DNA of 46,271 bases from Bacteroidales bacterium. GTDB taxonomy: Bacteria; Bacteroidota; Bacteroidia; Bacteroidales; UBA932. Of this stretch, positions 1 to 46,271 are shown one piece after another (the first letter of the stretch is position 1; every line of letters begins with the position of its first letter). The position numbers and the translations under genes are program-made. The DNA lies in NCBI GenBank assembly GCA_015060225.1, contig SUYX01000006.1, forward strand, positions 44,284 to 90,554, read 5' to 3'. The notes under the pieces are model-generated. The model was not told where the DNA came from, did not search any database, and saw only the letters and a program-made list of their open reading frames with translations.

Positions 1-122
1 CTGCCACAACTGATGCAAGGTCTGCTTTTGAGATCTTAATTTGATTACCGTTGGCGTCTTCTGCGTACACGAATGCTCCGTCTGCTGCAGTCGGAAATTC
101 ATTCATTTTTTTGTCTGACATA
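1..122 (-). CDS. Partial phage protein (N-terminus only)
   Basis: The first 40 codons of a minus-strand gene that runs off the left edge. It starts at the ATG at 122 and reads MSDKKMNEFPTAADGAFVYA, then a short Asp/Asn-rich stretch. The style resembles small structural or fibre-adjacent proteins that follow tail fibre genes in Bacteroidales phages, but no domain can be recognised in so short a piece. It lies 19 bp downstream of the HExxH gene and is presumably co-transcribed with the tail operon. Confidence 0.6.
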
Positions 123-141
123 GTAATAATGTTTTTAATGT

Positions 142-597
142 TTATAAAATTGTTTTTATGTAGTTCTTGTATTGGGTTGCCGACGGGTATAGTCTCCAGT
201 ACTTGCGTCCTAGGTCGTACTTGTCAAGGTTGCGGCCATTATAGTCCATCCAGTAGTAGTCCTTGAGCTCATTGGCATATGCCTCACCTTCGTACTTGTT
301 AAGGTAGTATGATGATGGCGCAAGGGGATTGTGTTTGACCCAATTCCATAGATAGGAGATGTAGTATAAAATCCATGAGCCTTTCCATTTTGCCTGTGCG
401 AGATGGATTCGCTCGTGATTGATGACTAGACAGTCAATCTTGTCAGTGCTATCTTCCCTTTGGATAATGGTGCCGCACCACATAAGTGCTGCATATCCCT
501 GGAAAGGGAAATGTTTCATCTTCTTCACTGTCACAGCATCTGTCTTCCCGATAGATGTGAACAGCATCTTAATAAGTGTAAACAGTTCTTTTATCAT
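142..597 (-). CDS. HExxH-motif small protein, putative metallopeptidase
   Basis: A 151-aa protein with the zinc-peptidase signature HERIH at residues 61-65 and an acidic downstream segment (YEGEAYANE, about 103-111) that could supply the third zinc ligand. A hydrophobic, aromatic stretch around residues 75-88 (WILYYISYLW) sits between them. The motif suggests a gluzincin-like metal site; the substrate is unknown. The ATG lies 4 bp past the fibre gene stop, so the two are surely co-transcribed. In this position it could process tail proteins, act on the host envelope during entry or lysis, or be a moron. The reading frame is secure, the peptidase call moderate. Confidence 0.7.
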   Translation of the reverse strand: MIKELFTLIKMLFTSIGKTDAVTVKKMKHFPFQGYAALMWCGTIIQREDSTDKIDCLVINHERIHLAQAKWKGSWILYYISYLWNWVKHNPLAPSSYYLNKYEGEAYANELKDYYWMDYNGRNLDKYDLGRKYWRLYPSATQYKNYIKTIL

Positions 598-600
598 ATT

Positions 601-3600
601 TTATTCTTTAGGAATTTCTTCGTTTTGGTCGAAGAAAACATTAAAGTATGTATTGATTGTCTCAACAGCCTGCCCTAATGCATAGCGGACTATTCTCTGA
701 GAATATATTGTCTGATGCACATTGACCGCCGGGTTATTAGGGTGCATAGGAGGTGTGGCCCCATCTACTGATACATAGGTTGGCCTCTCGTTAAGGGGGA
801 TATAAGAATCCTCATTTACTTCAACATACCATCCGTCTGGTATATTGGCATCTTTGCTTTGGGCTGTAAATACCTTACGGTCGTTGAGTTGGTCGTTCAT
901 GGCCTCTCCTATGTAACCGGAGAAGAACTGGTAGTAATCAGTACCAAGTCTGTAGAAAGGCCATTGTACAGTCTCCCAGTTGGTGCCTGAAAATACTCCT
1001 GCGATATCAGTCCCAAGAAATGCCATACGGAGTGTAAACCAACTGTCATTGGCTCTTTTGACCGCAGATATGCCATTAGGTCCAAGATCATACAGCAATG
1101 TCCCGTCATTGTCATAATAACACAGTACAGCCAGGCCTTCAGCATTGATACCAATCTCTATGTTTTTAGCCTTTGAGCCGAAGAACTTGACCAGACCGTC
1201 TTCTGCTTCCATTCGGCATCCTCCTCGGGCAGTCCTGAACTTCTCTGCCGTGACAGCCCCTTTTTCAGTCACTGCGAACGGTGCAACATCTTTATCTTCC
1301 TTGGTGGCTCCTGCCCAGAATCGTGTTTTATCACCTTCGATTGTGCCAGACATCCCGGCTGTTACTGTACCATCGCTTTTCTTGGCCAGAAGGTCATTAC
1401 CTTGCAGCAGGTCTATGTGAGCAGATTTGCCAATAATTATATTGGTAAAAATTGCAGGAACATTCATTGAGAATTCTTCCCAGAATATCGCGTTGCCTGG
1501 TGCGTTATCATCAGCTGACACATGAGTAACCTTACACTTGTAAACATCCCAGCCGGATGCAGCAGTGTTGGAGCTGACAAATGCTACATCAAGGTATCTG
1601 GTGCCAGTAGTTGCAGCTTCATCATTGCGCCATTCATAGCCTGCTTGCCACTCTGCATATCTTACTATGCAACCAGGTAAACCAGGCATACCATTGGTGC
1701 CAGCTATTCCCTGTGGACCTTGAGGACCTTGAGCACCATCTTTACCGTCCTTTCCATCCTCACCTTTTTCTGCAAGAAGATCATACTCGGCAGTGTTTAC
1801 AGTACCTGTGAGGATATATCTTCCATCCTTCCCGACAATTCTATTCCCGGACTTATCCAACATGGTGAAAAGGGGAGGGTTGGAGGTCTCCACCTTGGCC
1901 ACATATGACGAACCGGCCATTTGAACAATACCCAACTTAGGAACGACAAGCCCTGTTCTCCAGTTACCATGGGCAGACATACTATCCCCCTGTTCTCCCT
2001 TCTCACCTTTGATTTTGGACCACTTATATTTTTTGTAGTCTGTACTGTCGGCAATGGTAAAATCAGTATATTGGCCGATATACTCTTTGTTGGCAGAATC
2101 AGTCACTGAGAATCCTACAGAACCATCCGCACTGTTGGCGTATGCAATGTGCAGATAAGAAGTCTCACCATTGGTTCCATTCACGCCAGGGATACCATTC
2201 TCACCCTTCTCTCCTTGGGCTCCTTTTACAAGGATCCATTTGTAATCACTTGGGTTGGTTGAGTCTGTAGGGTTATTGTCAACATATGTACCTATGTAAT
2301 CACCCCCGGTCTCATTCATCCCGGAACCTTGGGCATCGGATGCATATTTAACGTGGAAGTATGTAGACTTTCCATCAGCTCCAGGAGTGCCGGGTATTCC
2401 CTGATCTCCTTTTTCTCCCTGCAGACCTTGCAATCCCTGTATTCCATCACGGCCATATTTGTAAAAGATTGCCGGTTTGGAGAAGGTACTCCATTTGCCA
2501 TCTTTCTTTGTCCTTACTGAACCATATTCGTAAGGAACAGCTTCAGTCACCCCTTGTGGGTTATCGGTCCAACCAGATGGAATATATTGGTCCTGCTGAA
2601 TTGAATCAGGCGCAGATATCTCCTGTTCTGTTACAGACAATTTGAAGATCCATTCGTAATCTTTACCATCCTTGCCATCCTTGCCGGATTCAATCAACTT
2701 GTCATACTCAGCTGTATTGACAACACCAGTAAGTATGTAACCTCCATCCTTCCCGACAATTCTATTCCCTGCAGAGTCCAACATGGTGAAAAGTGGAGGG
2801 TTTGCTGTTTCCACTTTGGCAACCCACATTACGCCACCCATTGTGAAGACATCCATTTTGACTGCAGGCATCTTGTCGGTAGACCACTCTCCGCGCTGAT
2901 TGTAAGAGATTCCATCTTCGCCTTTCTCTCCCTTCTCTCCAGAGATACGGGCGCAAGTCCACGTTTCAGGCTCTGTTGCAGGAGGTATGACGATGCCTGT
3001 ACGCAACCATAGGTGCTGACCCTTAGGTACTGGTGGTGGTGCATCCTGCCATCCTAATGTTGGAGCTTCAGTCAATGAATCATTTACTGCAAATTCAAAT
3101 ACTGGATATTCAGAAGCAACACCATCTTCACCCTTTTCGCCCACAATTCTAATAACACCGGTCCATGTACCATCTCCCACACGCTGTCGCATGTATATAT
3201 CATCGGCGGCAAATGTTGTATGCCAAGATTGGCCATCGGCTGAATATTGCACCTTCAGACCGTCACCATCCTTACCATTGGTCAAGTCTGGAGTATCCAA
3301 CAGTAAAAACCATGAGTCGTTAAGAGTTGTGGAAGCTAAAATATAATAGCCATCTGAAGTGGTAATGTAATTACCGTCTTTATCTATAACCAGTGGATAA
3401 GGAGGCTCAGATGTTTCCCTGTTGGATATAATAATCTTGCCGGCAAAAGAGAGCATAGAGTTAACAGGGTATGGAACCTTGCTGCTATCCCATTTTGAAC
3501 CTGGTGTGATTGACGAACCGGATTTTACCTGGCACAACCATGCAGGATCATTCGCTGAAGGTTCAGTATTTGTCCCGTTCTCTGCCACACACAACCATAA

Positions 3601-5805
3601 AGATCCTTTATGAGAGAAACGGTCATAATATGCAGCCGTTGTTCCTGCCACCCATGCACCTCTGTCATTGGCCGTCAACACAGGGGTTCCATCCTCCTTT
3701 ACTTGCTTGAATACACCGGTGAGGTACAGATTCCTTTGATATGATGAATAGCCGGCAAGGTCCAACCCAAAAGCACTTTTGAGATTTGATAAGTCACCCT
3801 CTTGCTTTGCTATATTTTGAATACCAATCTCCCAAGTATTTTGAGAAATCAGGTACCTGGTATATGTTCTTGTCTCATATACAGATGTCTGTCTGTCAAC
3901 ATTGGTAAAGTTTCCATAGCAGACAAAGTTCATGAACTCCATTGGGTGCAGCTGCTTGCTCCAATTCTCAGAAGTTGGCCTCAAAGCATAGCGGAACTGT
4001 TTATGGTGCCATGCGATACCATTCCCATCTGAGTAATCCAGCACTTCGGTGATTCTGAAATACACAGTGCAGAATCCGGAGAATTCTCTGTTTCCACGGC
4101 CATCATCATAATCTGCAGTCGCATTGGCACTCTTGAGATCAAAATTGTGGAAGATACCCATACAGATATCACCAACAGCAATTGCCCCAATCTCTCCCTC
4201 CTCCAGTTTCAGCCAGGCGGTTCCGGTATCAGCATCAGGATCCTGTTCCACACGCTCAATTATACCGGCACCAGGAGCTCTCCACTTGTCTCCCACCTTT
4301 ACTTCAACTCTGTTGAATCGTAGTTCCGGCACCTCCAGGAAGCGGCGGATTGTCAATGATTCCATCTCACCATTGCCATTTTTATCAATCCTGGCACCAC
4401 GCCCGGTCAATCCACCAACATACCCCTTTGTCTCAAAACCGTCTTCCCCAATAACCTTGCCTGAAACTGCAAGGTTCTTCCCGACAACAAGGTCACCGTT
4501 ATCATTCAATGAAAAAAGACGCAGCACATTGATATGCTCCTGAACCAATTGGTCAAGAATGGCCTTATTGGCGTGGGAATGGGCTGAAGGTTGAATTGCC
4601 TCCAGAGCATATAACTGTATATATGATTTAAGCGCCCCAATGGTTATCTTGTACCAGGATTCAGTATATGGCGACTGTACCGGTATTTGCAGAAAATCCT
4701 GGAGTTCGGCTTCCAGAAATTCAGATAGCCGGGGCGCTAAAAAAAAAAGACTGTCGGGAGTTTTTATCTCCAGTGGAGCAGCAAGCGTCTCTACTCTTGC
4801 AAGGTTTTGGAATCCTCTGTCTTCGGCATATTTATATGAGAAAGTAAATGAATTCAGAGACTCCATATTGGAGACACTGACATTACTTTGGGTAAGCACT
4901 ATACTCCTCATCTGGCCATCTTCCACAGCATACGCCTTTTTCGTATTCCAGAAATCCTTCAGCCAAAGGATCTCCCTTGCACTCTTATAACCTGTATCCT
5001 GGGAATATGTCCTGTCAATTGTTCCGGACGCACTTTCTAATGTATCATTGTACTGTACATTCTCAAAGGTAGTAGAAGGGGCAATAAGATTCTCTCCTGT
5101 AAAAACAGCGCTGTCTATACCTCCCAGCGTGTTTTCAAACAAAAAGAACTTATCTTCAGGAAAATTTTCTGTCATAACATACCTCTGCACGTATGACATA
5201 AGATTCCCGACAGCATCCTGCACATACACATCAAAGTAACCCAACCTATCCCCTGAGGTGATACCCCATATATGGGCAAACTGGGTATTCACCGTTACAC
5301 ACTGTCCGGAACTTACAGCAGCCAGGACTGTTGTTGCGGTACCGCCATCATTCAGATATGATTTGACAACAATATTAGCAGAGTTTGCTGAGGCGTTGTA
5401 ATAAGTAAGCCATTGGGGTTGTGCGTAGCGTACTTCCATAACCTGAGGCTGCCAGGTAAGGAAATTACCGGACAGAAACGCAGATGCAGATGTATGCAGA
5501 TTGGCTACGCCGCATTTTACAGCCCTGAAGGAGATATCAGTATCTCCAAGCATAGCTGTAAAATCTCCCACAAGGGTATCTTGAGAAAACGATGCTGATG
5601 ATGACAGAGTAAAGCGGAGGTTGCTGTGTACAACCTCTTTCATTGATATGGTAATGATGCCATCTGCATCCGGACGGTACTGGTTGTCCACAAGCAAATC
5701 CTCTCCCTTGTACAGACGGAATCTTACCACATCAGAACTGGATATTACCAGATCCTTTATATTCCCGGACAAAGAAAGAGCATCCGGTTGCTGCTGTATT
5801 ACCAT
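601..5805 (-). CDS. Large phage tail fibre/host-contact protein with collagen-like repeats
   Basis: A 1734-aa protein. The N-terminal part (about 1-600) has no recognisable motif and would attach to the tail. The middle holds several Gly-X-Y runs (for example GEKGEKGEDG, GIQGLQGLQGEKGDQG and GAQGPQGPQGIAG), which in phage fibres form collagen-like trimeric shafts. Between these runs a module containing NPPLFTMLD, GNRIVGKDG and YILTG occurs twice, with a weaker third copy. The C-terminal ~350 residues are non-repetitive and probably carry the receptor-contact or trimerisation domain. The gene follows the baseplate-type gene and precedes the HExxH gene on the same strand. The fibre role is inferred from architecture and position. 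Confidence 0.85.
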   Translation of the reverse strand: MVIQQQPDALSLSGNIKDLVISSSDVVRFRLYKGEDLLVDNQYRPDADGIITISMKEVVHSNLRFTLSSSASFSQDTLVGDFTAMLGDTDISFRAVKCGVANLHTSASAFLSGNFLTWQPQVMEVRYAQPQWLTYYNASANSANIVVKSYLNDGGTATTVLAAVSSGQCVTVNTQFAHIWGITSGDRLGYFDVYVQDAVGNLMSYVQRYVMTENFPEDKFFLFENTLGGIDSAVFTGENLIAPSTTFENVQYNDTLESASGTIDRTYSQDTGYKSAREILWLKDFWNTKKAYAVEDGQMRSIVLTQSNVSVSNMESLNSFTFSYKYAEDRGFQNLARVETLAAPLEIKTPDSLFFLAPRLSEFLEAELQDFLQIPVQSPYTESWYKITIGALKSYIQLYALEAIQPSAHSHANKAILDQLVQEHINVLRLFSLNDNGDLVVGKNLAVSGKVIGEDGFETKGYVGGLTGRGARIDKNGNGEMESLTIRRFLEVPELRFNRVEVKVGDKWRAPGAGIIERVEQDPDADTGTAWLKLEEGEIGAIAVGDICMGIFHNFDLKSANATADYDDGRGNREFSGFCTVYFRITEVLDYSDGNGIAWHHKQFRYALRPTSENWSKQLHPMEFMNFVCYGNFTNVDRQTSVYETRTYTRYLISQNTWEIGIQNIAKQEGDLSNLKSAFGLDLAGYSSYQRNLYLTGVFKQVKEDGTPVLTANDRGAWVAGTTAAYYDRFSHKGSLWLCVAENGTNTEPSANDPAWLCQVKSGSSITPGSKWDSSKVPYPVNSMLSFAGKIIISNRETSEPPYPLVIDKDGNYITTSDGYYILASTTLNDSWFLLLDTPDLTNGKDGDGLKVQYSADGQSWHTTFAADDIYMRQRVGDGTWTGVIRIVGEKGEDGVASEYPVFEFAVNDSLTEAPTLGWQDAPPPVPKGQHLWLRTGIVIPPATEPETWTCARISGEKGEKGEDGISYNQRGEWSTDKMPAVKMDVFTMGGVMWVAKVETANPPLFTMLDSAGNRIVGKDGGYILTGVVNTAEYDKLIESGKDGKDGKDYEWIFKLSVTEQEISAPDSIQQDQYIPSGWTDNPQGVTEAVPYEYGSVRTKKDGKWSTFSKPAIFYKYGRDGIQGLQGLQGEKGDQGIPGTPGADGKSTYFHVKYASDAQGSGMNETGGDYIGTYVDNNPTDSTNPSDYKWILVKGAQGEKGENGIPGVNGTNGETSYLHIAYANSADGSVGFSVTDSANKEYIGQYTDFTIADSTDYKKYKWSKIKGEKGEQGDSMSAHGNWRTGLVVPKLGIVQMAGSSYVAKVETSNPPLFTMLDKSGNRIVGKDGRYILTGTVNTAEYDLLAEKGEDGKDGKDGAQGPQGPQGIAGTNGMPGLPGCIVRYAEWQAGYEWRNDEAATTGTRYLDVAFVSSNTAASGWDVYKCKVTHVSADDNAPGNAIFWEEFSMNVPAIFTNIIIGKSAHIDLLQGNDLLAKKSDGTVTAGMSGTIEGDKTRFWAGATKEDKDVAPFAVTEKGAVTAEKFRTARGGCRMEAEDGLVKFFGSKAKNIEIGINAEGLAVLCYYDNDGTLLYDLGPNGISAVKRANDSWFTLRMAFLGTDIAGVFSGTNWETVQWPFYRLGTDYYQFFSGYIGEAMNDQLNDRKVFTAQSKDANIPDGWYVEVNEDSYIPLNERPTYVSVDGATPPMHPNNPAVNVHQTIYSQRIVRYALGQAVETINTYFNVFFDQNEEIPKE
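1775..1900 (-). repeat. Intragenic repeat module of the fibre gene, copy A
   Basis: Encodes the segment running from TAEYDLL back to NPPLFTMLD, ending next to a GEDGKDGKDG collagen-like run. It is closely similar to the segment near 2700-2825, with long identical stretches such as those encoding GNRIVGKDG. Such duplicates can recombine and change shaft length. Confidence 0.75.
2700..2825 (-). repeat. Intragenic repeat module of the fibre gene, copy B
   Basis: Second copy of the NPPLFTMLD / GNRIVGKDG / YILTG module. A third, much more diverged version (YPLVIDKDGNY, then YYILAST) lies near 3300-3410. The series suggests the fibre shaft grew by internal duplication. Confidence 0.75.
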
Positions 5806-5860
5806 AATTTTTCAGTTCTTTACTCAAAAATATGGCTATGGCACCGGATAAAAAAGGACA

Positions 5861-7891
5861 CTATTTCACCACAGATTCATACCATACTTTAATGGATTCG
5901 TAGTGTACTTCTGTAATCACATCTACTGATGTGGTCTTCTTTATGGTAACTATAATGCCTTCCTCTGAATGATGCGTAGTCTGGCCAAGTTCGGTAGGTG
6001 GAGCAAGGGTATTTGACCAGTCAGTCTGTTCCTCTTCATACTCCCAGTTCTTTACCTCATACTGCGATTGGGTACTCCATTTCTCAAGGACATCTTCCAC
6101 ATTGGTTTTTCTCTCCCATTTGTACAACTGTTCAGAGATTACCGGCAGTGAATCTTCCACGGGATTGAGCAATTGAGGTACCACTGTGTATTTGGATTCC
6201 TGGCATACAAGATTACGTCCAACATCGTATGTTATTGAATTCATCACCAGTTGCTGACCCCGGAAGAATTTCAATGAGTCCAGGCGCAATCGTTGTAATT
6301 TCTCCGGTTGGAAATCAAATTTGCCGGATATCTCTGGAGCGGCATTCTGCAACAGACCATTGTATTTCTCCCAGAACAGGCTGTACATATCCGAATAATT
6401 GAGTCCCCAGGAGTTCCACTCATCACCCAGGTTGTTGTATCGTTGATTGGTAGCCAGATAATAACCTGCTTTAATCTCAGTTCTTGATGCCGCCAATCCA
6501 GGAGCAAAAGCCAGGATGATATCTTGGGTACCATCAGAGTCTGTTTCTCCGTTGTAACTGGTGTTGGGATGTCTTTTCTCCCCGATATATGGGGCTACAA
6601 TGGGACGGTTCCTGTAGGCAGAATCTTTCACATAGGAAATCATCCCGTATGCAGCATCTACAGCCTTATACTCAACAGTCTCAAGGCTCTTCATACAGTA
6701 GTTGAAATTGTTGGTGCCAAGATGCTCATACGAATACCTCTGGGTTGTGGTATTATAGGCAGAACGGTAGAATCTGCCCAGAGCCTTGCGCAGACATACA
6801 CCCAAGCCATCTTCCGCAAAACTCACTTCAGATACTGCTGAACATATCGGATATTTCTTTACAAACTCGTGGAAAGTATCCTCTGCTGGATCTGCATCAT
6901 CCAAGTCATTGTTGCTCTCCAGATGGATCTGCTTTGGATCAGGATAGGTGATGGATATATTTCCATCCAGTATTCCCGACAGATCCATATCAGGAGTACC
7001 GGACAATATATCCTCATAGAATACCAGGTCTGCAACCTTTTGCTCTGGATACACAAATACCTGCGCGTGGAATCTCGCATTCAGGAAGTCCAGGAACTCG
7101 GTGAGAGTACATGTAGGGACTATGTCCGATATTTTCAGTGTCCCCTTGCACAGTGCGTCTGCTGCATTGTGGAGCATGATGATCTTCTTTAGGGTAGGAT
7201 CCGTAAGGAATTTGTTGTCCCGTAGTGTATAGCCCATCTGCCGCATCAGTTGCTGAAGGAACTTTCCAAGGTAGAAGAATGGGGCCACCCCATATCCGGC
7301 AGGCACACGTATTGATTCTCCATTCTCTATAATTGTCCGGCTCTTGTACAACAGTGGCCATACAGCATCAGAGGATGTAACATCCACATCATTGAGGAAA
7401 AGGTATGAAGTTCCGGAATCATTATCCTCCTTATTCACCGCTACAGTTGCAATGGTGAACCAGTCATCAGTTTCCCCTGCAGCACAGGATAGGAGGTGAG
7501 TAACCCATTTCTCCGAAGAATTCAGATCATCCCGGACAACGCCAGCAAAAATTTCTGTAAGTTTTTTATCCTTGTAAGAGGTGTACATATCGCTCTCATC
7601 AAGGGCCAGCGAGGCCGATATCCCGGAATCCCTGCTTACCGTATCCACTATAAGAACTCCATCCTTATGAATGATGCCAGCTTCCAATTTGGCAGATAGT
7701 TTACGCAAGAAACCTTCCGAATGACCTATGAGTTCCGGCCGGCCAAGTTTTTGTAACGTATCCTGAGATATCGGTAGGGTTACCGGAATTGTAGCAGTAC
7801 CATTATCACCGTAAAATGGTGATTCTTTCTCAACAGAGAATGAAAAATTGTCGGGAAGGGCCAACTGCCCTTTGGATGTTATAAGTCTCAT
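5861..7891 (-). CDS. Phage tail/baseplate-associated protein
   Basis: A 676-aa protein starting MRLITSKGQLALPDNFSF. The beginning (FSVEKESPFYGDNGTATIPVTLP) is of a kind common in proteins encoded between tape measure and fibre genes of Bacteroidales phages. I see no catalytic motif, signal peptide or membrane segment. Its ATG overlaps the tape-measure stop by 4 bp (ATGA at 7888-7891), implying translational coupling. By position it would be a distal-tail or baseplate hub component linking tube to fibre; that role comes from synteny, not from a motif. Confidence 0.75.
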   Translation of the reverse strand: MRLITSKGQLALPDNFSFSVEKESPFYGDNGTATIPVTLPISQDTLQKLGRPELIGHSEGFLRKLSAKLEAGIIHKDGVLIVDTVSRDSGISASLALDESDMYTSYKDKKLTEIFAGVVRDDLNSSEKWVTHLLSCAAGETDDWFTIATVAVNKEDNDSGTSYLFLNDVDVTSSDAVWPLLYKSRTIIENGESIRVPAGYGVAPFFYLGKFLQQLMRQMGYTLRDNKFLTDPTLKKIIMLHNAADALCKGTLKISDIVPTCTLTEFLDFLNARFHAQVFVYPEQKVADLVFYEDILSGTPDMDLSGILDGNISITYPDPKQIHLESNNDLDDADPAEDTFHEFVKKYPICSAVSEVSFAEDGLGVCLRKALGRFYRSAYNTTTQRYSYEHLGTNNFNYCMKSLETVEYKAVDAAYGMISYVKDSAYRNRPIVAPYIGEKRHPNTSYNGETDSDGTQDIILAFAPGLAASRTEIKAGYYLATNQRYNNLGDEWNSWGLNYSDMYSLFWEKYNGLLQNAAPEISGKFDFQPEKLQRLRLDSLKFFRGQQLVMNSITYDVGRNLVCQESKYTVVPQLLNPVEDSLPVISEQLYKWERKTNVEDVLEKWSTQSQYEVKNWEYEEEQTDWSNTLAPPTELGQTTHHSEEGIIVTIKKTTSVDVITEVHYESIKVWYESVVK

Positions 7892-10587
7892 GCCCGTTTG
7901 GATGTTGCTTTTTTGAATCTATTATATACTTCAGATGCTGCCTGTTGGTCAGAGAATACGGTATATGCCTTTATAGGGTTATCCTTCAGATACCGCAAAA
8001 GGGCCAACAGTTCTTGCAATAATACTGTCTCTTCAGGTGAGCCTCCAGTCACATACCCACCGTTGGCATAACCTGGAAGGGAATTGTGTCCGCCGGAACT
8101 TCTTACCCTCATTGCCTCAATAGTATGTATCATATCCTGGACTATTGGGGTACGCATAAGTGGCTGCGGTACCACATACTCCCCTCGGTGTACGATGCCA
8201 GCCGGCTCAAGACGGCCACCATCCCCTGTATATCCACCATCTGAAAATCCGCTGGTAAGCAACCTCTGTTTGGTGGTACCGGAAGAAGAGGATCCGGAAC
8301 CCACACTCTGGTTCTTGATGGCATTGCGCTGCGCTACGGCCACAGCAATCTGCGCGGCAGTGGTAGCTCCAACAAGAACAGAGGCCGGGATGGCTGCCAC
8401 CAGAGGAAGATCTGCGTATTGTCTGGCAATTGCTATTGCACCATTAGAGATAGCCTGGGCAATCTGAATACCCATATTGGCATCGGCATACTTCTTCTGC
8501 AGATCCAGTTTCTTTTTCTCATATTTTTTCTCAATGGCCTCGCGTTTTTCGGCATCATCTCCAGCTGCTGCCAACTCCTCCTGCATCCTGGCATCCAATA
8601 GACTCATCTGTGCATCCTGAAGACCACTGAAAGCATCGGCCACAGCATTGAAATGGCTCTGGTACTCCTGTACCTCACCTGCAAACTTGTTGGCCTTCTG
8701 TGCCCTTTCCTGCTGCTCATACTCCTTAATCATCTCCAGTCTCTTCTGCTCATACAGCTCCTCAGTAATGAGTTTCATATCCAGCATAGCCTGAAGGTCG
8801 GCAAGTTCAGTGTTGAGTTCCCCCTCTGAACCCACACCAGGGAACAACTTCTTGGATTTGCCTGACAAGCGTTTGAACTCCTGCAGCTCTGTCTGGATCT
8901 GTTTTTGGACATCTGCATCCATCTGGGCAATAACCTTGGCCATCTCCGCCTCTTCAGCCTTCATTGTGGCAATCTGCTTGTCTGCAAGCTGCTTATATAA
9001 TGCATCGGTGGACTTCCCGTACAAGGCATTAATCTCAATCTTCCTGTAAATATGCTCCAGTTCCGCAGACTCAATCCTGGCAGCATACTCCTTATAATCA
9101 ATCTCCATATTGTCATAGGCCAGTTTTGCCTCCTGGATTTGCCTTGAGTAAGCATCCTGTGCAGCCAGAACCTCCTTGTCATAAGACTCCTTCTTCTCCT
9201 TCTCCGTCTTTGTGGCCAGGTCCTTTTCTGTCTGTGCAGTCTCAGTGCCAATCTGCTTTACAAGAGTGTTCCTCTGCCTCAAGGCCCTCCTCTGCATTCT
9301 GGAGACCTCTCCATCCACCCCAAGCCATTTGTTGTATGAATTCACATACCCCAGTATAACCTCATCATTGGTAAGGTTGTACTTCTGTATGGCAGATGCT
9401 GCAGAAGCAAGGACCTGAGGGGTTTCCTTATACTTGTCATTGAGTTTCTGGATTGCAGCCTCTGTAGCTGCTATAACAGAACTGTAGTCTATATTGGAAA
9501 ATGACCATCCTCTATCACCTCCGGCAGTACGGGTGGATTGTGATGCTTTTTTCTGATCCTCCAGCTGCTGCTGCAGCTCAAGCAATTTAGTGGCATCAGT
9601 AATGGCCTGGCGGTTGGCGTGATAATTGTCAATAAAGAATTCCTTCTCGGCATCTGACATCTTAGTGAAATGGGTGTACTGCTGATTATAGGCATCCATT
9701 TCTACCTGTGCAGTGGTCTTCCTTATCTTCCCAATTTCATCATACAATTCTATGATTTTATTGGCAGCTGCTATGCGCTGCTGATTGGAAAGATTGATAT
9801 TGTCCATCAATTCCTGCTGCAGGGCAATCTCGTTTTGGATCTTGGTCTCCTGGATTGTCTGAGAGTTCTGCAATTCAAAAACCTCATCAAGCACACTTTG
9901 GAATTGCTTTCCTGCAGTATATGCATTAAGCATATTGGAAAACAAATGGCTCCAATCGCCAGTACTGAATGTTTGCAACATAGATTTATAGGACCACTGA
10001 ATACCTGTAAAAGTATGTTGCACCATATCTCCCAAAACTTGAGTCTCCTCAGATGCCCCTTTAAAAATTCCAATAACACCGGAAGCAAGTGCACTAAAGA
10101 AGGTAGTCTTGGCCGGCAGCATAGAGAATATTTTAGAGAAAGAACCGGATACTTCCTCAGTACCGGCCGTAACCTCCTTGTATCTTGCTCTAAGGTCCTT
10201 AAGTTCAGAATTGTATTTTTTCCAAGCATCAGGATTAAGTTCCTTGCTGGTATTATGCAAAGCCCTTGTAACCTCCCCCATACGCTGCTTGAGTTGGTTG
10301 GCACTCATACTGTTTATATCCAAGGCAGCAGTATAACTCTTCACCTTCCCCTCCGCCTCCTTGAGTTGTTTGTTTTTATCCTTAATGATCTTGTGAAGTT
10401 CTTTGCCTTCTTCGGTATTATGCTTTTGTTGCGCCTGCAGTATAACATATGCCCGGTTCAGGTTCCCCAACTCCTTCCTAAGAATAATGGCATCATTCTG
10501 GGATTCCTTTATTTTCTCCTGGAACTCACTGTCTGTAACCTTTATCTCTGCCTCAAGCAAAATCTTATCAATATCCACCATAAACAA
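7888..10587 (-). CDS. Tail tape measure protein
   Basis: An 899-aa protein dominated by long charged, heptad-like coiled-coil segments (roughly residues 10-140, 240-300 and 440-660). A hydrophobic patch lies near 163-178 (TTFFSALASGVIGIFKG), and an Ala/Val-rich hydrophobic stretch (AIPASVLVGATTAAQIAVAVAQ region, about 745-775) lies near the C-terminus. Length, coiled coils and late hydrophobic segments are the classic profile of a tape measure, which sets tail length and helps DNA cross the host envelope. It begins MFMVDIDK; the second Met (10581) could also be the start. Its neighbours are small tail genes upstream and a baseplate-type gene downstream. Confidence 0.88.
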   Translation of the reverse strand: MFMVDIDKILLEAEIKVTDSEFQEKIKESQNDAIILRKELGNLNRAYVILQAQQKHNTEEGKELHKIIKDKNKQLKEAEGKVKSYTAALDINSMSANQLKQRMGEVTRALHNTSKELNPDAWKKYNSELKDLRARYKEVTAGTEEVSGSFSKIFSMLPAKTTFFSALASGVIGIFKGASEETQVLGDMVQHTFTGIQWSYKSMLQTFSTGDWSHLFSNMLNAYTAGKQFQSVLDEVFELQNSQTIQETKIQNEIALQQELMDNINLSNQQRIAAANKIIELYDEIGKIRKTTAQVEMDAYNQQYTHFTKMSDAEKEFFIDNYHANRQAITDATKLLELQQQLEDQKKASQSTRTAGGDRGWSFSNIDYSSVIAATEAAIQKLNDKYKETPQVLASAASAIQKYNLTNDEVILGYVNSYNKWLGVDGEVSRMQRRALRQRNTLVKQIGTETAQTEKDLATKTEKEKKESYDKEVLAAQDAYSRQIQEAKLAYDNMEIDYKEYAARIESAELEHIYRKIEINALYGKSTDALYKQLADKQIATMKAEEAEMAKVIAQMDADVQKQIQTELQEFKRLSGKSKKLFPGVGSEGELNTELADLQAMLDMKLITEELYEQKRLEMIKEYEQQERAQKANKFAGEVQEYQSHFNAVADAFSGLQDAQMSLLDARMQEELAAAGDDAEKREAIEKKYEKKKLDLQKKYADANMGIQIAQAISNGAIAIARQYADLPLVAAIPASVLVGATTAAQIAVAVAQRNAIKNQSVGSGSSSSGTTKQRLLTSGFSDGGYTGDGGRLEPAGIVHRGEYVVPQPLMRTPIVQDMIHTIEAMRVRSSGGHNSLPGYANGGYVTGGSPEETVLLQELLALLRYLKDNPIKAYTVFSDQQAASEVYNRFKKATSKRA

Positions 10588-10622
10588 TCTGTTTTAAGCA
10601 AATTAACTACAGCATAGGGCAT

Positions 10623-10654
10623 AAAAAAAGGACAGGGAACCGGTCCCTGTCCTT
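10623..10654 (-). terminator. Intrinsic terminator or attenuator upstream of the tape measure gene
   Basis: On minus, an 11-bp stem (AAGGACAGGGA pairing with TCCCTGTCCTT) is followed by seven T. It lies between the small membrane protein gene and the tape measure gene, inside what otherwise looks like one operon, so it may be leaky or regulated. Confidence 0.8.
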
Positions 10655-10677
10655 AATACAAAAGATGTATAAGCAAC

Positions 10678-10836
10678 TTATTTAAATATCTGTTTAAGCA
10701 GCTCAATAGCGCCCCAGGTAAGGAATCCTATGATTAAACAAAAAATAAACATAAAAACTGCAGTACCAAAATTACCGAACAACATACCAACTATAACCCC
10801 TACTACAATTGAAGAAATAAGTATAGTTCTTATCAT
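10678..10836 (-). CDS. Small two-helix membrane protein
   Basis: A 52-aa reading frame starting MIRTILISSIVVGVIVGMLF and ending IELLKQIFK. It has two hydrophobic segments (about residues 4-20 and 24-44) separated by GNFG, a compact helical hairpin suited to the inner membrane. Its ATG overlaps the stop of the upstream gene (ATGA, 10833-10836) and a terminator follows. Location just before the tape measure suggests a tail accessory, holin-like or exclusion protein; size and hydropathy alone cannot decide. Confidence 0.65.
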   Translation of the reverse strand: MIRTILISSIVVGVIVGMLFGNFGTAVFMFIFCLIIGFLTWGAIELLKQIFK

Positions 10837-11192
10837 TTCTCATTCAAATTATGTGTTATTACTCTCCTTACATATCCGCCAACTGCATACTTCAGTCTGC
10901 GGTAGATACCTCCATACAGATAGCCATACACATACTTGTTGTAGATAGGCTCGTAGTTCTTCTTTTTCTTGCCTCCTCGTCCTTTCTTCATATCCAGGAA
11001 GCGGATGTACAGAGGGTACTGGATGGTCATCTTCATATTGGCCACTGTAGGCTTCTGCCCCAAGGAACTCAACAGCGCTCCGGTGCGGTTGGCATAGTAC
11101 ACTGTGGCAATCATTTTCTGTGTGGCCAGCAACTGCTCCCCTTGTTCCATCAGCAGCCCGTTCAAAGTATGTATATAGTTCTCTGTTAGCAT
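10833..11192 (-). CDS. Phage protein of unknown function, tail operon
   Basis: A 119-aa basic protein (MLTENYIHTLNGLL...). It has a Lys/Gly-rich patch (KKGRGGKKKKNY, about residues 69-80) and a Tyr-rich C-terminal part with several YGYLYGG-type residues. No family is recognisable. It sits in the row of small genes between the array-associated gene and the tape measure, where neck or tail-completion proteins are usual. The basic patch could contact DNA or the capsid. Confidence 0.65.
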   Translation of the reverse strand: MLTENYIHTLNGLLMEQGEQLLATQKMIATVYYANRTGALLSSLGQKPTVANMKMTIQYPLYIRFLDMKKGRGGKKKKNYEPIYNKYVYGYLYGGIYRRLKYAVGGYVRRVITHNLNEK

Positions 11193-11201
11193 ATCACAAA
11201 G

Positions 11202-11741
11202 TTAATAAATTTCGCTGAGACATTCTATAGCCCTGTGCAGAGGGCCTAACACCTGCCACTTGTGCTTCTTCCAGATATCAGCCAAATCTTCATCCACTTG
11301 ATTGAGTACACTGCTAATGGAATCCATATAAGCCCTGGTCAGCTTATCCCAATTGGCAATGGTAACATCCTTCTCCCTCTGGCGATAATGTTCAACCATA
11401 TTGTCGGCCTCCAGAATCAAATTATCATAGGACTCAATCAAAAGAGATGCAAGGTAGAGGAACTCTACCGGCTCAATACTGCGGCATTCCCCAGGTTTAT
11501 ACTTTGGGGACTTCCCAGCTGAGAGTTTGGACATCCTCATATCAAACTTATCCATATCAAAAGTGTTTTCCGGCAAGCACTTCAGAATGGATACCAGTTG
11601 CCCAAGTTCCGGGATATTGCCCAATAATGGTGTCAGATCCGCATCTTCAAGGACCCTTTCAATCTGTGCACCTATATATCCGAAATACCACATGGTACCG
11701 CCAAGGGCATCTGCCCATAACCCTGTATAATTACTGTTCAT
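11202..11741 (-). CDS. Phage protein of unknown function, tail operon
   Basis: A 179-aa acidic protein, mostly predicted helix, starting MNSNYTGLWADALGGTMWYF. No motif is recognised. It overlaps the end of the upstream 90-aa gene by 11 bp and precedes the basic 119-aa gene, so the three are probably coupled. It could be a tail assembly or connector protein by position only. Confidence 0.65.
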   Translation of the reverse strand: MNSNYTGLWADALGGTMWYFGYIGAQIERVLEDADLTPLLGNIPELGQLVSILKCLPENTFDMDKFDMRMSKLSAGKSPKYKPGECRSIEPVEFLYLASLLIESYDNLILEADNMVEHYRQREKDVTIANWDKLTRAYMDSISSVLNQVDEDLADIWKKHKWQVLGPLHRAIECLSEIY

Positions 11742-12003
11742 TGCTATTCCTCCTCATATATACATCAGCATAAGCAGACCTATCCCATGCCTGGGCCAGA
11801 ACCGGATCTGCCTTTGCCAACAGTTTATAAATTGACACCTCAAAACAATTGGAAAGTTCATTCCATTCCGGTATCAGCTCTTTGAGCCTGCCGGATCCGT
11901 TGACGCTCCGGAAAGATGACAATTCTTTCTCAAGAGAATAAAAATGCTCCATAAGCAGTTTGGCATAGGCCAAACACTCAATATCTGTCCTACTCTTATC
12001 CAT
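11731..12003 (-). CDS. Phage protein of unknown function, tail operon
   Basis: A 90-aa protein starting MDKSRTDIECLAYAKLLMEH. Its start codon shares one base with the stop of the 109-aa gene upstream (TAATG), which implies translational coupling to the gene regulated by the RNA array. No domain is seen. Both this protein and the 179-aa one contain the pattern of an aromatic-rich helix followed by SYDNLIL/HFYSLEK-like segments, so they may be distantly related; this is weak. Confidence 0.6.
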   Translation of the reverse strand: MDKSRTDIECLAYAKLLMEHFYSLEKELSSFRSVNGSGRLKELIPEWNELSNCFEVSIYKLLAKADPVLAQAWDRSAYADVYMRRNSNEQ

Positions 12004-12332
12004 TACTGTTCCTCCTTACAGTTAAAGATCATATAATCCACATCTGGGAGAGGCCTTCTGATTACCATGGATGCAATCTTGAGTTTCATTCTGTCCTTGA
12101 GGCTTACTGCTTCTGTGGCCAGTTCAATGCTTGAGGCGTGGAGCAGGGTGTAAGAGTAACTGTCGGTGTTGGTCTTAAGGAGTACTCCGTACCAGTCATC
12201 GGGAAGAGTTGAGATGATGAACCCTGGGGTTACATCTGAAGTGGTGGTTGATACAATGGCACCTACCTGGTAGGTGTGGGCAACGGCTGCACCTTGTGCA
12301 GTACCGGTTGCAAAAGCATTAGTGGTTTGCAT
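12003..12332 (-). CDS. Array-associated small protein, intact copy (unit 1)
   Basis: A 109-aa protein, first gene of the tail block. The N-terminal ~40 residues (TAQGAAVAHTYQVGAIVSTT and on) are repeated in the truncated frames of units 2 and 3 upstream. The C-terminal part (LPDDWYGVLLKT... to MIFNCKEEQ) is unique to this copy. No domain is recognised; a short beta-rich structural protein is possible. The ATG lies in the loop of a hairpin (stem ATTAGT/ACTAAT), and the ten bases TGCAAACCAC at and after it are exactly complementary to a segment of the RNA element just upstream. Translation is therefore probably controlled by that RNA. It is coupled to the 90-aa gene by a TAATG overlap. Confidence 0.7.
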   Translation of the reverse strand: MQTTNAFATGTAQGAAVAHTYQVGAIVSTTTSDVTPGFIISTLPDDWYGVLLKTNTDSYSYTLLHASSIELATEAVSLKDRMKLKIASMVIRRPLPDVDYMIFNCKEEQ

Positions 12333-12362
12333 AACTAATAGCGTTTTACAAGGTTATTAAAT

Positions 12363-12504
12363 AAAAAAGCAGTCTTTAGGGTTGCAAACCACATCTCGCT
12401 AACGAAATGCTCATGGCCCTTTCGGAACCAACGCCCATAGACTGCTAAACTTACTTTCTGCTTAAAGTTCGTTAGCCAGATTGTATTGTTAAGATGTGAT
12501 TTGC
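12363..12504 (-). ncRNA. Array RNA element, unit 1 (pseudoknotted leader RNA)
   Basis: About 142 nt on minus from the predicted start after the TATCTTTG box. Elements in order: 5' arm GCAAATCACATC (12493-12504); P2 strand GCTAACGAA (12468-12476); a hairpin with stem AACTTTA/TAAGTTT-like arms and loop around AGCAGAAAG; terminator 5' strand AGCAGTCT (12439-12446); a GAAA tetraloop hairpin (12413-12431) with one bulged U; P2 partner TTCGTTAGC (12398-12406); internal arm GATGTGGTTTGC (12384-12395), pairing with the 5' arm; terminator 3' strand AGACTGCT (12368-12375); six T. The terminator stem crosses P1/P2, so the fold is a pseudoknot. The internal arm also matches the start of the gene below. 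Covariation with units 2 and 3 supports the fold. Confidence 0.8.
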
Positions 12505-12508
12505 AAAA

Positions 12509-12541
12509 CAAAGATAATAATAAATTTTCCTTTTTTGCAAA
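12509..12541 (-). promoter_or_regulatory. Promoter of array unit 1
   Basis: A TATCTTTG box (12509-12516) matches the Bacteroidetes -7 consensus TAnnTTTG, with TTTG (12538-12541) 21 bp upstream as -33. Transcription would start at about 12503-12504, exactly at the 5' arm of the RNA. Confidence 0.75.
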
Positions 12542-12553
12542 AAAAATAAAAAA

Positions 12554-12673
12554 GATGATGAACCCTGGGGTTACATCTGAAGTGGTGGTTGATACAATGG
12601 CACCTACCTGGTAGGTGTGGGCAACGGCTGCACCTTGTGCAGTACCGGTTGCAAAATTAGTAGTGTCGGTCAT
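12554..12673 (-). pseudogene. Truncated 5' copy of the array gene (unit 2)
   Basis: Starts ATG at 12673 (MTDTTNFATGTAQGAAVAHT...) and matches the first ~40 codons of the intact gene. Bases 12554-12656 are identical to 12213-12315 in unit 1, a very recent duplication. The codons next to the ATG differ. Homology stops at GGGTTCATCATC and runs straight into the promoter of unit 1, so no full protein can be made. The start-codon hairpin (AGTAGT/ACTACT, 12675-12680 with 12659-12664) is kept with a compensatory change. Confidence 0.75.
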
Positions 12674-12701
12674 GACTACTTACTTTACAAGGTTATTAAA
12701 T

Positions 12702-12838
12702 AAAAAAGCATCCGGTAGGGTTGACCGACACATATCGCTAACGAAATGCCGTTGGACCTTTCGGATCCAACACCCATGGGATGCTAAACTTACTTTCTGC
12801 TTAAGTTCGTTAGCAAGATTGTTAATATGTATCGGTCG
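12702..12838 (-). ncRNA. Array RNA element, unit 2
   Basis: Same architecture as unit 1. 5' arm GACCGATACATAT (12825-12837); P2 strands GCTAACGAA and TTCGTTAGC; conserved AGCAGAAAG hairpin; terminator stem AGCATCC/GGATGCT (12779-12785 with 12707-12713) followed by six T; GAAA hairpin (12751-12771). Internal arm ATATGTGTCGGTCA (12722-12735) pairs with the 5' arm through one U-G wobble and with the unit's own start region TGACCGACAC (12663-12672) perfectly. Arm and terminator sequences differ completely from unit 1 while pairing is maintained. Confidence 0.8.
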
Positions 12839-12841
12839 CAA

Positions 12842-12880
12842 CAAAGGTAAAAAGAATTTTGGAAAAAATTCCTTTTTTGG
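12842..12880 (-). promoter_or_regulatory. Promoter of array unit 2
   Basis: -7 box TACCTTTG at 12842-12849, with the AAAAAAGGAA motif shared by all three array promoters upstream. The -33 TTTG is not clear. The predicted start falls at the 5' arm of RNA unit 2. Confidence 0.65.
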
Positions 12881-12928
12881 GAAAAATGTTGCAAATTCTC
12901 TTCCCGATAAAGGAAGACCTGGGGGAAA

Positions 12929-13006
12929 AATGGCACCTACCTGGTAGGTGTGAACAGCTGCAGCACCTTGTGCTGACTGAGCTGTAAAAGAATCAGTAGT
13001 ACGCAT
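12929..13006 (-). pseudogene. Truncated 5' copy of the array gene (unit 3)
   Basis: ATG at 13006, reading MRTTDSFTAQSAQGAAAVHT then YQVGAI. Homology ends immediately after the palindrome CACCTACCAGGTAGGTG and is followed by TTTTTCCCCC, which could act as a weak terminator. It is more diverged from unit 1 than unit 2 is, so probably the oldest duplicate. The start-codon hairpin is kept (ATTAGT with ACTGAT, one wobble). Confidence 0.7.
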
Positions 13007-13028
13007 AACTAATTATTTTACAATAAAC

Positions 13029-13171
13029 AAAAAAAGCAACCCTTAGAGTTGCGTACTACATTTCACAAGGTGGAATGCTCATGGCCCTTTCGGAACCAAC
13101 ACTCATAGGTTGCTAAACTTACTTTCTGCTTAAGTCCCACCTAAGATTGATATGATAAAATGTAGTCCGCA
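13029..13171 (-). ncRNA. Array RNA element, unit 3
   Basis: Same architecture as units 1 and 2. 5' arm TGCGGACTACATTT (13158-13171); P2 is replaced by AGGTGGGA with TTCCACCT, a compensated exchange; conserved AGCAGAAAG hairpin and GAAA hairpin (13079-13100); terminator stem AGCAACC/GGTTGCT (13108-13114 with 13035-13041) plus T run. Internal arm AAATGTAGTACGCA (13050-13063) pairs with the 5' arm (one mismatch) and exactly with the start region TGCGTACTAC (12996-13005) of its own truncated gene. Confidence 0.8.
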
Positions 13172-13174
13172 TCA

Positions 13175-13210
13175 CAAAGGTAATAATATTTTCCAAGATT
13201 GTTCCTTTTT
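13175..13210 (-). promoter_or_regulatory. Promoter of array unit 3
   Basis: -7 box TACCTTTG at 13175-13182, preceded by the CAAAAAAGGAAC motif. The predicted start lies at the 5' arm of RNA unit 3, as in the other two units. Confidence 0.65.
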
Positions 13211-13224
13211 TGTAAAAAAATAAA

Positions 13225-13252
13225 AAAAGAGTCCAGTTTTACTGAACTCTTC
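13225..13252 (-). terminator. Terminator of the retropepsin-SEC-C gene
   Basis: On minus, GAGTTCAG and CTGGACTC form a stem with a short TAAAA loop, followed by seven T. It lies just past the gene stop and separates it from the array. Confidence 0.8.
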
Positions 13253-13254
13253 CA

Positions 13255-13797
13255 TTACTTTCCGCAACAATGTTTATATTTCTTTCCACTACCACAACTG
13301 CAGGGATCATTCCTGCCGGGTACTTTTGCGCTTACCAAAGGTGTGTGAGCTTTAATTCCCTTCACATAATCAATAGTCTGCTGTGATGGAACTCTAAAAC
13401 TCATAACAGTCTGCCCACCAAAATTGGTAATTGAAAAATCCCCCTGAGATATAATATTCATTCCTATCAAACAGCCTGTATCTCCATTGGCAGACAATTC
13501 CTCACACTCTGTAACTTTGGTTTTAAGGGTAATTTGTTCGTTATTGAGAGTTATCTGCACATAGTACACATTAACATCTTTAGGACCATGGACGCCATTT
13601 ACTACAGTCTTGGAAATGGGTATAAGTCCCAACTTTTGTGCAGTGGATTTTGTAATAACAGAATTGGTTGCACCGGTATCCCATAATCCTAAAGTGTCAA
13701 CTGTAGTGGATGTAAAAGGATCACTTATATGTACATCTGTCTTAATGCAATTGACAACTGTACTGTATTTGGTGGTTAAGGCGTGGACTTTTCCCAT
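13255..13797 (-). CDS. Retropepsin-like aspartic protease fused to a SEC-C zinc motif
   Basis: A 180-aa protein from the ATG at 13797; an in-frame TTG lies 9 bp further up. Residues ~15-135 look like a single-domain retroviral-type aspartic protease: DTG at 40-42 within [12 protein letters not shown], then hydrophobic beta strands and a second glycine-rich strand ([11 protein letters not shown]). The C-terminus carries a SEC-C motif ([16 protein letters not shown]), a zinc-binding tail that in SecA and other proteins docks onto partner proteins. A protease addressed by a zinc tail suggests targeted cleavage. It follows the 78-aa gene directly, has its own terminator and lies in the accessory island. 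The target is unknown. Confidence 0.8.
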
Positions 13798-13798
13798 A

Positions 13799-14035
13799 CT
13801 ATACAAAAATCACTCTTGAATGAAAAGTTTGAGTATAAGCATTCTCATCTTTTGTGCACTCTTGAATTAGGAAAGTACCCAACTCAAATTTATTGGAAGC
13901 ATATTCAATTGCCTGCTCAAACGAACTAAAGGCACTTTTTACCTCCATATCTTTAATAACTAGAAATTGGTTAGGATATTTTTCAAAAAGATGTTTATAA
14001 TTCTCCTTGAAATAATTGAATTCCTTCTCTAACAT
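13799..14035 (-). CDS. DUF5678-like small protein partnered with the protease
   Basis: A 78-aa protein starting [20 protein letters not shown], with the pattern helix, [38 protein letters not shown] that resembles DUF5678 proteins. These often sit next to retropepsin-like genes, as here; the match is from memory of the family pattern. Its TAG stop lies 1 bp before the ATG of the protease gene, so the two form an operon. It could be a substrate adaptor or inhibitor of the protease. Confidence 0.65.
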
Positions 14036-14100
14036 GATTGGTTGTCTATTTTATAAATATCTTGGAATGTAACAAGTGTATTGTTAAATAGTTGCGTCTG

Positions 14101-14190
14101 CAAATGTAAAAAAAATATAATTATTTTTTTTGCAAAAAAGGAACTATTTGAATGATATTTGAACAGGATTGAACAGCATTTGAACAAGAA
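14101..14190 (-). promoter_or_regulatory. Promoter with phased TTGAAC repeats
   Basis: On minus, GTTCCTTTTTTGC followed by TACATTTG (14101-14108 region) forms a Bacteroidetes-type promoter for the 78-aa/protease pair. Upstream, on plus, TTGAA occurs at 14148, 14159, 14169 and 14180, with 10-11-bp spacing (one helical turn), most copies continuing as TTGAACA, plus an inverted copy GTTCAA near 14193. This looks like a binding array for a regulator on one face of the DNA. Confidence 0.6.
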
Positions 14191-14269
14191 TCGTTCAATC
14201 AAGCATATTAAAATACCCTTTTAAATGATGCACAAGTACTGTAATGTGATGATGCAGCAAGTTGCCGGC

Positions 14270-14298
14270 AAATAAAAAAGCACCCCGGAGGGTGCTTG
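14270..14298 (-). terminator. Terminator of the STAS-like gene
   Basis: On minus, AAGCACCCTCCGGGGTGCTT followed by a T run. It lies 6 bp past the stop of the 93-aa gene and ends the ATPase/STAS-like operon. Confidence 0.85.
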
Positions 14299-14303
14299 AT
14301 GGT

Positions 14304-14585
14304 TTATGATATTTTCGCTACATAATCCTTAATTCTATCAGCCTGGCTTCTCGTTATATTGGTGAAACGGATTTTCTTTAAGGCCGTTTTTCCTTTATCT
14401 GAAATTAGTTTGCCAATAGAAGTGTTCAAAAACATTGAGGGTAGCGCATCTACATCCACCAAATCCAATGTGATGGAATCCTCAGTGTCATACTTGGCAA
14501 TAATCATATCATACAACTTAGCCCCTGCAGTAGGATAATCTGCATCTTTAAGTATATAACTGATACTAATGGTACACATACTCAC
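14304..14585 (-). CDS. STAS-like (DUF4325-type) protein
   Basis: A 93-aa protein with alternating strand/helix segments: a start strand (TISISYIL), AGAKLYDMIIAKY, SITLDLVDVDALPSMFLNTSIGKLI and a final helix (RSQADRIKDYV). The SITLDLVDVDALPSMFLNTS segment resembles the core of DUF4325 STAS-like proteins, which are regularly encoded beside GHKL ATPases. That is the case here: the ATPase gene ends 6 bp upstream. By analogy with anti-sigma/anti-anti-sigma pairs it would be the binding or phosphorylation partner of the ATPase. The phospho-acceptor cannot be assigned confidently; Ser64-like positions are only candidates. Confidence 0.75.
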   Translation of the reverse strand: MSMCTISISYILKDADYPTAGAKLYDMIIAKYDTEDSITLDLVDVDALPSMFLNTSIGKLISDKGKTALKKIRFTNITRSQADRIKDYVAKIS

Positions 14586-14590
14586 CTCCT

Positions 14591-15457
14591 CTAATTTAAA
14601 TAATCAAAATCTAATGTATCTAATGTTTCCTCGGCCTCATAGTGATTCAGATTAATCTTGTAATACACCAATGTGCCTTTAAATTCAAAATCCATTTTTT
14701 TAGTTCTAACAGACTCCTCTTTTGTCATCAGAAATGCCCCATTACTTAATATAAGCATATTCTGGTCTTTTGTACTGCTCCCCCTAATTGAATCCAACCC
14801 CATACCACTATTGTGCAGTTTTGATTTTACTGTAAATTTAGGTTCAATCGCTTTCCTCAATGCCTCCTCATCTGACACATAAGGGAGAACTGTCCTCACT
14901 GAATTACCAATTCCTATGCCAAAATCACATACGGCAATCTGCAAAATTTGATTATCCGGATCAAACTGGATAAAGGAAAAAGCATTACCTTCAGCATAAG
15001 CATGATCACATACATTATAAAAAGCTTCAGTGATAGACACTTTTATTGATGACAGATCTTTATCCGATTTGAACTTATCCTTCAAATATTTTGTAACCTC
15101 ATTCCCATACAGTTCCTTTTGCTCATCCTTCAATCTCCAAAGGTTCAAGATATTCTCATCCTCAATATGGGAGTGGTCTTGACCTCCAGCCCAATACTCC
15201 CTAAACTTAAGAGTTTGAAACAAGTAATCACCAACAGGTGTTTTACGGTCTACTTTTATTTCTACATCAAACCTGCTAATATGTTCAATCAAACAAGCAA
15301 GTGAAACTATATGAACTGGACTTAGATTCTTAACCTCAATATCAGGGAATGTAAAGACCACAGTACCACATTCATCATTATGGATACAAGCCCTGTATTC
15401 CATAACTCTGGAAAGCCATAAATCTTTATTCGTACTATTGAAAATTAAGGTTATCAT
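14591..15457 (-). CDS. GHKL (histidine-kinase-like) ATPase
   Basis: A 288-aa protein. The N-terminal ~130 residues are a sensor-like alpha/beta region. The C-terminal half has the three GHKL boxes: N-box EAFYNVCDHA (144-153), G1 CDFGIGIG (177-184) and G2 NSGMGLDSIR (216-225). There is no dimerisation/phospho-acceptor His domain, membrane segment or receiver, so it is not an ordinary two-component kinase. With the adjacent STAS-like gene it forms a pair resembling anti-sigma kinase/antagonist modules; such pairs are common on mobile elements. It lies in the prophage accessory island and may be a regulatory or defence cassette. The role is inferred. Confidence 0.8.
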   Translation of the reverse strand: MITLIFNSTNKDLWLSRVMEYRACIHNDECGTVVFTFPDIEVKNLSPVHIVSLACLIEHISRFDVEIKVDRKTPVGDYLFQTLKFREYWAGGQDHSHIEDENILNLWRLKDEQKELYGNEVTKYLKDKFKSDKDLSSIKVSITEAFYNVCDHAYAEGNAFSFIQFDPDNQILQIAVCDFGIGIGNSVRTVLPYVSDEEALRKAIEPKFTVKSKLHNSGMGLDSIRGSSTKDQNMLILSNGAFLMTKEESVRTKKMDFEFKGTLVYYKINLNHYEAEETLDTLDFDYLN

Positions 15458-15489
15458 CTGGATTTATCTGTAAATTTTACGCAAAAATG

Positions 15490-15526
15490 CAAAAAAAGTT
15501 GCAAAAAAGAAACTTTTTCGCAACTA
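15490..15526 (-). terminator. Hairpin with T run between the methylase and ATPase genes
   Basis: On minus, AGTTGCGAAAAAG, loop TTT and CTTTTTTGCAACT form a stem followed by seven T. It would end methylase transcription. The T run (TTTTTTTGC) could also be part of the -33 region of the ATPase gene promoter. Confidence 0.6.
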
Positions 15527-15570
15527 AGGAACATGTTGATTACTATAAAGTTCAATTGATAGGGCATTGA

Positions 15571-15592
15571 AGCAATGATAATTATCATTGCT
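15571..15592. repeat. Perfect 22-bp palindrome at the end of the methylase gene
   Basis: The core GCAATGATAATTATCATTGC extends by one A/T on each side and overlaps the methylase stop codon. It is perfectly symmetric without a spacer, as expected for a dimeric regulator site; no T run follows on minus. It could also be a weak terminator. Confidence 0.55.
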
Positions 15593-16364
15593 AATAGTTG
15601 CAAACCATCCATTCTTCCTGCCGTCTTCGTTTGGTCTTTGAGGCTGATATATGCCTTTCTATGCGGTGGATTTTCCATCCGTTAAGATTGGCATAATCCT
15701 GCACTTGAGACAGTGGAAATGTGGTGAGCATGAACTTCCCTTTCACTTTCTCCAGTACTGCCAAAAGGCGGCCCATATCGTGTTCATTGAAGGTGCCGTT
15801 GTAATGAGCGCAATCGGTCCCAAGATATGGAGGATCCACAAAGTGGAAGGTATCCGGGCTATCGTAGGTCTTTATCACCTCAATGGCATCCCGGCTCTCT
15901 ATGGTAACCCACTCCAGGCGGTCACACAATGACTGTGTAATATTATCCTTGGCATTTCGCAGTTTCTTGGCCATCGCCCCTTGGAAGTCGTAACCGAATG
16001 TTCCATCCAGCATTGAAGCAAAACTCATCTTGCTTCTAGCCCATACAGCCCAGGCACGCTGCACTGGAGAAAAGAAGGTTGGATACTTGAGTATGTGTCC
16101 GGCATGGGCGTGCAGGTCACGGCTGTGAAGGGTTTTCTCTATCTCTTTCTTGAGATCGGGATAATACATCTTGGCCACCCAGTAGAAGTTGGTGATGTTC
16201 TGGTTGATGTCATTGATGATTTCTGCTTTTACAGGGTCCTTGGCAAAGAGTACTGCAGCACCTCCGCAGAAGGCCTCTGTATAGATGGAATGTTTTGGAA
16301 TGAGTGGGAGGATATGCTTGAGCATAGTCTGTTTACCTCCATAATAGGTGATAGGTGTTTTCAT
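15591..16364 (-). CDS. DNA adenine methylase, D12 (Dam) class
   Basis: A 257-aa protein transferring methyl from S-adenosylmethionine to adenine N6. The AdoMet-binding motif EAFCGGAAVLF lies at 30-40, N-terminal YYGGKQ at 7-12 (typical of Dam-class enzymes), and the catalytic motif DPPY at 177-180. Length fits the class. No restriction endonuclease lies nearby, so it is an orphan phage methylase, probably protecting phage DNA from host restriction or marking it for packaging or regulation. The target cannot be read from the sequence. It is the first gene of the accessory island, after the long inverted-repeat element. Confidence 0.9.
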   Translation of the reverse strand: MKTPITYYGGKQTMLKHILPLIPKHSIYTEAFCGGAAVLFAKDPVKAEIINDINQNITNFYWVAKMYYPDLKKEIEKTLHSRDLHAHAGHILKYPTFFSPVQRAWAVWARSKMSFASMLDGTFGYDFQGAMAKKLRNAKDNITQSLCDRLEWVTIESRDAIEVIKTYDSPDTFHFVDPPYLGTDCAHYNGTFNEHDMGRLLAVLEKVKGKFMLTTFPLSQVQDYANLNGWKIHRIERHISASKTKRRRQEEWMVCNY

Positions 16365-16379
16365 AATTGTATATCTAAA

Positions 16380-16548
16380 AAATAGTTAACTTTGCATTGT
16401 CTCACATAACTTACCAATAGATTAATAGAATAGCCCTACGGAACGAGAGGTTACTCCCGGCATTCCGTAGGGCTATTCTATTGTCAAGTTAAAAGTAAGT
16501 GAGACGACTGTTAACTATTTTACCGGGAGTTTTTCCCTCCCGTTCCTG
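16380..16548 (+). repeat. Long nested inverted-repeat element, possible structured RNA or MITE
   Basis: Outer arms AAATAGTTAAC (16380-16390) and GTTAACTATTT (16510-16520); middle arms GTCTCAC (16399) and GTGAGAC (16499); a perfect 20-bp inner stem AATAGAATAGCCCTACGGAA (16424-16443) with its complement at 16463-16482, loop 19 bases. The loop and stem top (16440-16460) are nearly complementary to the adjacent 16523-16546 hairpin. A TAACTTTG box (16387-16394) could start a plus-strand RNA at the GTCTCAC arm. It sits between the head operon and the methylase gene. It is either a noncoding RNA or a small inverted-repeat mobile element. Confidence 0.6.
16522..16547 (-). terminator. Hairpin past the end of the head operon
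   Basis: On minus, CGGGAG and CTCCCG arms around a GGAAAAA loop, beginning just after the stop of the 177-aa gene. There is no strong T run, so termination efficiency is uncertain. Confidence 0.45.
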
Positions 16549-16549
16549 T

Positions 16550-17083
16550 CTAAACCATATCTATTCCGGTTATATTGAACATAAGGGTCCAGCCATAACT
16601 GTTGCTCAGATCCCGGGCAAAGATTGGCGTTATATCGTTGGGGAATGATAGTCTCTGAACAAATGGATCAGAGCGGTCTTCCCTAAGTTCCTGTCTTATC
16701 TGGGTGATGATATCCAGCAGCTCTTCGGTGATGAGTATCTCCTCTGCTTGGTCGTATGTCCTGGATGAGAGAGGCTTGGCCACTGTTACGGCCAGTTGCA
16801 TTGCATCCTCCTTCACCTTCAGGGCATTCTCCCGGGTACTGATATTCCCGTAATCAATGAACAGGTATATTCCCTGCACCATACTTATCTGGCTCTTCAC
16901 CCTCTCATCATTAACTCCAAAGATGTAATCAGTAATCTGCGGGAACCTGTCTTTGCAGGCCCCAATTGCCTTGGCTTTCATCCGGGCATAATCTTCAGAG
17001 CCGTTTGCCTTGTTGAATATTTTCGCTACAGCATCCACTGAGGGGTATCTGCAGAAGTAATGGAATATGTCCTGTAGTATCAT
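16550..17083 (-). CDS. Phage head/neck-region protein of unknown function
   Basis: A 177-aa protein starting MILQDIFHYFCRYPSVDAVA. The C-terminal part (ITPIFARDLSNSYGWTLMFNITG) is beta-rich, in the style of head-completion or neck proteins. It overlaps the stop of the upstream gene by 4 bp (ATGA). It is the last gene of the portal-side operon before the accessory island. No motif identifies it. Confidence 0.65.
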   Translation of the reverse strand: MILQDIFHYFCRYPSVDAVAKIFNKANGSEDYARMKAKAIGACKDRFPQITDYIFGVNDERVKSQISMVQGIYLFIDYGNISTRENALKVKEDAMQLAVTVAKPLSSRTYDQAEEILITEELLDIITQIRQELREDRSDPFVQRLSFPNDITPIFARDLSNSYGWTLMFNITGIDMV

Positions 17084-18030
17084 AGTATAGTGTTTATTTG
17101 TTCAATGGTAAGGTTCAGTTCAGAGGCAATTTCTCCCTTTTTCTTCCCTATGGATTTGAGCTGCAGCACTGCATCTGCAGTCTGCTTGAGCAGCAGATCC
17201 AGGTATGAGAACAGCGGCATTGCACTCAGCTCATTAAGGGAGCCATATCCTTTGCCTGCTAATGTGTATAGAGGGGCATTGGGGCCTAGCGGGTTTTTAC
17301 CATCTTTTTTGGATGGTGAGTGGAAGAGTATATCATATTTTGGCAGGGCAGATATCCAGTTCACAATTGCCATATAGTTATACATTACCGCATACAGTTC
17401 CCCCTCTCCAACTTTTTTCAGAGAGATTCTTTCCATTTTCTCATTGTTGTATGGGGCTGGGCAATATAATATCCTTGCAAGGTCCTCCAGGAATGAGATA
17501 TCCCGGCTGCTATGGTACTGCTGCAGCATTGTGTTAGCATCTATGTATTGCTGGGCAGTGAGGGAGGTGTTTACCACCTGTCCTGTAACGGAGAATGTAT
17601 AACCTTTCAGGTTTGTTCCTGGTAGCAGTGGTACCAGTTGTTTGGCAAAGTGCAGATCCGGCTCTACATATCGGTCCATCCCGGCTGCTATCCTCAGGAA
17701 TGGATCCTCTGTATCTGCAGGGAGGTGTTTTCCCAGCCATTGTCTGATGTCTTGAGGAAAATTCTGGAACTTATCGTCAGGATACACAAACTTATACGGG
17801 AAGGTGATATGCTCGCTTATGCGGAACAGATTCTCACAATAAGTATCATTCTGTGGCTGCGGTTTTGGGTTCTCCTCAAGCAGGGCATAAATTACCAGAA
17901 GCTTGAATTCGGGGAAATCCACCTCTCCCATTTCCAATAGGCGGAGAGCCTTCCCCACATTGCAGAATTGGGATGGGGAGAGCTCTTCCCATTGGTTTGG
18001 AATATGGAACTTGTTATTGACAGTTATCAT
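17080..18030 (-). CDS. Phage protein of unknown function downstream of portal
   Basis: A 316-aa protein starting MITVNNKFHIPNQWEELSPS. Its C-terminus (KSIGKKKGEIASELNLTIEQINTIL) resembles a helix-turn-helix-like end. The first ~120 residues (PNQWEELSPSQFCNVGKALR) look like a tail or neck assembly chaperone type common in Bacteroidales phages, but I cannot name the family. Its start overlaps the preceding gene by 4 bp and its stop overlaps the next by 4 bp, so the three are tightly coupled. Confidence 0.65.
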   Translation of the reverse strand: MITVNNKFHIPNQWEELSPSQFCNVGKALRLLEMGEVDFPEFKLLVIYALLEENPKPQPQNDTYCENLFRISEHITFPYKFVYPDDKFQNFPQDIRQWLGKHLPADTEDPFLRIAAGMDRYVEPDLHFAKQLVPLLPGTNLKGYTFSVTGQVVNTSLTAQQYIDANTMLQQYHSSRDISFLEDLARILYCPAPYNNEKMERISLKKVGEGELYAVMYNYMAIVNWISALPKYDILFHSPSKKDGKNPLGPNAPLYTLAGKGYGSLNELSAMPLFSYLDLLLKQTADAVLQLKSIGKKKGEIASELNLTIEQINTIL

Positions 18031-18857
18031 AGGGTTGCGTAGAATGAATTTTTCTCTTCATTGAGGTTGGCTGCTATCTTAATGTTCAACCCTCTGACGA
18101 CACTTTTTACCTCTGCCTCCAGAGCTGAGTAATATTTTTCCACATCTGCCATTATTATGGACTTCATCTTCTCCCTCACCTGCATCAGACTGCTCTCCTT
18201 GGTGTACTCGTGAGCCACATCGTTACGGATGCTCTTTGGCAGTTCCGTTACATCAAAAAGCATCACTGCCTGGGCCATCGTATGGTAGGCAAGCACTCTT
18301 TTTGCCCGGTCAAGAACTTTTGCAGATGGCTCAGCAAGGCCCTTCATACGCGGATTTATCTCATCATCCATAACTTTGCGCATCAGGAACTGCACCTTGG
18401 AGAAGAAGTATTCAGATTTGTCTATCTGGAAATACTCATCAAACTCTGCTGCTGATTTTATGAGCAGACTTGAGCGCATCTTATATTTTGTAGAGTCTTT
18501 CCACTCGGTGAGTTCAGATTTATCCAGCCAGGTAAATATGGCATCCATTGCACACCAGTAAATAGAAATATACTCTTCTCTCATTGCCTCGTACTGGTAT
18601 TTGTAGAGGCTTTGGTTGGTGTTGTTTTTTGATGCTGCCCAGAAGATATGATACCTGTACATTGCGTAGTTGGCAATGGCTGATTTAACCAGTTCTGCCA
18701 CTCCCTCATTCTCCAGCAACTTCTCTATTATATCCACCCCAATGGATTTATTGAATTCAATTCGGGCTTGCATTATACTTGGTCCGAGAGCCTGAAGTGT
18801 CAGTGATCGTTCAAAGCCCTGTACATATTGCGATAGGTCATCTATATCTTTAAACAT
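18027..18857 (-). CDS. Phage protein, DUF6712-like helical protein
   Basis: A 276-aa largely helical protein, with segments such as LVKSAIANYAMYRYHIFWAAS, and YISIYWCAMDAIFTWLDKSE-type aromatic helices. It is similar in style to DUF6712 proteins encoded after portal genes in Bacteroidales phages; this match is from pattern memory only. It lies 3 bp after the portal stop and is probably a head or connector component. Confidence 0.6.
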   Translation of the reverse strand: MFKDIDDLSQYVQGFERSLTLQALGPSIMQARIEFNKSIGVDIIEKLLENEGVAELVKSAIANYAMYRYHIFWAASKNNTNQSLYKYQYEAMREEYISIYWCAMDAIFTWLDKSELTEWKDSTKYKMRSSLLIKSAAEFDEYFQIDKSEYFFSKVQFLMRKVMDDEINPRMKGLAEPSAKVLDRAKRVLAYHTMAQAVMLFDVTELPKSIRNDVAHEYTKESSLMQVREKMKSIIMADVEKYYSALEAEVKSVVRGLNIKIAANLNEEKNSFYATL

Positions 18858-18860
18858 AGT

Positions 18861-20348
18861 CTATTCTGTCTGATTCTGTAATCTATTCTCAGGTGTAACA
18901 TCCTGCTGTTTGGCTATTGTAGGGCGGTAGAACCCTATCCTCACGCCTGAGGCATATTTGGCTGGAAAATTGAGCTTTATTGCGTAGTTCAACGCTGAAC
19001 ACACCACACTCTCCGGGATTGTCAGGCCATTTAAGTAGATGAGGTAGTTGTAATATGCATCGGAGCCGGATTTGCTGATTACCCCCTCCTTGGAAACGTT
19101 GGAAATGGATGGATCCAAGCCTTTGGCGGCCAGCATCACATAATCTGCCCTCTCATCGTATGATTTGATAGCCTCAATGTACTCCTTGTATTTCTGTGGT
19201 ATCTCTTCAATCCGCCAGCGCTGTTCCTGACCATTCTCGTCGGTGAAGGAGGTGGTGGCATAGTATTTACCCTGGTTCTTGCCAGCTCCGGAGAGGAACT
19301 GCCCCAGTTTTTTGAGTTCCCTGGTTGTGAATTCTGCCAGCAGCCCTTCGTGGTAATCACATCCTACCTCCATCACATCATCCTCCCCAAAGGTTATTTT
19401 CTCCAGTTCCACACTGGAGCCTTCTGTCGCTTCACTCATCTTGCCGGCATTGCGTTCACAAATACCCTGCAGCATATCCTTCTTGCTTCGCATCCACGCC
19501 TCCGGTATAATGATATGGAGCCTTGCAGAGAGGGCATTGGCCAGATAGTCATTGATATATTTTGGGGTGAGGTTGGACCCCTGAATCCAGTCTTTCACAC
19601 CTCTGTAGAAGGTGTTGAATGAGTATATCTCCTCCCCGTGGGTGGGATTCTTTATATATGATATTGCAGATGGGTGTGCCAGAGGCTTGGTGTAGTTGAA
19701 TCGCGGATATACCTTGTATTCCCTGCTGCTGCCTGTACCGGACCAGTTCCCCACCAGAACTTTGTTGAACTCTACATCCTCAAAATCCGTACGGCCAGCA
19801 ATATTTTCTGTAGTGGCCAGACGGCAACGGGTAACAGAGACGTGCTCCAGCCCTGCCACAGGCAATGTTCTGGAGAACTGTGAGCCTCTGGTGAACCTCC
19901 ATTTGGAAAAACACCCTTCACAGTAGTAGAATGAGCGGATACATTTATTCAGGTATGTGGTGTAATCGTCCGCCAAACCTGTCTCCAGCCAATTTTCCAG
20001 CCAGGCTTTTATTTCAGGATCCTGAATATATTCCCTTGCCGGGAATCCGTTCTTGTCTGTACTCTCCTTGTACAATGCCGGTCCCCTGCCATACAGCATC
20101 CCAATCTGTTTTTCTATGAGTCCCGGCAACAGCCGGTTGGTGCTGATGAGATCTTTGGCTTCATTGGGTTCTGTGTTGTTTTCTCCATACGGATAAACAT
20201 AGAATCCATTCACATTGAGGGGTTGCAATGGCCTGGATTGGGATGTTGCAGCATAGTCTGCTGCCATCAGTTGCCCTGCAGGGGCATCTTCCCCCACCTG
20301 GTAAGTATATACATCACTTCCTGTCTTGATGTATCCACGTCTATTCAT
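18861..20348 (-). CDS. Probable portal protein
   Basis: A 495-aa protein (MNRRGYIKTGSDVYTYQVGE...). It has features of portals: an N-terminal segment mentioning a fixed backbone (RLLPGLIEKQIGMLYGRGP), a central alpha/beta region (YRGVKDWIQGSNLTPKYIND) and a long helical C-terminal stem (IEEIPQKYKEYIEAIKSYDERADYVML). Size fits the family and it follows the large terminase. Its start overlaps the 107-aa gene by 8 bp. In the virion it would form the 12-fold ring through which DNA is packaged. The call rests on size, helical stem and synteny. Confidence 0.7.
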   Translation of the reverse strand: MNRRGYIKTGSDVYTYQVGEDAPAGQLMAADYAATSQSRPLQPLNVNGFYVYPYGENNTEPNEAKDLISTNRLLPGLIEKQIGMLYGRGPALYKESTDKNGFPAREYIQDPEIKAWLENWLETGLADDYTTYLNKCIRSFYYCEGCFSKWRFTRGSQFSRTLPVAGLEHVSVTRCRLATTENIAGRTDFEDVEFNKVLVGNWSGTGSSREYKVYPRFNYTKPLAHPSAISYIKNPTHGEEIYSFNTFYRGVKDWIQGSNLTPKYINDYLANALSARLHIIIPEAWMRSKKDMLQGICERNAGKMSEATEGSSVELEKITFGEDDVMEVGCDYHEGLLAEFTTRELKKLGQFLSGAGKNQGKYYATTSFTDENGQEQRWRIEEIPQKYKEYIEAIKSYDERADYVMLAAKGLDPSISNVSKEGVISKSGSDAYYNYLIYLNGLTIPESVVCSALNYAIKLNFPAKYASGVRIGFYRPTIAKQQDVTPENRLQNQTE

Positions 20349-20664
20349 ACCATATTACTTTTTTCAGTTTGTTGTCCTGGTTCTGGAACCCTATATAGCG
20401 GATTAGTACCTTATAGCACATCTTGGGCTTTCCCTCTGCAGTATCAAACAAGAAGTAGTTCTTACTGTCCACACTCCACTTGTCTCTGGGCAGGGGCTTA
20501 CGGCATCTGCAGCCGTGGTAGGTGGTGAGTTTGTCAGACGCCACCCCTTTGCTCCTGGAGTAATGATAGAAGCTGATGGAGAAGGTACCGCCCTCTCTGG
20601 TTATGGCCTGTGCCATCTGTAATGCCTGATCTCCTTGCAGGGTTTTCTCAAGTTCCATATTCAA
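20341..20664 (-). CDS. Phage protein of unknown function between terminase and portal
   Basis: A 107-aa protein starting MNMELEKTLQGDQALQMAQA. It contains a Cys-rich patch (YHGCRCRKPLPRDKW) and a beta-rich tail (FLFDTAEGKPKMCYKVLIRY). The pattern of SFYHYSRSKG, then GCRCRKPLP, is seen in small proteins next to portal genes of Bacteroidales phages; the function is unknown. It overlaps the portal gene by 8 bp. A 207-bp gap without a convincing gene separates it from the terminase. Confidence 0.6.
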   Translation of the reverse strand: MNMELEKTLQGDQALQMAQAITREGGTFSISFYHYSRSKGVASDKLTTYHGCRCRKPLPRDKWSVDSKNYFLFDTAEGKPKMCYKVLIRYIGFQNQDNKLKKVIWYE

Positions 20665-20871
20665 AAATACCTCTGATGCTGCACGTTAAAAAGGACACCC
20701 CAATCATATTTCCCAACAATTTGAACCGTGTAAAAATATCTTCCGAACCAGCGGCCTCGGGGTCGGGGAGCATCCGAAAAAACACAAAAATACCCTCAAA
20801 AAGTATAATTTTCTGATGTTCAACAATATGACTATTTTCTTTTAACAAAACCACCCCCAAACATCCATTTT

Positions 20872-22560
20872 CTAGAATGAAACATTGGTCTGCAGACCGC
20901 CCGAAAATTGCTGAAAATCCTTTACGGGAAGCCATTTCTGATATTTTCCGTACACAAGATACATCAGCCCGGAAGGTATCTGTGGGGTGAGTGCAGCCTG
21001 CATATTCAGGGGCAATTTCTTCTCTGAAGACTTATCCAGTTCCACCGGCCCGTCTGCTCCTCTTACTTTTTTGCATGCAAACAGTGCATTCTTCAGGTCC
21101 GGGCATTCATTGGCATCAATGAGGATTCTTGGTGCCTGTCTTTCCTGATTGCTCAAGAGCCTGTTCCATAGCCTGTAATGCTCCCAGTGGTAGATTGTCT
21201 TTTGCCCAAGATTCATAAGCTGCACCTTAAAGCCATATTTCTCCAGCTCCGCCTTGAGTTCCCTGGCTGCCGTCTCATTGGCCAGACGTTCCTCTTTCTT
21301 GTTGCCGGCCCTGTCGTAATACAAGTCCACATTCCTGTTCACCTTTGTTGCGAAGAATTGGGCCGTTTTTCTAGCCAAATCTGCGATATCTTCAGGAGAG
21401 TAAACGTATTCCTCTTTCAGGATGCGAAGAGTGTTTTCAGCCCTCTTTTCCTGCGCCACAACCAATGATGCAAAACTGCCCGGATCATAGCCTATCAGCA
21501 GTTTGTCTTTTGGATCATAATGCTTGAGATAGCCGGCATCCAAGGTAAAGGAATCCTTCAGGTTGAGAGACAGGATTGATTTGTAGGTATAGGAATCTTC
21601 AAAGAAGTGTTTTTCTTCATCCAGCAGTGGAAAGAAACTGTTTTCCATAGATCTTTCCCGGATGGAGAATATGGAAGTTAGGAGTTCATCCATGGGGAGT
21701 GTTTCCATCTGTGTCTGGAAGAATTTCTGTCCAAGAACCTCTTTGTTCACCAGAGATGATACCCTTATGTAGAAAATGGCCATTGAACGCATCTGGTCCA
21801 GTATAGGCTGGAATTTTGCAAGGATACGTTTTGCCTGGGGCACGTTCTTCCCCTGCAGCAGGTTTAGTTTGGCTTTTTCCACGTGTAGTGACACAGAGAT
21901 AATATCTTCTATGAGCTGATGGTTCACCTTCTTTTCGTATTCGGTGAACCAGTCATCTTCCCGTAGTGACACCCTGGCTGTGTCAGATACGCCTGTAATG
22001 CCACCATAATATGGGCTTCTGGTGGTCTGCTCTGCCCCTTGTGATAGCCTTCCCACGCGGAATGCCGGGAAGAGGCGTGTGCGGAGTTTATCTCCACTGT
22101 TGTGCTTCATCTCCTCAATGAAGCCATGCACTATATTGGACCCGGCAATACTCTCTGCCTGATCTGATGCCACCAACCTTATGTTATGGCCATTGGCAAA
22201 GGTAATGGTATGTTCCGGATGGGGTAACGGGTACCGGGGTTGCTGGAAATGCCTGGGAAGATCCTTTTCTCCTATCACAAAATCCACACCTTCCCTCAAT
22301 AGCACGCCTCCAGCAGGTGATTTACTGGTGGAGTAGTAAGCGATAAGATTTGGAATGATATTGGAGAAGAGTGCCATATATGTTTTGTGTGCAAAGGCAG
22401 ATGTTTCCCTTGGCATACTTACAGCCACTCTTATAGAGCGAGGTCCAATTATACCTTCTGTTTTTCCGGTACCGCGCCCGGCCTCCACATACAGTTTGTT
22501 GGGGTCTATAATGGATGCCAACAGCTGCATCCTGTTCATATACAAATCCTGAAAATCCAT
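20872..22560 (-). CDS. terL: Terminase large subunit
   Basis: A 562-aa DNA-packaging motor. Walker A GRGTGKT is at residues 28-34, a Walker B-like strand with catalytic Glu pair (IVHGFIEEM) at about 143-151, and the C-terminal RNase H-fold nuclease starts with LLIGYDPGS near 355 and continues with DLYYDRAG near 410. Motif order and length fit TerL. It cuts concatemers and pumps DNA through the portal. Unusually, it is encoded after the capsid genes rather than before them. It follows the 209-aa gene by 4 bp. Confidence 0.92.
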   Translation of the reverse strand: MDFQDLYMNRMQLLASIIDPNKLYVEAGRGTGKTEGIIGPRSIRVAVSMPRETSAFAHKTYMALFSNIIPNLIAYYSTSKSPAGGVLLREGVDFVIGEKDLPRHFQQPRYPLPHPEHTITFANGHNIRLVASDQAESIAGSNIVHGFIEEMKHNSGDKLRTRLFPAFRVGRLSQGAEQTTRSPYYGGITGVSDTARVSLREDDWFTEYEKKVNHQLIEDIISVSLHVEKAKLNLLQGKNVPQAKRILAKFQPILDQMRSMAIFYIRVSSLVNKEVLGQKFFQTQMETLPMDELLTSIFSIRERSMENSFFPLLDEEKHFFEDSYTYKSILSLNLKDSFTLDAGYLKHYDPKDKLLIGYDPGSFASLVVAQEKRAENTLRILKEEYVYSPEDIADLARKTAQFFATKVNRNVDLYYDRAGNKKEERLANETAARELKAELEKYGFKVQLMNLGQKTIYHWEHYRLWNRLLSNQERQAPRILIDANECPDLKNALFACKKVRGADGPVELDKSSEKKLPLNMQAALTPQIPSGLMYLVYGKYQKWLPVKDFQQFSGGLQTNVSF

Positions 22561-22564
22561 ACCT

Positions 22565-23194
22565 CTAATCCGTTGCTAGTTCTTCAAATGCGGCATCTTC
22601 CACTTCTGCCTCCTCAAATAGTCTCTCTTTTTCCTTGTCAGTGATAGGAAGTCCGTCAATAAGTTTCTTATAATAGCCGGATTCCGCTTTACGTGCAATA
22701 TCGTAGAGGTTCTGCTTTGCATAACCCAACTGCTCCGGTTTGATTCGGTCAGATATTATGAATGTTGGAGGTGCCCAATCCCCTGGCTTGATTCTATCTG
22801 TTGAACGTGTACGCAGTTCGTGAGCTTTGGAAAATGCTCTAATGGCTGCCTCCGGCTTATCCATGCCAAGGGATAGACGGGCCAATTTGTCAAACTGGTC
22901 TGCATAGTAGTTGTCCCAGGCATCAGAGGTAACCATGTTATCCATATAGAAGAAGTTCATTGCATCCTCATATATGCCTCTGGCTTGGGAGTATGTTAGG
23001 TCCGGGAACTGGCGGCATAGGGCTTTGATACATCTTGAGATGGCAGAACCGTTGTAATGCACTATGGCCGGCACTGCGTTAATCTTACGGATATAATCCT
23101 GTAGATTTTCCGGAATGGATGAAGACTGCCCCGACTGCAAGAACTCCTGCAGAAGTTTATGATCCAACAATTGTACCTCTTCAAGTCTTGTCAT
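22565..23194 (-). CDS. Phage protein of unknown function, terminase-linked
   Basis: A 209-aa helical protein (MTRLEEVQLLDHKLLQEFLQ...). Its N-terminal half resembles a DNA-binding helical bundle (AISRCIKALCRQFPDLTYSQ), and the C-terminus is acidic (EEAEVEDAAFEELATD). It overlaps the small terminase candidate by 4 bp and precedes the large subunit by 4 bp, so it is probably part of packaging, perhaps the second half of a split small subunit. No catalytic motif is visible. Confidence 0.6.
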   Translation of the reverse strand: MTRLEEVQLLDHKLLQEFLQSGQSSSIPENLQDYIRKINAVPAIVHYNGSAISRCIKALCRQFPDLTYSQARGIYEDAMNFFYMDNMVTSDAWDNYYADQFDKLARLSLGMDKPEAAIRAFSKAHELRTRSTDRIKPGDWAPPTFIISDRIKPEQLGYAKQNLYDIARKAESGYYKKLIDGLPITDKEKERLFEEAEVEDAAFEELATD

Positions 23195-23532
23195 AGCCCA
23201 AACAAATCCTCCTTCATCCTTGTTATATACTCCAGCCTTGCCCTCTTGAGTGCAACTTCCATGGCATCAGTATCCCCTGCTATCTGCAAAGTATGTATTG
23301 TTGTCTCCACATCCTGATGGGCCAGGGATTTGCCGTTTCTGAACTCTGCTCCCAGTTTTGTCTTGGGGTTGGTGATATCACGCAGGAACTGACGTCTCAT
23401 GTCTCCTCTCAGATTGGCCAGCTCCGCTATATATGTTGGAGAATGCCCGTTCATGGCCCCATATTTGGCCATATCCAGGAATTCATCCCCCCAATCATAC
23501 TTGCTTATAGGTTTATCGTCTGTCTCGCTCAT
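23191..23532 (-). CDS. Candidate terminase small subunit
   Basis: A 113-aa protein. The segment DMAKYGAMNGHSPTYIAELAN looks like a helix-turn-helix with a recognition helix, followed by charged helices (MEVALKRARLEYITRMKEDL). Size and position two genes before TerL fit a small subunit that recognises the packaging site. The homology is not certain; it overlaps the downstream gene by 4 bp and the upstream frame by 20 bp. Confidence 0.5.
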   Translation of the reverse strand: MSETDDKPISKYDWGDEFLDMAKYGAMNGHSPTYIAELANLRGDMRRQFLRDITNPKTKLGAEFRNGKSLAHQDVETTIHTLQIAGDTDAMEVALKRARLEYITRMKEDLFGL

Positions 23533-24010
23533 ACAGCCTATCTTTGAGTATTGATGTCATTATTTCCAGTTTATTCTGCCAGTGCTTCAGGTGAGTTTTG
23601 TTGTTCTGCAGATCCTTCTGCTTTTTTTTATTATTTATCCATGATTTATACCGGGCAATATTCTGTTTGACATTGGTAAGCCGGTTCATGAATTCATCCG
23701 GATTGCTCAACAACAGTTCTGTCATCTCCTTGTAAAAGTTATCAGCTTTCAGTATGGGATGTTCATTCAGGAACACTCCCTTGTTATTGAAGGAGGTGAG
23801 TTCCTCCCGGCACTGACGGTTCCGGATGGAGAGTTCCGCAAAGTCTGCCACCATCTGGGCTGTTGGTTCTGTATCCAGTTTCTTCTCCAGTTCCACCAGA
23901 CGCCTGAAAGTATTTATCCTGTCTGAATATATCAGTTCCGCTTTCTGAACATTGGTATCTGTAAGATCTTCCCAATTGATTTTTGGAAACTCCTCAGATT
24001 TGGATAATCT
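23513..24010 (-). CDS. Downstream frame of an A9-slippage gene (C-terminal part of a ~282-aa product)
   Basis: From the A9 run this frame is open for 165 codons: RLSKSEEFPKINWEDLTDTN and on, then a coiled coil (YSDRINTFRRLVELEKKL) and a Lys-rich tail. It has no ATG before the middle of the coiled coil; the first GTG (23896) lies inside that helix. A -1 shift at the A9 run joins it to the 142-aa frame, giving about 117 + 165 = 282 residues. Sizes close to 142 and 282 aa recall the lambda gpG/gpGT tail chaperone pair (140 and 279 aa), also made by a -1 shift. An indel in the assembly or the genome remains possible. Confidence 0.6.
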   Translation of the reverse strand, partial: RLSKSEEFPKINWEDLTDTNVQKAELIYSDRINTFRRLVELEKKLDTEPTAQMVADFAELSIRNRQCREELTSFNNKGVFLNEHPILKADNFYKEMTELLLSNPDEFMNRLTNVKQNIARYKSWINNKKKQKDLQNNKTHLKHWQNKLEIMTSILKDRLYERDRR

Positions 24011-24360
24011 TTTTTTTTATCAGGGTTAAACCTGGTTTCCACCTTTGCGTGATATAAAGCTTCGCCTTGGTGTTGTGATACCTGCCTGTTGGCAATTATC
24101 TCTTCAGGTGTAACATAGTCCAGTAGTACGAATATGATTTCAAATGAGAGACTTTCCCCATTGCTCATCACTACGGAACGGCTCATCAGGCTACTATGTG
24201 GCTGGTATCTGCGCAGTAGAGCTCTGTCCCGGTCAATATAATTATTATTTTGGAGCTGCTGTGCTGCTCTATGTTTCTCTCTGTATTCCATATATTTCCA
24301 AATTAGGGCAGAGGTTTCCCCCTGCCCACACAACCAACTTAAAAAATACATTATGATCAT
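23932..24360 (-). CDS. Upstream frame of the slippage gene, possible tail assembly chaperone
   Basis: A 142-aa protein (MIIMYFLSWLCGQGETSALI...) with a central acidic/helical region (SFEIIFVLLDYVTPEEIIAN). At codons 115-117 it meets AAAAAAAAA (24010-24018 on plus as T9) and then runs 25 further codons to a stop in frame 0. The downstream frame continues as a good coiled-coil protein. Its start overlaps the 322-aa gene by 4 bp. The gene after a tail-tube-like protein that makes a short and a frameshifted long form is normally the tail chaperone; the position away from the tape measure is unusual. Confidence 0.65.
   Translation of the reverse strand: MIIMYFLSWLCGQGETSALIWKYMEYREKHRAAQQLQNNNYIDRDRALLRRYQPHSSLMSRSVVMSNGESLSFEIIFVLLDYVTPEEIIANRQVSQHQGEALYHAKVETRFNPDKKKDYPNLRSFQKSIGKILQIPMFRKRN
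24009..24020 (-). promoter_or_regulatory. A9 slippery run, candidate -1 frameshift or transcriptional slippage site
   Basis: On minus, GAT followed by nine A and then GAT. In frame 0 it is read as AAA AAA AAA; a -1 slip or insertion of one A into the transcript moves ribosomes into the long open downstream frame. No clear pseudoknot was recognised downstream by eye. Confidence 0.6.
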
Positions 24361-25325
24361 GCAGTCTGCACACGGCTGACTTCAACTAAAGTATTTGCAT
24401 CCAGAACTTGGAAGACTATGCTGCTCCCGGCATTGCCTATCCATGTCTCTCCCCCACGCAGTATTATACCATCTGTCTCGGCTATCTGAGTAGGGTATGC
24501 TCCTCCGCCCCCGCATATTTCCACTGTGCGGCCAATATCTGAGGCTGACAAGCCGGAGAATGTAGCAATGGTTGTAGCTCCTGCATTGTCTCCTGTGGTG
24601 TACTGCTGTGCTGCAGAGAATGCTATACTGGTGGCATCAGCCGCCAACTCCACAGGTGGTACAGTGACAATGGCTCCAACATATTTGTATGGCTGTTCAA
24701 ATGAGGTATTTCCAAAAGTTACAGTTGCGCTGCGGGAGTCTTTACCGTTGAGTCTCTCAAATGACTTGAGAAGCATAGGTTTGAGATCGTTGCCCAATAC
24801 CCAATAACTGCGGTCTGTCATCTGGTAGATTATGATGAAGCGGTCTCCTGCGTGATCTTCCAGGAACTGATGTATCTGGCCTCTGTGCCCACCCAGGATG
24901 AATGTAAACTCATTGGTCACCTCTGTGGTTATATCCCCTTTGCTTCCCGATGATTTATCCTCCAGTGAGTCATCAATGGCCTGGAAAGAGTGCATAAACT
25001 CGCCTTTCTTCAACGGTATGGTACCAACTTCTCTGGCAGTATTAGGCGTTGGGAATGGTACACTCTCATCTATCTGATCAAGAGTGATGAGTATCACCCT
25101 TGCAATTATCTGCTTTCCCGCAGTGAATTTGTCGGACACGCGCCCGATATTGCCAATCAATGCCATTGAAGCACACATAACGCCCGATGCGCTGCCGGCT
25201 GTCAGTACCTGATCCAATGTTATTGCATCCGATATGATTGCAACGGCAAAGAGTATTGCAATGAGCATAGGGATGAGCAGAATTTTGCCCAATATGCTCT
25301 TCCTTGTACGGTTATAGTCTCTCAT
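24357..25325 (-). CDS. Probable major tail tube-like structural protein with hydrophobic N-terminus
   Basis: A 322-aa protein. From about residue 54 (MALIGNIGRVSDKFTAGKQI...) it reads as a beta-rich structural protein, with TTEVTNEFTFILGGHRGQIHQF and LPLSNDLR-free tube-like segments and a C-terminal domain rich in Thr/Gly, compatible with a tube protein plus an Ig-like decoration domain. The first ~53 residues contain a strongly hydrophobic stretch (ILLIPMLIAILFAVAII). Either the protein carries a membrane-like leader or the true start is the Met at about residue 50-54. It lies between capsid and chaperone-like genes, preceded by a terminator. The tube role is inferred. Confidence 0.55.
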   Translation of the reverse strand: MRDYNRTRKSILGKILLIPMLIAILFAVAIISDAITLDQVLTAGSASGVMCASMALIGNIGRVSDKFTAGKQIIARVILITLDQIDESVPFPTPNTAREVGTIPLKKGEFMHSFQAIDDSLEDKSSGSKGDITTEVTNEFTFILGGHRGQIHQFLEDHAGDRFIIIYQMTDRSYWVLGNDLKPMLLKSFERLNGKDSRSATVTFGNTSFEQPYKYVGAIVTVPPVELAADATSIAFSAAQQYTTGDNAGATTIATFSGLSASDIGRTVEICGGGGAYPTQIAETDGIILRGGETWIGNAGSSIVFQVLDANTLVEVSRVQTA

Positions 25326-25338
25326 ATTGTTGTCATTT

Positions 25339-25369
25339 AAAAAAGGCAGCCCCTTGGAGGAACTGCCTT
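25339..25369 (-). terminator. Terminator after the major capsid gene
   Basis: On minus, AAGGCAG and CTGCCTT arms, with additional inner pairs (TTCC/GGGG), followed by TTTTTT. It lies between the capsid gene stop and the next gene and may lower expression of genes further down. Confidence 0.75.
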
Positions 25370-25379
25370 GGGTTACACA

Positions 25380-27338
25380 TTAGGATCTTGCTACCTCCAC
25401 AAATTTCTGGGTTGTTGCATTATAGTATACCTTAATCCAGTCTCCTACTGCAGTAGGGTTCCAGACATCTGTAAGGTCCGCAAACTTATCAGCTTTTGCG
25501 ATGGTAGTTGCATTGGTGATACTTCCACACTCTATCCTGTAAACAACACCGGCTTTGGCATTGGTGATATCTGTGATTGCTGTTGCCTTGCTGTTCTCAC
25601 AGGTACGGAACAGGAAGTCTGCCCTACCATCCACAGTTGTAGCGTCAGCTGCCACCTCTGTGACAGGATAGTTGATGAATATCAACTGGTTTGCGTAGTT
25701 ATTGGCCACAAGAGAAGCTCTGTCTTTGAAGGTCTTTCCTACAAATGTTGCAGAGATACCCTCTTTCCAGTTGCTCCAGCTCCACACAGCCTCCAGATGC
25801 TGCTCAAAGGCAACCTTGAACATCTCACCCGGTTTGTCCTCCAAAGTCTGGAAGTTGCCTGGCTGTGTCAACAGCATAAGTTTGAGGTTACCCATATTCG
25901 GGATAAACTTGATTGGCACCTCGTGCTCCTCAAGTGTGAGTTGCGGACCGGTAAAGTCAAGGTCCCTACCATATTTGGTGCGATACCACGCCTTATACCA
26001 TGCTTTGTGCTTACTATTGATGTATAGGGTGAAGTTCTTCACCTCCAATGGATATACATCTGCGACATCCTCCACAAATGCCTCCATGGCATCTCCTATG
26101 TTGGCCTTGGTGTAGTTGTTGTAAACAGCATCATCCATAGGCAGTAGCTTGTTCTCAGATACATAATCAAAGATCTTATGTACCAAACCTGTTGATGCAA
26201 ACATATAGGATGCATTCTCACCCTTTACAGGCTCAATTCTATGGCCAAGGATAAGACGGGTATTCTGCTCATTTCTGAGTGCCTGTGCAATTCGCAGAAT
26301 CATCCACTCAATGAGGTTCCATTTGACAGGATCTGAACCTGAAGTGTTCAAGTAACCGAGATATGTTCGCTCAATCCATTTGAATGACTCAAACAAGTAC
26401 TTGAACATCACATCAAACACTGTTGCCACCTCAGGCTGTAACTCCATTGATCCTTTGCTAATCTCTCCAGGCTGATAGCTCTGTGAGAACTCCCCGAAGA
26501 ATGCATTGGTAAGCAATTCTTTATCCTGGATATTGCTCCTCATTGGGAAAATGTCAGTAAGGTTTGGCAACATCAGGATCTGTGCAATCAAGGCATCCAT
26601 ACGTCTTACAACGTACTGGTCTCCAAGATTGGCATTAGATAGACCTGAATAGTCAATAGTACCTTCAGTAGTAAGGGCTACAATATTCAACATGCCCATA
26701 CTCTGAAGCTCTTTCATTCGTGCTGCCAGATCCTGTCCATAATTAGATACTGCTGCTTCAAGGTCTCTCATCACCTTTTTGGCATTGTAACTCTCCATCA
26801 GAGCCGAACCTTTTGCAGTAATTTTGTTCCACACTTTGTCAAGGCTGAACATATCGTGCTCAATTCCGAACAAGTGAGTAGCGGTAGTCATACCGGCCAG
26901 CGCCCTTGCAGGTCTTACTGTAGCCTCTGGCTTGTCTTCTTGTGCCTGTCTTGCCATTTTCTCATTCTCCTCCTTTAGTGCTTTGTTATCGGAAAGCACC
27001 TTGTTAATTTGTTTAACTACTTCAGCAGCTTCTGCAGAGGGCTGCTCTTCCTCTTCTTTGTCGGGATCTTCGTTGGGATTTGAGGATTTTGGCTCCTCAT
27101 CCTCCCCTGTCTCCTCTTCAGCGGCAACCCCTTTCAGGGCTTCTTTGATGGCGGTGAAAGCTGCTGCTTTCTCCTCATCATCCTTCATCTTGGCCAGATC
27201 TTCCTTCAGATCGGTATTGTACAGGGCTTTATACTCTGAAGTAACCTGTTGCAGTTCCTCATCGCTAAGTCCAGCCTTTACCTTATCCGTAAACCCCAAT
27301 TTGGCCAGGAGTCCATTGATTTGTTTTCGGATTGTCAT
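25380..27338 (-). CDS. Major capsid protein with fused N-terminal scaffold domain
   Basis: A 652-aa protein. Residues 1-~150 form a charged coiled-coil region with an acidic low-complexity centre (EEETGEDEEPKSSNPNEDPD), like a scaffolding domain. From ~155 it becomes a compact structural protein with MDALIAQILMLPNLTDIFP and later beta-rich segments, as expected for an HK97-fold shell. The gene lies directly after the S49 prohead protease, which would remove the scaffold during maturation. Gene order and architecture support the call; no single diagnostic motif exists. Confidence 0.8.
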   Translation of the reverse strand: MTIRKQINGLLAKLGFTDKVKAGLSDEELQQVTSEYKALYNTDLKEDLAKMKDDEEKAAAFTAIKEALKGVAAEEETGEDEEPKSSNPNEDPDKEEEEQPSAEAAEVVKQINKVLSDNKALKEENEKMARQAQEDKPEATVRPARALAGMTTATHLFGIEHDMFSLDKVWNKITAKGSALMESYNAKKVMRDLEAAVSNYGQDLAARMKELQSMGMLNIVALTTEGTIDYSGLSNANLGDQYVVRRMDALIAQILMLPNLTDIFPMRSNIQDKELLTNAFFGEFSQSYQPGEISKGSMELQPEVATVFDVMFKYLFESFKWIERTYLGYLNTSGSDPVKWNLIEWMILRIAQALRNEQNTRLILGHRIEPVKGENASYMFASTGLVHKIFDYVSENKLLPMDDAVYNNYTKANIGDAMEAFVEDVADVYPLEVKNFTLYINSKHKAWYKAWYRTKYGRDLDFTGPQLTLEEHEVPIKFIPNMGNLKLMLLTQPGNFQTLEDKPGEMFKVAFEQHLEAVWSWSNWKEGISATFVGKTFKDRASLVANNYANQLIFINYPVTEVAADATTVDGRADFLFRTCENSKATAITDITNAKAGVVYRIECGSITNATTIAKADKFADLTDVWNPTAVGDWIKVYYNATTQKFVEVARS

Positions 27339-27349
27339 AATTGTAACTA

Positions 27350-28234
27350 TTATAGGTTAGATAATTGGCTTGCCAAATTGCGGTTATCTGTATGGTCCAG
27401 CAGTTTCCGGGCAACCACTTCCAGACTTTCTATTCCATCAATAAGCCCCAATTGTTGGGCCTGTTGTGCATAATAACTGTCGCCCTCAAATACTGACTCG
27501 TCCACCGACGGGCGCGAAGCTTTTACATTCCCTTCAAAGAGCGCCATTGCAGGGTCCAGAATTTTCGTAATATAATCCTTAACCTTGCCATCCAGAGCAT
27601 CCATATAAGTCTTGTTCTTGCGGATGGATTTAGTGGCATAAATATCAATATCCTTGATACCCAACTTCTCCCAGTATTCTCTTGAGTCGCACAATGTGGC
27701 CATACACCCTATACTTCCAATAGTGGATAGCGGTGAGGTTGCATATATTTTCTCTGCAGCAGATGCAAGATAGTAAGCAGCACTGCAGCATCTGCTCTCC
27801 ACAAGAGCATATACCGGCTTGGTAAGGTTCCTGAGTATTTTGTGGGCTTCATTCAACCCAAAGACTTCTCCACCAGGGGAGTCTATGTAAAGCAGGTGAG
27901 CCACAAATGCAGGATTGGCATCTGCAGTCTTGAGTTCCTGCATAAAATCGTAGATAGAGAATCTCCACCAGCTGTTGAAAGTGATAATATCCTGTATGCA
28001 ATGGAGTGCAATGGAACCTTCCTGAGGAGAGGAAGCCCATGGATATGAGAATTGGATATCGCTACCCGGTATCAGGGTAAAGCTCTTCAATGATGACTGA
28101 TAAGACTTCTTGTCTGCAGCACTATCCCCGTTCCCCTCCATATATTGGATGAAGAACTCCGGATCAAGCGCAAGTACTGTAGCATTATGTATATGCTTAT
28201 CTCTCATTCTCTTCTTTTTATACAAAGAAAACAA
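27350..28234 (-). CDS. Prohead protease, S49/ClpP-fold serine peptidase
   Basis: A 294-aa protein. The ClpP/SppA core is clear: LLYIDSPGGEVFGLNEAHKI (114-133, oxyanion glycine pair GG at 121-122), nucleophile segment CCSAAYYLAS with Ser151, then GSIGCMATL and a Lys-rich loop (YATKSIRKNKTY) with the likely catalytic Lys202, the Ser-Lys dyad of family S49. Such phage enzymes cleave scaffold and capsid precursors. The gene ends 12 bp before the capsid gene. Confidence 0.88.
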   Translation of the reverse strand: MFSLYKKKRMRDKHIHNATVLALDPEFFIQYMEGNGDSAADKKSYQSSLKSFTLIPGSDIQFSYPWASSPQEGSIALHCIQDIITFNSWWRFSIYDFMQELKTADANPAFVAHLLYIDSPGGEVFGLNEAHKILRNLTKPVYALVESRCCSAAYYLASAAEKIYATSPLSTIGSIGCMATLCDSREYWEKLGIKDIDIYATKSIRKNKTYMDALDGKVKDYITKILDPAMALFEGNVKASRPSVDESVFEGDSYYAQQAQQLGLIDGIESLEVVARKLLDHTDNRNLASQLSNL

Positions 28235-28266
28235 GATACAAGCCGCTACAAAAGGACTATTATTTT

Positions 28267-28677
28267 CTACAAATCCAACGGATAAGGCAGTGAAACCTTG
28301 ATTTCAACTTTATTATATAGCCCCTTTTCGTAAGGGGTGATTGTAACCTTGGCAGGAATATCCAAGGTGCCTACATATACTCTGTCTCTGTTCATCAGAG
28401 TCATCCTTGCCACTATATTTTGGTTGTTATACAACATAACCCCCTCTTTTGGACATATACTTGTATGTGTTATGTCATATTTCAAGCCGGACGATGAACT
28501 GTCGGGAATCTGGGAGAACTGCACAGGTGATGATGATGTGTAACTGTAGTTCCTGTTCTCATCTTTGATGGAGATGCTTTGCTTGTACTGAGCATTGATA
28601 TTGCTCAGTGGGATGAGTGTGATTTTATCAGAAATTTGTTTCATATACGGGAAAATAAAGGGACTGCAAGGGGACAA
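28267..28677 (-). CDS. Phage protein of unknown function upstream of the prohead protease
   Basis: 136 aa from 28677; a better start may be MKQISDKITLIPL at 28644. The protein is beta-rich with Ser/Thr patches and a repetitive SSSPVQFSQIPDSSSSG segment, and ends VSLPYPLDL. A small virion or decoration protein is possible; no motif is recognised. Confidence 0.55.
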   Translation of the reverse strand: MSPCSPFIFPYMKQISDKITLIPLSNINAQYKQSISIKDENRNYSYTSSSPVQFSQIPDSSSSGLKYDITHTSICPKEGVMLYNNQNIVARMTLMNRDRVYVGTLDIPAKVTITPYEKGLYNKVEIKVSLPYPLDL

Positions 28678-28692
28678 AATAATTATATTATT

Positions 28693-29202
28693 TTACAAAT
28701 TCAGTAGCGTGTTCTGATGGCTGCTCTCTTTCTGGCGGTAGCGGTACCATCTCTTCTTGAGCATTTCGTATGAATCCAGGAAGTTTAGGCCGTAATCATC
28801 ACAGAAAATATTGATGGCATCCTTTATGTTAAGTTGGGGATTAGCCATTGATGCTCCAGACATGTAATCAAGAAATGTCTTCTGGAACTCTGATATCAGG
28901 AGTCTTACAACAATTCTATTACCCTTGAGAGAGATATATCTCCTTGATGAGGTATTCAGGGAGATATCCTTCCCGGGAATTTGCGCACCATTCTTGCGCA
29001 ACAGCTCAATTTTAATTACAGGAGCTCCAGACTCTCTGGACCTATTCTCAAGGTGCCATTGGGTATAACAGATCAGATGCTGCTTGAGCACATTCCACAA
29101 AACCCCTCCCTTACCCAACCTGACAGTATCCCCACCACATGTGTGCACTATGTAAGAATAAAGGGATTGCGGCACCCTTATTTCTACAAAATCTACCAGC
29201 AT
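28693..29202 (-). CDS. Phage protein of unknown function, first gene of the structural block
   Basis: A 169-aa protein (MLVDFVEIRVPQSLYSYIVH...). The first half is strand-rich, the second helical, with a basic C-terminus (MLKKRWYRYRQKESSHQN) suited to nucleic acid contact. It faces the 760-bp intergenic region, so it is the first gene of the late head operon. It could be a late regulator as well as a structural protein; not recognised. Confidence 0.6.
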   Translation of the reverse strand: MLVDFVEIRVPQSLYSYIVHTCGGDTVRLGKGGVLWNVLKQHLICYTQWHLENRSRESGAPVIKIELLRKNGAQIPGKDISLNTSSRRYISLKGNRIVVRLLISEFQKTFLDYMSGASMANPQLNIKDAINIFCDDYGLNFLDSYEMLKKRWYRYRQKESSHQNTLLNL

Positions 29203-29964
29203 AAAGAGTGTTTTTAACCTCTAATTTACTAATTTTTAATTAAATAAGCAACATACTCCCCTCAAAACCTGTCTATTCATCCCAAAATATACTTTTGACT
29301 TAAGTAAATGGGCACTATTATTTTGTGCAACTGTGCAAATCGGGGAATATATAATCCTATTTAACTATGTTACAGCATATTACTCCACGCACTATTTTTG
29401 TTTTCCATTGCACAATCCCTTGAAAAAACAGTGCAGGTAGTATTTTGTGCATATTGTACTGCTTCTGTGCAAAAATTGTGCAGATGTATATTTTTGTATT
29501 TCAGTTAATTATATTATCAAAAAATCATAAGCGCACGATTGCACGATTTTTTTTCTATTTTTCACCAAGGGTATTTTTTAATAAATATAAAATAATAAAT
29601 AATAATATATACCTGGCTCTTTTTCTGCATCTTACACACATGAAGAACATCCCGCACAATTTATTAAGCTTTGCTTATTTAAGGGGGGGGCGGGGGATTT
29701 TTACCCGGAATCGTGCGCACGATTTTGCCTTTTTTTGCACGATTCTGAAAATCGTGCGAGAATACCACGGAAACGCCCCAAAGAGAAATGCTCTTCAGGG
29801 CGTGTAAAAGAAATGTTTATAATGCCACCAGTTTATATTCCTTCCGCAAAGAATTCTTCACCATCAGAAGGGCCTTGGACTCGGCCCAGATCTGCTGCTA
29901 TACTTGTAGATATGGCCTCTGTCATCCCTACAAAGCCTGTTGTTTATCAATATTACGCACATAC
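29203..29964. other. AT-rich intergenic control/origin candidate with AATCGTGC and TGTGCA boxes
   Basis: 762 bp without a convincing gene. It contains TGTGCA/TGCACA-type boxes near 29325, 29333, 29401, 29452 and 29467, two CGCACGATT/GCACGATT boxes at 29531-29548, a perfect 16-bp palindrome AATCGTGCGCACGATT (29709-29724), an inverted pair GCACGATT...AATCGTGC (29737-29757), a long A/T stretch (29560-29620) and a GC run (29684-29697). The mix of iteron-like boxes and an AT-rich segment fits a replication origin or a regulator array at the early/late boundary. Confidence 0.55.
29778..29812. repeat. 13-bp stem hairpin
   Basis: Arms ACGCCCCAAAGAG and CTCTTCAGGGCGT with loop AAATG (plus strand). 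There is no T run on either side, so a terminator role is uncertain. It separates the AATCGTGC boxes from the early genes. Confidence 0.5.
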
Positions 29965-30255
29965 TCAATAATACACTTCACAGAATTGTAATACCTGGTT
30001 GGGGATGTGTTTGGCCGATACAAATACAGGAATACCCTGAATTGCCATACGGATAAGTTTTTGGGTAATCAGATGACTCCGGCTGAAGTTGAAGTCCTGG
30101 ACTGCCACAAAGAAACAAGTGTCCAGGTCCACATCAGAAATGCTCCTGGAGATAATCTGTTTTGCAGTACTGGGTAGTTTGGCCATCCCGGCACCAACAA
30201 GCATTTTCCCCAACAGTTCTTCTCTCCGGCCCCTGTCATTGCTCTGAGCCACCAT
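29965..30255 (-). CDS. Early-region protein of unknown function
   Basis: A 96-aa protein from MVAQSNDRGRREELLGKML; the frame is open upstream to 30300 but that start would lie deep inside the preceding gene. It has no recognised domain; the segment TCFFVAVQDFNFSRSHLITQ is strand-helix. It is the last early gene before the putative origin region. Confidence 0.55.
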   Translation of the reverse strand: MVAQSNDRGRREELLGKMLVGAGMAKLPSTAKQIISRSISDVDLDTCFFVAVQDFNFSRSHLITQKLIRMAIQGIPVFVSAKHIPNQVLQFCEVYY

Positions 30256-30589
30256 TATTTTGCATTTTCTCTCTATGTTTCGCATAACTTGGTAAATCAC
30301 TTACTTTCTTCCACTCATGTCGCCTGTAACGTATCATCGTGGCATTCTTATTAAAGTCTATACTCTCCTTGGAACAGTCATATCCATCTATATACAAGCA
30401 GATACATCCGATAATGAGAGGTATGTTCTTTTCCGGAACCCCCTTCAGGTAGTTGATCCAGGCATCATTGGGGAGCGAAGCAATGTAATCTTTGATATTT
30501 GACATTGCCTGCTCAAGAACTTTTCCTACACGATGCCGGAACAACTCCATCTCCTCTGATGACCTGAGCAAATGACAAGAATAGTCCAT
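30236..30589 (-). CDS. Early-region protein of unknown function
   Basis: A 117-aa protein (MDYSCHLLRSSEEMELFRHR...). Helical in the first half, with YIDGYDCSKESIDFNKNATM and then basic residues, ending KMQNNGGSEQ. It lies 5 bp after the Tad2-like gene stop and overlaps the next gene by about 20 bp. No family is recognised. Confidence 0.55.
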   Translation of the reverse strand: MDYSCHLLRSSEEMELFRHRVGKVLEQAMSNIKDYIASLPNDAWINYLKGVPEKNIPLIIGCICLYIDGYDCSKESIDFNKNATMIRYRRHEWKKVSDLPSYAKHREKMQNNGGSEQ

Positions 30590-30594
30590 AAGTA

Positions 30595-31023
30595 TTATCT
30601 TACAATGGTCCAGTCGTTTGACAGTATATCAGCCTGAGATGGTGTCCATCCTGCTAGAATTTTATTGTCCTCAGTTTTCATATAGATAGTGCCGAGTGTC
30701 TCTATGTTTCCTCCGTTCTCGTCTGCTATGCTCTTTAATCTAGGGTCTTGACACAAATCGCATGGGATGATTTCAGCGGCTTTTAGCCATATATATTTGC
30801 CTTGATCTTTCCATCCCGAACGTCTTATTCTATCGCCATATTTCATTAACTGAATGGCCTCTCCAAATGCCATAGAATTTAAATCAAGACCTGAGTTTAC
30901 GTCTGCCCAGATTGCACCAGTTACAAAAGCTCCTCTTATTTCTTCAGGAGTATGTATGTTTTTATTACGCTCCTTATAATAATACTCCATCGCTGCTTTC
31001 TGTATAGCTCTATAACGATTCAT
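30595..31023 (-). CDS. tad2: DUF2829 protein, Tad2-like (Thoeris anti-defence)
   Basis: A 142-aa protein. Residues ~50-141 carry the DUF2829 signature: FGEAIQLMKYGDRIRRSGWK, then KYIWL, a central loop, and the ending GWTPSQADILSNDWTIV. Tad2 proteins of this family are known to sequester the cyclic ADP-ribose signal of Thoeris defence. The ~50-residue N-terminal extension (MNRYRAIQKAAMEYYYKERN...) is an added helical domain of unknown role. It is encoded among early genes after the primase, a good position for an anti-defence protein expressed at infection. The ligand-binding activity is inferred from the family. Confidence 0.8.
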   Translation of the reverse strand: MNRYRAIQKAAMEYYYKERNKNIHTPEEIRGAFVTGAIWADVNSGLDLNSMAFGEAIQLMKYGDRIRRSGWKDQGKYIWLKAAEIIPCDLCQDPRLKSIADENGGNIETLGTIYMKTEDNKILAGWTPSQADILSNDWTIVR

Positions 31024-31070
31024 TATATTACTGTTTTAGATTAGTATATTAATTATATACCAAAGGATGT

Positions 31071-34000
31071 TTATCCTTCATTTTCATAGTCTATTTCATC
31101 ACTAAAGATATCCACCACTTGTTCCTGTTCTGGAATCAGATCATAGTAATTGCTGGAGCCAATAATAAAGCGCTCTATACCGCCTCTCTTATCATCTATG
31201 TCCGGACGGCCATCTTTGTCATACTTGGCAGCAAGACCTGTCCTGTAGTCCATTTTGTGGGGATTGAAGAGCAGCTCCCGGAACTGGCAATACTTGAGGA
31301 TTTTTTTCTTGAAGAGTGTAGGTGTATAAAATTTCTCCCGGCTGGTTCCAACATTCTTCAGAAGATTATCATACATATCTTTACGGGGGATGGCATTGTT
31401 GATATGCGCATCATCAGAGAAATATTCATCTGCCCAAAGGATGAATTCCTCTCCGAGATCCTGACGGAGTCTGCGCAGTTCTATCCTCTCCGAAGGAGAC
31501 TCCACAACCCCATACCTGAAGTACAATTGCACACACTGTGCAATAAGGTTCCAAGTCAGATTCCACTGTTCAAAATCCCACTCATCAAAAAAGAGCACCC
31601 CAAAATCATCCACCGGTTTATGTGTGTCGGAGTAAAAGTCTGAGAAGGCAATATTCCACTGTCTGTCCAGGAATGAAGAACCATCACCTGTGATGGAGTG
31701 ATTGGTAGTGAGATACACCTTAGGGGAACGCGAGAAATCCAGCGTTACACGTCCTCCGCTTTTATAGTTGATGGTCCATGAGCCGGTAACATTAGCAAAC
31801 AGCAATTCAAAGTTGAAATCCTTCCTGATATCATCTATAAAGACAACTTTCGTTTTCTCGGTCAACTCTGTCCAGACGAACTGGTCTTTATTCAGGTCTA
31901 TTGTCTTGCCATTGAGATACTGGGAGACTACTGTTCTTTTCACGAGTTCCCCAAGGAGAGATTTGCCGCTGCGGCCATTTGATATGCCTATCTCACTCTG
32001 CTTCCCATCAACCCCAATGACAGCCTTGGCTGCAGAATAATCCTTAACAGAGACGACCAGGTACCCAAGTGCACACAACTTGGCAATAAGGTGCTGCGCA
32101 TTCTCATTCTTCTCCTGGATAGATACATCATTGGGAGGCTTACGCCAGGTAAAATTGCTGGCGTTCTCCAAAAAACGGAGAAAATGGCATTTATTCCCGA
32201 TAGGGGTAAGAGAGTACTGCCATACATCATCCTCCCCCTTGGTGACATTGATAAGATTGCCAATGAGGGATGCTGGAAAGTCCTTTTTTTGATCTGCCCA
32301 AATATTGTGTGGTATCTTATCATAGGTAGCCTCTGTAATTCCTTCTGTGGTTATATGCCAGAATTTATCCCGGAAATACATATACTGTGACCCCCTCTGA
32401 GGTACTTCCCAATAAGGTGTCTGGTATGCCAGGTTTGATAATTTATCGGGACCCAAATATTGGGTTCCTCCTCTGTACAACATCTCAAGGATCCCTTCCT
32501 TAAGTGTGTCTTGAGTGAACTGCTGCAGGTAATCCCTTATCTCCCAATAGGGGATAGTTCTAACAGTAGGAGGAGTAATATGGATAAATTCATATCCTCC
32601 GTTCAGTGTCGGGTACCGGCCAAATCCTCTGTTCTGAAGGAACCGGAATGCCCGTACATAGCGGAACTCATAATTGGTTTTGGGCTTGCCGGATTTGTCT
32701 GTTTTTACCTCCTCATCCCAAAATTGTTCTTCAGGTTCCAGCGGCTGAGCTGTAACCAACTCCCCTTTCTCATCAAAGCGCCATTTGTGGCGTCCATACA
32801 AAAATTCAGGGAGATCCTTCAGAATATCTTTATACCGGCTGCAAAAAGTTTTGGCCGAGTTTAGCCCCCATATCTCCTGCAGCTTGGAATCTGTGTAGGT
32901 TGTAATCTTGTATAACTGTACATACCTGCCAATCTTTTCCTTCTGATTGATGGCTGTATCTATATCCTCCTTCAGGGAATCTTCCTTACCCTTGAGAGTA
33001 TTGGTGAGCAAATCATCAATACCTTTGTCCCCCTTTTCGTTTTTGAGGACGTGACCGAAATATATCTCAAGATATAGATTCCTGTTCTTGAGAGTCTCAA
33101 AGTACTCCTTAAAATTCTTGACTGCATAAAAGAAATTCCGTGGCCGCCTTTCCACTGGATCATTCAACTTAATGTGTGAAGTGAGATCAAAACAATCCGA
33201 ATCCAACAGGAACACAACTTCCTTTACGTTGCACTTCTCAACTATTTTGATGATGCTCTCAGGAAGCTGCTTGTTTACCCCCAGATTTTGGATTCCGGCA
33301 ACGGCCACCGAAGGGATGCCATGCTTACATGCTTTCTCTGCCTTCTTTTCCCCCTCCTGAATATAAAGCCTTGTTATTTCCTGCCCTGATTTATATAGGG
33401 CCCTTATCTTCTGCGGAATATATATACAAGTAGGGGCGCCTGGAGGGGATTTATACTTGGCAGGGCGGCCAGCCTTATCCTTATGCTCCTCCGGGTACTG
33501 CCATCGCACACGGAAATAGAGTCGGTCCCCTGTAATCTTCTCTCCTTTGCTGTTCTTTGCCTGGTATGTCACGGGAAGACCGTCAAGGTCATAATAGTAA
33601 ATGATAACATCATCACCAGTCTTGTCAATCCCACCATCTTTACCAACGGTACCGGATATGAACGTAGGCTGCTTGAATATAGTATGATTTTCATCACCGT
33701 TGATGACACTGGCTGTTACATATGAAGATGTAAGCCCACTTTCTTTGAGCATCCTACTACAATATTCATTCTTCGCTTTTCCCCTTTCCACTCTTATAGG
33801 ACGCTCGGGCTCATAAATAGTAACTCCGTAGTGATCTGCCATCCATTTTAGAGCTGACGGAAAATCCATATTATGGCCATGCATTAGATAGGCTGTGGAA
33901 GTTTTCCCCTGGCAACCGCCACATTTAAAGCACTTGAAGACCTTTTTTGCAGGATTAATGCTTAATCCGTTCTCAGCCCCGCAGCAAGGGCAATTGGCTG

Positions 34001-34109
34001 TATAACTTGCCCCGGCTTTTTTAAGAGGGCCGAATGCAGTAATAGTCTCAACAATCTTATCATCGCACAATGACAGGATCCGATCCTTATCGTTGTCGTT
34101 TATATACAT
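31071..34109 (-). CDS. Primase-helicase (CHC2 zinc finger, Toprim-like, C-terminal ATPase)
   Basis: A 1012-aa replication protein. A CHC2-type zinc finger lies at 40-65 (CPCCGAENGL ... FKCFKCGG). A Toprim-like region follows (QEGEKKAEKACKHGIPSVAV and EVVFLLDSDCFDL, about 245-305). The C-terminal half has an SF3-type helicase core with Walker A GRSGKS near 712 and Walker B KVVFIDDI near 755, then a sensor-like strand (PKVYLTTNHSI). It would synthesise primers and unwind DNA at the phage origin. It is the largest early gene and lies about 1.1 kb before the candidate origin region. Confidence 0.88.
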   Translation of the reverse strand: MYINDNDKDRILSLCDDKIVETITAFGPLKKAGASYTANCPCCGAENGLSINPAKKVFKCFKCGGCQGKTSTAYLMHGHNMDFPSALKWMADHYGVTIYEPERPIRVERGKAKNEYCSRMLKESGLTSSYVTASVINGDENHTIFKQPTFISGTVGKDGGIDKTGDDVIIYYYDLDGLPVTYQAKNSKGEKITGDRLYFRVRWQYPEEHKDKAGRPAKYKSPPGAPTCIYIPQKIRALYKSGQEITRLYIQEGEKKAEKACKHGIPSVAVAGIQNLGVNKQLPESIIKIVEKCNVKEVVFLLDSDCFDLTSHIKLNDPVERRPRNFFYAVKNFKEYFETLKNRNLYLEIYFGHVLKNEKGDKGIDDLLTNTLKGKEDSLKEDIDTAINQKEKIGRYVQLYKITTYTDSKLQEIWGLNSAKTFCSRYKDILKDLPEFLYGRHKWRFDEKGELVTAQPLEPEEQFWDEEVKTDKSGKPKTNYEFRYVRAFRFLQNRGFGRYPTLNGGYEFIHITPPTVRTIPYWEIRDYLQQFTQDTLKEGILEMLYRGGTQYLGPDKLSNLAYQTPYWEVPQRGSQYMYFRDKFWHITTEGITEATYDKIPHNIWADQKKDFPASLIGNLINVTKGEDDVWQYSLTPIGNKCHFLRFLENASNFTWRKPPNDVSIQEKNENAQHLIAKLCALGYLVVSVKDYSAAKAVIGVDGKQSEIGISNGRSGKSLLGELVKRTVVSQYLNGKTIDLNKDQFVWTELTEKTKVVFIDDIRKDFNFELLFANVTGSWTINYKSGGRVTLDFSRSPKVYLTTNHSITGDGSSFLDRQWNIAFSDFYSDTHKPVDDFGVLFFDEWDFEQWNLTWNLIAQCVQLYFRYGVVESPSERIELRRLRQDLGEEFILWADEYFSDDAHINNAIPRKDMYDNLLKNVGTSREKFYTPTLFKKKILKYCQFRELLFNPHKMDYRTGLAAKYDKDGRPDIDDKRGGIERFIIGSSNYYDLIPEQEQVVDIFSDEIDYENEG

Positions 34110-34113
34110 ACGC

Positions 34114-34293
34114 TCAAGCTTTAAGTTTACAAATGGAATTGGAGGAGGTTATCCCAACAATCTCTGCAGTTGCAAGACCCAAATAATGGGTAATGGATGC
34201 TTCCCAAAGGAATCCACAATATGGACAACTACGAGACCAGTGGCAATTCTCGCAATTTTTTCCCATCCACATCAGGACATCTTCAAGACACAT
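34114..34293 (-). CDS. Small Cys-rich protein, possible zinc ribbon
   Basis: From the ATG at 34293: MCLEDVLMWMGKNCENCHWS and on, with CENC...CPYC spaced like a zinc ribbon. An alternative GTG start at 34326 overlaps the preceding gene by 8 bp and includes a G8 run. It ends 4 bp before the primase ATG, suggesting co-translation and perhaps a partner role in replication. Small size limits certainty. Confidence 0.5.
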   Translation of the reverse strand: MCLEDVLMWMGKNCENCHWSRSCPYCGFLWEASITHYLGLATAEIVGITSSNSICKLKA

Positions 34294-34318
34294 ATAGGTG
34301 TACCCCCCCCATTCATAA

Positions 34319-34552
34319 TTAATCACTTAAGGGATACCTGCTGGATTCTTGGCAGATATTAAGCTCCTGATGTAACCTGGTATAATCTGCAATATCTTGG
34401 GTAAGTGCAGCAGCAGACTCAAGATCCAGGAACCTATCTTTGTTGCTAAGCTCCATTTCTTTAATATCTCCCATTTGACGGATACGCAGTTCAGCCAAAA
34501 AGAACCTTACTGCCCTTTGAATAAGTTTTAAATTTTTAGCACTCAATTCCAT
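34319..34552 (-). CDS. Small helical protein of unknown function
   Basis: A 77-aa charged, helical protein (MELSAKNLKLIQRAVRFFLA...). It overlaps the end of the LuxR-type gene by 17 bp. No domain is recognised. Confidence 0.55.
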   Translation of the reverse strand: MELSAKNLKLIQRAVRFFLAELRIRQMGDIKEMELSNKDRFLDLESAAALTQDIADYTRLHQELNICQESSRYPLSD

Positions 34553-34967
34553 ATATATTCTCCTTTATTGATTTGCGAGATATTCTCTGAACCCTTGCGG
34601 AGGTTCTCTGTATGCGTTGTGGTCTCAGCATTTCTGTTGAAACGCTGGTTAACTCCGGAATAAGCAGCAAGAGCAGAACGACAACTGCCAGCCTGCGCTT
34701 AATTGGGGACAAGTCCATTGATATATTGAATCGTGAACAAAAGTAAATTGTACACAATTCCGACACTTTCTGAATCTGTAACTTGGAATAGATACTAGTG
34801 GTAAGATTCTCCACCGTATGTACAGAAATGGGTGATTTCCCTGCAGAAATAGTGAGGAGATCCGGAATCTCCTTCTTGGATGCTCCCCAGGCAAGAAGTT
34901 CTGCAACTTCACTTTCCCGTGGGGTAAGCATTGCCAGACGCTGCTGGTAATTAGCATTGTAGTCCAT
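34536..34967 (-). CDS. LuxR-type HTH regulator with membrane segment
   Basis: A 143-aa protein. A GerE/LuxR helix-turn-helix spans residues ~10-70 (LTPRESEVAELLAWGASKKE ... SVHTVENLTTSIYSKL). A hydrophobic segment at about 90-106 (LAVVVLLLLLIPEL) then a basic tail follows. A membrane-tethered DNA-binding domain would link envelope state to phage early transcription. There is no sensor domain. It follows the hairpin-rich noncoding stretch and is the first gene of the replication operon. Confidence 0.75.
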   Translation of the reverse strand: MDYNANYQQRLAMLTPRESEVAELLAWGASKKEIPDLLTISAGKSPISVHTVENLTTSIYSKLQIQKVSELCTIYFCSRFNISMDLSPIKRRLAVVVLLLLLIPELTSVSTEMLRPQRIQRTSARVQRISRKSIKENIYGIEC

Positions 34968-35314
34968 ATTGGTAATATTAGGCAGCCAGGCTGCTATGGT
35001 TGGTAATATTATTTTAAAGAGCCGGTATTACCGTGATGCCACTGGCGGGTTACCAACCCCGCCCCGGCTCTGGGGGAATTCTTAAGCAGAAATTCTGTAG
35101 GCAGTGGGGTATCGCTCCCCTCAAGAGTCTTTCTCACTGCCCCCTAATGTATCCTCCAACAATTGAAATGAGCACTATTGGTTTGTAGGTTGGAGATACT
35201 CTTTCCATTCATATATGGTTTTGTCAGAAACCTCAGATAAAAAGGGGAATAGGCAGATGTTACACTGTTATTGTTACGTCCAGATTGAGGATACTCATCT
35301 GCCTATTGCACCCT
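34968..35314. ncRNA. Hairpin-rich noncoding stretch between the Cro-like and LuxR-type genes
   Basis: 347 bp with no gene but successive inverted repeats: GCAGCC/GGCTGC (34982-34994); AGAGCCGG/CCGGCTCT (35018-35071) enclosing GGCGGG/CCCGCC; GAATT/AATTC (35076-35095); GGCAGTG/CACTGCC (35100-35141) enclosing GGGG/CCCC; GTATCCTCCAAC/GTTGGAGATAC (35149-35199); and a perfect 12-bp stem AATAGGCAGATG/CATCTGCCTATT (35248-35307). CTTAAGCAGAAA, a motif of the array RNAs, occurs on plus at 35081-35092. It may be a structured leader or regulatory RNA of the early operon; its strand is not settled. Confidence 0.5.
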
Positions 35315-35512
35315 TTAACTTTTATACTTTTCAATCACTTCTTTAATAACTTTCGCCTCTGCAGGGTTCAATTTTGTATCACCATTCCTGTAACGATAGA
35401 ATTGGGTTTTGGATCTCAAACCAAGTACTTGGTAAATTTCCTTCATGCAATCCTTCTGCCGATACCTTGGGACAGTGGATAAAGCCACTCTAAATCCATT
35501 TTGCATAGTCAT
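35315..35512 (-). CDS. Cro/Ner-like small HTH protein
   Basis: A 65-aa protein with a helix-turn-helix-like core (CMKEIYQVLGLRSKTQFYRY, then RNGDTKLNPAEAKVI). It is divergent from the XRE repressor across a dyad operator, as Cro is from CI. A first in-frame Met at codon 3 is an alternative start. It would repress the repressor promoter and open the lytic programme. Confidence 0.7.
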   Translation of the reverse strand: MTMQNGFRVALSTVPRYRQKDCMKEIYQVLGLRSKTQFYRYRNGDTKLNPAEAKVIKEVIEKYKS

Positions 35513-35594
35513 TTTTATCTATTTCAATTAGTTATACTAATAATGATATTTGTGAAAGGAATAAATAGTTCCTTTTTTGCAAATATAGAAATAT

Positions 35595-35635
35595 AGTTGC
35601 AGATTATGCAATATATAATTGCTATTTCTGCAACT
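35595..35635. promoter_or_regulatory. Operator of the lysogeny switch
   Basis: Outer dyad AGTTGCAGA/TCTGCAACT (35595-35603, 35627-35635) encloses an inner dyad GCAAT/ATTGC (35608-35622). A minus-strand TATATTTG box (35578-35587 area) serves the Cro-like gene. The nested symmetric sites lie between the two divergent regulators and are probably bound by the XRE repressor, the Cro-like protein, or both. Confidence 0.65.
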
Positions 35636-35695
35636 AAATTGTAAAATCCGTTATAACTCCTTGATTTACAATTGATAATTTTGAAGAAAAAATTT

Positions 35696-36046
35696 ATGGA
35701 TAAAACATTTACAGCTAAGATTGTGGGAAATTTGTCCAAAATTTTGAGGGATAAGAATTTGACGCAAGCAGCAATGGCAGAGTACGCTGGTACTACAGCT
35801 TCACAATTCAGTAGAATTTTGTCCGGCCAAACAAGTTTGACTCTGGAGCATATTTCAAATATTGCAAGGAATCTTGCAATGTCTGAAATAGACATAATTA
35901 CCTATCCAGAAAAATACATCAGACAGGAGCCCAATAAGCCAGAGCAAGTTGAAGCAATTTTACAGATAAAATTGCAGAAAGATAAAAAAGATCAAGTTCT
36001 TAAATTGGTGTTTGGGGAACATAATCTTGAATTGCTCAACAAATAA
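35696..36046 (+). CDS. XRE-family phage repressor
   Basis: 116 aa from the ATG at 35696; the frame is open to a TTG at 35672. An HTH-XRE domain spans about 13-67 (LSKILRDKNLTQAAMAEYAG, then TTASQFSRILSGQTSLTLEH). The C-terminal part is short and lacks a LexA-type peptidase, so induction is not by self-cleavage. Divergent from the Cro-like gene, it is the likely lysogeny maintenance repressor. Confidence 0.8.
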   Translation: MDKTFTAKIVGNLSKILRDKNLTQAAMAEYAGTTASQFSRILSGQTSLTLEHISNIARNLAMSEIDIITYPEKYIRQEPNKPEQVEAILQIKLQKDKKDQVLKLVFGEHNLELLNK

Positions 36047-36051
36047 TAATC

Positions 36052-36327
36052 ATGCTCAATACTAATGAAATACCTATGTACCCTAACATTATCATTGGGG
36101 GATATTCTTGGCTAAGAGATAATGGATTCAGTGCTAAATATACAGATAGATACAGATTTTATAAAGATGGTGTGGAGGTTGAGTGGGCCGTTTTGGTTAA
36201 TGCTGTAGCAATGGAATTTGAGAGTTGTGCCAAGAACTATAAAGATGGTATTCATTATGGGGAATTGATAAACTGGTTTAAATTCCCCAAGAACAGTGAT
36301 GCTATTAAAAAGTATTTAATGCTATAA
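36052..36327 (+). CDS. Small protein co-transcribed with the repressor
   Basis: A 91-aa protein (MLNTNEIPMYPNIIIGGYSW...), 5 bp after the repressor stop. Mixed strand/helix with YRFYKDGVEVEWAVLVNAVA; no family is recognised. Expressed from the prophage with the repressor, it is placed like lysogenic conversion or superinfection-exclusion genes, but the function is unknown. It is the last prophage-like gene on this side. Confidence 0.65.
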   Translation: MLNTNEIPMYPNIIIGGYSWLRDNGFSAKYTDRYRFYKDGVEVEWAVLVNAVAMEFESCAKNYKDGIHYGELINWFKFPKNSDAIKKYLML

Positions 36328-36465
36328 CTGGGACTGAGTCGGGACAAAACAATATAATAAAAATGCCCGGCATAAGATTTTTAATAATTACAACTTATTG
36401 ATTATCAAGCAGGAATCTTAAGTGATACAGAGGTGGCGGCACTCCCTCCCTCTCCGTAACAAAAT

Positions 36466-36495
36466 ACCGGATGATGCAAATCATCCGGTTTTTTT
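36466..36495 (+). terminator. Strong intrinsic terminator at the prophage/host border
   Basis: ACCGGATGAT, loop GCAA, ATCATCCGGT, then T7. It would end the repressor operon. It is the first of several hairpins in the border region. Confidence 0.85.
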
Positions 36496-36549
36496 GTATC
36501 CCCCAACGACCGTTGCAAGCTCTGCTTGCATAAGGGAGGAGGGGGATAC
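36496..36549. repeat. Inverted repeat GTATCCCCC/GGGGGATAC
   Basis: Nine-bp arms with an inner GCAAGC/GCTTGC hairpin (36515-36529), flanked by T7 on the left and A7 on the right, so it could work as a bidirectional terminator. Intergenic palindromes of this kind are often repeated around Bacteroidales genomes. Confidence 0.65.
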
Positions 36550-36590
36550 AAAAAAAGGGTGCGCCAGCACCCGGTTTTGTGTTGCAAGGG

Positions 36591-36815
36591 CCCCGCGGCG
36601 AGCGGGGAGGGAATGCCGGAGGCCAAATCCCCGCGGCGAGCGGGGAGGGAATGCACAGCCCGGCAGGGTGAGCACAATCCCTGCTCCAACGTGGAGGGAA
36701 TGCACAGCCCGGCAGGGTGAGCACAATCCCTGCGCCAGCGGGGAGGGAATGCACAGCCCGGCAGGGTGAGCACAATCCCTGCGCCAGCGTGGAGGGAATG
36801 CACAGCCCGGCAGTC
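36591..36815. repeat. GC-rich tandem repeat array, 49-bp period
   Basis: GGAGGGAATGC recurs at 36606, 36644, 36693, 36742 and 36791. The last four are spaced exactly 49 bp apart; the first interval is 38 bp. Each full unit holds an inner dyad GCAGGG...CCCTGC. Two further hairpins CCCCGC/GCGGGG open the array. It is far richer in G+C than the prophage. The whole 36328-37180 gap has no gene; open frames here exist only because the repeats lack stops. Confidence 0.85.
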
Positions 36816-37180
36816 GCGCATTATACCCCTTCAGAAGCACCTTATCTAATGTGGTAAAGTGGACCTGAATTTGCCATACTCCACAAGCCGATGAGAACAA
36901 AAAATGCCGTTATACATATGTGAAATGTACTTATCGGGAAGGAATGACAGCACGATGCGAACGCCAAGAGCCTCTGCATAGGCCTGTAGGGTACATTAAT
37001 GTTCGCATCGGCTTGGGAAATGGTATTCTGCTTGGGAAATGGTATCATCTTGCGGCTAGGGATAGGGAATCACCACTGGATGCCGCTGCCACAATCCGGC
37101 ACCACACTTCCGGCACCCATCGCCACTGGCTCCCCGTTGTCATCGCTGACATTTGTCGCCACCTGTCGCCACTGGCCACT

Positions 37181-38011
37181 TTATTGGGCTTTCTCCGCCT
37201 CAATTACATCAAACATGGTCTTGAAGGTGTAGCCTTTTTCCTTTAGTTTGTCTATTATCTCGCCAAGGTAGGTGTATGGGCGGTCGGCATCGGTTCTGTC
37301 GGGATAATTCATTGCGTGGATAAGGAGGATAACACCGTTGAAGGTGTTCTGTTTCTCATATTCCCACAACTGCTCCAGAATCATTTCTGTTGAGTGGTAG
37401 TTGTCGGCTCCCGGGCTTGTCCAGTCCATTCCTGTTATGAAACCGCTGGTAGGGTTTACCAGTCTGTATCCCATATCTTTCATTACATCTACAGCCTTCT
37501 GGTCGTAAACTTCGTACGGAGGGATGAGCCAGCAGTACTGCTCTTTGGTAAGTCCGTAGCCCTCAAGTCTGTTCTCCATTATTGCAAAGTCTGCCCTTAG
37601 GGAGTCTTCGCTTACAAGGGAGATGCTGCGGTCGTTTTCGTCGCACAGCAGCAGATGGGCGTATGAATGTGATGAGAGGTAGTGTCCCCCGTTTATTATC
37701 CTGCGTACAGGCTCCTGGTATCTTTCAACGTCAAAGCATACCCCTGTAGGGAAGAATGAACCCTTTACCCCTTTTTCATCCAGTGTGTTGAGTACCGGAA
37801 CAACGCCGTCGAAATTCTCAAATCTTCCGGAGTCGGCATGGCTGTAGTGTCCTGTAAATACCAGATAGACCTCTTTGTTCTGTGGATTGATTTTTTCCAC
37901 AACGCCATATTCGTCTGTTACGAATACCGGTGCTGAAGGTTTGTTATTTCCGCAAGAAGAGATTATTGCTGCCATTGCAAGCAAGCTGATAGTGTAAAAT
38001 ATGCTTTTCAT
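37181..38011 (-). CDS. Polysaccharide deacetylase-like (NodB fold) lipoprotein
   Basis: A 276-aa protein with a lipoprotein signal (lipobox IISSC, Cys20), so envelope-anchored. The NodB fold is suggested by SHSYAH (metal HxxxH), WLIPPY (the PPY catalytic strand) and LLIHAMN (active-site His). The first motif, normally TFDDG, reads VFTGHYSHADSG, so the usual Asp pair is missing and metal chemistry may differ or activity may be lost. The family removes acetyl groups from cell-wall or other glycans. It is divergent from the sigma factor gene. Confidence 0.75.
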   Translation of the reverse strand: MKSIFYTISLLAMAAIISSCGNNKPSAPVFVTDEYGVVEKINPQNKEVYLVFTGHYSHADSGRFENFDGVVPVLNTLDEKGVKGSFFPTGVCFDVERYQEPVRRIINGGHYLSSHSYAHLLLCDENDRSISLVSEDSLRADFAIMENRLEGYGLTKEQYCWLIPPYEVYDQKAVDVMKDMGYRLVNPTSGFITGMDWTSPGADNYHSTEMILEQLWEYEKQNTFNGVILLIHAMNYPDRTDADRPYTYLGEIIDKLKEKGYTFKTMFDVIEAEKAQ

Positions 38012-38077
38012 AATGTGATGTGTAAATATAAATTTTGCGCAATTTACTTAAAATTGTGCAAAATACTGTATGTAACC

Positions 38078-38110
38078 ATATAGTTCCTTTTTTATAAATA
38101 TATATCTTTG
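38078..38110 (+). promoter_or_regulatory. Promoter of the ECF sigma factor gene
   Basis: -7 box TATCTTTG (38103-38110) with a T-rich -33 region (TTCCTTTTTT, about 38084). This is a housekeeping-type Bacteroidetes promoter and implies that the TTG at 38108 is not a start codon. Confidence 0.65.
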
Positions 38111-38134
38111 CTGCATCAGGTTCATCAAAATAAA

Positions 38135-38704
38135 ATGAAAGATTTGTCCCATATTAGCGAAGAGGTGTTTGAGAGTATATTCCGGCAGTACTATCCTAAA
38201 GTTGTATATTATTCATATAACTATGTGAGGGATATGGAAAAGGCAAGGAATATTGCACAGGATGTCTTTTATCAGTTATGGAGGCATAAGGATGAAGTGA
38301 ATTTTAATGATACTTCACCGCTACCGTTTCTTCTGATTGTTGCAAAGCGGCTTTCCCTAAATTTGTTGAGAAAAGAGAATTGTAATACGGCATTCTTTGC
38401 TTATCAGAAAAAAAAGTACACTTTGCACCAATTTGATATGGATGCACTGACGGATTCATCGGCAACGGCCCTTTATACACAGGAGGTTAAGAAACTTTAC
38501 ATGGAAGGACTGGAAAAAATGCCTCAGCAAATAAGGGAAACATTTCTGCTGAGCCGCAGCAAAAACATGAAATATAAGGAAATAGCAGATTTTCTCAATA
38601 TTTCCCAAAAAACAGTTGAATATAGGATTTCAGTGGCTCTTAATGTTTTGAGAGCTGTTTTTGGTGAATACTTCCCCGACAGGGAAGGTAAATCCGGATT
38701 TTGA
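38135..38704 (+). CDS. ECF sigma factor (RpoE-like)
   Basis: 189 aa from the ATG at 38135. Sigma2 region: FESIFRQYYPKVVYYSYNYV then ARNIAQDVFYQLWRHKD. Sigma4 HTH: MPQQIRETFLLSRSKNMKYK, IADFLNISQKTVEYRISVAL. No sigma3. It directs RNA polymerase to the downstream uptake genes when released from its FecR-type anti-sigma factor, encoded 39 bp downstream. Arrangement sigma-FecR-SusC (with STN)-SusD is the classic trans-envelope signalling set. Confidence 0.92.
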   Translation: MKDLSHISEEVFESIFRQYYPKVVYYSYNYVRDMEKARNIAQDVFYQLWRHKDEVNFNDTSPLPFLLIVAKRLSLNLLRKENCNTAFFAYQKKKYTLHQFDMDALTDSSATALYTQEVKKLYMEGLEKMPQQIRETFLLSRSKNMKYKEIADFLNISQKTVEYRISVALNVLRAVFGEYFPDREGKSGF

Positions 38705-38743
38705 AACAAGGGAAAATGTATTTAGAATTGTTTATCTAATTGA

Positions 38744-39820
38744 ATGGTTATTATGGAGAGTAAAGATCATATAGAGGATAACAGACTTGTCATGAGATTC
38801 CTGCAAGGAGAGTGTACGGACCGGGAGCGGGATATGATATTGAAGGAGGCTTCATGTAATCCGGAATTCAAGCAGGCACTTATTGAACTAAAAAATATTT
38901 ATGTCTATGAGAATATGCCTGAAAGTGAGGCGTCAGAGGCAGAGTATGCTGGGTTCAAGGATTATGCCATGCAGAGAATTCTGCTTGAGGAGAATGGAAA
39001 GGAGGCGGTGCCGCAACCGGAGAAAGGGAGAATATCACGTATTGTAACATGGAGCGCTGCAGCCATAATAGTTTTTCTCCTTGCATTGGACATTGCGTAC
39101 CGTTACATTGGATGGGATAATAAAACACATATTGTGGCAGAAGTGTCAACCTCTTCGTTTCCAGTAGAGTCAACCAGTACTCTATATACAGCTAAAGGGG
39201 TGAAAGGTGAAGTGGTTTTGCCGGACGGATCAACGGTTATTCTCAATTCAGATTCAAGGATAAAGTATCCTTCAAAATTTACAGGCAGTACCAGAGATGT
39301 AGAGTTCTCGGGTGAGGGGTATTTTCAGGTTAAGAAGGATTCGATTCATCCGATGGTTGTACGTTGCAACAAGAACTTTAAAGTTATTGTTTATGGCACA
39401 ACCTTCAATATAAAAACCTATAATAATGACAATAATGCTAAAACTACACTGATAAGCGGCTCCATTAAAATTGTAGAGAGTGTCGGCGGTAAGGAATTTG
39501 TTAGGGATATGGCTCCAAATCAGACATATACAATAAAGGAGGACAGAAAGATTGCAACACTTGAACATGAGGTGGATACCCAAAAAATATGTCAGTGGAA
39601 AGATGGTATCCTTTCATTTGATTCTACTCCTTTGTCTGAAGTGGCAAAAATACTTGAACGCTGGCACGGATTGCAGATAGTCATAAATGATAAGGGTAAA
39701 TTGAATATCCCGATAACAGCAAGATTTACAACAGAATCAATTGTGCAGATTATGGACTTGCTGAAGTTTTCTGTAGGGATAGATTATATTATCGATGATA
39801 ATATGGTAATATTGAAATAA
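38744..39820 (+). CDS. FecR-family anti-sigma factor
   Basis: 358 aa (a second Met at codon 4 is possible). A cytoplasmic N-terminal domain (1-~98) binds the sigma factor. There is one membrane helix at about 99-121 (IVTWSAAAIIVFLLALDIAY), then a periplasmic FecR domain with GVKGEVVLPDGSTVILNSDS and the DUF4974-like C-terminal end (ILSFDSTPLSEVAKILERWH). The end resembles the STN/secretin-type signalling fold and meets the STN domain of the SusC partner. It transmits substrate binding at the outer membrane to the sigma factor. Confidence 0.93.
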   Translation: MVIMESKDHIEDNRLVMRFLQGECTDRERDMILKEASCNPEFKQALIELKNIYVYENMPESEASEAEYAGFKDYAMQRILLEENGKEAVPQPEKGRISRIVTWSAAAIIVFLLALDIAYRYIGWDNKTHIVAEVSTSSFPVESTSTLYTAKGVKGEVVLPDGSTVILNSDSRIKYPSKFTGSTRDVEFSGEGYFQVKKDSIHPMVVRCNKNFKVIVYGTTFNIKTYNNDNNAKTTLISGSIKIVESVGGKEFVRDMAPNQTYTIKEDRKIATLEHEVDTQKICQWKDGILSFDSTPLSEVAKILERWHGLQIVINDKGKLNIPITARFTTESIVQIMDLLKFSVGIDYIIDDNMVILK

Positions 39821-39933
39821 TTATATCTAAAAGAGCTTTATTCGGTTAGGGTATATGCTTTTTGGTGTGTTCTTATTGTTGTTATAGCCAAGTTGAAAAA
39901 TACAAACCTAAGATAAACAAAAAGTATTAGCCT

Positions 39934-42900
39934 ATGAAAAAGCTGAATTTTACAAGGAAATTGAGGGCTTCATTGCTCCTTAGTATCTTTATTCTATCTT
40001 GTGCATCAATGGTTTATGCACAAAATTTGAAACTTTATTTTAACAATGCTCCGTTAAAGGAGGTTTTGGCGGCCATTACAAAGGAGAGTGGATACAATTT
40101 TGTATGGTCGGAAAATAATGTAAATCCGCAGACAGAAATTACAATCAATTATTCAGGTAACATTGAGCCTATAAGCAATCTGTTGGATAAAGTATTTATG
40201 GGTACAGGTATTGCTTATAAAGTAAATGGCAAGCAGGTAGCACTTTCTACAGTTGTCAAGGAGGTCAGGACAGCCCAAGTTGGTGTTGTTAAAGGCAGTA
40301 TCAAGGATGAGGATGGAATGCCAATTGCAGGTGTTACTGTTGTAAATGACAGGACAAAGGAAGTTGCATCTTCAGATGAAAATGGAAATTACACAATTGG
40401 GGCAAATGAAGGAGATGAGTTGAATTACTCTTTTCTGGGAATGCTTCCTAACAGTGTTATTGTCGGGAAGGGTAATGTGCAGGATGTTTTGTTGAAACTG
40501 GATGCTGTGATGCTCGAAAATGTGGTGGTAACAGGATATCAGGATATTCAGAAAGAGAAAGTGACAGGTGCCATTGCAACTGTATCTTCAAAAAAGATTG
40601 AGGAGCGTTATACTCCCAATATCCTCAATAATCTGGAAGGGCGTGTGGCAGGTCTTACAACTTATGGTGGAAAAACAACTATTCGTGGTACAAGTTCATT
40701 GTACGCGGAAACCAGTCCGCTCCTTGTTGTTGACGGCCTTCCAATTGAAGGAAAGATTGATGATCTTAACCCATACGATATAGAGAGCATTAATGTACTT
40801 AAAGATGCTGCTGCAACTGCGATTTATGGTGCCCGTGCTTCAAATGGTATCATTGTTGTCACAACCAAGAACGCCAAAAAAGAGGGGAAGATTGATATTG
40901 ATTTCTCTTCCAACTTTACCATATGGGAGAAAAAGAATGTTGATTATGCATCCAACTTTAAGATGAATGCTGCCCAGCAGGTTAAAGTTGAATCTGATTA
41001 TTATGAGTATTATTACTTCAATAATAACGGTGAGGTTGTGGATCCTATCGGTTCAACAGAAACGACATTGATTACAGGCCGTGCTTCACTTTCTCCTATT
41101 CAGATGGCTTATTACAATTTGGCCAAGGGGACAATTACAAGAAATGAACTGGATGCTACATTGGCCAGTCTGAGCAAGAATAACTATGCACAAGAGTATG
41201 CAGACCTTATCTATAAAAGGCAATTCCTGCAGCAGTACAACTTGTCTTTGCGCAGCCGTTCAGACAAATTCCAGAGCAATCTTACCTTAAACTACAAACA
41301 CGATAACAGCGGCATGATCAATGCGGAGAACAGTGCCCTGAATATCAATTATAAAGGTGTTTATAATGTTGCCAAATGGCTGACAGCCTCATTCAGCATC
41401 AATGGTATATACGGCAAAATAAAGGAAGCCGGTTATGACTACAATTCAGGCCACAGAAATATTTGGAGCCGTGCTGCTTATGAGACAATGTACAATGAGG
41501 ATGGATCAATGAAAAAATTCTATCCCGGAACATCGGGTTATGAAGAGTGGTGGGAGAATCCGGCCAATTCTGAGGGACTTTATCATATGGGAGTAATCTA
41601 TAGAGATGAATTCTATAACAATACTGTTGAAACTAAACGCAAGCACTTGAGATATCATGGTGATTTGTTATTCAAGATTTTTGATGGCCTTACCGCAAAT
41701 GCACAGTTTATCTATGAAGATGGTACTCAAGTTGAGGAGTGGCATGCAAATGAAAAAAGTTCTGTAGCAAGACAGATAAGAAATGCCTATACAATAAAAA
41801 ACAGTGATGGTACCTTTACATATCTTACTCCACGCACTGGTGGAATGTTGAGATCTACAAATACCAACGGTGCTTATTACACTACCCGAGGTCAGGTCAA
41901 CTATACAAATACTTTTGGAAAACATTCAGTTGCCGCAATTGCCGGTCTTGAGTTCCGACAAACTAAGACAAACGGAAGAAAATCCCTTGTTCTTGGGTAT
42001 GATGAGCAATTGCAGAACAGCGCTACACATACTGTCAACTTTGCAGATTTGTCACAAATGGAGTATTCACCTTGGTATATGCAGGGGCAATTCCGTGCAG
42101 AACAATTTGTATTTGATCCATATTTTGAGGATGGGATGGGTATAGTTGTAGAGCAATTGCACAGGTATGCATCAGGATACGCCAATGTAACATATACTTA
42201 CGACAATAAGTATAATGTATTTGGCTCATTCCGTAAGGATTATGCAGATGTGTATGGCCTTAATGCCAAGTTCCGCGGTAAACCGCTTTGGTCTGTTGGT
42301 GCAGCATGGAATATCAACAATGAAGATTTTATGAAGGATATATCATGGATTGATTATTTGAAACTGCGTGTCAGTTACGGTGTTACCGGTAACATCTACC
42401 ATGGTGCCACATCTTATATGACAGCAACTTCAACAGGATTGAACCAATACACAAACCAGCCATATGGCGATATAGCGTCCCCTGCCAATCCTAACCTCAA
42501 ATGGGAGCAGAGCCGTACTACTGATATAGGTATTGATTTTGGAGTTTTTGAGAATAGGATCCGTGGTTCAATTGACTACTATAACAAGGATATTGAGGAT
42601 GTCTTTTCAAACAAATCCATTGATCCTACAACAGGATTTGCATCAATGTTTATGAATACTGCAAGCATGTACAATAGAGGTGTTGAACTTCAACTTACTG
42701 CAGATTGGTTCAGAGAAGGCCAGAAGGGTAATTTTGGATGGAGTACCTCCTTTACTTATTCGCATAACAAGAACAAGGTTACAGATGTGGAGAATCCTGC
42801 CGCAAGAGCATATGAACTTACCAACAACCCTTACAGAGTAGGATATCCTTCAAGCGCAATATGGAGTTACCGTTTTGCAGGTATCAGTGATAAGGAGGGT

Positions 42901-43467
42901 GAAAAAGGACAGACACTTTGGTATGGAGATAACGGTGCGATACAGCACAGTGTGCAAGGTAACAGCATTGATATTCTTGAATATTCAGGACAATATGATC
43001 CTGTTACTGTAATGGGTATGGACAATAGGTTTACATATAAGGGATTTAGCATAAGCATACTTATGGCATACTATGGGGGCCATAAAATGAGAGCTTTGAT
43101 ACAGGAAGAGACTATGGGTATGACTACTCAGGCCATTCCTAGTTACTTTATCAATGCGTGGACACCTGAAAATCCTACTGATGTCCCAGGTATAGGACAA
43201 TATAGCTCAACATCCAAAGGACCGGAGTCCTATAACTCAAACATTTCTGTCCACGATGCAGATTTCTTGAAAATCAGAAATATTGTTATCGGATACGAAC
43301 TTCCGGAAAAATGGTTGAAAAATGTTGGTTTCAACCGTGCATCTGTGAGATTCCAGATAGATAATCCAAAAGCATTGTGGGTTAAAAATGATTTTGGAAT
43401 TGATCCTGAGACTTTGGGATTGCGTAATCCTGCATCATTCATTTTTGGTATAAACATTAATCTATAA
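39934..43467 (+). CDS. SusC/RagA TonB-dependent outer-membrane transporter with STN domain
   Basis: A 1177-aa protein. Signal peptide 1-~29 (ending SMVYA), STN signalling domain ~30-90 (NNAPLKEVLAAITKESGYNF), carboxypeptidase-regulatory-like domain ~115-195 (GSIKDEDGMPIAGVTVVNDR), plug ~196-320 (VVVTGYQDIQKEKVTGAIAT, later AATAIYGARASNGIIVVTTK) and a ~22-strand barrel with terminal FIFGININL. The STN domain makes it a transducer as well as a pump. With SusD it forms the capped bin that imports glycans or peptides. The substrate is not evident. Confidence 0.96.
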   Translation: MKKLNFTRKLRASLLLSIFILSCASMVYAQNLKLYFNNAPLKEVLAAITKESGYNFVWSENNVNPQTEITINYSGNIEPISNLLDKVFMGTGIAYKVNGKQVALSTVVKEVRTAQVGVVKGSIKDEDGMPIAGVTVVNDRTKEVASSDENGNYTIGANEGDELNYSFLGMLPNSVIVGKGNVQDVLLKLDAVMLENVVVTGYQDIQKEKVTGAIATVSSKKIEERYTPNILNNLEGRVAGLTTYGGKTTIRGTSSLYAETSPLLVVDGLPIEGKIDDLNPYDIESINVLKDAAATAIYGARASNGIIVVTTKNAKKEGKIDIDFSSNFTIWEKKNVDYASNFKMNAAQQVKVESDYYEYYYFNNNGEVVDPIGSTETTLITGRASLSPIQMAYYNLAKGTITRNELDATLASLSKNNYAQEYADLIYKRQFLQQYNLSLRSRSDKFQSNLTLNYKHDNSGMINAENSALNINYKGVYNVAKWLTASFSINGIYGKIKEAGYDYNSGHRNIWSRAAYETMYNEDGSMKKFYPGTSGYEEWWENPANSEGLYHMGVIYRDEFYNNTVETKRKHLRYHGDLLFKIFDGLTANAQFIYEDGTQVEEWHANEKSSVARQIRNAYTIKNSDGTFTYLTPRTGGMLRSTNTNGAYYTTRGQVNYTNTFGKHSVAAIAGLEFRQTKTNGRKSLVLGYDEQLQNSATHTVNFADLSQMEYSPWYMQGQFRAEQFVFDPYFEDGMGIVVEQLHRYASGYANVTYTYDNKYNVFGSFRKDYADVYGLNAKFRGKPLWSVGAAWNINNEDFMKDISWIDYLKLRVSYGVTGNIYHGATSYMTATSTGLNQYTNQPYGDIASPANPNLKWEQSRTTDIGIDFGVFENRIRGSIDYYNKDIEDVFSNKSIDPTTGFASMFMNTASMYNRGVELQLTADWFREGQKGNFGWSTSFTYSHNKNKVTDVENPAARAYELTNNPYRVGYPSSAIWSYRFAGISDKEGEKGQTLWYGDNGAIQHSVQGNSIDILEYSGQYDPVTVMGMDNRFTYKGFSISILMAYYGGHKMRALIQEETMGMTTQAIPSYFINAWTPENPTDVPGIGQYSSTSKGPESYNSNISVHDADFLKIRNIVIGYELPEKWLKNVGFNRASVRFQIDNPKALWVKNDFGIDPETLGLRNPASFIFGININL

Positions 43468-43476
43468 TTTTGGCTT

Positions 43477-44928
43477 ATGAAAAAAATATTATACACACTG
43501 CTATTTGTAGTATCTCTTCTGCTTTCTTCATGCGAGGATTTTACAGATATACAGCCAAAAGGAATGAACCTCCTTTCAACTACAACTGAGCTTGAAATGC
43601 TGCTGAATGCGGAGATGTATATAACATCAACAGACATGAGGTTAGCTGCAGGAGATGTGTTCTATGGCGGTACCCATATACCTACACTCCTTAGTCAGCC
43701 TAATAAAACTAAAGCCTCCATATTGGCATCATTGGATGATACAAGTATGGATTTGCTTGCTGAACTTACCCCAAGTGATGGGGATTATACAAAGTGGTAT
43801 GAATGGATTGGGAGAATATCAAATCCTATCCTTATGCAAGTTGATGCCGCTGAAGGTGACCAGATGACCAAGAATCAGTTAAAAGCAGAGGCTTTGACAC
43901 TTAGGGCATATTGTCACTGGCTGCTGGTAAACAAGTTTGCAAAAGCATATAATCCTGCTACAGCGGAGACAGATCCTGGTATTCCATATTTGACTCATGA
44001 TTGGGATATCTCAGTGCCTACAGAAAAACTTACAGTTCAACAGGTATATAATAATATCATTAAGGATCTGGATGATGCAATTGCGCTTAACGCCCTTCCT
44101 AATAACAATATAAATCGTATGCGCATGAGTAAAGGAGCTGCTTACGCTGTGAAGGCATGGGCTTATCTTTGCATGCAGGATTACACTAATGCTGCAAAAG
44201 CAGCTCAGGATGCAATTAATGTAAACGGAAGTATCCTTAATTACAAAACTTCTACCACAATAATGCAAGGTGTCATAATGGGTGGGCAGCATCCGTGCAT
44301 TTTTAGGGAACCGCTTAAATGTGAGGAGGACTACTTCTTTATCTATGATAGAGAACTCATGTATGCCCTTACTCCTGAAACCGTTGCTTATTTTGAACCG
44401 GGCCATGTATGCAAAGACAAGATTGCCAACTACAACATGATGTTTGACAACATTATGGATTATGGTGCCATGGTATTTGGCTTGCCTGGCTTCCTTGTAA
44501 GTATGGACCAGGTTTCAGGTTGGAACCAATGTGGTCTCAAGACAACACATATGTATCTTATTCTTGCAGAATGTGCTATTGCAGAGAATAAGATAGATGA
44601 CGCAATGGATATATTGGATAAAATTCGTGTCAACCGAATAGATGATGCAGTATATGCACCATTAAAGGGGCAAGTGACTGATGAGAGTGAAGCTATAGAA
44701 TACTTCAAAAAGACCTCTCACGGAGAGTGCATCTACTCAATATACAATTTTATTCAGAAAAAACGCTGGAATGAGTTGCCAAAATACAAACAGACTTGGT
44801 CAAGATTTATTATGGGGCAGACATACTCAATTGAACCGGGTTCAAAACTATGGGTATTCCCATTCCCTATGAATGCAGTTAACAACAATCCTAACTTGTT
44901 GCCTCACAACTACGAATCTGTAGAATAA
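43477..44928 (+). CDS. SusD/RagB substrate-capture lipoprotein
   Basis: A 483-aa lipoprotein with lipobox VSLLLSSC (Cys19) and an early FTDIQPKG segment, typical of RagB/SusD. The helical tetratricopeptide-like middle (KAEALTLRAYCHWLLVNKFA, KGAAYAVKAWAYLCMQDYTN) and the C-terminal segment QKKRWNELPKYKQTWSRF are family features. It forms the hinged lid over the SusC barrel. It follows susC by 9 bp. Confidence 0.95.
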   Translation: MKKILYTLLFVVSLLLSSCEDFTDIQPKGMNLLSTTTELEMLLNAEMYITSTDMRLAAGDVFYGGTHIPTLLSQPNKTKASILASLDDTSMDLLAELTPSDGDYTKWYEWIGRISNPILMQVDAAEGDQMTKNQLKAEALTLRAYCHWLLVNKFAKAYNPATAETDPGIPYLTHDWDISVPTEKLTVQQVYNNIIKDLDDAIALNALPNNNINRMRMSKGAAYAVKAWAYLCMQDYTNAAKAAQDAINVNGSILNYKTSTTIMQGVIMGGQHPCIFREPLKCEEDYFFIYDRELMYALTPETVAYFEPGHVCKDKIANYNMMFDNIMDYGAMVFGLPGFLVSMDQVSGWNQCGLKTTHMYLILAECAIAENKIDDAMDILDKIRVNRIDDAVYAPLKGQVTDESEAIEYFKKTSHGECIYSIYNFIQKKRWNELPKYKQTWSRFIMGQTYSIEPGSKLWVFPFPMNAVNNNPNLLPHNYESVE

Positions 44929-46067
44929 TGGACAGAAACATACTATTTATATTTCTTATTGCCATTACGGCATATGGATGTTCAAGTTTTAACCGGTCAA
45001 ATACAAGTGTTTTGACCGGTCAGCTTGACAGCGTAAAAAACGGGGCACTTCTCGTATGTGTCTCCAAACTCAATCTTATGGGTACCGATTATCTTGATAC
45101 CATAAAACTTGATGAAAAAGGGAAGTTCAGATATACTTTGCGTGACAGTAACTATAGGAATCTTATGATTATGAATCTTCCATCTTCCGGAAAGAAGAAA
45201 TATGAGGAACAAAAAGAGTATTTTCAGGTCATAATGCTTCCAGGTGAGACTGTGTACGTTTCTGGGACTCTCAAGAACCCACACCTGTCGGGAAAAGGGT
45301 TTTATAATGATAAAGCGCGGGCCAAAGAGTATCTTAAGAGTATTGATGCTGAACTTGCACATGGAAAAGCCACATTAGGGAAAGATGAATTTGGCAGATT
45401 CTTTTCCCAGTGGAGAGTTAAACATGATGCAGCTTCATTGGAATTCATTAAAGCAAACCCTGATTGCGACTATTCATACTATATGGCCGTCAGCCTTTTG
45501 GAGCCTTATAAAAGCGAGGCTATGGGAGCTCTTTCTGCAAAAGTAAAGGCTGGCCCTGTGAAAACTTTTGATGAGGGACTTGCTGCAATTTTCAAGGCCA
45601 ATGAAGAACGCCAGAAAGCATTGGAAGAGGCCAGAAAAAAAGTGTCTCCAGGAGGCAATGCTCCAGATTTTATTTTAATGGATATCAATGGCAATCCTCT
45701 TGCCTTGTCATCTTTGAAAGGGAAGTATGTGGTACTTGATTTCTGGGGAAGCTGGTGCACTTGGTGTATTAAAGGGATACCCGATATGAAACAGTATTAT
45801 GGTAAATACAAAGGCAAATTAGAAATATTGGGTATTGCCTGTGGTGATACTCATCAGAAGTGGAAAAAGGCTGTTGAGGATAACCGGATACCTTGGCTAA
45901 ACGTACTGAACGGAGAGAAAGATGGCAACGATGTGAGCAAGAAGTACGCCATATCGGGTTATCCGACAAAATTTATAATTGATCCTAAAGGTGTTATAGA
46001 GAAGGTTTTTGAGGGTGAGAATCCGGAGTTCTATAAATATTTGGATCAGATATTGTCAAATAAATAG
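44928..46067 (+). CDS. TlpA/ResA-like thioredoxin lipoprotein with DUF4369-type N-terminus
   Basis: 379 aa; its ATG shares one base with the SusD stop (TAATG). Lipobox ITAYGC gives Cys18. Residues ~25-130 resemble DUF4369 (TGQLDSVKNGALLVCVSKLN), a linker helix follows, and the C-terminal ~140 residues are a thioredoxin-fold domain with active site WCTWC (Cys277, Cys280) and the cis-Pro segment GYPTKFII. It would act as an envelope disulfide reductase or isomerase. Its presence instead of glycosidases suggests the locus may handle a protein, peptide or thiol-bearing ligand. Confidence 0.9.
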   Translation: MDRNILFIFLIAITAYGCSSFNRSNTSVLTGQLDSVKNGALLVCVSKLNLMGTDYLDTIKLDEKGKFRYTLRDSNYRNLMIMNLPSSGKKKYEEQKEYFQVIMLPGETVYVSGTLKNPHLSGKGFYNDKARAKEYLKSIDAELAHGKATLGKDEFGRFFSQWRVKHDAASLEFIKANPDCDYSYYMAVSLLEPYKSEAMGALSAKVKAGPVKTFDEGLAAIFKANEERQKALEEARKKVSPGGNAPDFILMDINGNPLALSSLKGKYVVLDFWGSWCTWCIKGIPDMKQYYGKYKGKLEILGIACGDTHQKWKKAVEDNRIPWLNVLNGEKDGNDVSKKYAISGYPTKFIIDPKGVIEKVFEGENPEFYKYLDQILSNK

Positions 46068-46130
46068 GGTAATGTCCGTCATTAGAGGATATTTACCTGC
46101 AAAATAATAAAGAATCCCCGCGGATATAAT

Positions 46131-46271
46131 TGACATGAACCCCGAAAGTTAGACAAAAACTTTTGGGGTTTTGTTATGTTAAAAAAGAGAAAGAAGCACG
46201 GCTATGCAGAACGATTGAAGTATATGCATATGCTTGAGAATGGTATTAGTAAGACGTTTATTGAACAGAAA
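46131..46271 (+). mobile_element. Left end of an IS3-like insertion sequence (truncated by window)
   Basis: The probable left end is at TGACATGAACCCCGAAAGTT or a few bases inside it. A hairpin AACCCCGAAAGTT/AACTTTTGGGGTT (46138-46170) precedes the transposase start. The element lies 64 bp after the TlpA-like gene and continues out of the window, so its right end and target duplication cannot be seen. Confidence 0.6.
46176..46271 (+). CDS. Transposase OrfA-like, N-terminal fragment
   Basis: 32 codons to the window edge: MLKKRKKHGYAERLKYMHML and then ENGISKTFIEQK. The pattern (basic start, ERLKYVHMLENG-type helix, KTFIEQK) is the helix-turn-helix beginning of IS3-family OrfA/transposase proteins. 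The family call is moderate because only the start is visible. Confidence 0.6.
   Translation, partial: MLKKRKKHGYAERLKYMHMLENGISKTFIEQK

What the first reader, a model, noticed from the sequence alone, without database searches (positions are those of the whole stretch)
12213..13182. Three-unit RNA array with unit-specific complementarity to its own start codons
Each unit has promoter, ~140-nt RNA, terminator and then the 5' end of the same small gene. The internal arm of each RNA is a perfect 9-10-nt complement of the bases at and after that unit's ATG (GTGGTTTGCA/TGCAAACCAC; GTGTCGGTCA/TGACCGACAC; GTAGTACGCA/TGCGTACTAC). The three sequences are unrelated, yet the flanking bases are nearly constant; 103 bp are identical between units 1 and 2. 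The same internal arm also pairs with the RNA's 5' end, so three sites change together within each unit. Duplication followed by drift cannot give this; selection for matched, mutually orthogonal pairings can. The terminated RNA could block translation of a cognate readthrough or foreign transcript. Units 2 and 3 keep the RNA but not the protein, as if only specificity mattered. That would suit a modular superinfection-immunity or type-switching system. I know of no described system with this layout.
Basis: partly seen in the sequence, partly recalled or inferred. Interest (0 to 1): 0.93.

Follow-up and report, generated by a model that had tools for sequence, protein, structure and literature searches.

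The report
Barcoded c4-type antisense RNA array
A virus of a gut-type bacterium carries three side-by-side copies of a known kind of phage 'silencer' RNA, each matched to the start of its own gene copy by a private barcode, and related proviruses scatter similar barcoded cassettes through their DNA, which points to a lock-and-key control or immunity system more elaborate than the textbook example.

Summary
All three units match Rfam RF02944 (c4-2 RNA, clan of the phage P1/P7 C4 antisense RNA) end to end, unit 2 above the gathering score, units 1 and 3 below it. Phage P1's annotated immI region has the same order: promoter, a1/b1, C4, a2/b2, start of icd-ant. Three matched sites per unit are thus a family trait.

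New here is the scale. In 27 related units (13 genomes or contigs) the arm matches its own start region by a mean of 13.1 contiguous Watson-Crick bases (at least 8 in 25 of 27; foreign mean 5.9; 0 of 100,000 permutations). Some prophages carry two to four dispersed units with different barcodes, partly before near-identical proteins. In 10 of 10 units with a T-tailed P1 stem, the window's included, the leader is predicted to exclude that terminator-like stem.

Best reading: self-silencing c4-type cassettes with private barcodes; in the window the RNA half was multiplied. Superinfection immunity is plausible but untested. Sister unit G140d does not match its own start. Verdict: new variant of a known kind.

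The parts
12509..12516 (-). unit 1 -7 box TATCTTTG (Bacteroidales TAnnTTTG type; consensus recalled)
   Evidence: 25 of 27 units have such a box before the leader
12363..12508 (-). unit 1 RNA: leader 12450-12508 (a1 site 12496-12505), c4-2 core 12363-12449
   Evidence: RF02944 38.2 bits, 1-79 of 79, below gathering score 41; fold
12383..12392 (-). unit 1 internal arm GTGGTTTGCA
   Evidence: 10-nt perfect complement of 12322-12331
12322..12331 (-). unit 1 barcode (target) TGCAAACCAC, overlapping the ATG that begins at 12332
12003..12332 (-). unit 1 full-length target gene, 109 aa, function unknown
   Evidence: no Pfam or PHROG family at E 0.01; with the limit at 1 only phrog_21929 (0.091) and phrog_15098 (0.29), both of unknown function; homologue in G140 (52% identical over 3-103)
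12702..12841 (-). unit 2 RNA: leader 12789-12841 (a1 site 12829-12838), c4-2 core 12702-12788
   Evidence: RF02944 41.4 bits, above gathering score
12722..12731 (-). unit 2 internal arm GTGTCGGTCA
   Evidence: 10-nt perfect complement of 12663-12672
12663..12672 (-). unit 2 barcode TGACCGACAC, overlapping the ATG that begins at 12673
12335..12673 (-). unit 2 truncated target copy; frame of 112 codons runs through unit 1 RNA and stops 2 nt before ATG1
13030..13174 (-). unit 3 RNA: leader 13118-13174 (a1 site 13162-13171), c4-2 core 13030-13117
   Evidence: RF02944 36.0 bits, 1-79 of 79, below gathering score
13050..13059 (-). unit 3 internal arm GTAGTACGCA
   Evidence: 10-nt perfect complement of 12996-13005
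12996..13005 (-). unit 3 barcode TGCGTACTAC, overlapping the ATG that begins at 13006
12680..13006 (-). unit 3 truncated target copy; frame of 108 codons runs through unit 2 RNA and stops 6 nt before ATG2
13225..13253 (-). terminator-like hairpin after the preceding gene, which would separate the array from upstream transcription
   Evidence: consensus scan only
11202..12003 (-). two small genes (90 and 179 aa) after the target gene, same strand, overlapping frames
   Evidence: homologues in the same order in G140

Best explanation
Each unit is a c4-type antisense cassette of a Bacteroidales prophage. A promoter makes a leader (a1 site) plus a c4-2 RNA whose P1 stem with T-run can act as a terminator; the RNA's arm pairs with the start codon and first codons (the barcode) of the small accessory gene behind it and blocks its translation. 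Shown by sequence: the c4-2 fold with compensatory changes in P1, arm/start and arm/leader complementarity that changes together, orthogonality within a prophage, cassettes at several places of one prophage region (prophage ends not mapped), and barcodes that diverge while the protein stays nearly the same. Predicted by folding only: in T-tailed units the leader:arm helix excludes the P1 stem, so the leader would act as antiterminator until something occupies it, for instance a c4-2 RNA made by a resident copy. Inferred: promoter activity, action in trans, that the accessory protein favours phage growth or interferes with a resident prophage, and that barcode diversification reflects escape from, and widening of, silencing between related prophages. 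In the window the RNA half of one cassette was multiplied to three barcodes while one full-length protein is kept.
For: Family: RF02944 end-to-end in all three units; P1 record with a1, b1, C4, a2, b2, icd, ant in the same order; structure of 11 units, 12 of 15 pairs changed on both sides, covariation score 0.824 vs 0.266 shuffled and at most 0.218 slid (structure derived from the same alignment, and 31 of 500 shuffles reached the count of 12). Pairing: (own mean 13.11, foreign 5.94, 0/100,000), nine further units, energy test on 34 c4-2 units (0/10,000 for start and for leader). Leader: 43 of 82 leader/barcode mismatches are C>T or A>G, which keep a G-U pair with the arm, 22.0 expected. Switch: P1 probability 0.00 with free leader and 0.93-1.0 with blocked leader in 10 of 10 T-tailed units; over 25 units 24 have lower P1 with the real than with shuffled leaders. 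Cassettes: G022 and G183 four units each on one contig, G107 three on C16 (plus a separate c4-2 on C17), G217 two; positions among prophage genes; DNA bodies 88-95% identical while barcodes share 3-7 of 9 bases. Target of one relative, G059, is an anti-repressor by PHROG, as in P1.
Against: G140d breaks the rule (own run 5), and several other c4-2 loci have no clear start match. Leaders are less orthogonal than starts (unit-1 arm on unit-3 leader 13 nt with 4 G-U). Flanks are not always better kept than barcodes: the constant RNA part of G022_73993 is only 61% identical to its two paralogues. The window's target has no recognised function. No GG of the described RNase P site precedes P1 in units 1-3 (motif from PMC5320573; sequence). 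Among units without a long T-run 11 of 15 keep P1 with a free leader, P1 phage c4 shows no leader switch (0.98 free), and shuffled leaders also lower P1 in some T-tailed units (means 0.49-0.97). The folding program forbids pseudoknots, so leader:arm and P1 exclude each other by construction. No expression data.
Confidence: 0.72

Rival explanations
1. Cis-only riboregulator: in read-through mRNA the arm folds onto the start codon 30-37 nt downstream and hides it; no separate trans-acting RNA is needed, and different barcodes only avoid mispairing between neighbouring copies.
For: Arms and starts form 17-nt inverted repeats (82%) with 30-37 nt between them. Within-prophage orthogonality is expected here too.
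Against: C4 of P1/P7 is described as an antisense RNA acting on ant mRNA that underlies heteroimmunity (PMC12197685 passages; PMC5320573 passages and section 16). The multi-helix c4 fold is kept with covariation, more than a simple hairpin would need.
Confidence: 0.2
2. Private switches for accessory genes: barcodes differ so that each gene is controlled alone; nothing to do with superinfection.
For: Cassettes sit among conserved prophage genes; at the tail position the flanking genes are adjacent, without a module, in L076, L084, L085 (and, with part of the upstream gene matched, L077 and L078). Within-group foreign runs never reach 8 nt (0 of 44) while 71 of 658 between groups do (the pairs are not independent).
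Against: Near-identical proteins with different barcodes in one prophage region give little reason for separate control.
Confidence: 0.3
3. Passive tandem duplication: units 2 and 3 are recent leftovers of the cassette, matched because ancestors were functional, and now decaying.
For: Only unit 1 has the full gene; in sister G140 the distal unit has lost its match.
Against: Units 1 and 2 share 104 identical nt yet have different, perfect 10/10 barcodes, with matching changes in the leader; decay does not create new matched sites.
Confidence: 0.12

Closest known systems
C4 antisense RNA of phages P1 and P7 (Rfam RF01695, with c4-a1b1 RF03163; immI region)
   Same: Order promoter, a1/b1, RNA, a2/b2, small gene start; P1 with inner hairpins; specificity in a short variable loop (PMC5320573); same Rfam clan CL00128.
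   Different: P1 has one unit here, two 7-8-nt sites upstream of the icd start, no T-run after P1 and no predicted leader switch. In the window the site is one contiguous 10-nt barcode (7-18 nt in relatives other than G140d) in the first codons, units are multiple, and the gene is not recognisably icd or ant.
c4-2 RNA (Rfam RF02944)
   Same: Member by model score, unit 2 above and units 1 and 3 below the gathering score; found in 14 of 299 genomes of the family and 18 of 393 of the order.
   Different: I saw no description of arrays, barcoding of starts or several units per prophage in the listings and passages seen; the 2017 paper that I recall as its source is not held.
C4-like Group 1 sRNAs of Acinetobacter baumannii (PMC5320573, section 16 and passages read)
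   Same: 21 C4-like RNAs in one genome (15 full-length ones analysed), variable in the 7-11-nt target loop.
   Different: Targets are discussed as possibilities only in what I read, and a matched start region is not described there; here each RNA has its matched gene behind it.
CI RNA immunity of satellite phage P4 (recalled, no call)
   Same: As recalled: RNA site seqB pairs with seqA in the leader and seqC downstream and causes premature termination, like the leader/arm/start trio here.
   Different: Not compared by sequence; two papers surfaced, neither was read.

Membership tests
c4 antisense RNA clan (RF02944/RF01695) | covariance-model match with the c4 fold | tested here: met
   41.4, 38.2, 36.0 bits, all 1-79/79; only unit 2 reaches the gathering score 41. 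P1 covariation in 11 units.
c4 antisense RNA clan (RF02944/RF01695) | RNA loop complementary to the start/RBS region of the gene behind it | tested here: met
   10/10 nt in each unit; 25 of 27 units at least 8 nt.
c4 antisense RNA clan (RF02944/RF01695) | copies of the target site in the leader (a1/b1) | tested here: met
   Leader runs 14, 14, 10 nt with G-U; compare P1 record.
c4 antisense RNA clan (RF02944/RF01695) | RNase P processing at a GGW motif 5' of P1 (described for P1/P7 and A. baumannii; not part of the Rfam definition of c4-2) | tested here: not met
   Motif only: no GG at the 5' side of P1 in units 1-3; processing itself cannot be tested.
c4 antisense RNA clan (RF02944/RF01695) | target operon encodes icd/antirepressor (true of P1/P7; not part of the RNA family's definition) | tested here: not met
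   Window gene without family. Met in one relative: L027:2880-3419, anti-repressor phrog_2127, E 9.6e-6.
c4 antisense RNA clan (RF02944/RF01695) | superinfection immunity | not testable with these tools
   Needs lysogens and plating tests.
P4 CI-type attenuation | leader site, RNA site and downstream site with termination on pairing | tested here: inconclusive
   Three sites present; leader-dependent exclusion of a T-tailed P1 predicted in 10 of 10 T-tailed units, but the program forbids pseudoknots; P4 itself recalled, not compared.
Type I toxin-antitoxin | small toxic protein repressed by antisense RNA | not tested
   Toxicity cannot be judged; the window target and five family A/B targets scanned have no confident family match.

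The most novel reading that the evidence does not exclude
An RNA-only immunity code: resident c4-2 RNAs bind the leader of an incoming copy with the same barcode, force termination there, so that the copy makes more of the same RNA (a self-sustaining off state), and also block its start codon. Phages escape by new barcodes in front of the same protein, and residents widen protection by collecting RNA units, as in the window's array.
Probability: 0.25. Interest if true: 0.87.

Novelty: new variant of a known kind. Interest (0 to 1): 0.68.

Why it matters
C4 of P1/P7 is usually told as a single, two-phage example. Here some three dozen natural RNA/start pairs with readable barcodes, several per prophage region and partly shared across prophages, make specificity, cross-talk and evolution of antisense immunity directly testable. 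They also offer orthogonal translation switches for Bacteroidales, and a possible answer to what the leader copies (a1/b1) are for.

Tried and rejected
Coding-sequence coupling through the array (frames of 108-125 codons that end 2-7 nt before the next ATG) was weighed and given little weight: single units also have open frames through the RNA. The idea that the target is a tail gene was dropped: the module is missing between the flanking tail genes in L076, L084, L085. A first energy test with a wide arm is kept only as a family-wide check, because own starts were best of all in just 3 of 34 rows (leaders 10 of 34). In one search the automatic ATG choice was wrong for G022_73993, G183_72510, G217_94757 and G217_111234, so (fixed 60-nt window) is cited instead. 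Rows dropped: L044 (inside a coding gene); G727 (RNA identical to L115_16887); G022_73993 and L108 (no recognised -7 box). R1 found nothing in G559, so its second unit rests on reading by eye; the first has an Rfam hit. Viral scans with the 109-aa, TMP, 676-aa and constant-RNA queries returned only one contig, the same phage; family A none. No match in 50,697 phage records for the array DNA, the family A protein and the 109-aa protein.

Full report
What is there. On the minus strand, 12363-13174, lie three units, each with a -7 box of the TAnnTTTG kind (consensus recalled), a 53-59-nt leader, an 87-88-nt structured core ending in a T-run, and then the start of the same small gene. Only the last copy is a full gene (109 aa); the other two are truncated. 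A terminator-like hairpin at 13225-13253 lies before the array. A 12.3-kb stretch around it occurs at 100% identity in an IMG/VR contig. The internal arm of each core is a perfect 10-nt complement of the bases from the T of the ATG onward, and the three targets each occur once on that strand of the window. The arm pairs with its own leader over 14, 14 and 10 nt when G-U is allowed; foreign arm/start runs inside the array are at most 5 nt, while one foreign arm/leader pair (unit 1 on unit 3) reaches 13 nt with 4 G-U.

What it is. Rfam names it: c4-2 RNA, RF02944, clan CL00128, with 38.2, 41.4 and 36.0 bits for units 1-3 against a gathering score of 41. The annotated P1 record shows the layout of the founding member: promoter, a1, b1, C4 (77 nt), a2, b2, icd, ant1, and Rfam finds RF01695 and RF03163 there. 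One review and two research papers describe C4 as an antisense RNA that acts on the ant mRNA and takes part in phage immunity (PMC12197685 passages; PMC5320573 passages and section 16; PMC8198154 passages).

How general the matching is. Rfam's model found c4-2 in 14 of 299 genomes of the host family and 18 of 393 of the order. Over 34 such units (L044 dropped) own pairs were more stable than foreign ones for the start region (-17.7 vs -14.2 kcal/mol) and for the leader (-21.4 vs -13.6), 0 of 10,000 permutations each, although the own start was the single best in only 3 of 34 rows and the own leader in 10 of 34 with this coarse measure. A model from 11 close units (R1; 15 pairs, 12 with changes on both sides) then found matches in 7 of 200 genomes of one genus and 16 of 398 of the family. 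One target family (A), sought in the genome collection, gave 13 loci, all Bacteroidales MAGs by title, 12 of them with a unit just upstream and the 13th at a contig end. In the final set of 27 units the own run is 13.1 nt on average and at least 8 nt in 25; foreign pairs average 5.9, with 71 of 702 at 8 or more, all of them between groups. Nine further units gave 17,17,17,17,17,7,7,9,9 against a foreign mean of 6.0 (55 of 315 at 8 or more); G058_C6 among them has the same RNA as L112. The two below 8 in the 27 are G853_288 (7) and G140d (5). One more unit, in viral contig L206, was read by eye only: its arm fits TGCCTAACA at its start.

Cassettes, not only an array. G022 contig C11 and G183 contig C2 carry four units each, G107 C16 three, G217 C6 two, each set on one strand among prophage genes. 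In G183 three units, and in G022 three, precede nearly identical proteins (DNA body 90-95%), whose barcodes share only 3-7 of 9 bases; the RNA outside the arm is mostly well kept too, but in G022_73993 it is only 61% identical. Barcodes recur between prophages: the G183_83732 arm fits the starts of G022_45045 and G107_7610 over 18 nt, more than those units' own arms (11 nt), and the window's unit 1 fits the distal start of sister prophage G140 over 10 nt. Of the 28 matches to the 119-aa tail protein, 12 regions were fetched: five (G022, G727, G747, G107, G217) have one unit upstream of that gene; in L076, L084 and L085 the flanking conserved genes are adjacent without a module, likewise in L077 and L078 as far as matched; L080 and L086 gave no R1 match.

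How it may work. Leader sites resemble the barcode but differ preferentially by C>T and A>G, which keep a G-U pair with the arm: 43 of 82 mismatches, 22.0 expected, binomial p 8e-7, against 12 opposite transitions (units are not independent). The P1 stem is followed by five or more T in 10 of 25 scored units, W1-W3 and G140p among them; in all ten the predicted P1 probability is 0.00 with a free leader and 0.93-1.0 with the leader blocked (shuffled leaders 0.49-0.97), against 4 of 15 low values among the others (Fisher p 5e-4). T-tailed units have short barcodes (7-10 nt), the others, apart from G140d, 11-18 nt. P1's own C4 shows no such switch. This suggests an attenuator on top of start-codon blocking, as I recall for the CI RNA of phage P4. 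It is a prediction by a program that forbids pseudoknots, and nothing is shown about action in trans.

Novelty. In the held literature, searches turned up C4 papers but, in the listings and passages I saw, no c4-2 array and no set of barcoded c4 units in one prophage; the nearest is the 21-member C4-like group of A. baumannii. Most subscription papers, including the one I recall as the source of c4-2, were not available.

Noticed in passing
window 12260-12276, 12601-12617, 12934-12950: A hairpin CACCTACC-N-GGTAGGTG about 55-75 nt after the ATG of each gene copy; in the distal G140 copy the same place reads CCTGC-TAT-GCAGG, as if kept through compensatory change.
   Followed up: partly
window 12335-12673 and 12680-13006; L024 8804-9181: Truncated gene copies stay open through the next RNA and stop 2-7 nt before the next ATG in both sister prophages.
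   Followed up: partly
window unit 3, loop CACCTTGTG: A second 9-nt complement of unit 3 to CACAAGGTG about 34 nt after its ATG, a stretch also present in the other copies.
   Followed up: no
L046 (G559:C545) 61-175 and 300-436: Another tandem: two c4-2-like units beside an integrase-like gene and a tRNA-like stretch (both by eye); the first unit seems to lack a gene. Only the first reached Rfam; R1 found neither.
   Followed up: partly
L003, L006, L007, L008, L014, L029, L032, L045: 8 of the 33 c4-2 loci scanned have a tRNA gene within about 1.3 kb, as expected for integrated elements.
   Followed up: no
L114 and L024 (G140p): The same barcode ATGAACGCC stands before dissimilar target proteins in two phages; each arm fits the other's start over 8 nt.
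   Followed up: no
L049 5578-6137: Two neighbouring genes share the first 17 residues MVTKINFNGQERIAVIL behind one c4-2 unit and then diverge.
   Followed up: no
L260 1731-1812 (phage P1 leader before C4): Sub-threshold match to isrK RNA (35.1 bits, gathering score 50).
   Followed up: no
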